Shown: positions 1 to 24,580 of the stretch, one piece after another
Layout of the letters: the number at the start of each line of letters is the position of its first letter
Position numbering within the stretch: position 1 is the first letter of the stretch
From: a virus
Virus record (IMG/VR): IMGVR_UViG_3300032241_000904
Span: 1-24,580 of that record
Length of the DNA stretch: 24,580 nucleotides
Strand: one strand, 5' to 3'
The notes under the pieces: generated by a model
What the model was told of the DNA's origin: nothing
The model's database searches: none
What the model saw: the letters and a program-made list of their open reading frames with translations, nothing else
Position numbers and translations under genes: made by a program

Positions 1-2
1 TG

Positions 3-764
3 ATCAATCAGGATTTGGCCAGTTGGTTCGTTCAAACCAGTCAGTTGTTGGGCAACTGTTATAGAGTAGGCAATCAAATTATTGACAGTCTTCTTGCCAA
101 GACCGGAACCGACAAATTGATTGCAGAAGAAATAGCCTATATTGAAACCGTAAATAATCAGTTGGCCCTGTTGAAAATGCCAATCATTGAAATGCCAACC
201 AACTGGTACGATCAACGACAACTAAACAAGTTGCATAAGGACTGGGGCGAAACAAGACAACGATGGCCTAAACTCACTGAGTTGTTCTATAAAATTGATA
301 CTAAAATATATGAAGCATATCAAGAAATGAATTGTCATATACATCTCATTGAGGACTCGTTTACTTATCGATTCCAAGATCCTACCCATTGGCGAGTCGC
401 CAATCCCTTAAAGGATAACTGTTATAACTGGGAAGTATGTCACCTTTACATAACTTATCCTGGGCATGGTCGAGAAGCATTTGAAAAATTTAAGAACATG
501 GATATCTACGACGATATTTACAGAGACAATGTAAATTGGGACAATGTAGATGGCCAGTTGGGGCTAAATTTAGTCAGACCTTACAAAGAAACTCCACCAC
601 AAGAATTTTTAAAATGGTGCCAAGAAAAAGATTTAATTCCGCATACCAAGACACTACCATTGGCCAATCTGGTCAACTGGAAAGAAAATTTAACCAAGGC
701 TAGACAAATCATTACAAAAAATCTTACAATACAAGATAACTATTTTTCTTTAGAATTAGCATAG
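3..764 (+). CDS. Unidentified protein, 5' end cut by window edge
   Basis: The reading frame is open from the first bases of the window, so the real start is probably upstream; the first possible in-frame initiator here is a TTG at 15. About 253 codons are visible. The protein is rich in Trp, Tyr and Asn, has no signal peptide or membrane segment, and shows no motif I can assign. Two stretches, around residues 120-150 and 175-190 counted from the TTG, are dense in aromatic and acidic residues (for example YNWEVCHLY and DNVNWDNVDGQLGLNLVRPY), which suggests a folded globular domain. Its TAG stop shares one base with the GTG start of the uvsW gene, so the two are translationally coupled. No function is proposed. 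Confidence 0.8.
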   Translation: MNQDLASWFVQTSQLLGNCYRVGNQIIDSLLAKTGTDKLIAEEIAYIETVNNQLALLKMPIIEMPTNWYDQRQLNKLHKDWGETRQRWPKLTELFYKIDTKIYEAYQEMNCHIHLIEDSFTYRFQDPTHWRVANPLKDNCYNWEVCHLYITYPGHGREAFEKFKNMDIYDDIYRDNVNWDNVDGQLGLNLVRPYKETPPQEFLKWCQEKDLIPHTKTLPLANLVNWKENLTKARQIITKNLTIQDNYFSLELA

Positions 765-2224
765 TGCGAACAGCTACAATCATAATCCGTGACGAAGTAA
801 ACATTAAGATCGAAGGACTTGAACTTGATGCTCGTCGTGCTTTGGTCAATGCGTTCAAATATGATGTGCCAGGCGCACGGTACTTGCCAGCAGTTCGTCT
901 TGGACGTTGGGACGGTAAGGTATCATATTTTCAATTGGGTGGTAGCACTTATGTAAATCTGTTACCTGAGATCGTTCCTATCTTGGAAAAGTTCAACTAT
1001 GACATTGAACTGGATGATCAACGCGACTACTCGGTCAATTTTGCTTTCGAACCAGTGACAGAGCAATCATTTAGTCATGTAGTCTGGCCTAAAGGTCACC
1101 CAATGGAAGGGCAACCCATGGAGTTGCGCGACTACCAAGTTGAAATTATCAACAATTTCCTTGAGAATCCACAATGTATCCAGGAGATTGCCACAGGTGC
1201 AGGCAAGACTGTAATCACAGCCGCACTGAGCAATGCAGTAGCACCCTACGGTAGAACCATTGTTATTGTGCCTAACAAGAGCCTAGTAACACAAACCGAA
1301 AAAGACTACATCAACATGCAACAGGATGTGGGTGTTTACTTTGGTGACCGCAAGGAATGGGGGCGCCAGCATACCATCTGCACCTGGCAAAGCCTAAATG
1401 TGCTATTAAAAAATACCAAGTCGGGTGTAGGCGATTGTACCATACAAGAATTCTTAGAAGATGTGGTGTGTGTTATAGTTGACGAAGTACACATGGCCAA
1501 AGCCGACGCACTCAAGACTTTACTCACAGGGGTAATGAGCCGTATACCTTTGCGTTGGGGACTCACAGGAACTATACCCAAAGAACCATTTGAATTTCAA
1601 GCCCTAAAGTGCAGTCTTGGCCCAGTGATCAATCAACTCAGTGCCAGTGAACTACAGGACCGCGGAGTGCTGGCACAGTGCCATGTGAACATTGTGCAGT
1701 TGGTCGACCACGCCGAGTTTGCCAACTATCAGAGTGAATTAAAGTTCCTATTAGAAGAACCCGACAGATTAGATACTATTGCACGCCTGGTAAAACAAGT
1801 AAATGCCACAGGCAATACTCTGGTCTTGGTGGATCGTATTGCAGCCGGACAAGGTCTGATTGAACGACTAGGCGATAATGCAGTTATGGTTTCAGGTGCA
1901 ACCAAAGCAAAGGCGAGACAAGATGAATATGATGAAGTGGCCGATGCTACTGGTAAAATTATTGTGGCAACTTATGGTGTGGCCGCTGTGGGTATTAATA
2001 TTCCTCGTATCTTTAATTTGGTGCTTGTGGAGCCAGGCAAGAGTTTCGTCCGCGTCATACAAAGTATTGGTCGCGGCATCCGCAAGGCTGAGGATAAAGA
2101 TCACGTGCAAATCTGGGACGTAACTTCGACCTGTAAGTTTGCCAAACGTCACCTGACCAAAAGAAAAACTTTTTATCGTGAAGCAAATTATCCGTTTACA
2201 CAGGAAAAGTTAGAATGGAAATAA
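764..2224 (+). CDS. uvsW: UvsW-like superfamily 2 DNA/RNA helicase
   Basis: In T4, UvsW unwinds R-loops and branched DNA, closing origin-dependent replication and driving recombination-dependent replication and fork repair. The 486 residues are close to the usual length of about 500. The N-terminal domain carries the family signature around residues 36-55 (PGARYLP, LGRWDGKVSYF). The helicase core follows in order: Walker A ATGAGKT at 143-149, DEVH box at 240-243, motif III LTGT at 267-270, and arginine-finger motif VI QSIGRGIRK at 433-441. All key residues are intact. The start is GTG, overlapping the previous stop by one base; the product begins with the beta-strand-rich N-terminus expected of the family, so no other start is needed. 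A sigma70-like promoter lies directly after the stop. Confidence 0.95.
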   Translation: MRTATIIIRDEVNIKIEGLELDARRALVNAFKYDVPGARYLPAVRLGRWDGKVSYFQLGGSTYVNLLPEIVPILEKFNYDIELDDQRDYSVNFAFEPVTEQSFSHVVWPKGHPMEGQPMELRDYQVEIINNFLENPQCIQEIATGAGKTVITAALSNAVAPYGRTIVIVPNKSLVTQTEKDYINMQQDVGVYFGDRKEWGRQHTICTWQSLNVLLKNTKSGVGDCTIQEFLEDVVCVIVDEVHMAKADALKTLLTGVMSRIPLRWGLTGTIPKEPFEFQALKCSLGPVINQLSASELQDRGVLAQCHVNIVQLVDHAEFANYQSELKFLLEEPDRLDTIARLVKQVNATGNTLVLVDRIAAGQGLIERLGDNAVMVSGATKAKARQDEYDEVADATGKIIVATYGVAAVGINIPRIFNLVLVEPGKSFVRVIQSIGRGIRKAEDKDHVQIWDVTSTCKFAKRHLTKRKTFYREANYPFTQEKLEWK

Positions 2225-2227
2225 AGG

Positions 2228-2255
2228 TTGCACAACTTACAAAATGTGCTATAAT
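2228..2255 (+). promoter_or_regulatory. Sigma70-like promoter, TTGCAC-16-TATAAT
   Basis: The -35 box TTGCAC is at 2228-2233 and a consensus -10 TATAAT at 2250-2255, with a 16 bp spacer. The spacer region holds a short inverted repeat, GCACA at 2230-2234 and TGTGC at 2245-2249, which could be an operator or chance. Transcription would begin near 2262, exactly where the ATG of the next gene lies, so the message may be leaderless. The site lies in one of the few gaps of this cluster, which supports it being real. Confidence 0.65.
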
Positions 2256-2261
2256 AACATT

Positions 2262-2762
2262 ATGAGAATACTAACACTAGACAATCAACCATTTGATCTG
2301 GACCACTTGCCAGAAGAAGTAGACGACATGCGTTTTGCTATCTTTGATAACAGCAGTCCACAAGAACCCGACTATCACTATATTCCGTTAATATTCTTAG
2401 AAAGTTTTACAGCACCTGCCTTGGTCTTGCGCATTGGCAACAACAAAATACGCATGCCCGTAGACTGGCAAATCTTAATTGGCGAACCTGACCTGGGTGA
2501 CTTAGAAGTCCTGCCCTTGACTTCGATCAACGATCGCGGCTTTAAGGCGTTTCAATTCAATCCACTTTCGAGCTTTAGGCCCAGTTTCTTAGACATTGAA
2601 ATCATCGATGTGTATCAGGAAGTTTCCTGGTATGCACCCAAACTCAAAAACGGACAGATGTTGTGTGTGCCAGTTGGCGACGGTGACAAACCTGACTGTG
2701 TATATTTTGTCAAGGACATCAGTCGTAACTGTGAAGTAGTAGACTATAACAAGGCCTGGTAA
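2262..2762 (+). CDS. Conserved T4-like phage protein of unknown function (166 aa)
   Basis: I do not know a function, but from memory this protein type recurs beside uvsW in aquatic T4-like phages. It is soluble and acidic, with no signal peptide, membrane segment or nucleotide-binding motif. Distinctive blocks are LPEEVDDMRFAIFDN near residue 17, IPLIFLESF, and MPVDWQILIGEPDLGDLEVLPLTS in the middle third, ending in EVVDYNKAW. An upstream in-frame ATG at 2244 sits inside the promoter, between the -35 and -10 boxes, and would not be on the message, so I use 2262. No Shine-Dalgarno sequence lies before 2262. Its TAA stop overlaps the next ATG (TAATG). The promoter position suggests early expression. 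Confidence 0.85.
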   Translation: MRILTLDNQPFDLDHLPEEVDDMRFAIFDNSSPQEPDYHYIPLIFLESFTAPALVLRIGNNKIRMPVDWQILIGEPDLGDLEVLPLTSINDRGFKAFQFNPLSSFRPSFLDIEIIDVYQEVSWYAPKLKNGQMLCVPVGDGDKPDCVYFVKDISRNCEVVDYNKAW

Positions 2763-2971
2763 TGAAAGATCAATACAATGTAGAATCCACTGGGGTAGTA
2801 GCTGTTACGCCAGCAGAGAAAGTATCAACCAACACAGCCGAACAACGCAAGATAGCCAATTTAGAATCAGAACTACATGCCTGTACGCAAGAGTTGGCAC
2901 GTCTACGCAGAGACATGTCCAGACTCAAAAGTGATGTATCCGACATAGTAGCGGCCTTACGCAATGGATAA
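2762..2971 (+). CDS. Small coiled-coil protein, unknown function
   Basis: This 69-residue protein has a Thr/Val/Ala-rich first third and a heptad-like helix from about residue 28 to 67 (IANLESELHACTQELARLRR, then DMSRLKSDVSDIVAALR), with leucine, isoleucine or valine at spaced positions typical of a coiled coil. It begins in a TAATG overlap with the preceding gene, and its stop lies inside the next gene, so it is the second cistron of a tightly coupled set. A dimeric or trimeric adaptor role is plausible. The product has no catalytic motif and I cannot name a family. Confidence 0.75.
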   Translation: MKDQYNVESTGVVAVTPAEKVSTNTAEQRKIANLESELHACTQELARLRRDMSRLKSDVSDIVAALRNG

Positions 2972-3410
2972 GTTATCAATTGGAAACGAGATGGCCGAGT
3001 TTGATCGTAAGAATCGTACCTTCTACGACAGCCTAACCGACGAGGAACGAAAAAAGTTCAGTAACTTTCTTATGATTCGTTGGGGGAGCAGTATACAGGG
3101 TGACGCTGAATTGCAAGACTACTATGTACGCAGTTGTAATCACTATCTTAACAAGAGATTTTTTGATATCAATCGGCATCCTAAACTACAATGGTTATGC
3201 GCCACAGCAGTTAGTCCGGGTCTAGGAACACAGCGGCATCAATGGATTGCTCCTCGTAAAAAAGAAGCCGGGGTATCGGGCATACGCAAGCAGTTGGCTG
3301 AACTGTACCCACACTACAAGGACGACGAAATCGCCCTAATGTCTGAACTCAACACCAAAAAAGAGATTGATGCATACTTGAAACAAGCAGGACAGGAGAC
3401 AAAGAAATGA
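2964..3410 (+). CDS. Probable clamp-loader small subunit (T4 gp62-like)
   Basis: In T4, gp62 is the single non-ATPase subunit of the gp44/gp62 clamp loader that places the gp45 sliding clamp on DNA. This 148-residue protein resembles, from memory, the short gp62-type proteins of aquatic T4-like phages: an N-terminal FDRKNRTFYDSLTDEERKKF helix, a central FFDINRHPKLQWLCATA segment, a basic linker, and a C-terminal LYPHYKDDEIALMSELNTKK block followed by a lysine-rich tail. T4 gp62 is 187 residues, so this is somewhat short. The ATG at 2964 overlaps the preceding stop; an alternative ATG at 2991 would remove nine residues. The matching ATPase gp44 and clamp gp45 are not in the window, so the assignment rests on sequence style and the replication-type neighbourhood only. 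Confidence 0.5.
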   Translation: MDKLSIGNEMAEFDRKNRTFYDSLTDEERKKFSNFLMIRWGSSIQGDAELQDYYVRSCNHYLNKRFFDINRHPKLQWLCATAVSPGLGTQRHQWIAPRKKEAGVSGIRKQLAELYPHYKDDEIALMSELNTKKEIDAYLKQAGQETKK

Positions 3411-3628
3411 TATGGCCTTTTAAAACCAAACCCAGAACAGAAACAAAAGTTCCTGAATTTACAGATATCAAGTTTGGTGTTCATCTTTATAAACCGCAAA
3501 TTGATATAACTCCACACGAGGTAGCACTGCTATTGCCCATGTTCCGTACCGGATGGGGGCTTATAAATTATCAACCTTATGTTGAAAAAAATAACCTTAC
3601 AAGACACTTTGTCAAAGTAGAAGAATGA
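3407..3628 (+). CDS. Hypothetical protein, 73 aa
   Basis: This is a short soluble protein beginning MIWPFKTKP, with a basic N-terminus and an amphipathic middle (EVALLLPMF). It starts inside an ATGA overlap with the preceding gene and its own stop overlaps the ATG of the zinc-finger gene, so coding status is supported mainly by its place in an unbroken chain of coupled genes. I recognise no motif, signal peptide or membrane segment. An overlapping reading frame on the opposite strand (3314-3517) has no supporting start signal and spans two genes. Confidence 0.7.
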   Translation: MIWPFKTKPRTETKVPEFTDIKFGVHLYKPQIDITPHEVALLLPMFRTGWGLINYQPYVEKNNLTRHFVKVEE

Positions 3629-4299
3629 AGTATACCTGCCAGTATTGTCGGAAAGACTTTATGAAAGAGTCCAGTCTTGCGGTGCATTCATGCGAACCGC
3701 GGCGCCGTCGCATGGAAAAAGACGAACCAGGTGTGCGGCTAGGATTTCACGCTTATATCAAGTTTTACGAACTTACACAGGGTAGTGCTCGACTAAAAAC
3801 CTTCGATGACTTTGCTGATAGCCCTTACTACCGGGCCTTTGTGAAGTTTGGTCGTTATTGCGTGGACATACGTGCTGTCAATCCTGAACAGTTTGTTCGA
3901 TGGGTATTGAAACAAAATAAAAAACTAGATCACTGGGCCAAAGATTCAGTCTATACAGAATATCTGACCGACTACTTGCGTGTGGAGAATGTGAATGATG
4001 CTCTGGCCCGTGCCATTGAATTTGGTATTGATTGGTCAGAACAAACAGGTAACCCTCCGCACGATTGCCTGCGTTATGGCAATAGCAATGCCATGTCCTA
4101 TGCTGTGACCACAGGCCGTATCAGTCCCTGGGTGATTTACAACTGTGAGTCTGGTCAGAAGTTCCTAAGTGAGTTGGATGCCACACAAATTGCCATGATC
4201 TGGCCCTACATTGATTCGGACTTTTGGATGAAAAAGTTTCGAGACTATCCAGCCGATCAAGAGTATACAAAAGAAATCCTACAGAAAGCAGGTTGGTAA
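3625..4299 (+). CDS. Zinc-finger protein, unknown function (224 aa)
   Basis: The first 25 residues form a small zinc-binding motif of C2H2-like layout: C5-x2-C8, then H21-x-C23, with the hydrophobic positions usual for a classical finger. It is followed by a strongly basic stretch, RRRRM, that could contact nucleic acid. The remaining 190 residues are helical and rich in aromatics (for example SPYYRAFVKFGRYC and WVIYNCESGQKF) and end in EILQKAGW. I recall similar proteins in aquatic T4-like phages with no assigned function. The genes before and after are coupled by four-base and one-base overlaps. The setting among replication-type genes suggests a DNA- or RNA-binding role; this is inference. 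Confidence 0.8.
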   Translation: MKYTCQYCRKDFMKESSLAVHSCEPRRRRMEKDEPGVRLGFHAYIKFYELTQGSARLKTFDDFADSPYYRAFVKFGRYCVDIRAVNPEQFVRWVLKQNKKLDHWAKDSVYTEYLTDYLRVENVNDALARAIEFGIDWSEQTGNPPHDCLRYGNSNAMSYAVTTGRISPWVIYNCESGQKFLSELDATQIAMIWPYIDSDFWMKKFRDYPADQEYTKEILQKAGW

Positions 4300-5009
4300 T
4301 GATATTGTATTGTAATAGCGATAGCTATGGAGTAATGAGCACAACCAAAAATAGATACAGTGAATATCTTGGGGAATTGCTGAAAACAAATACAGTAATC
4401 AACAATGGGCTATCCGGATCATGTAATGCTCGTATTATACGAACAACAGTAAGAGATATTCTGGACCTAAGAAAAAACAACAACGACTCAATTCTAGCAG
4501 TTATATGTTTAGGAAGCATGATCAGGAACGAGTGGTGGAATGTCGATAAAACATTACCAGCTGGTTTTAAGGATGGACATTTTGAAAGTTTTCAAATACA
4601 CGGAATACACGGTATTGAAAATAATCAACGCTTGCCATATTATCGTTATGCTCAAGAATGGTATCGTCATTATGATGACGAAGCAGAACAAACAAACTTT
4701 TTAAAAGAGTTGGTAATGTTAACCAGTTTTTTGAAACAACAAAATGTCAATTACATCATGTTTGCTGGTAACAATGTAACTTATAAGCTAATAGACTATC
4801 AGGATATTTTTATTAAATCATTTTCGGATTATGTATACAGTGATCCTAGAATTCTTAATTTAAATACATTTAGTTTTACACAGTATTGTTTAGAAAAACA
4901 ACATGTTCCGTTTGATTTTGATCAATGGGGTAATCACGGACATCACGGTGATTTGGCTCATAAAGATTTTGCAAATTTCCTTTTTGACCACTATAATACA
5001 TTACTATGA
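4299..5009 (+). CDS. SGNH/GDSL-like hydrolase-fold protein
   Basis: SGNH-fold enzymes are esterases or acyl-hydrolases, often acting on glycans or lipids. This 236-residue protein shows the block order of the fold: an N-terminal strand leading to NSDSYG (residues 6-11, nucleophile candidate S9 in place of the GDS serine), a block II-like NNGLSGSCNARI segment carrying Gly and Asn, an ICLGSMIRNEWW block III candidate, and near the C-terminus DQWGNHGHHGDLAHKDFANFL with several His as the catalytic His candidate. The open frame extends upstream to 4224, but that portion lies inside the zinc-finger gene; the ATG at 4299 overlaps that gene's stop and places the nucleophile strand at the N-terminus. 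The substrate is unknown. Activity is not certain because the motifs diverge from consensus. Confidence 0.7.
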   Translation: MILYCNSDSYGVMSTTKNRYSEYLGELLKTNTVINNGLSGSCNARIIRTTVRDILDLRKNNNDSILAVICLGSMIRNEWWNVDKTLPAGFKDGHFESFQIHGIHGIENNQRLPYYRYAQEWYRHYDDEAEQTNFLKELVMLTSFLKQQNVNYIMFAGNNVTYKLIDYQDIFIKSFSDYVYSDPRILNLNTFSFTQYCLEKQHVPFDFDQWGNHGHHGDLAHKDFANFLFDHYNTLL

Positions 5010-5584
5010 GTGCAGATATTGACCTGGACCTGGCTGACAGAGACCAAGTACTAAAGCTAATTCGGGCCACACCGGCACGCCAACTACATCAAGGGCAAGT
5101 GCGTAGACACAACTCGGGTGTGTATGTGACCGACATTCCGTATGATCCTGTAAATCAGTGTGCTGCTATCGACTATGAACAGGCAGAACAACTGGGATAC
5201 TTCAAAATTGACCTGTTGAACATGTCAGTATATCAACTGATCAAAAACCCCGAACACTACGAAACCATGTTGGGTCAAGAACCCACGTGGTCAAAACTAT
5301 GGACCGATACTGCCTGGGCCAAACAATTGGTACACGTGGGTAACTATACAGATTTATTACAGGCAATGCGACCGGATTCTATACCTAGAATGGCAGCATT
5401 TATCAGTATTATTCGCCCAGGCAAGGCACACTTACAAAACAGGCCGTGGGCAGAAGTGTTTGAATCAGTGTGGGATGGTGATGATTCACGAGGGTTTGTG
5501 TTCAAACATGCACATGCTATCGGCTATGCGGCCTTGGTGGCCTTGCATATGAACCTACTCAGTCAAGACGTCTTACAAGTGTAA
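5006..5584 (+). CDS. Mini-protein related to DNA polymerase III alpha (DnaE palm/fingers), probably non-catalytic
   Basis: Four motifs of C-family replicative polymerases occur in the right order in only 192 residues: RRHNSGVY at 33-40 (compare the HAGGVVI block), YFKIDLLN at 65-72 (compare KFDFLGL, whose Asp is the third catalytic carboxylate), IIRPGK at 135-140 (compare RPGP), and FKHAHAIGYAA at 166-176 (compare FxKSHxxAYA). Spacing between the first three is close to that in DnaE; about 100 residues before the fourth appear to be removed. The PHP domain, the first two catalytic aspartates and the C-terminal clamp and OB regions are absent, so DNA synthesis by this protein alone is not expected. 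I recall homologues in aquatic T4-like phages. It could bind DNA or modulate a host or phage replication protein. The stop lies 26 bases inside a convergent minus-strand gene. Confidence 0.7.
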   Translation: MSADIDLDLADRDQVLKLIRATPARQLHQGQVRRHNSGVYVTDIPYDPVNQCAAIDYEQAEQLGYFKIDLLNMSVYQLIKNPEHYETMLGQEPTWSKLWTDTAWAKQLVHVGNYTDLLQAMRPDSIPRMAAFISIIRPGKAHLQNRPWAEVFESVWDGDDSRGFVFKHAHAIGYAALVALHMNLLSQDVLQV

Positions 5585-5936
5585 TACTTTTACGTTTGCT
5601 TTTCTTACGTGCCATTTCACTTAGACTACAGGCAGGGCCGTGCATGATTTCCAGGTCTTTATTGACAAAAGTACGCAGGTATCCACGGAACAGATCCCAC
5701 TCGCCTTTGAGGAATATGTTGATGGGTATACTACGATTGCTTTCCCACCACCAAATATTGGCCAACTCTAAGAATTTGCGCTTTTCTTCTACACTTTGAA
5801 TACTGCCAAAGTCATAGATAGTGGTGATTATGTCATCACGATTTTGTATAATACCCACATATTCGTGAGTGGCGTAGACACACAAGGTGATAAACGGGTA
5901 TTTGTCGGCCAATTGTGTGAAGATATTGTCTGTCAT
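5559..5936 (-). CDS. Minus-strand conserved hypothetical protein, 125 aa
   Basis: No + strand gene occupies most of this stretch, and this frame fills it with normal composition. The protein begins MTDNIFTQLADKYPFITLCV, has a central KFLELANIWWWESNRSIPINIFLKGEW block, and ends in a highly basic tail (EMARKKSKRKSITLVRRLD) that suggests nucleic-acid or RNA polymerase contact. I recall proteins of this style in aquatic T4-like genomes, always unannotated. A late-promoter-like CATAAATA lies on the same strand at 5953-5946, nine bases before the ATG; there is no clear Shine-Dalgarno sequence, so the message would be nearly leaderless. The 3' end overlaps the convergent DnaE-like gene by 26 bases. 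Confidence 0.75.
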   Translation of the reverse strand: MTDNIFTQLADKYPFITLCVYATHEYVGIIQNRDDIITTIYDFGSIQSVEEKRKFLELANIWWWESNRSIPINIFLKGEWDLFRGYLRTFVNKDLEIMHGPACSLSEMARKKSKRKSITLVRRLD

Positions 5937-5945
5937 AATCAGGAA

Positions 5946-5953
5946 TATTTATG
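5946..5953 (-). promoter_or_regulatory. Late-promoter-like element CATAAATA (minus strand)
   Basis: Read on the minus strand this is CATAAATA, one base from the T4 late consensus TATAAATA, and it ends nine bases before the ATG of the 125-residue minus-strand gene. It forms a divergent pair with the + strand CTAAATA at 5984-5990 in a 60-base intergenic region. Confidence 0.45.
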
Positions 5954-5983
5954 AGACCAAATTTGGCACCGCGACCAAATCCA

Positions 5984-5990
5984 CTAAATA
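5984..5990 (+). promoter_or_regulatory. Late-promoter-like element CTAAATA
   Basis: CTAAATA sits just before the structural gene that begins at 5997, with six bases between the motif and the ATG. In T4, late transcription starts a few bases after TATAAATA, so the message would have almost no leader. From memory, CTAAATA is the form of the late motif reported in marine T4-like phages. Confidence 0.55.
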
Positions 5991-5996
5991 AGCTGT

Positions 5997-7181
5997 ATGT
6001 ATTCAACCGAAGTGTATATCTATCAGCAGTTAACCCGGGTCCTGGCGCTGGACAGCACAGACCCCAATATCTTTACCTACAGGTATAATCCCGTGTACTC
6101 CAAAATCTTGACCATAAACAAAGGTGTTGACAATGTGTTGCTATTTCAGTTTGTTAACCAAAACGAAAAACCAGTCAATGTGACTGGTAGCACTTTCATG
6201 TTCCGCCTGCTCAACACCGAAGGCACAGTGATTTTACTAGAACAACCCATGGTCATATTGAATGGTCCCGCAGGTCAAGTTAAAGTTACATTGAGTACTC
6301 CAGACCTATTAGATGTGTTAGCACAGCCAGCCAGTTACAGTATCACCAGAGCCAGCGGCGTATTAAATGAAGCAGTATTCACTGATGCGCAGTCAGGTGC
6401 CCGTGCTCCTTGTAACATTGTAAATTCAGTCTTGCCACAGTATGTACCCAGTGCACCATTAACTATACCTACTGTTAAAATGAGTGCCCAGGGCAGCCCC
6501 GATGGCACCAGCTACGACAACTATCCTGGAGCCGATTGGTACTGGGGTGGAAACCCCAACGGTGCCAACTACTGGAATTCGTTTTTAAATACAGAATACT
6601 ACAGCAGTTTCGTTGTGCCCAAATATCCAGTGACCACAGTGCAGATGACCTTGGATGGATACACTGGTACTATCAAAGCACAGGCAGCAGAAGACTACCA
6701 ATCGGTCCCTTACAATGTGCCATTGGGGGTCAATCTAGATAATCCAACTGGAGCCGAAAGCATTACCTATTACAACTATACTGGAACCATTTATCTCAAC
6801 ATAATTGGTTGGTATCCCTTGGTTCGACTCTGCTTCAACAACAGTATTTTTGCTGTACCGGGCGGTAATGGCGTTCCGGCACAGGCCTATGCCGCTTGTA
6901 CCGACGGCATGGTCACTAATATTACAGTTCAAAATGCCGGACAAGGTTATCTAGCACCACCCAAGATTAACATTGTGGGCGATGGCGCTGGTGCCACTGC
7001 CGAAGCCACCATCAGCGACACTGGTAGTATCGAAAGTATTACTGTAACCAACGGTGGATCTGGCTACTGGCTGATGCCCAATGCCGGCATCAACACACCT
7101 TATTATCCAGTGGCACCCAGTCAACAAGGTGCAATGGTTATCATCAGCACCGGTTATGTCTTGGATCTGTTCTACAGATAA
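5997..7181 (+). CDS. Baseplate/tail structural protein with BppU-like N-terminus
   Basis: This 394-residue protein is probably part of the tail tip or a fibre attachment. Residues about 38-130 resemble the N-terminal domain of phage baseplate upper proteins: a strand-rich segment beginning TINKGVDNVLLFQFVNQ, followed by PVNVTGSTFMFRLLNTEG and a GPAGQVKVTLSTPDLL block. The middle is rich in Gly, Tyr, Asn and Pro. Near the C-terminus (about 305-360) are repeats of the type GQGYLAPPKINIVGDGAGATAEA and SIESITVTNGGSGY, a strand-turn pattern common in phage fibre and baseplate proteins. There are few charged residues and no enzyme motif. It is preceded by a late-promoter motif and followed at once by an SGNH-like gene, which may act with it at the cell surface. 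Confidence 0.75.
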   Translation: MYSTEVYIYQQLTRVLALDSTDPNIFTYRYNPVYSKILTINKGVDNVLLFQFVNQNEKPVNVTGSTFMFRLLNTEGTVILLEQPMVILNGPAGQVKVTLSTPDLLDVLAQPASYSITRASGVLNEAVFTDAQSGARAPCNIVNSVLPQYVPSAPLTIPTVKMSAQGSPDGTSYDNYPGADWYWGGNPNGANYWNSFLNTEYYSSFVVPKYPVTTVQMTLDGYTGTIKAQAAEDYQSVPYNVPLGVNLDNPTGAESITYYNYTGTIYLNIIGWYPLVRLCFNNSIFAVPGGNGVPAQAYAACTDGMVTNITVQNAGQGYLAPPKINIVGDGAGATAEATISDTGSIESITVTNGGSGYWLMPNAGINTPYYPVAPSQQGAMVIISTGYVLDLFYR

Positions 7182-7892
7182 ATGAAATTCCAAAAAATTG
7201 TAGGATTCGGCGACAGTTGGATCTGGGGTGACGAACTGGTCGATCCTGCACTTGAGTCACACCCTAGATGCGCACCAGACCTGACAGAAAATACCACGTA
7301 TAGAGAACAACACTGTTTTCTAGGTCTATTAGGCCAACACTATTCGGTGCCGGTAGAAAACTACGGTATACCCGGCGGTAGTTTGCAAAGTGCTGTATGG
7401 ACCTTTCTTTGGTGGTTGGATCACGAGCCCAATCCAAATGAATGTTTGATCCTGGTTGGACATACTGATGCTGCCAGATTCAGCTACTATGATCCCAATC
7501 GTGTCATGGCACCCATTGATCCAGACTGGAACAGGTTTGTACACAGTGCATGGCCCGGCAATGATCAATGGCAACCGTTGATACAGCAACAAATAGTCCT
7601 AACCGACAGTAGGCAGATACAGGCCTTGCGATTCCAAGAAACAGTTCTGTTGTTCGATGGTGTGGCTGCTAGACAAGGCCTAAATATGATACAGTTTAAT
7701 CTGGCTGAACCTGTGCGTTTGGTTAGTCATGCCGTTACCCTGGCTTGGCCGGATTGGAGTTTTAGTCGTTGGTTCCTCAAAGACCTGCCTGTAAAATACC
7801 GCAAATCAGGTAATCATCCAACGGAACTGGGTCACCGATTGATATGTGATCGCTTGATTTCTCGTATAGATTCCTGTATAATCAAAGGATGA
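7182..7892 (+). CDS. SGNH/GDSL-like hydrolase
   Basis: The N-terminus shows a classical block I: IVGFGDSW, with G10-D11-S12 and S12 as the nucleophile candidate. Block II fits NYGIPGGSLQSA (Gly, then Asn-type oxyanion region), block III fits ILVGHTDAAR, and the C-terminal SGNHPTELGHRL carries the His expected of the catalytic pair, although the usual Asp three residues before it is not seen, so the triad may be a dyad. Length, 236 residues, is normal. The ATG follows the stop of the tail protein with no gap, and the stop overlaps the primase ATG. Possible roles are removal of acyl groups from surface polysaccharide during adsorption, or modification of a virion or cell glycan; neither can be decided from sequence. 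Confidence 0.75.
   Translation: MKFQKIVGFGDSWIWGDELVDPALESHPRCAPDLTENTTYREQHCFLGLLGQHYSVPVENYGIPGGSLQSAVWTFLWWLDHEPNPNECLILVGHTDAARFSYYDPNRVMAPIDPDWNRFVHSAWPGNDQWQPLIQQQIVLTDSRQIQALRFQETVLLFDGVAARQGLNMIQFNLAEPVRLVSHAVTLAWPDWSFSRWFLKDLPVKYRKSGNHPTELGHRLICDRLISRIDSCIIKG
7854..7882 (+). promoter_or_regulatory. Sigma70-like promoter, TTGATT-17-TATAAT
   Basis: The -35 box TTGATT at 7854-7859 and consensus TATAAT at 7877-7882 are 17 bp apart, inside the 3' end of the SGNH gene. Exactly six bases separate the -10 box from the primase ATG at 7889, so transcription would begin at about the first base of the start codon. The same six-base spacing is found at 2250-2262. Confidence 0.6.
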
Positions 7893-8851
7893 TAGATGTC
7901 GTTACATATTTGCCCAGTAAACGAAAACAGACTGCTTCGGGTTGGATCAGTTTCAATGCACCCTGTTGCATACATCGTGGCGACACACAAGATCGACGCA
8001 GTCGCGGCGGCCTAAAACCCACAGCCGATGGTTCCTGGAGTTATCACTGTTTCAACTGTGGCTACACGGCCAGTTTTGTCTTGGGGCGCACATTGACATT
8101 CAAAGCTCGTAAGTTACTAGAGTGGTTGAATGTTCCTGCCGAAGAAATTGAGCGCATTAATCTCGAAAGTCTCAAGCAAAGATCGATACAGGGTCTGTTG
8201 TCAGAACGTCAAGAAATCGTCACACGTTTACAAACTATTGAATTTGAAGACAAGGATCTTCCAGCAGACACCCAGTCGTTGAATGAAAAGGCACAGGATT
8301 ATTTGACCTCTAGGTCCATACCCTTGGATTATCCGTTTTTTTATAAAACAATGCCACGTCCTGGAATTGTTATTCCATTTACCTACAATGGTCAGGTGGT
8401 AGGACATACCACTAGATTCCTAGATGATAGAATGCCCAAGTATATACAGGACATACAGTCGGGCTATGTGTTTGGCACAGACTTGCAACAGAACTCATGG
8501 CAGTCAGTAATTGTGTGTGAAGGTGTGTTTGATGCTCTCAGCATTAACGGGCTTGCGGTGTTGCATGCAGAAATCAATGATGCACAGGTCAGACTAATAC
8601 GCAGTCTAGCACGTGATGTTGTTGTAGTACCAGATCAGGATGAAGCAGGCATGCGTTTAGTGGACCGTGCTGTAGAGCTAGGCTGGACTGTCAGCATGCC
8701 CGAGTGGCCCGTGGGTTGTAAGGATATCAATGATGCCGTAATTCGTATAGGTAGGTTGGCCACTTTACTAACTATAATGCAGGCCAAGGAATCTAGTAAG
8801 ATTAAAATAGAACTAAGGAAGAAACAACTTGTTAAAAGACTACGGACTTGA
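7889..8851 (+). CDS. 61: DNA primase (T4 gp61-like)
   Basis: The primase lays short RNA primers for lagging-strand synthesis and works in a complex with the gp41 helicase encoded next. The N-terminal zinc-binding part has C26, C27 and H29 (APCCIHRGD), then C54 and C57 in HCFNCGY. A TOPRIM fold follows: IVCEGVFDAL with catalytic E211 and VVVPDQDEAG with D249 and D251, then KDINDAV as the usual post-TOPRIM segment (residues 278-284). Length, 320 residues, compares with 342 in T4. The ATG at 7889 overlaps the previous stop and gives a suitable distance to the zinc ligands. The stop lies 23 bases inside the helicase gene. Confidence 0.92.
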   Translation: MIDVVTYLPSKRKQTASGWISFNAPCCIHRGDTQDRRSRGGLKPTADGSWSYHCFNCGYTASFVLGRTLTFKARKLLEWLNVPAEEIERINLESLKQRSIQGLLSERQEIVTRLQTIEFEDKDLPADTQSLNEKAQDYLTSRSIPLDYPFFYKTMPRPGIVIPFTYNGQVVGHTTRFLDDRMPKYIQDIQSGYVFGTDLQQNSWQSVIVCEGVFDALSINGLAVLHAEINDAQVRLIRSLARDVVVVPDQDEAGMRLVDRAVELGWTVSMPEWPVGCKDINDAVIRIGRLATLLTIMQAKESSKIKIELRKKQLVKRLRT

Positions 8852-10238
8852 TGTCCAAAAACTATTCTTAGAAATGATGTTGCAAGACGCAGAGTCGTAT
8901 GTGCGTGTGCAGAACATTTATAATCCCGAAAACTTTGATAGAAGTTTGCGCCCAGCGGCCGAGTTCATTGCCCGCCACAGCGACGAATACAAGACTCTGC
9001 CCACAGTAGATCAAATCGGTGCCAGTACAGGTGTTAAGTTACAGACTGTGCCAGATTTAAATGAAGGGCACTTTGAATGGTTTATGTCTGAGTTTGAAAG
9101 TTTTACTCGCAGACAAGAACTAGAACGTGCTATTCTTAAGTCAGCAGATCTGTTAGAAAAAGGCGAGTATGATCCGGTAGAAAAACTTATCAAAGACGCA
9201 GTTCAAATCAGCTTGACCAAAGACATGGGCACAGATTACTGGGCTGATCCAAGACAACGTATTGACAAGTATTTTAATTCGGGCGGACAGGTAAGCACAG
9301 GTTGGCCACAGATGGACAAGATCCTGTATGGCGGATTCAGTCGTGGTGAACTGAACATTTTTGCAGGCGGATCCGGATCAGGTAAGTCGCTGGTTATGAT
9401 GAACATAGCATTGAGCTGGTTGCAAGCAGGACTGAGCGGTGTGTATATCAGCTTAGAACTCAGCGAAGAACTGTGTGCCCTAAGAACTGACGCCATGTTG
9501 AGTGGCATGAGCACAAAAGAAATACGCAAGGATATTGATCAAACTGAACTCAAAGTCAAATTGGTATCGAAGAAAGCCGGACAGTATAGAATCAAGGCCC
9601 TACCAGCACAGAGCAACATCAACGACATTCGTAGCTATATCAAAGAAGTACAGGTACAGACCGGAATCCGGGTAGATTTTGTCATGTGTGACTACTTGGA
9701 CTTGTTGATGCCAGTCAGTGCCAAGGTTAGCCCAAATGACTTATTTGTCAAAGACAAGTATGTGTCGGAAGAACTGCGTAACTTGGCCAAAGAACTCAAC
9801 GTGTTGTTTGTGACAGCGTCGCAGTTGAATCGATCGGCTGTGGAAGAAATTGAATTTGATCACAGTCATATTTCAGGTGGCATCAGTAAGATCAACACAG
9901 CAGACAACGTGTTTGGTATTTTTACCAGTAGAGCTATGCGTGAACGTGGCAAGTATCAGATCCAGTGTATGAAGTCACGTAGCTCAACAGGCGTTGGTAT
10001 GAAGATTGACCTAGACTACAACATTGAAACCATGCGTATCACAGACCCTGGCGAGGAAGAACAATCTGGATTTAGACGTCCTGGCGGCAATTTACTGGAT
10101 TCGATCAAGGCAAAAAGCACAATGATTAACGGTACCGAACCTGCTAATCCCGCAGACAGAGAAGAAGCGGGCAAAATTACAGCCGATGTACAAAGTGCCA
10201 AATTAAAGCAGTTGTTAGGGCAGATTAAAACGTCATGA
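8829..10238 (+). CDS. 41: Replicative DNA helicase (T4 gp41/DnaB-like)
   Basis: The hexameric helicase unwinds the fork ahead of the phage polymerase and carries the primase. The N-terminal 140 residues are the helical DnaB-type domain. The RecA-type motor starts near STGWPQMDKILYGGFSRGELNIFAG, with Walker A GGSGSGKS at 180-187, the helicase H2-type segment VDFVMCDYLDLL near residue 294, and the conserved TASQLNRSA block. The long C-terminal tail (GFRRPGGNLLDSI onward) is variable and may hold the primase-contact region. Length is 469 residues against about 475 in T4. The start is TTG at 8829, supported by AAGGAAG at 8815-8821, seven bases upstream; no ATG occurs nearby that would keep the whole first helix. 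Confidence 0.93.
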   Translation: MLKDYGLDVQKLFLEMMLQDAESYVRVQNIYNPENFDRSLRPAAEFIARHSDEYKTLPTVDQIGASTGVKLQTVPDLNEGHFEWFMSEFESFTRRQELERAILKSADLLEKGEYDPVEKLIKDAVQISLTKDMGTDYWADPRQRIDKYFNSGGQVSTGWPQMDKILYGGFSRGELNIFAGGSGSGKSLVMMNIALSWLQAGLSGVYISLELSEELCALRTDAMLSGMSTKEIRKDIDQTELKVKLVSKKAGQYRIKALPAQSNINDIRSYIKEVQVQTGIRVDFVMCDYLDLLMPVSAKVSPNDLFVKDKYVSEELRNLAKELNVLFVTASQLNRSAVEEIEFDHSHISGGISKINTADNVFGIFTSRAMRERGKYQIQCMKSRSSTGVGMKIDLDYNIETMRITDPGEEEQSGFRRPGGNLLDSIKAKSTMINGTEPANPADREEAGKITADVQSAKLKQLLGQIKTS

Positions 10239-11350
10239 CCGATCTGTATTGTTCTATGATACACGGCGGATTAAATTTGAATTTTAAATCCAAGACGGTG
10301 TTAGTACAAAATTGTTGTCTACGCAGAGATTTGTCACCAATTTCTGTTGATCAAGATATTTGGAATAATCCTGCGCTGGTACCGTTGAGAGATATCAATA
10401 AACAAAATATTTGGGATCCAGGTTGTTCAAACTGTCGACAATTAGAAGCAATGTCTTACGACAGCTTTAGAACAGGTATGAACAAAGGTTTACAAATGTA
10501 CGGACAGTCTAATTTAACTGGCCCGGCACGAATTGACCTTATGTTTGATATTAGTTGTAATTTAGCTTGCCGTATTTGTGGCGTAGACAACAGCACCTAT
10601 TGGCAACGACATCTTAAAGATCATGGTCAATGGAATCAACCTATATCAACTCCAGGTAAAAAATCTCAGGTAATTGACGCTTTAAGTAAACTAGATCTTT
10701 CAAACTTAAGGCAATTGGTGTTTTGTGGTGGCGAAACTTTATTGGGGCAAGAATATTGGGATGTAGCCAGGTGGTTGGCAGACCATATGCCCAATGCTGA
10801 TCGTCAATTGACCTTGTGTTTTCAAACCAATGGCACACAATACATACATGCTAAGAATTTTGATACAATTAAGAAATTTCATTTGGTAAAATTACACATC
10901 AGTTTAGACGGAGTTGGTGATAAATTTGAGTATCAACGGTGGCCAGCTAACTGGAATCAAGTCTCCAATAACATATTGAATTTACGGGAAACTTTGCCCA
11001 GTAATGTAATGTTTGTGGTAGAAGAAACTATTAGTATATTTAATTTACTGTATCAACAAGAACTGGATACATGGGTCGATACAAATTTTAACACCAATAG
11101 AGAAGGCGACATTACTAATCATACCAAGCACATGGCTGCTGGTATATTCAATCTCAATAACATGACACAAGAATATGCAGATTTATTAACTAAATCTGCA
11201 TATAAAAATTTCGTGCCAGTTGGGTGGAAAGAAAATTCCAAAAACATACAGAGCATGCTAGAGGAAATCAAGAAATTTGACGCTTTACGAGGCGAATCCT
11301 TTGAACAGGTGTTTCCTGAATTAGCAAATCTTTACCGCAGATTCTGGTAA
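10235..11350 (+). CDS. Twitch/SPASM-type radical SAM protein
   Basis: Radical SAM enzymes use a [4Fe-4S] cluster and S-adenosylmethionine to make a 5'-deoxyadenosyl radical. The cluster motif is intact: C108-x3-C112-x2-C115 in FDISCNLACRICG. The SAM-binding GGE follows at 165-167 (VFCGGETLL), and QTNGTQ and HISLDGVG mark later strands of the TIM-type barrel. An extra N-terminal module has CCLRRD and a GCSNC pair (C64, C67) leading into LEAMSYDSFR, typical from memory of a radical SAM family widespread in aquatic T4-like phages. The substrate is unknown. Length is 371 residues. ATG overlaps the helicase stop (ATGA). Its stop codon lies inside the next late-promoter motif. Base composition is more AT-rich than the primase/helicase genes. 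Confidence 0.88.
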   Translation: MTDLYCSMIHGGLNLNFKSKTVLVQNCCLRRDLSPISVDQDIWNNPALVPLRDINKQNIWDPGCSNCRQLEAMSYDSFRTGMNKGLQMYGQSNLTGPARIDLMFDISCNLACRICGVDNSTYWQRHLKDHGQWNQPISTPGKKSQVIDALSKLDLSNLRQLVFCGGETLLGQEYWDVARWLADHMPNADRQLTLCFQTNGTQYIHAKNFDTIKKFHLVKLHISLDGVGDKFEYQRWPANWNQVSNNILNLRETLPSNVMFVVEETISIFNLLYQQELDTWVDTNFNTNREGDITNHTKHMAAGIFNLNNMTQEYADLLTKSAYKNFVPVGWKENSKNIQSMLEEIKKFDALRGESFEQVFPELANLYRRFW

Positions 11351-11353
11351 ATA
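11344..11353 (+). promoter_or_regulatory. Late-promoter motif CTGGTAAATA
   Basis: CTGGTAAATA overlaps the stop codon of the radical SAM gene and lies 21 bases before the next ATG. An inverted copy of part of it, TTTACC, lies at 11331-11336, nine bases before GGTAAA. The same ten-base motif occurs at 14407 and 19895, each time before a late-type gene. Confidence 0.55.
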
Positions 11354-11373
11354 ATAAAAAGGTCTTGGCCATT

Positions 11374-11622
11374 ATGCAAAAGAAAACTCGTAGCCTGTTG
11401 GAAGAATTAGATGCCATGTATATCGAGCGCGATCAGCGCCATGTTATTGAAAATCGTGCATCCAACATTATCTCTTCGGCTATACGCTTGTTGGAAGAAA
11501 TTGAAGGTAGTTATAGTCCCGAACAGGCCGATAATCTCACACGAAAATTGCTCAATGCCATACGGTTAAAAGACCCTGCCAAATTTACCAGGACTGTCAG
11601 GAAAACCGATGCAAATTCATGA
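11374..11622 (+). CDS. Small helical protein, unknown function (82 aa)
   Basis: The protein is highly charged and almost entirely helical (RSLLEELDAMYIERDQRHVI, then SSAIRLLEEIEG and a basic tail). There is no signal peptide or known motif. The ATG at 11374 is preferred to a TTG at 11365: AAAAAGG at 11356-11362 lies about 11 bases upstream of the ATG and only two before the TTG. It is the first gene after a late-promoter motif and overlaps the next gene by 14 bases. Together with the two following genes it forms a late unit, so a virion or assembly role is possible. Confidence 0.75.
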   Translation: MQKKTRSLLEELDAMYIERDQRHVIENRASNIISSAIRLLEEIEGSYSPEQADNLTRKLLNAIRLKDPAKFTRTVRKTDANS

Positions 11623-12463
11623 AATCACCCTAGTCCAAGAAGGTTTCCTTGACAAGGTAAATGACTTAAAAAAAGCCTTTGGCACACCCGGTGCCATGAC
11701 CAGCTCGGCCAAATTCAATCAAATACAGCAACAAGGTCAATCACAGAGACAGACTTCGGACTACGTTAAAAAATTAGCTGCTGAATGGCTACAGACAGCA
11801 AAGACCATGCCAGCGCCAACACCGGCGGCCGCACCGGCACCTGCTCCAAAAGCCACTCCAGGACAAATGCCATCTTCGGTTGCGCAGAGCCGCCAAGGTC
11901 AACTCATGCAACAGGTTTATGGTAAACCCACAGGTGGTATACAAGGCATGCAGTCTGATTTAGAGGAAGCTCGTGTGGATCCTGCTAAGTTGGCTACAAT
12001 GAAACAACGAGCTCGCGTGGCACCACCCACAGCACCTTCATCTGCGACAACACCTACACCAACAACACCTACATCGACAGCACCGGTATCAAACTCAGTA
12101 GTACAACAATTTCGTCAATGGGTTGATAAAAAAATGGCCTCAACTATTCCAGGCACACGCCAACAGTTGAACATGGACATGGTACGTTCTCAATTGCCTG
12201 ACATAGGTTTACAATTATCATCTGCCTTGTCAAGGGTAGAACAGGCACCCACAGATCCTGCTGCAATTGAAGCTTATATCACTATCGCGGTACAAGGCAT
12301 ACAGAGATTGTCACAACAACTCAAACAACAGGACCCTGGCTTGGCCAAAAAAGCCACATCCTACGAAATTGGACCAGCTCAGCGAAATAATAACTATGTT
12401 AAAACAACTAAGAATCCCGAAGCGGATGCAGCACTCAGAGCTCAAGGATTTGTGGTACAATGA
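11609..12463 (+). CDS. Pro/Ala/Thr/Gln-rich probable virion protein
   Basis: The 284-residue product starts MQIHEITLVQEGFLDKVNDL. It then has long low-complexity linkers: a Pro/Ala run at about 69-85 (PAPTPAAAPAPAPKATPG) and a Thr/Pro run at about 141-160 (PTPTTPTSTAP). Between and after them are Gln-rich helices such as VVQQFRQWVDKKM and IQRLSQQLKQQD. This make-up of helices separated by flexible linkers is usual for internal head, scaffold or tail accessory proteins. I can name no family. The N-terminal M-x-I-x-E matches those of three other genes in this window (12460, 16385, 17293). The start lies inside the preceding gene and the stop overlaps the ATG of the fusion protein, so the three are coupled. 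Confidence 0.75.
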   Translation: MQIHEITLVQEGFLDKVNDLKKAFGTPGAMTSSAKFNQIQQQGQSQRQTSDYVKKLAAEWLQTAKTMPAPTPAAAPAPAPKATPGQMPSSVAQSRQGQLMQQVYGKPTGGIQGMQSDLEEARVDPAKLATMKQRARVAPPTAPSSATTPTPTTPTSTAPVSNSVVQQFRQWVDKKMASTIPGTRQQLNMDMVRSQLPDIGLQLSSALSRVEQAPTDPAAIEAYITIAVQGIQRLSQQLKQQDPGLAKKATSYEIGPAQRNNNYVKTTKNPEADAALRAQGFVVQ

Positions 12464-14394
12464 AAATATTTGAAGGTGGCAACGTATTCAAAGATCAAGA
12501 TGGTCGTGCGCTGACTCAACGCATAGCCCAGACTGATGTCAAACCTACCTTGGCCTGGTTAGAGCACATGTTGCCAGACCTGGATCTGCAAAACAATACC
12601 TTGGGTTCAACCGGTATCAAAGACACATCGGGTGACTTGGATATTGCTGTGGATGCTAATGCGGTTAGCAAAGAACAACTAGAACAACAACTGCGTGCCT
12701 GGTGTACCAGCCAAGGACTCAAACCAGAAGAATGGATCAAGCGTTCAGGATCAGCAGTACATTTTAAAACACCCATCGATGGCAGACCCGATCGTGGTTT
12801 TGTACAGACTGATTTTATGTTTATGAAGGATGTACCATGGTCAAAATTTGTGTTAGGTGCCATGCCTGCAGACTCTAAGTACAAAGGCCGCGAGCGTAAT
12901 GTGTTGATGAATAGCATAGCCAAAAGTATGGGCTACAAACTGAACCAAAATGCCGGCATTTCCAAACGAGATCCAAATAATACTCTTATTACAAATGATC
13001 CGGATGCTGTGGCCAAGCTACTGCTTAATAAAAAGGCCACACGTCAAGATCTAGCTTCAGTGGAATCAATCCTACAAGCACTTAGCACAGATCCTGCTCG
13101 TGAGGCCAAACTGGCTGACTTCCGAGCTCACATGGAACGTGAGGGCTTGCCTTTCTTGGAAGATACTATGGAAGGTGCAGATCCCTACATTGAGTACAGT
13201 GATGTAAACTTCCTAGCTCGTCTGCGTGATCGCATTGTGAATCAAGGCATGCAAAAGTTGATTGAAAGTGAAGTGCAAGGCGGACGTGCCAAGGGCATTG
13301 AACATCTTGAAGATCTTGTGTTCCGCTCAGGCAGTCGTGGAATCAAACAGGCCATGGACATTGTTCGTCATACCACCGCTGACACAGGTAAAACTACCAC
13401 AGTCAAATGGGATGGAAAACCTGCCCTGGTATTTGGCCGTGATGCCAATGGCACATTTATCCTGACTGATGTAGCAGGATTTGGAGCCAAAGGTTACAAC
13501 GGCCTGTTTACCAGCCCACGGAAAGTCACACAACATCTGGCTGCTAGAGATACAGAAGCTGCCGCCCAAGGCCGACCTGCTACTCGTGTAAGAGATCTAG
13601 CACCCATCTACGATAAACTATGGCCCATGTTGGAGGCCGCAGTACCAAAATCGTATCGTGGCTTTCTCCAAGGCGATCTCCTGTACACAGATAAACCACC
13701 CATCGAAGCTGGTAACTTTGTTTTTACACCCAATGCTGTAGAGTATAAAATTCCAGTGGCCAGTGATGTAGGCAAACGCATTGATGCCAGTGATGTGGGC
13801 ATTGCCATGCATACCAAGTACGCCGAACCCGGTGCACCCAAAGAGCCCATTGGCACGTTTAAATTTAAGACAGTGCCGGGTCTACTCCTGTTGGAGCCTG
13901 TGTACCCCAAAGAAAATGTACGGGCCAATAAAGAAATGGTTGCTCAACTGCGCGATGTCTACACCAAGGGTGGTGCCGCAATAGATCAACTGTTTAATCC
14001 TGCAGATCTTAGAGCCTTACAAATCACAGACCTGCCTCGACTGTGTGTGGATTATATCAACAGCAGAGTAGGTGGTACTTTTGACAACTTGTTGGCCGGG
14101 TTTGGTGCTTGGTTACAGCAACGGGTAAGTCCAAGAAAGTTTGCCAACATTGTAGAATACCTGCAGAGTCCCCGTAGCAACATAGGTGGCATGGCCGCGG
14201 CCTTCACAGCCTGGGTCCTGCTACACGATATCAAGATGGATCTACTACAGCAGTTGGATCTACAACACCCTGGACAAGAAGGCTGGGTCATGGCCACCGA
14301 TGCCGGTATGGCCAAGGCTGTAAACCGTTTAGCAGGCGGATTTACCGCGGCTAATCGTGCTGTAAATAACCCAGAATCCCAACCAAACTCCTAA
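12460..14394 (+). CDS. Fusion of Pol-beta-type nucleotidyltransferase and ligase-like KxDG domain
   Basis: This 644-residue protein carries two different nucleotidyltransferase signatures. Residues 48-62 (LGSTGIKDTSGDLDI) fit the Pol-beta superfamily pattern, G-S then D59-x-D61, with a third carboxylate candidate D118 in VQTDFMF. After a linker, residues 279-480 look like a covalent nucleotidyltransferase of the ligase/capping fold: motif I KWDG at 316-319 with K316 as the adenylation candidate, GFLQGDLLY at 401-409 (motif III position), VEYKI at 427-431 (motif IV) and FKFK at 467-470 (motif V). From memory, stand-alone relatives of the second half, with a similar EHLED...KWDG layout, are common in aquatic T4-like phages and unassigned (possibly the DUF6267 group). 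The C-terminal 150 residues are helical. Substrate and activity are unknown; both active sites look intact. Confidence 0.75.
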   Translation: MKIFEGGNVFKDQDGRALTQRIAQTDVKPTLAWLEHMLPDLDLQNNTLGSTGIKDTSGDLDIAVDANAVSKEQLEQQLRAWCTSQGLKPEEWIKRSGSAVHFKTPIDGRPDRGFVQTDFMFMKDVPWSKFVLGAMPADSKYKGRERNVLMNSIAKSMGYKLNQNAGISKRDPNNTLITNDPDAVAKLLLNKKATRQDLASVESILQALSTDPAREAKLADFRAHMEREGLPFLEDTMEGADPYIEYSDVNFLARLRDRIVNQGMQKLIESEVQGGRAKGIEHLEDLVFRSGSRGIKQAMDIVRHTTADTGKTTTVKWDGKPALVFGRDANGTFILTDVAGFGAKGYNGLFTSPRKVTQHLAARDTEAAAQGRPATRVRDLAPIYDKLWPMLEAAVPKSYRGFLQGDLLYTDKPPIEAGNFVFTPNAVEYKIPVASDVGKRIDASDVGIAMHTKYAEPGAPKEPIGTFKFKTVPGLLLLEPVYPKENVRANKEMVAQLRDVYTKGGAAIDQLFNPADLRALQITDLPRLCVDYINSRVGGTFDNLLAGFGAWLQQRVSPRKFANIVEYLQSPRSNIGGMAAAFTAWVLLHDIKMDLLQQLDLQHPGQEGWVMATDAGMAKAVNRLAGGFTAANRAVNNPESQPNS

Positions 14395-14397
14395 TTT

Positions 14398-14414
14398 TTT
14401 ACCAATCTGGTAAA
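14398..14414 (+). repeat. Perfect inverted repeat over a late promoter
   Basis: TTTACCA at 14398-14404 and TGGTAAA at 14408-14414 are perfect reverse complements around a three-base loop. The right arm is part of the CTGGTAAATA late-promoter motif. It follows six Ts after the stop of the fusion gene, so it is not a normal intrinsic terminator for that gene; it may be a protein-binding palindrome or weak attenuator. Confidence 0.5.
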
Positions 14415-14416
14415 TA
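14407..14416 (+). promoter_or_regulatory. Late-promoter motif CTGGTAAATA
   Basis: This is the second exact copy of the ten-base motif. It lies in the intergenic gap, 40 bases before the ATG at 14457, leaving room for a leader with the strong AAAGGAGA ribosome site at 14443-14450. A further GTAAATA lies at 14362-14368 inside the upstream gene and could be secondary. Confidence 0.6.
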
Positions 14417-14456
14417 CATGCAGGTCCTCAGTGACCACATATAAAGGAGATTTAAA

Positions 14457-14885
14457 ATGGCTTATATCACAATCGTAAGCGGTGGCGCACAACCCGTATT
14501 CGCTACTGACGTATTAAACGGTACACCTTCACAGTCTGGTAACTTAGCAGCTGCTGCTGTAACAAACTTCCAAGGTCCTAAATTAGACTTTTTCCAAGCT
14601 ACAGCAAACAGTGCCTTGACAGGCGGAGTAGGCAATGTAAGTGGATTTATTTCCAACACATTGACAAGTATCCAGCAAACAAGTACTGTTGCCATGTATC
14701 AGGTTAATCCTGCTGCTAACACAGTATTGAACGTTGCTGTATTCCCAACAGGCGCTTTTGCCAATGCCGCTCAGTTCTTGACAGCATGTCAAGCTGCTAA
14801 CGCAAGTGGTGGCTTCAACATTGGTTGGGCAAGTTCTGGTGCAAACGCTGTGTTCACAACACAAGGCACATACTATACTGCTTAA
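14457..14885 (+). CDS. Probable abundant virion protein, unknown family (142 aa)
   Basis: The protein is rich in Ala, Thr, Ser, Asn and Gly with almost no charged residues and no signal peptide, which is unusual for a cytoplasmic protein and common for capsid decoration, tail tube or fibre proteins. Expression signals are the strongest in the window: late-promoter motif, AAAGGAGA six bases before the ATG, a single-gene unit, and an intrinsic terminator 23 bases after the stop. Codon choice also differs from neighbours, with repeated use of a few codons such as GCT and ACA. Segments of note are FQGPKLDFFQATANSAL and AANASGGFNIGWASSGANAV. I do not recognise a family; high copy number in the virion is inference from the signals. 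Confidence 0.8.
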   Translation: MAYITIVSGGAQPVFATDVLNGTPSQSGNLAAAAVTNFQGPKLDFFQATANSALTGGVGNVSGFISNTLTSIQQTSTVAMYQVNPAANTVLNVAVFPTGAFANAAQFLTACQAANASGGFNIGWASSGANAVFTTQGTYYTA

Positions 14886-14907
14886 TAGCTTATAGTTACA
14901 CAACAAA

Positions 14908-14935
14908 CCCTGGAATTAAAACTCCGGGGTTTTTT
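14908..14935 (+). terminator. Rho-independent terminator
   Basis: A stem CCCTGGA (14908-14914) pairs with TCCGGGG (14923-14929), with one G-T pair and an eight-base loop, followed by six Ts (14930-14935). An A-rich stretch before and the T-rich stretch after can extend the stem. It ends the unit of the 142-residue protein, just before the next late-promoter motif. Confidence 0.85.
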
Positions 14936-14942
14936 GTTGGCA

Positions 14943-14949
14943 TTAAATA
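14943..14949 (+). promoter_or_regulatory. Late-promoter-like element TTAAATA
   Basis: TTAAATA begins eight bases after the terminator's T-run and ends eight bases before the ATG at 14958. The position right after a terminator makes a fresh transcription start likely. As at 5984, the message would have a very short leader without a Shine-Dalgarno sequence. Confidence 0.5.
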
Positions 14950-14957
14950 CACACATA

Positions 14958-15209
14958 ATGACAGTGAGCAAAATTACCGAAGTGACCATATTTGAAAGCC
15001 CTGACGGTGGACGTACTGTGTATGCCAGAAATCCCGGAAGCCATCACAGAACCCTACACAGCCGTGATCCAGAACTGCAACGAGAGTTAGAGGAACTGGA
15101 ACAACAGAAACGCTGGGTTGATATTTTTCAATCACGACGTGACAATGCCGAACTGAATAACCTGTGTGAACAGGTAGAAATCCTGTACGAATTATCACGA
15201 ACCCAATAG
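14958..15209 (+). CDS. Conserved small phage protein, unknown function (83 aa)
   Basis: The protein starts MTVSKITEVTIFESPDGGRT and ends in a charged helix (ELQRELEELEQQKRWVDIFQ and on). From memory, short proteins with KITEVT-ESPDGG-TVYAR near the N-terminus are frequent in aquatic T4-like phages but have no assigned role. A TTG at 14934 would give a longer form but lies within the terminator, so the ATG at 14958 is the start. The next gene begins directly after its stop. Expression is expected to be late, from TTAAATA at 14943. Confidence 0.8.
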   Translation: MTVSKITEVTIFESPDGGRTVYARNPGSHHRTLHSRDPELQRELEELEQQKRWVDIFQSRRDNAELNNLCEQVEILYELSRTQ

Positions 15210-15659
15210 ATGCGATTTGCCTGTACCACCTTGTTTGATATTACTGCTACTGGAATAACTGGACATTTTAAATTGACCCGTATTCCATTCACAGATCAGG
15301 CCGGGCATACAATAAGTTCTGTTACAGACTGGAATATGGCTCGCAATCAACAAAGAAACTGGGAAACTTTAACTCAAATCATTGGCATGCGTACTCAGAT
15401 ATTCAACATGACACCGCCTGAGCGTCGGCCTGGCCTGACCTGGCGATTTGAATTTGAAACTGAAACCGACGGAATTTTTGGAGACGATACGGACCCAGTC
15501 AGTGTGTTACGTCAAGATGCCGCAGGAGTGCCCATGTTGCTGGATCTGACCAATAGAAGTGATCTGGCGCCTATGTTGATTACCTCTGGTCCAGAACAAA
15601 ACATTTGGTTTGAACCCGTAGCTATAAATACAATCGAAGAGATTGACAATCAATCCTGA
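15210..15659 (+). CDS. Hypothetical late protein, 149 aa
   Basis: This is a soluble protein with a strand-rich first third (ACTTLFDITATGITGHFK), a central basic-aromatic helix NQQRNWETLTQIIGMRTQ, and an acidic second half (FEFETETDGIFGDDTDPVSV). I recall the NWETL-Q-I-RTQ block from unassigned proteins of aquatic T4-like phages. No enzyme motif, signal peptide or membrane segment is visible. The ATG follows the preceding stop with no gap and no Shine-Dalgarno of its own beyond the coding region, so it probably depends on coupling. A perfect TATAAATA late promoter lies in its 3' end and serves the next gene. Confidence 0.75.
   Translation: MRFACTTLFDITATGITGHFKLTRIPFTDQAGHTISSVTDWNMARNQQRNWETLTQIIGMRTQIFNMTPPERRPGLTWRFEFETETDGIFGDDTDPVSVLRQDAAGVPMLLDLTNRSDLAPMLITSGPEQNIWFEPVAINTIEEIDNQS
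15623..15630 (+). promoter_or_regulatory. Perfect T4-type late promoter TATAAATA
   Basis: This is an exact match to the T4 late consensus, inside the 3' end of the 149-residue gene and 43 bases before the ATG at 15674, leaving a leader with AGGAA at 15661-15665 as ribosome site. Confidence 0.6.
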
Positions 15660-15673
15660 TAGGAAAAACCACA

Positions 15674-15940
15674 ATGACCGTTGAAGCCACAGATATCGAA
15701 AAGAAAAGCCTTGAAGCTCACGTAGAGCTGTGTGCTGAACGCTACAATGCGTTAGAAGACAAAATGTCGGCCATGGCTGAAAATATTGCACATCTTTGTG
15801 TCATGGTCACAGAAGTCAAATCCAGTGTCAGCAAACTGACCGAAAAAAACACAGATAGATTGATCAGCTGGGGCGTTGGTATCATTGGATTTTTATCAGC
15901 TTCCACTATCTATCTTATATCCCATTACGTGATTAAATGA
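15674..15940 (+). CDS. C-terminal membrane-anchored coiled-coil protein (holin-like candidate)
   Basis: This 88-residue protein has a helical, charged first two thirds (EKKSLEAHVELCAERYNALEDKMSAM, then VTEVKSSVSKLTEKN), followed by one hydrophobic segment at about 66-86 (WGVGIIGFLSASTIYLISHYV) and a short basic end. A single membrane helix with a coiled-coil domain fits small phage lysis accessory proteins, class III-type holins or spanin-like inner-membrane proteins, and also membrane adaptors. No endolysin gene lies beside it in this window, so lysis is only a suggestion. The start has AGGAA eight bases upstream and a perfect late promoter before that. Confidence 0.75.
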   Translation: MTVEATDIEKKSLEAHVELCAERYNALEDKMSAMAENIAHLCVMVTEVKSSVSKLTEKNTDRLISWGVGIIGFLSASTIYLISHYVIK

Positions 15941-16434
15941 AATCAGACCAAGAATTTGATCGCATGTTTCGACAGGAATTTTGCGATATTGTTGACAATT
16001 TAATTTGGCAAAACGATGAAGGAGAATATGAAGTATTTGGAAAATACCGTATAATTCCTCAGCGTCCGGGATATCAGGTATTTTGTTCAGCCACCGATGC
16101 CGGCACATTTCACAGCACAAGAACTGCACTCAGTTGGTGTATTGCTGACAAACACTGTGCCTATAACCTGGCTAGAGAGTTGTTGGAAACAGACAACAAG
16201 TTATACAGCTTAAATCAGGACATATCGGCTCGTACAGCCGTGGGCGAACGTAGCAAAGACCCTAATTTTCGCGATATTATTGCAACCAAATTGGAAAGCA
16301 AAATCATAAACAAAAAACGCCTGGAAAATCAACTGACCAAATGTGTAAACTGGGCTAAATACTGTCAACAACGAGGATTCGAAAATGAAACTGCAAGAAC
16401 TGGCCGTACCAAGTCAAACAAAACAAGCCGCTAA
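15937..16434 (+). CDS. Hypothetical late protein, 165 aa
   Basis: The first 65 residues are acidic and aromatic, with an EYEVFGKYRIIPQRPGYQVF segment that looks like two strands of a small domain. I recall a similar FGKY block in unassigned aquatic T4-like phage proteins. The remainder is helical and basic (ATKLESKIINKKRLENQLTK), probably a coiled coil. There is no membrane segment or enzyme motif. It begins in an ATGA overlap with the membrane protein gene, and its last 50 bases also encode the start of the next protein, an unusually long overlap for this window. Confidence 0.75.
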   Translation: MKSDQEFDRMFRQEFCDIVDNLIWQNDEGEYEVFGKYRIIPQRPGYQVFCSATDAGTFHSTRTALSWCIADKHCAYNLARELLETDNKLYSLNQDISARTAVGERSKDPNFRDIIATKLESKIINKKRLENQLTKCVNWAKYCQQRGFENETARTGRTKSNKTSR

Positions 16435-17293
16435 GGTATTTGAAAGCTATTTTGGCGATCGTATCTCTTTTGAGACTATTTCCCGCCGCCAGGCTCAGAC
16501 CTTATTGAACCGTGTGCGCAAGTTGGTCAGCGAACATCGACGCACTCCTAAATTCCATCACAGCGAACAAAATCCTGCCTACATGAAATTGATCATGTTG
16601 GAGCAGGTCCTGTCAGCTCGTATCAAAGAAGAACAAGTACAAGGCACTGTAGTTCCTACAGGTGGCATGGGTCAACCTGGTCAGAATCCTCAACAACAAG
16701 CTGGCCTACAACAAGCCGCTATTCAGCAAGGCAAAAAACAAGCCCAAGAACAAATGAAACAGATTGACCAGCAGATGGCACAACTGCAACAACAAAAAGC
16801 ACAACTGCAACAACAGATGAACAATCCAGCTGCCATGGCTGAAAGTCGTCGCCGTGCTCGCCGCCTGCGCGAAGCTTCTGAAATTCAACAGGCCCAGGTA
16901 GTCCTGGCCAGCCAAGACATGGTCGATCAAGTGCAAAAAATGAGCGAACAAGTAAGTGCCATGCAGTTTAAAGATCTTCCGGCCTTGGTTGATCAAATTA
17001 AAAACGAAGTCGGTGTTGACCAAGCCATGCAATTCAATACAGATACAACTGCTGCACTTGCAGGTTTGTTACAAAATTTACAAGGTGCCAAGACTCAACT
17101 TGAACAGGCCACTGGCGTAGTCACAGGACAGGCTCCACAGATTCCAGGCGACGACCTAGGCGCACCACCTGACATGGGTGCTGATATGGGTGCTGATATG
17201 GGCGGAGAAGAAATGCCACCTGAATTACCAGCACCAGGCGAAGAAGAAGAATTACCTACCCCATCTGCAAGTTTGGGACGTGGCCGTAGATAA
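16385..17293 (+). CDS. Gln-rich coiled-coil, probable scaffold/internal head or tail protein
   Basis: The 302-residue product begins MKLQELAVPSQTKQAAKVFE, then has a conserved-looking block ISRRQAQTLLNRVRKLVSEH followed by HHSEQNPAYMKLIMLEQVL (residues 34-80), which I recall from unassigned aquatic T4-like phage proteins. Residues about 105-150 are a Gln-rich coiled coil (QMAQLQQQKAQLQQQ) and the next 90 residues are helical. The C-terminus is Pro/Gly/Asp/Glu-rich with a tandem DMGA repeat and ends in RGRR. This is typical of scaffolding or internal proteins. GAGGA at 16373-16377 supports the ATG at 16385, seven bases on, despite the 50-base overlap with the preceding gene. Confidence 0.75.
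   Translation: MKLQELAVPSQTKQAAKVFESYFGDRISFETISRRQAQTLLNRVRKLVSEHRRTPKFHHSEQNPAYMKLIMLEQVLSARIKEEQVQGTVVPTGGMGQPGQNPQQQAGLQQAAIQQGKKQAQEQMKQIDQQMAQLQQQKAQLQQQMNNPAAMAESRRRARRLREASEIQQAQVVLASQDMVDQVQKMSEQVSAMQFKDLPALVDQIKNEVGVDQAMQFNTDTTAALAGLLQNLQGAKTQLEQATGVVTGQAPQIPGDDLGAPPDMGADMGADMGGEEMPPELPAPGEEEELPTPSASLGRGRR
17171..17205 (+). repeat. Tandem 12-bp repeat (three units)
   Basis: Units GACATGGGTGCT, GATATGGGTGCT and a partial GATATGGGCGG follow one another in frame and encode DMGA-DMGA-DMGG. Such in-frame repeats change copy number by slippage, so length may vary between related phages. Confidence 0.85.
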
Positions 17294-17640
17294 TGTTGAT
17301 TCGTGAATTTGCTGACGATAACACAAATTCTGATGCTGTAAAATTGGCCAGTCTGGCAACTTTGTTGGCAGATCGAGCCGACGATGAGGGTGCTCAGAAA
17401 CAAATCAGTCAGGAGGCCTTTATTGAAGCAGCCAAAAGTCTTGGAGTTAATCTTACTCCCGATACGTTAGCCACAGCAATTGGTATGGAACCACTTAGCA
17501 ACATCTTGGAGCCATTGGATCTACAATCTGGCATAGTCAGTTTCAAAGGCGATACCGAAGCCACAACCGGAATGAGTGTAGATCAGGCACAGGCAGTGGT
17601 CAATTCAAATGCCAAGGCAGCAATGAAGCGTCGCCAATAA
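17293..17640 (+). CDS. Hypothetical late protein, 115 aa
   Basis: This helical protein starts MLIREFADDN, has KLASLATLLADRADDEGA, ISQEAFIEAAKSLGVNL and a closing MSVDQAQAVVNSNAKAAMKRRQ block. From memory the GD-x-MSVDQA ending is shared by small unassigned proteins that sit directly after the Gln-rich coiled-coil gene in aquatic T4-like phages, so the pair probably works together in the virion or its assembly. There is no membrane or enzyme signature. Its ATG overlaps the preceding stop by one base. A consensus sigma70 promoter for the next module begins two bases after its stop, marking a late-to-early border. Confidence 0.78.
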   Translation: MLIREFADDNTNSDAVKLASLATLLADRADDEGAQKQISQEAFIEAAKSLGVNLTPDTLATAIGMEPLSNILEPLDLQSGIVSFKGDTEATTGMSVDQAQAVVNSNAKAAMKRRQ

Positions 17641-17642
17641 AG

Positions 17643-17671
17643 TTGACAAACTTGGCATTACATGTTATAAT
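17643..17671 (+). promoter_or_regulatory. Perfect-consensus sigma70 promoter, TTGACA-17-TATAAT with extended -10
   Basis: TTGACA at 17643-17648 and TATAAT at 17666-17671 are both exact consensus, with the ideal 17 bp spacer, and TGT at 17663-17665 gives an extended -10. Transcription would start near 17678, followed by GGAGAA at 17685-17690 and the ATG at 17696. It is the strongest promoter in the window and would be read by unmodified host RNA polymerase immediately after infection. Confidence 0.9.
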
Positions 17672-17695
17672 GACATAGTAAATCGGAGAAACAAA

Positions 17696-18004
17696 ATGAA
17701 ACGAATAATTGCTATCGCCTTGTTGATGTTTGCCATTACCGCACAGGCTCACGGTTGGCGATATGGTGGTGGACACTACTATTGGCATCCTGGATATGGC
17801 TGGGTAGTTCCTGCGGTAGTTGGTGGTGCTATTGTGTATGAAGTTACCCGCCCTCCTATTATTGCAGTTCAACAACAACCGGTATACATACAACAACCTG
17901 CTCCGGCTGCTCCAGCATATCTTCCACCGTCCGACATGCACTGGGAAGCTATCCTAGATGCCAACTGTAATTGCTATCGCACAGTATTGGTTCCCAATCG
18001 ATGA
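17696..18004 (+). CDS. Small exported His/Gly/aromatic-rich protein
   Basis: The first 18 residues are a clear Sec signal peptide: basic MKR, hydrophobic core IIAIALLMFAI, and an AQA cleavage site before H19. The mature start is rich in Gly, His, Tyr and Trp (HGWRYGGGHYYWHPGYGW), which could bind metal ions or carbohydrate. A short Ala/Val/Gly segment and a Pro/Gln linker follow, and the C-terminus has a closely spaced Cys pair in ANCNCYR. It resembles, from memory, small periplasmic proteins of proteobacteria, so it may be host-derived. It is the first gene behind the perfect sigma70 promoter and is coupled (ATGA) to another exported protein and the IscU/IscA genes. Function is unknown. Confidence 0.85.
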   Translation: MKRIIAIALLMFAITAQAHGWRYGGGHYYWHPGYGWVVPAVVGGAIVYEVTRPPIIAVQQQPVYIQQPAPAAPAYLPPSDMHWEAILDANCNCYRTVLVPNR

Positions 18005-18288
18005 AATGGGTTGGCATATTTCTTGTGGCGTTGAGTTTGTCTGCATACTCTGCCGGATTTAGTAATCTGTTTAGAGACAACAAGACACCGGCACCGCAAG
18101 CTCCTAAACCAGAAACACCTAAGCCGTTGTCAACTCTCGTACTGGCTCCTAAACCTGTACCACAACCAGTGACAACACCCAAGCCTGCGACACCTGCACC
18201 TGCAACAACTAAACCTACGAATTCTAATAATCCTACTACAGATAACAACAAAACTTGTAGTCCAACAGATACAACATGTAAGAGGTAA
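18001..18288 (+). CDS. Small exported Pro/Thr-rich protein
   Basis: The ATG at 18001 lies in an ATGA overlap with the preceding gene, and translation from it begins with a signal peptide (MKWVGIFLVALSLSAYSA, cleavage likely after residue 18). A TTG at 17971 would bury the signal and is rejected. The mature 77 residues are a flexible Pro/Thr/Lys linker (repeats of the type PKPxTPKP) ending in CSPTDTTC, where two Cys seven apart could form a disulphide or anchor a ligand. No lipobox is present, so it is not an obvious lipoprotein. Its location between an exported protein and IscU is unusual. It may span or line the periplasm; no family is recognised. Confidence 0.82.
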   Translation: MKWVGIFLVALSLSAYSAGFSNLFRDNKTPAPQAPKPETPKPLSTLVLAPKPVPQPVTTPKPATPAPATTKPTNSNNPTTDNNKTCSPTDTTCKR

Positions 18289-18290
18289 TT

Positions 18291-18671
18291 ATGGCATATT
18301 CAGAAAAAGTAATTGATCACTATGAAAATCCACGTAACGTGGGCAAGATGGACGCCACTGACGATTCAGTGGGCACAGGTATGGTAGGTGCTCCGGCTTG
18401 CGGTGATGTAATGAAGTTACAAATCCGAGTAGAAGATGGGATTATAACAGATGCAAAATTCAAAACATACGGGTGTGGGTCGGCGATCGCGAGTAGCAGT
18501 CTCGTCACGGAGTGGGTCAAAGGAAAAACGCTTGAGCAGGCTGGATCAATTAAGAACAGTGACATCGCTGAGGAACTCGCGCTACCGCCAGTTAAGATCC
18601 ATTGCAGTATCCTTGCGGAAGACGCTATTAAGGCCGCGATAGATGATTACCGTAACAAACACAGCCAGTAA
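18291..18671 (+). CDS. iscU: IscU, Fe-S cluster assembly scaffold
   Basis: IscU receives sulphur from IscS and iron, builds a [2Fe-2S] cluster and hands it on with HscA/HscB. The 126-residue product is full length and very close to beta/gammaproteobacterial IscU by memory. All ligands are present: C37 and D39 in APACGDV, C62 in YGCGSAIASSS, and H104-C105 in KIHCSIL; the HscA recognition motif LPPVK is at 98-102. The start has AGAGG at 18281-18285. It is two bases after the exported-protein gene and overlaps iscA by 29 bases. IscS, HscA, HscB and ferredoxin are not in the window, so it must use host partners. Parts of the gene (18481-18540, 35 of 60 bases G or C) are richer in GC than the flanks, consistent with transfer from a bacterium. 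Confidence 0.97.
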   Translation: MAYSEKVIDHYENPRNVGKMDATDDSVGTGMVGAPACGDVMKLQIRVEDGIITDAKFKTYGCGSAIASSSLVTEWVKGKTLEQAGSIKNSDIAEELALPPVKIHCSILAEDAIKAAIDDYRNKHSQ

Positions 18672-18963
18672 AAAAATCAAAGACAATTTAACCAAGCGTG
18701 GCAAAGGCATTGGTATCCGTGTGGGTGTAAGAACTACCGGTTGTTCAGGACTTGCTTATGTGTTAGAATATGTAGATGAGTCATGGCCCGGATCTACCAG
18801 TTACTTGCAAGACGGATTCAGCATAATAGTAGACAACAAAGACTTGCCTGTTGTAGGTGATATAGAAATAGATTATGTTCGTCAAGGCCTCAACGAAGGT
18901 TTTGAATTCAACAACCCTGTAGAACGAGACCGCTGTGGATGCGGAGAAAGTTTTCGTGTATAA
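18643..18963 (+). CDS. iscA: IscA-type A-type Fe-S carrier
   Basis: A-type carriers bind iron or a cluster and pass [2Fe-2S]/[4Fe-4S] clusters to target enzymes. This 106-residue protein has the three ligand cysteines: C34 in RTTGCSGLAY and C98/C100 in RCGCGESF, the family's end signature. RGKGIGIRVGVR and FVxQGLNEGFxF-like segments (here YVRQGLNEGFEF) match proteobacterial IscA rather than ErpA or SufA in my judgement. The ATG at 18643 lies 29 bases inside iscU, an overlap much longer than in the usual host isc operon, where the genes are separate, so the pair has been compacted in the phage. An insertion-like SWPGSTSYLQDG region around 47-58 replaces the usual EPxPED-type loop. Confidence 0.93.
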   Translation: MITVTNTASKKIKDNLTKRGKGIGIRVGVRTTGCSGLAYVLEYVDESWPGSTSYLQDGFSIIVDNKDLPVVGDIEIDYVRQGLNEGFEFNNPVERDRCGCGESFRV

Positions 18964-19669
18964 CCCAAAATTTGATTATAAACCCCTAAGTCGTGTTACT
19001 GAAGATGGCAAGCGTTTATATGCTACACCAGATGGAAAACGGTTACCCAGTGTAACAACTGTATTAGACAAAACAAAACCCGAAGAAAAGAAAGCCGCAC
19101 TTAACGAATGGCGAAAACGTGTAGGCGTTGAAAACGCACAAAAAATTACTACCGAAGCCGCAAACCGTGGCACTAGAATGCATACCTATCTTGAGGATTA
19201 TATCAAGCAAGGGCAACTTCGAGAGCGTGGATCAAATCCCTTTGGCTGGGCCAGCCATGCCATGGCACAAACCGTGATTGAAGATGGACTTGTAAACGTC
19301 AACGAAATCTGGGGTGTAGAGGTTCCATTATATTTTCCTGGACTGTATGCCGGTACTACTGACGGGTGTGGTCTACACCTAAACGAAGAAAGTATTTTAG
19401 ACTATAAACAAACCAACAAGCCCAAGAAGCAAGAATGGATTGAAGACTATTACCTACAGCTGGTGGCCTATGCCCTAGCGCACAATGAAGTTTACGGAAC
19501 AAACATACGCAAAGGTGTAGTTTTAATGTGTGTTAAACCGCCGGTTGATGACATGGGCCGCCCACTAGAGCGTCCCGTCTATCAGGAATTTATTTTAAAA
19601 CCTGAAGATTTTGACTACTGGGCTGACCAGTGGTGGCGCAGATTAGAGCTGTATTACTTACAGGCTTAG
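18956..19669 (+). CDS. PD-(D/E)XK exonuclease (RecB/Cas4-like)
   Basis: This nuclease family degrades or processes DNA ends, and phage members are annotated as exonucleases in aquatic T4-like genomes. Counting from an ATG at 18935, motifs are GTRMH (H83), GVEVPL (E129), AGTTDG (D143), LDYK with D156 and K158, and the RecB-type Q175-LVAY-A179 helix motif. There are no C-terminal Cys clusters as in Fe-S-binding Cas4. I choose the GTG at 18956, which has GGAG nine bases upstream; the ATG at 18935 has only a weak site and would add seven residues. It overlaps the end of iscA and so is the last gene of the sigma70-driven operon. It meets a minus-strand gene tail to tail with a three-base overlap. 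Confidence 0.85.
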   Translation: MYNPKFDYKPLSRVTEDGKRLYATPDGKRLPSVTTVLDKTKPEEKKAALNEWRKRVGVENAQKITTEAANRGTRMHTYLEDYIKQGQLRERGSNPFGWASHAMAQTVIEDGLVNVNEIWGVEVPLYFPGLYAGTTDGCGLHLNEESILDYKQTNKPKKQEWIEDYYLQLVAYALAHNEVYGTNIRKGVVLMCVKPPVDDMGRPLERPVYQEFILKPEDFDYWADQWWRRLELYYLQA

Positions 19670-19866
19670 GTATTAGTAGGATATGACGCATATACTTCAT
19701 TGCCGTCATCGTCAATATCCTGCGGAACATCGGTACAATTAGCACCGCGTGTAGCCACAATTCCAGAGCCCAATATCTGTTGCATTAGAAAATGCACTTT
19801 TTTCTCAAGATCGCGCAGGGCTGTGCCATCTTCAATTCTATCGTCTTTACCCCACAAATTTGACAT
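19666..19866 (-). CDS. Minus-strand small protein, 66 aa
   Basis: This frame lies in the only gap between the nuclease and tail-spike genes. Its ATG is preceded on the same strand by a strong AAGGAGA about seven bases upstream, and a late-type CTAAATA lies 21 bases before the start. The product begins MSNLWGKDDRIEDGTALRDL, has a short helix KKVHFLMQQILGSG and an acidic tail (DVPQDIDDDGNEVYASYP). No membrane segment or known motif. A switch of strand for such a short gene, with its own promoter, is unusual in this otherwise one-directional region. The function is unknown. Confidence 0.8.
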   Translation of the reverse strand: MSNLWGKDDRIEDGTALRDLEKKVHFLMQQILGSGIVATRGANCTDVPQDIDDDGNEVYASYPTNT

Positions 19867-19887
19867 GTTGTTCTCCTTGTATGTTCA

Positions 19888-19894
19888 TATTTAG
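19888..19894 (-). promoter_or_regulatory. Late-promoter-like element CTAAATA (minus strand)
   Basis: CTAAATA reads on the minus strand toward the 66-residue gene. The leader of about 21 bases contains AAGGAGA. Only three bases separate it from the + strand late element, so the two form a back-to-back promoter. Confidence 0.55.
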
Positions 19895-19904
19895 CTGGTA
19901 AATA
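19895..19904 (+). promoter_or_regulatory. Late-promoter motif CTGGTAAATA
   Basis: This is the third copy of the ten-base motif, 26 bases before the GTG of the tail-spike gene. AAGGA at 19918-19922 lies in the leader. It is paired back to back with the minus-strand element at 19888-19894. Confidence 0.6.
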
Positions 19905-19930
19905 CTGAATAGAATTCAAGGACAAACACA

Positions 19931-21688
19931 GTGGCCATTGTACAAATATCCCAAATAACCAACCGTAAAGGTTTACAAGTAGACTTACCCCAGCTGGCAG
20001 GTGCCGAACTGGGTTGGAGCACTGATACACGACAACTGTATATTGGTAATGGTACCTTAGAAGAAGGTGCACCTATTATTGGTAATACCGAAATTCTTAC
20101 AGAATTTTCGGATATTTTAAATTTTTCCAACTCCTATACCTATAAAGGACAAGCAGCCGGTTATACTGTACAGACAACGCCCACTGGTACACCTATCAGT
20201 CAAAGTCTACAAAGTTGGATGGATCAATATGCCAGCGTGTTGGATTTTGGTGCTGTGGGCGATGGTGTTACAGATTGTACCGAAGCCATCAACTGGGCCC
20301 TGTATCAACTGTACTGTCGTGAGCCCAATCCACAAGTGCGTCGTAGTTTATTTTTTCCAGCTGGTGTTTATAAGGTATCAGCGCCGATCAATGTTCCTAG
20401 CTATGCTACATTGGTTGGTGAAGGTGCAGACAATTCTGTTATCTATCGTACCGCTGGCTCGGTGTTCACTGGAACCATCTCAGATACTACATTGACTATC
20501 AATTCTATCAGCAGTGGTACCATTGCTGTTGGGCAGATACTACACGGCGTAGGCATTGCACCTGGAACAATTATCACAGCAGAAGTCAGTGCAGAAACTT
20601 GGACAGTTAATATCAGCCAAACTGTTGCTTCTTCTACTACCATTATTGGCGGTGTGCCAGAAGCTGTAATTCAAACAGCAGATAGTCTACAACAAACTGG
20701 AACCAATATTGCATTGGGCGGCGCAGTTCCTCCTAGATTTATAACAATCCAAGACATGGGATTCCAATCAGCAGATCCATCAAACAACGTACTGTTGGTC
20801 GAGGCTGCTTCAAATTGTACTTTTCGAAATGTAACATTTACTGGTGCCAGTGATACCACGTCTGAAATTGACGGAACTGCTTGTGTAGTATTTTCGGCAC
20901 CTAATGGTATTACCAACGCACAGACTGTGTTTGATACTTGTCAATTTACTGGCACTACCTACGGTGTTTATAACAACATTACTACAGCAAGTTTAGCAAC
21001 CAGATCAGTAACAGTACAAAATTCTTTATTTTATCAAATGTACCAGGGAGTAAATCTTACCGCAGGTATTACCGGCACACGTATTGTGGCCAATGCGTTT
21101 GACACCATCTATGCTGAAGGAATTATTTTTAAGTCAGTTAGTCTTAACGCTTCTGGGCAAAATATTTTTTATGATGTAGGTAATCATTACAATGGATTGA
21201 CCAATCCAGCTGCCAGTATCATTGACTTTAGGCAAGACAACAACATCAGCATTAGCGACATGTTTCAGCGTGAAGATGCATATTCAACCACATACAGTCG
21301 TATCAACATCAACGATACTGCCAGTATTGCCACAACCAATGGCACACAACTGGCCATGGGCACTTACAAACGCAACAGTGGTTTAGCACAAAGTCTTAGT
21401 GGTAATGTGATTACTCCTTCTACTATTTTTAGTATAGATACCAACTTTGTACAGGCGTTTAGTTTTGAATACACCATCGAACGTAACAATGCATTCCGCA
21501 CTGGAAAGGTCATGGTAGCTACTGATGGCAACACAGCTAATCTCAACTGGGACGACGTCTACAGTGAAAATGCTGAAACCGATATTACATTTGTAATTAC
21601 ACAAACTGACAATATTGTAAACGTGGCGTATACATCAACCCCGGGTGTTCTTGGAACCATATATTATTCTATTACCTATTTGGTATAA
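19931..21688 (+). CDS. Tail spike/fibre with pectate-lyase-type beta-helix
   Basis: The 585-residue protein is probably a receptor-binding spike or fibre. Residues 1-45 match the N-terminal segment common to many tail fibres that begin a trimer (RKGLQVDLPQLAGAELGWST followed by DTRQLYIGNG). Near 97-123 is LDFGAVGDGVTDCTEAINWAL, the entry motif of the pectate lyase 3-type beta-helix family. The remainder consists of short hydrophobic strands rich in Thr, Ser, Asn and Ile, such as NVTFTGASDTTSEIDG, typical of beta-helix rungs. A Thr/Ser/Ile-rich insertion near 175-235 may be a separate lobe. The start is GTG with AAGGA eight bases upstream, after a late-promoter motif. The stop overlaps the next ATG (TAATG). 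Enzymatic activity on polysaccharide is possible but not shown. Confidence 0.85.
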   Translation: MAIVQISQITNRKGLQVDLPQLAGAELGWSTDTRQLYIGNGTLEEGAPIIGNTEILTEFSDILNFSNSYTYKGQAAGYTVQTTPTGTPISQSLQSWMDQYASVLDFGAVGDGVTDCTEAINWALYQLYCREPNPQVRRSLFFPAGVYKVSAPINVPSYATLVGEGADNSVIYRTAGSVFTGTISDTTLTINSISSGTIAVGQILHGVGIAPGTIITAEVSAETWTVNISQTVASSTTIIGGVPEAVIQTADSLQQTGTNIALGGAVPPRFITIQDMGFQSADPSNNVLLVEAASNCTFRNVTFTGASDTTSEIDGTACVVFSAPNGITNAQTVFDTCQFTGTTYGVYNNITTASLATRSVTVQNSLFYQMYQGVNLTAGITGTRIVANAFDTIYAEGIIFKSVSLNASGQNIFYDVGNHYNGLTNPAASIIDFRQDNNISISDMFQREDAYSTTYSRININDTASIATTNGTQLAMGTYKRNSGLAQSLSGNVITPSTIFSIDTNFVQAFSFEYTIERNNAFRTGKVMVATDGNTANLNWDDVYSENAETDITFVITQTDNIVNVAYTSTPGVLGTIYYSITYLV

Positions 21689-22101
21689 TGTGGCATCCAA
21701 CCTTTAGTGCCCGCTTGGAGAATTGGAATCTTCTCCGAGATCGGTGCCAAACCCTTCCTTTAGAATCTGCACTTGATGCCATTAATGAATGGTGGTTTCG
21801 AGCACCATGGCGACCGTACTACCTACATTGGGATGATCAATCTGTTTGGCCAGATCCTTGGCAACTTTTGAGTGATGATGTGTATTGTGATCTTGCTCGC
21901 GGGCTTGGAATCCTGTATACTATAAGTTTACTAGACCGTAAAGATATGGCCTCTGCAAGGCTGGTTTTAACAGAAGAAGGTGATAATTTAGTCCTGGTAG
22001 CAAAAGAAAAATATATACTTAATTGGAGCCCAACCAGCATCGTAAATACCTTCCAAGAAGTAAAAATCAAACGGCAGTACCAGCAAAAACAAATAGCATA
22101 A
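21688..22101 (+). CDS. Conserved phage protein, unknown function (137 aa)
   Basis: The protein starts MWHPTFSARLENWNLLRDRC and is rich in Trp: a block FRAPWRPYYLHWDDQSVWPD at about 38-57 is followed by DVYCDLARGLGILYTISLL. I recall very similar Trp-rich proteins in aquatic T4-like phages, always unassigned. There is no signal peptide or metal motif. It is coupled to the tail-spike gene by a one-base overlap and ends 16 bases before nrdA, so it sits between a virion gene and a nucleotide-metabolism gene. A GTAAATA at 22042-22048 inside its 3' end could be a late-type start for nrdA; this is weak. Confidence 0.75.
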   Translation: MWHPTFSARLENWNLLRDRCQTLPLESALDAINEWWFRAPWRPYYLHWDDQSVWPDPWQLLSDDVYCDLARGLGILYTISLLDRKDMASARLVLTEEGDNLVLVAKEKYILNWSPTSIVNTFQEVKIKRQYQQKQIA

Positions 22102-22117
22102 CAAGAACGAGAGTTAG

Positions 22118-24436
22118 ATGACGCAAATTACAGTTGTAAAACGTAGTGGCCAACGCGAGCCCCTTCACATTGATAAATGGCAAGCGCAGGTCGCTAAAGT
22201 TTGTCAAGGCATTGCTGATGTTAGTCAGTCAATGATTGAAATAAAAGCACAGTTACATTTCTATGATGGCATCACCACACAAGAGATCGATGGCATCACA
22301 TTGAGAGCCATTGTAGATCTCATTGATATTGAAAGCAATCCCGACATTGGTCATACCAATTATCAATATGTGGCAGGTAAGCAACGTCTCAGCATGTTGC
22401 GTAAAGACGTCTATGGCGACTACGATGTTCCTCATCTTTATGAAATTGTAAAAAAGAATGTGGCCACAGGTCTTTACACAGATGAATTATTAACATGGTA
22501 TTCTGAAGAAGACTGGAACCGCATGAATGACATGTTGGATCATGACAAGGATGAGCTTTATTCATATGCAGCTATTGAACAACTTATTGAAAAGTATCTC
22601 GTTCGCAATCGTGCTACAAAGGAAATTTATGAAACTCCCCAAATTCGTTACATCATTGCAGCCGCTACTGTATTCCATAAAGAAGAACCTGGATCTGCCC
22701 GTATGCGTTACATCAAAGAGTACTACAACGCGGCGTCAGATGGCCTGTTTACTCTTGCTACACCTGTCCTGGCTGGGCTTGGCACTCCAACTAAACAGTT
22801 TTCCAGTTGTGTGCTTATCCGCAGTGACGACAATCTGGATAGCATATTTGCTTCTGGGGAGATGATGGCCAAGTATGCGGCCAAGCGAGCCGGTATCGGC
22901 TTGGAGGTTGGTCGCTTGCGTCCTTTGGGCGCTCCCATTCGCGGTGGCGAAGTCATGCACACCGGCATGATTCCATTCTTAAAGAAATGGTTTGGCGATT
23001 TACGTAGTTGTTCACAAGGAGGTATCCGTAATGCTTCTGCTACAGTTTTTTACCCTATCTGGCACTATCAGTTTGATGATCTTATTGTGCTTAAAAATAA
23101 TCAAGGTACTGAAGAAACACGAGTAAGGTTTATGGACTATGGTGTAGTCCTCAACAGTTTCTTCTGGCGTCGCTTCAAGAACAAAGAATCAATTACATTC
23201 TTTGATCCCAACGAAGTGCCTGACCTGTATGAAGCATTTTATCAGAATACCGAGCTGTTTGAACAGCTCTATGTCAAGTATGAAAAACGTAAGGACCTAC
23301 GCACCAAAACCATGGCCGCCGAGGATGTATTCAAAGGCGGCATATTAAAAGAGCGCACTGACACAGGACGTATCTATCTTGTGTTCATTGACAACGTTCA
23401 GAATCAAGGTCCATTTGATCCTGAATTCCATACCATTTATCAGAGTAACTTGTGCTGTGAAATACTTCTTCCTACTAAATCCTTTAAACGTCTGGATGAC
23501 GATGCTGGTCGTATCGCACTTTGCACCCTGGGTTCAATCAACTGGGGCGCATTCCGTAATCCAGAAGACATGCGCCGTGCTTGTCGCATACTCCAGCGTA
23601 GCCTGTGTAATATTCTGGACTACCAAGATTTTCTTTCCATTCAGTCACAGTTAAGCAATGACGAAATCCAACCCCTGGGCATTGGCATTACTAATCTTGC
23701 TTATTGGCACGCTAAACGCGGCCTACAGTATGGCGAAAAAGATGCCTTACAAGAAGTCAAGAGTTGGATGGAACATCAAGCCTACTACCTGACCGAAGCC
23801 ACAGTTGAGCTGGCCAAGGAACGTGGTCCGTGCCTACACTCAGACAAGACACGCTATGGACAAGGACAGTTTCCATGGGAACTTCGTGCCCAAGCTGTTA
23901 ACGAATTGGCAGACTTTGCTCCAGAGCTTGATTGGGAAACCTTGCGTATGAATATGCAGGCACATGGTGTACGTAATGCCACACTTACGGCCGTGGCACC
24001 GGTGGAGTCTAGTAGTGTTGTCATTAACAGTACCAATGGTATTGAAATGCCAATGAGCTTGATTACGGTTAAAGAATCCAAGGCAGGTAGTTTGATTCAA
24101 GTTGCACCTGAGTACAACAAATTAAAAAACAAATATCAGCTCATGTGGGAACAGAAGGATTGTGCTGGTTACATCAAGACTGCCAGTGTAATTGCTGCTT
24201 ATGTGGATCAAAGTATCAGTACCAATACATTCTACAATCCGGCACACTTTGCCGACCGCAAAGTTCCAACTACCCTGATTGCCAAGAACTTGATGCAGGC
24301 ACATCGTTGGGGCCTAAAAACTTTCTACTATAGTCTAATTAACAAGACAGGTAGTAAAGGTCAAGACGAACCAGAAGCGAAGTTAGAAGTAGTAGACTTT
24401 GATGATGAGTCTGGATGTGAGTCGTGTAAATTGTAG
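22118..24436 (+). CDS. nrdA: Ribonucleotide reductase class Ia, large subunit
   Basis: NrdA reduces ribonucleoside diphosphates to deoxy forms with a radical passed from NrdB. The 772-residue product has an N-terminal ATP-cone (VVKRSGQREPLHIDKWQ), so dATP/ATP activity control is likely retained. Catalytic residues are in place: C231 in SSCVLI, C446 in SNLCCEI (E. coli C439 position, with N444 and E448), C469 in LCTLGSIN, the radical-transfer Tyr pair in KTFYYSL, and the C-terminal redox Cys C767 and C770 in CESCKL. GIGLEVGRLRPLGAPIRGG marks the substrate-binding barrel. Length is close to T4 NrdA. No NrdB follows within the window. Confidence 0.96.
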   Translation: MTQITVVKRSGQREPLHIDKWQAQVAKVCQGIADVSQSMIEIKAQLHFYDGITTQEIDGITLRAIVDLIDIESNPDIGHTNYQYVAGKQRLSMLRKDVYGDYDVPHLYEIVKKNVATGLYTDELLTWYSEEDWNRMNDMLDHDKDELYSYAAIEQLIEKYLVRNRATKEIYETPQIRYIIAAATVFHKEEPGSARMRYIKEYYNAASDGLFTLATPVLAGLGTPTKQFSSCVLIRSDDNLDSIFASGEMMAKYAAKRAGIGLEVGRLRPLGAPIRGGEVMHTGMIPFLKKWFGDLRSCSQGGIRNASATVFYPIWHYQFDDLIVLKNNQGTEETRVRFMDYGVVLNSFFWRRFKNKESITFFDPNEVPDLYEAFYQNTELFEQLYVKYEKRKDLRTKTMAAEDVFKGGILKERTDTGRIYLVFIDNVQNQGPFDPEFHTIYQSNLCCEILLPTKSFKRLDDDAGRIALCTLGSINWGAFRNPEDMRRACRILQRSLCNILDYQDFLSIQSQLSNDEIQPLGIGITNLAYWHAKRGLQYGEKDALQEVKSWMEHQAYYLTEATVELAKERGPCLHSDKTRYGQGQFPWELRAQAVNELADFAPELDWETLRMNMQAHGVRNATLTAVAPVESSSVVINSTNGIEMPMSLITVKESKAGSLIQVAPEYNKLKNKYQLMWEQKDCAGYIKTASVIAAYVDQSISTNTFYNPAHFADRKVPTTLIAKNLMQAHRWGLKTFYYSLINKTGSKGQDEPEAKLEVVDFDDESGCESCKL

Positions 24437-24501
24437 GATACTTGTAAGAACGGATGGGTTCCTACAGAAGATTTAGAATGGAAAAAATTGAAAGAATAAG
24501 A

Positions 24502-24580
24502 ATGAACGATAAAATTAAAGAACTGACTAAACAAGCCGGTATCACGGACAATAATTTAAGTGATGGCAATATGTCCTACA
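24502..24580 (+). CDS. Start of a small phage protein, cut by window edge
   Basis: An open frame begins at ATG 24502 and runs out of the window: MNDKIKELTKQAGI and on, about 26 codons visible. From memory, short proteins starting MNDxIKELAEQAG are common in aquatic T4-like phages. An in-frame ATG at 24478 would add eight residues. The 65 bases between nrdA and this gene contain no clear promoter or terminator. No function can be given. Confidence 0.6.
   Translation, partial: MNDKIKELTKQAGITDNNLSDGNMSY

Follow-up and report, generated by a model that had tools for sequence, protein, structure and literature searches.

A 192-residue protein encoded by a T4-type phage fragment is very likely one half of a split minimal C-family DNA polymerase

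A split minimal form of the DNA polymerase III alpha subunit has been described in group 2.2 jumbo phages on the basis of sequence analysis, and the two halves were suggested to reconstitute an enzyme that serves one strand or functions in repair (Iyer et al. 2021, PMC7824862). A search of the open-access literature found no experiments on this split protein. Here a gene of the same kind is analyzed in a 24,580-nt stretch of viral DNA from the metagenomic record IMGVR_UViG_3300032241_000904 (positions 1 to 24,580, hereafter the window). The gene is on the plus strand at positions 5006..5584 and encodes a protein of 192 aa, termed mini-C, which represents the second half of the palm and reduced fingers of the putative split polymerase. 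The jumbo phage proteins belong to the same two families as those analyzed here, phrog_11778 for the C-terminal half and phrog_11127 for the N-terminal half (mini-N). The similarities extend to the organization seen in relatives of the window: the two halves are encoded by distant genes, a family B polymerase is present alongside, and no other Pol III domains are found. In both cases the C-terminal half, which carries the Mg- and template-binding part, is a small stand-alone protein. The window differs from the described phages in that it is a freshwater-type metagenomic relative, is a fragment with no mini-N in view, and shows a Lys to His change at position 168 of mini-C. Thus mini-C of the window joins a kind of protein already described in PMC7824862 and is not a new discovery; what is added here is the exact tiling of the two halves, the conservation of the active site, the near-strict co-occurrence of the halves, and their presence in 141-kb phages.

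Bacterial DnaE and PolC, together with DnaE2, share with the phage proteins the palm Asp triad, the GS motif, the core finger motifs, and a fold that extends over 183–189 residues. However, DnaE and PolC are single chains of 900–1400 residues, whereas the mini pair consists of two polypeptides that total ~360 residues and lack the PHP, thumb, mid-finger, beta-binding and C-terminal domains. The single-polypeptide layout of DnaE/PolC is therefore not found in mini-C, which has 192 aa and a palm that begins at the PDxDxD motif. A T4 gp43-type B-family polymerase is found in the same phages as mini-C, as a separate gene. The palm fold of B-family polymerases is unrelated to the C-family palm.

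The mini-C gene is a genuine gene under strong purifying selection, as relatives are widespread and dN/dS is low (0.03–0.07). Homologs are encoded by at least 597 IMG/VR stretches and by 63 phage records, the latter almost all of jumbo phages, of the RaK2, 121Q, PA5oct, CBB, Atu_ph07, Phosso, XacN1 and SCTP-2 types. The aa identity of the window protein is 26–41% with named phages and 72–91% with IMG/VR relatives. A comparison with 174 IMG/VR relatives gave a median dN/dS of 0.066, with values of 0.03–0.05 for the nearest relatives for which a value is defined; these values rule out a degraded pseudogene. The start codon shares the sequence ATGA (5006–5009) with the stop codon of the upstream open reading frame. 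In a search with PHROG profiles the window protein is assigned to phrog_11778 (“DNA polymerase”, 197 aa) with an E value of 4e-52, and it matches phrog_405 (DNA polymerase, 1190 aa) more weakly, at E 7e-5. As a single sequence the window protein finds no match in Pfam, NCBIfam or PDB sequences, and profiles are required to detect its homology; the Pfam DNA_pol3_finger domain is matched in 18 of 41 members of the family (best E 3e-5). An hhalign comparison with a profile of nine DnaE sequences gave E values of 3e-6 (local) and 5e-11 (global), where the local alignment stops short of the thumb deletion. This profile was used in place of E. coli DnaE alone, which misaligned mini-C to the DnaE C terminus (E 0.09). 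The homology of mini-C to the palm and fingers of DnaE/PolC is certain for practical purposes.

The N terminus of mini-C, M-S-A-D4-I-D6-L-D8, corresponds to the PDxDxD motif of C-family polymerases (P400-D401-F402-D403-V404-D405 in E. coli DnaE). The segment D4-I-D6-L-D8 (5015..5029, plus strand, as are all motifs that follow) thus contains the equivalents of the E. coli catalytic pair D401/D403, plus D405; the alignment of D4 and D6 is based on motif identity, the ranges of the structural alignments, and invariance. H35-N-S-G38 (5108..5119) aligns with H511-A-G-G of E. coli. The third catalytic Asp is within K67-I-D69 (5204..5212), which corresponds to K553 and D555 in the E. coli segment K553-F-D555-F-L. 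Two finger motifs follow, R137-P-G-K140 (5414..5425), equivalent to E. coli R639-P-G-P by HMM alignment to Mycobacterium tuberculosis (Mtb), E. coli and other DnaE sequences, and F166-K-H-A-H170-A-I-G-Y174 (5501..5527), equivalent to F756-N-K-S-H-S-A-A-Y764. Among 155 distinct mini-C sequences, D4, D6, D8, H35, G38, P45, K67 and D69 are kept in all 155; R137, P138, K140 and H170 are kept in 154, and the remaining sequence has a gap. The C-family catalytic triad, PDxD...D, is thus located in mini-C, and the GS motif is found in mini-N of relatives. Some relatives of mini-C (Phosso) display the sequence TDIDIDFADRD, which is close to PDIDIDFADTHR of a pbunavirus DnaE. Position 168 is variable among distinct relatives, with K in 96, H in 51, Q in 4 and R in 3; the codon (5507–5509, equivalent to E. 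coli K758) specifies His in the lineage of the window. In PA5oct the C-terminal tail of mini-C (6552–6585) has DPFKLFS as its last residues and resembles a clamp-binding peptide, which is absent from the other relatives shown.

A first-pass annotation of the window had described this protein as a miniature Pol III alpha-like protein with DnaE palm and finger motifs in order within 192 aa, and this is borne out by H35xxG38, K67xD69, R137P138 and FKxxHAxxY (166–174), as is its statement that the PHP domain and the clamp-binding C terminus are absent; the C-terminal tau region is absent as well. It had also proposed that the catalytic Asp pair is missing, which is incorrect: D4 and D6 are present at the very N terminus, are invariant in 155/155 sequences, and mark the point where the structural alignments begin. 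Nor is the spacing of the motifs nearly that of DnaE as had been thought; compared with E. coli DnaE, ~79 residues are absent between D8 and H35 (the thumb) and ~88 between R137 and H170 (the mid-fingers), and the central block alone is near DnaE spacing. These two deletions could impair DNA binding.

The predicted structure of mini-C is in agreement with the sequence motifs. An AlphaFold2 model, made from a 52-sequence alignment with IMG/VR rows only, has a pLDDT of 90.7 and a pTM of 0.80. With this model, the significant Foldseek matches are to C-family polymerases only (E 4e-4, probability 1.0), and VIA-align places 14 C-family chains ahead of all others (Z 9.8–6.2), with 183–189 residues of mini-C aligned at an rmsd of 3.1–4.3 Å. 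The next fold has a Z of 3.7 and consists of small partial matches. Residues 1–190 of the model align with residues 460–841 of Taq, 418–807 of Mtb, 970–1295 of PolC and 399–781 of E. coli. Model residue 1 is at Taq 460 and PolC 970, and D4 and D6 therefore fall exactly on D463/D465 of Taq and D973/D975 of Geobacillus PolC, the catalytic pairs of these two enzymes. The start of the E. coli alignment is one or two residues off for D4/D6, which is within the looseness of an alignment end. Thus profiles and structure agree on a miniature C-family palm/fingers protein in a T4-type phage, as the first-pass annotation had suggested. Of the checks that it had named, the profile comparisons gave C-family matches, the structural comparison gave nearly full-length ones with the next fold far behind, and Asp 69 proved to be retained in all 155 distinct relatives.

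To this half there corresponds a second small open reading frame in relatives. A search with phrog_405 located it in 12 of 12 complete relatives that had been picked for mini-C, at profile positions ~361–436, compared with 577–681 for mini-C, and the profile detected no further stretch. This protein, mini-N, has ~170 aa and its PHROG family, phrog_11127, is also named “DNA polymerase”; the family profile finds mini-N in 4/4 additional mini-C records, for a total of 16 of 16 phage or IMG/VR records. Mini-N matches Pfam PF07733 (DNA_pol3_alpha) with E values of up to 5e-12, and the match stops at position 94–95 of the 260-position profile. The C-terminal segment of mini-N, WGVGRGSSVASYVLYKLGVHRIDSLYYxLDxxEFLR, is the GS-motif segment of DnaE and continues up to the point where mini-C starts; G-x-G-R-G-S is invariant in mini-N.

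The AlphaFold2 model of mini-N has a pLDDT of 84.7 and a pTM of 0.64. VIA-align places residues 68–170 with C-family polymerases only (Z 10.8–6.5), aligned to residues 276–393 of E. coli, 305–413 of Mtb, 295–455 of Taq and 825–965 of PolC. Foldseek E values for this model are weak (best 0.066), with C-family polymerases in the first eight ranks. Mini-N and mini-C together tile each template across its palm and fingers, leaving ~5 residues between them and no overlap; in E. coli DnaE, mini-N covers 276–393 and mini-C 399–781. When mini-N is modeled by itself, no strand forms in the GS-motif segment and confidence falls to 71–78 at residues 131–150, as would be expected if the strands that pair with it belong to mini-C. 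The N-terminal ~68 residues of mini-N (5001–5207 in one relative) replace the PHP side of DnaE and show no structural match among C-family polymerases. A split intein at the junction was considered and rejected: mini-N ends in EFLR or EFLK, mini-C begins at its motif, and no intein sequence remains. No fused, one-gene form of mini-N and mini-C was seen in the records of relatives searched.

The two halves are found together almost without exception. By BLAST, 63 phage records have mini-C and 60 have mini-N. The three that have mini-C without a BLAST match to mini-N are the Alishewanella phages Slickus01 and Slicko01 and a 109-kb Klebsiella record. In Slickus01, mini-N was recovered by profile, and Slicko01 is a similar record of equal size and match; the Klebsiella record is probably partial. 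Both halves are in 8/8 IMG/VR records longer than 300 kb. Shorter IMG/VR records frequently show one half only, as expected of fragments, and the window, itself a record that is a fragment, has mini-C and no mini-N. The circular genome of Slickus01 (OQ508957; 141,644 bases) carries the two halves ~11 kb apart, and the system therefore extends beyond jumbo phages, i.e., beyond genomes of >200 kb.

Other polymerase parts were also sought in the records of relatives. Of 20 records, 19 have a B-family polymerase (PF00136), and the one that lacks it is a 149-kb fragment. The polymerase is the product of a full-length separate gene, which in a few relatives is split in two. Motif A (SLYP) and motif C (DTDS) are both found in 16 of these 19, whereas in the remaining three a single one of them is recognized. 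A PHP domain was found in none of 13 records. A DnaQ-like exonuclease (PF00929) was detected in 8 of 13 records, in several of them close to mini-C; it was rejected as an obligate partner, as it is missing from the others and from the two close relatives tested. The first open reading frame of the window is unrelated to the RaK2 exonuclease.

Around mini-C, the window and most named relatives have the gene order uvsW, small genes, mini-C, a convergent small gene, a structural-type gene, and then the genes for the gp61-type primase and gp41-type helicase; XacN1 and RAS14 have partly different surroundings. The convergent gene (5559–5936, minus strand) encodes 125 aa, belongs to phrog_11637 (function unknown), and shares 26 bases with the 3′ end of mini-C. 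A small convergent gene occupies the 3′ side of mini-C in nearly all named relatives examined, one gene further away in XacN1 and RAS14. The genes at 4299–5009 and 7182–7892, which flank mini-C, both have the appearance by eye of SGNH/GDSL-type hydrolases; the first matches DUF6071 (PF19547), and no mutual similarity between the two proteins was detected. At 3625–4299 there is a 224-aa gene of phrog_11058 with an N-terminal C2H2 zinc-finger-like motif, also seen by eye. Further downstream the window has a radical SAM gene (10235–11350; PF04055, E 5e-8) and adjacent IscU-like and IscA-like genes (18291–18963, by eye from the translation), which together represent iron-sulfur assembly on a phage fragment.

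The neighbors of mini-N in relatives are a GroES-like gene, a gp44-type clamp loader, MazG and PhoH, and in several also the topoisomerase gp52; in the nearest complete relative mini-N is beside a GroES-type gene, the clamp loader and PhoH. The first-pass annotation had pointed to a gp62-like gene close to mini-C, and no such match was found near 5006–5584. A link to the clamp loader may instead lie with mini-N, which, and not mini-C, is near the gp44 gene in relatives.

Mini-C is very likely one half of a split minimal C-family polymerase. We consider it probable that mini-C and mini-N rebuild this enzyme, and that it carries out metal-dependent nucleotidyl transfer as a distributive accessory to the B-family replicase. 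Mini-C would bind mini-N, encoded elsewhere in such genomes; their assembly is suggested by complementarity and co-occurrence. Mini-N would supply the first half of a Pol-beta-like palm with the triphosphate-binding GS motif, and mini-C the three metal-binding Asp residues and the remaining finger motifs, so that the halves together would restore one palm and reduced fingers. D4, D6 and D69 would then hold two metal ions and catalyze nucleotidyl transfer. The pair is likely to be active as a polymerase. It would be a small, distributive enzyme beside the T4-type B-family replicase, as there is no thumb, PHP, clamp-binding or tau-binding region. Its catalysis and template dependence are postulated, and its role is proposed from the gene neighbors: short synthesis, for example in gap filling, repair or recombination-primed synthesis, appears most likely because the mini-C gene lies between uvsW and the primase/helicase genes, and the pair may also serve the lagging strand.

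Other explanations should also be considered. The halves may assemble and transfer nucleotides without templated synthesis, for example as a terminal transferase or in the repair of nucleic-acid ends, in the manner of other Pol-beta superfamily enzymes. The duplex-gripping thumb and much of the fingers are missing from a protein pair that has retained the catalytic Asp residues and the GS motif, and these phages are already served by a B-family polymerase, with motifs A and C intact in 16/19 records. However, RPxK and FKxxHAxxY have been conserved, the finger motifs with which C-family enzymes contact the template and the nucleotide to be added, and the mini-C gene is found among recombination and fork genes; this explanation is regarded as unlikely. 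Less likely still is a non-catalytic remnant, decoy or regulator that would bind DNA or nucleotides or modulate host Pol III. The small size, the lack of processivity parts, and the fact that activity was never reported in the papers found are in line with it, but none of the 155 distinct sequences departs from D4, D6 and D69, and a partner with the matching active-site half is conserved in the same phages. A decoy needs neither invariant Asp residues nor a matching partner. The first-pass annotation had favored a remnant, a decoy of the host replisome or a nucleotide-binding factor, and with the catalytic pair present these proposals lose their main premise; no evidence was found in support of a decoy or of binding to host DnaE. 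A chance resemblance to DnaE by an unrelated fold could be imagined from the fact that the window protein alone finds nothing in Pfam or PDB sequences, but profiles and structure point to C-family polymerases only, and this explanation is refuted, with a negligible chance of being correct.

With the split polymerase as the preferred explanation, a bolder version of it may be put forward, although we would not expect it to prove correct. With two subunits and ~360 residues, the pair may be smaller than any other known C-family DNA polymerase and work at the fork of the B-family replicase, for example in primer extension or lagging-strand finishing, where mini-N, encoded near the clamp loader, and mini-C, encoded near the primase-helicase, would join the two ends of the machine. 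If this were true, two unrelated polymerase families would be at work in the replisome of one virus. More generally, if the pair is active it would be a minimal C-family polymerase of about one-third the size of DnaE, cut inside its catalytic domain and rebuilt from genes separated by tens of kilobases. Such an enzyme would reveal the minimal needs of a Pol III core, and the reason that hundreds of large T4-like phages have retained it beside a complete replicase of another family.

Follow-up and report, generated by a model that had tools for sequence, protein, structure and literature searches.

The window analysed here is a stretch of 24,580 nt, positions 1 to 24,580 of the IMG/VR virus record IMGVR_UViG_3300032241_000904. 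It carries an open reading frame whose product joins a family-X polymerase-like domain to a DUF6267 ligase-like domain, and this reading frame is real and conserved. A first scan of IMG/VR recovered 336 stretches encoding relatives of the fusion protein, and 97 complete proteins, the window copy counted, have the same fusion, with C-terminal halves down to 44% identity. These 97 proteins formed the comparison set, and residue conservation was counted over 98 aligned copies. The features of the gene and of its neighbours are listed in Table 1.

Table 1. Positions of the fusion gene, its sequence features and neighbouring genes in the window.
Feature	Position (nt)	Strand	Residues	Remarks
Gene for 85-aa protein	11365..11622	+		phrog_11854, virion structural; homologues in same place in L169 and Atu_ph07
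Gene upstream of fusion	11609..12463	+		4-nt overlap with fusion start; MQIHE leader on variable body
Fusion gene, family-X polymerase-like and DUF6267 ligase-like domains	12460..14394	+	644 aa	ATG start
N-terminal tag MKIFE	12460..12474	+	1-5	Candidate prohead-protease site
Family-X polymerase-like domain	12487..13155	+	about 10-232	Model, PDB fold matches
GSTG and SGDLD	12604..12642	+	49-52 and 57-61	Nucleotide-binding turn and first two catalytic Asp
Third catalytic Asp	12811..12813	+	D118	
DNA_pol_B_thumb match	12898..12987	+	147-176	Weak Pfam match, E 0.038
Conserved linker helix DVNFLARLRDRIVNQGM	13201..13251	+	248-264	Low pLDDT in model
L-I-E	13258..13266	+	267-269	Inter-domain candidate prohead-protease site
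DUF6267 ligase-like domain	13300..14367	+	about 281-636	Pfam, model
Motif I KWDGKP	13405..13422	+	316-321	Predicted nucleotidyl-lysine K316
Motif III-like QGDLLY	13669..13686	+	404-409	
Motif IIIa-like GIAMHT	13798..13815	+	447-452	
Motif IV EGWV	14278..14289	+	607-610	
Motif V KAVNR	14314..14328	+	619-623	
Gene for 302-aa protein	16385..17293	+		MKLQE tag; phrog_14154, virion structural
Gene for 115-aa protein	17293..17640	+		MLIRE tag

An earlier note on this DNA had placed the gene in a late unit and linked it to virion genes. The link is borne out by neighbours in PHROG virion structural families, which also agree with late expression, but the whole window contains a single exact match to the T4-type late promoter (TATAAATA), at 15623, downstream of the fusion gene rather than upstream. 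Elsewhere in the window, a radical SAM protein (10235-11350, E 5e-8) is encoded between a DnaB-type helicase and the virion-type genes, and an IscU-like gene (18291-18671, NifU_N, E 6e-53) adjoins an IscA-like one (18643-18963, Fe-S_biosyn, E 1.4e-15), a pair of iron-sulphur assembly proteins in a phage.

Two nucleotidyltransferase domains in one protein

The AlphaFold model of the full fusion protein (58-sequence alignment) has a mean pLDDT of 87.9, and consists of two separate confident domains, at about residues 10-232 and 281-636, joined by a low-confidence linker. This agrees with the earlier claim of two different nucleotidyltransferase folds in one protein, and it is supported that a single polypeptide joins both with their active sites intact. 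The catalytic residues of the two halves are invariant or nearly so among homologues. A limited literature search found no described enzyme with a polymerase-X and ligase-like domain pair, as had been supposed.

The Pol-beta-type signature that had been read in the N-terminal half, a GS followed by DxD and a third Asp, is present as G49-S50, S57-G58-D59-L60-D61 and D118. D59 and D61 are conserved in 97 of the 98 aligned copies, the exception being that of contig L104, and D118 in all 98. Modelled alone, the domain reached a pLDDT of 93, and its best 50 fold matches in the PDB were all to family-X polymerases (Pol lambda, Pol beta and Thermus PolX; probability 1.00, E from 2.7e-5), with no tRNA or poly(A) nucleotidyltransferases among them; the full-length model added Pol mu and TdT. 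The matches span 186-213 alignment columns, more than a palm alone would take up, so the thumb subdomain is covered as well. The Pfam search of the window protein gave no family match for this half; among the relatives, DNA_pol_B_thumb was the commonest match (10 of 31 members, best E 0.011), under its curated cut-off. Identity to family-X polymerases is 11-19%, and a single helix stands ahead of the palm in the model, where neither helix-hairpin-helix fingers nor a lyase domain is seen. Family X includes minimal members without fingers, and the size of the N-terminal half is close to that of minimal viral PolX. The prediction of a minimal family-X polymerase with a thumb is, at the level of the model, well supported. 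Scans of bacterial genomes with this half, and of viral contigs with the PA5oct polymerase, returned no relatives. Profile searches of the PDB gave DesK for A3 (E 2e-4), serpins for A2 and catenins for A1, all judged spurious, and an NCBIfam CheD match was dismissed at 18.1 bits against a cut-off of 236. In the L104 homologue (L104:5554-7101) the polymerase half no longer has GS or DxD and is missing some of the domain, and the ligase half and linker L-I-E are still intact.

The C-terminal half belongs to Pfam DUF6267 (PF19782; E 1.5e-28, 100.6 bits against a curated cut-off of 27). The earlier note had described a KxDG domain with motifs III to V ending at residue 480. The KxDG part stands, as K316-W-D318-G319-x-P321 is invariant in 98/98 copies, but the domain runs to about residue 636, and motifs IV (E607-G608-x-V610) and V (K619-x-V621-x-R623), both invariant, lie at 607-623, outside the proposed limits and beyond a helical insertion at about 491-602. 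Residues 468-470 were discounted as a site for motif V, lysines 468 and 470 being conserved in just 34/98 and 63/98 copies. Throughout the fusion clade K316, D318, G319, P321, D406, E607, G608 and K619 are each found in 98/98 copies, and eight divergent DUF6267 proteins share invariant KxDGxP (motif I, 8/8), QGD, GIxxHTxY, EGxV and KxV. Motifs I, III, IIIa, IV and V are present in that order, which is the order known from covalent nucleotidyltransferases; motif III has D where E is usual. From these motifs, the assignment of a ligase/capping-type covalent-nucleotidyltransferase set is well supported. The model contains no C-terminal OB-fold, with no strands beyond motif V and the protein ending about 20 residues on, and a standard DNA ligase is therefore not indicated. 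The earlier expectation of recognisable folds is upheld for the N-terminal half by its family-X matches; for the C-terminal half the full model gave one weak match to a tRNA-ligase adenylyltransferase domain (prob 0.63), along with weak matches to viral ligases.

Stand-alone relatives and gene pairing

Relatives with one half alone, which the earlier note had envisaged, were found for both halves, with DUF6267 in cyanophages and pelagiphages and the polymerase in jumbo phages. Stand-alone DUF6267 occurs also in Melnitz, DLP6 and XaC1, and often adjoins an HxGH nucleotidylyltransferase; in contig L158 (L158:5989-7776) and in S-PM2 the two are fused. This constitutes a second fusion type of two nucleotidyltransferase folds. 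Genes adjoining DUF6267 in the pelagiphage and Melnitz cassettes (L091:2911-6368 and L083:3899-4984) look by eye like a PD-(D/E)xK nuclease, which has no family match, and a P-loop kinase. A nuclease-like neighbour shared by PA5oct and DLP6 was considered and was not significant (E 0.1).

Four jumbo-phage lineages (Atu_ph07, Phosso, contig L169 and PA5oct) encode a homologue of the polymerase near a different ligase-like protein, which has the motifs EKxDG, EGxV and KI. For Atu_ph07, Phosso and L169 the polymerase gene follows and overlaps the ligase-like gene, behind a DnaB helicase, and the 85-aa virion-type protein has a homologue encoded in between in both Atu_ph07 and L169, the arrangement seen in the window; PA5oct-type phages have two other genes between the pair. 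The polymerase is encoded in every one of the 14 phage records where the jumbo ligase-like protein occurs. In Lak phages no ligase-like partner of the polymerase was recognised, and Phosso has a second polymerase copy elsewhere in its genome. Similarity between DUF6267 and the jumbo ligase-like family is no more than distant (hhalign E 2.4e-6, prob 89%), and the latter matches Pfam RNA_ligase weakly (E 0.002), with one member named RNA ligase in UniProt. As four jumbo lineages pair the genes, and three share one position behind the helicase, the pairing does not appear accidental and is well supported. Pairing of polymerase-X-like with ligase-like enzymes thus takes at least two forms, which differ in their ligase-like family, and this apparent coupling of the same chemistry by two routes argues for a joint function.

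N-terminal tags and candidate prohead-protease sites

The sequence M-x-[IL]-x-E begins four genes of the window (at 11609, 12460, 16385 and 17293; P = 2e-4 against background), one of which belongs to a PHROG virion structural family, and another 20 loci have members of the same gene families with this tag. MQIHE opens the product of the gene upstream of the fusion in 67 of 76 cases, and identity drops from 77% over the leading seven residues to 29% in the body, the pattern that a targeting leader on variable cargo would show. The L128 copy of this gene is joined in frame to the polymerase-ligase gene. A leader MQIHE[IL]T with a hypervariable body is found in almost all fusion-bearing contigs and looks like a variable head cargo family.

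All 97 fusions have [I/L/V]-x-E directly ahead of GGN, just before the polymerase domain, and all 97 have [I/L]-x-E at disordered-linker residues 267-269, where the middle residue is variable and the next is mostly A, S or G. The [I/L]-x-E at the two domain boundaries fits the consensus of the T4 prohead protease gp21, which cleaves after L/I-X-E (PMC9026906). The folded ligase domain itself contains another two conserved [I/L]-x-E, and presence of the motif is therefore not sufficient proof of cutting. In T4 the targeting sequence uses residues 4 and 7 for targeting and 8 and 10 for processing (PMC9026906), and the M-x-[IL]-x-E tag is shorter than this 10-residue leader, which makes the likeness partial. 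Several stand-alone DUF6267 leaders, such as MKNFRQFLTES and MKSLKSFIIEE, fit the T4 spacing; the T4-type leader motif is present in 16 of the 30 stand-alone proteins examined, about half being without it. The linker [I/L]-x-E, the family-X assignment with a thumb, the large DUF6267 family and the jumbo-phage pairing were all unforeseen by the earlier note.

A gp21-type protease is present in the L169 record and in one DUF6267-only record. None was found in the 7 fusion-bearing records searched, all incomplete, and the PF04586 protease is absent from the fusion contigs. The fusion-bearing records searched, again incomplete, yielded no gp23 gene bar one fragment, a 115-aa ORF like the N-terminal part of gp23 (L176:1459-1806) in a record otherwise devoid of gp23 matches. 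ESI-MS/MS is the basis on which the PA5oct homologue of the polymerase is annotated as structural; its ligase-like neighbour carries no MS note. In S-SM1 the gene of the HxGH protein T4-GC190 overlaps the DUF6267 gene (T4-GC71); the accessible part of the S-SM1 report has T4-GC190 detected in virions and does not name DUF6267 among the virion proteins (PMC3037559).

Proposed function and comparison with known systems

A role at nucleic-acid ends, as the earlier note had proposed, is plausible given the intact active sites, and its further suggestion of capping or protein modification found no positive support. We predict that the fusion is head-packaged end-repair cargo, consisting of a polymerase and a DUF6267 ligase-like enzyme, and regard this as evenly poised between right and wrong. 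Its packaging into the head is probable and its cleavage in the prohead about even. More tentatively, the packaged protein may be a polyprotein from which the prohead protease releases a family-X polymerase and a ligase, and the two would be injected jointly to serve as an end-repair kit. The fusion would be made alongside virion proteins, and its N-terminal tag would direct it to the inside of the prohead. Cutting after [I/L]-x-E would then remove MKIFE and leave a new start, GGNVF, resembling the starts of the stand-alone polymerase homologues (MGGxAF, MSGNAF or MSGMAI), and a second cut would part polymerase from ligase. Having entered the cell with the DNA, the enzymes would go to work as infection begins, repairing either RNA or the ends or gaps of phage DNA: the family-X half may add nucleotides to an end or fill a gap, and the DUF6267 ligase-like adenylyltransferase may seal the end via a lysine-nucleotide intermediate. 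This catalysis, substrate and timing we infer. As the conserved linker [I/L]-x-E suggests prohead cutting, the fusion need not act as one two-domain enzyme.

An uncut two-domain enzyme could instead repair RNA in the infected cell in the manner of T4 RNA repair, its polymerase half adding ribonucleotides to cleaved tRNA or other RNA, DUF6267 joining the ends and the [I/L]-x-E motifs being incidental. The missing OB-fold strands beyond the C-terminal core, the tRNA-ligase domain as best PDB match of this half, the RNA_ligase match of the jumbo partner and a pelagiphage cassette P-loop protein adjoining DUF6267, read as putative kinase-like, would all suit such an enzyme. We nevertheless consider it unlikely, since the N-terminal half resembles family-X DNA polymerases rather than tRNA or poly(A) nucleotidyltransferases among its best 50 matches, and the tag and neighbours point to the virion. 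It is quite improbable that the protein is a virion enzyme closing DNA nicks or gaps during packaging or head maturation and not needed after injection; the family-X fold and virion-type neighbours fit this equally well, but the cellular role of injected T4 head proteins (PMC9026906) makes delivery at least as likely. That the C-terminal half adenylylates proteins or small molecules, as other nucleotidyltransferases can, with the N-terminal half an unrelated passenger, is very improbable: DUF6267 is elsewhere fused to an HxGH nucleotidylyltransferase, yet the KxDG motif set is the one found in enzymes that join or cap ends, and genes for the polymerase repeatedly occur next to those for ligase-like proteins. 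A head structural protein with relic enzyme folds would agree with the virion-type neighbours and the lost polymerase active site of the L104 homologue, but is hardly credible in view of catalytic residues kept (nearly) invariant in both halves across deep divergence.

If the halves of the fusion are packaged, as we favour, injection of a repair kit by phages would be established, and the mending of incoming DNA or RNA at the first step of infection, for example against host nucleases, would become directly testable. If the packaged polyprotein is cut, the DUF6267 proteins of cyanophages and pelagiphages would likewise be ligases delivered by the virion. A testable function is now offered for DUF6267, to which no role had been assigned; matches to relatives of this family came from 221 phage records.

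The invariant motifs of DUF6267/phrog_455 (P-HM1 gp161, S-SM1 T4-GC71) are identical to those of the C-terminal half, but most members, unlike the fusion, stand alone or by the HxGH nucleotidylyltransferase, without a polymerase domain. Family-X enzymes (Pol lambda, beta, mu, TdT and Thermus PolX) share with the N-terminal half a palm with the catalytic Asp triad and a thumb, at low identity and with fingers and a lyase domain that its model does not show. The jumbo pairs, like the fusion, combine a homologous polymerase with a ligase-like partner, but as separate genes, in the opposite order and with a ligase-like family distant from DUF6267. Bacterial LigD both extends and seals ends with one polypeptide, as proposed for the fusion, but has an archaeo-eukaryotic primase-type polymerase and an OB-fold ligase; neither the domain order nor the polymerase fold is homologous. 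We know of no T4 internal head protein with a polymerase or ligase, nor of one cut into two retained enzymes. The T4 proteins Alt and IPI-III nevertheless offer a likeness to the proposed route of the fusion, as they have a short N-terminal targeting leader, are processed at L/I-X-E and are injected with the DNA (PMC9026906).
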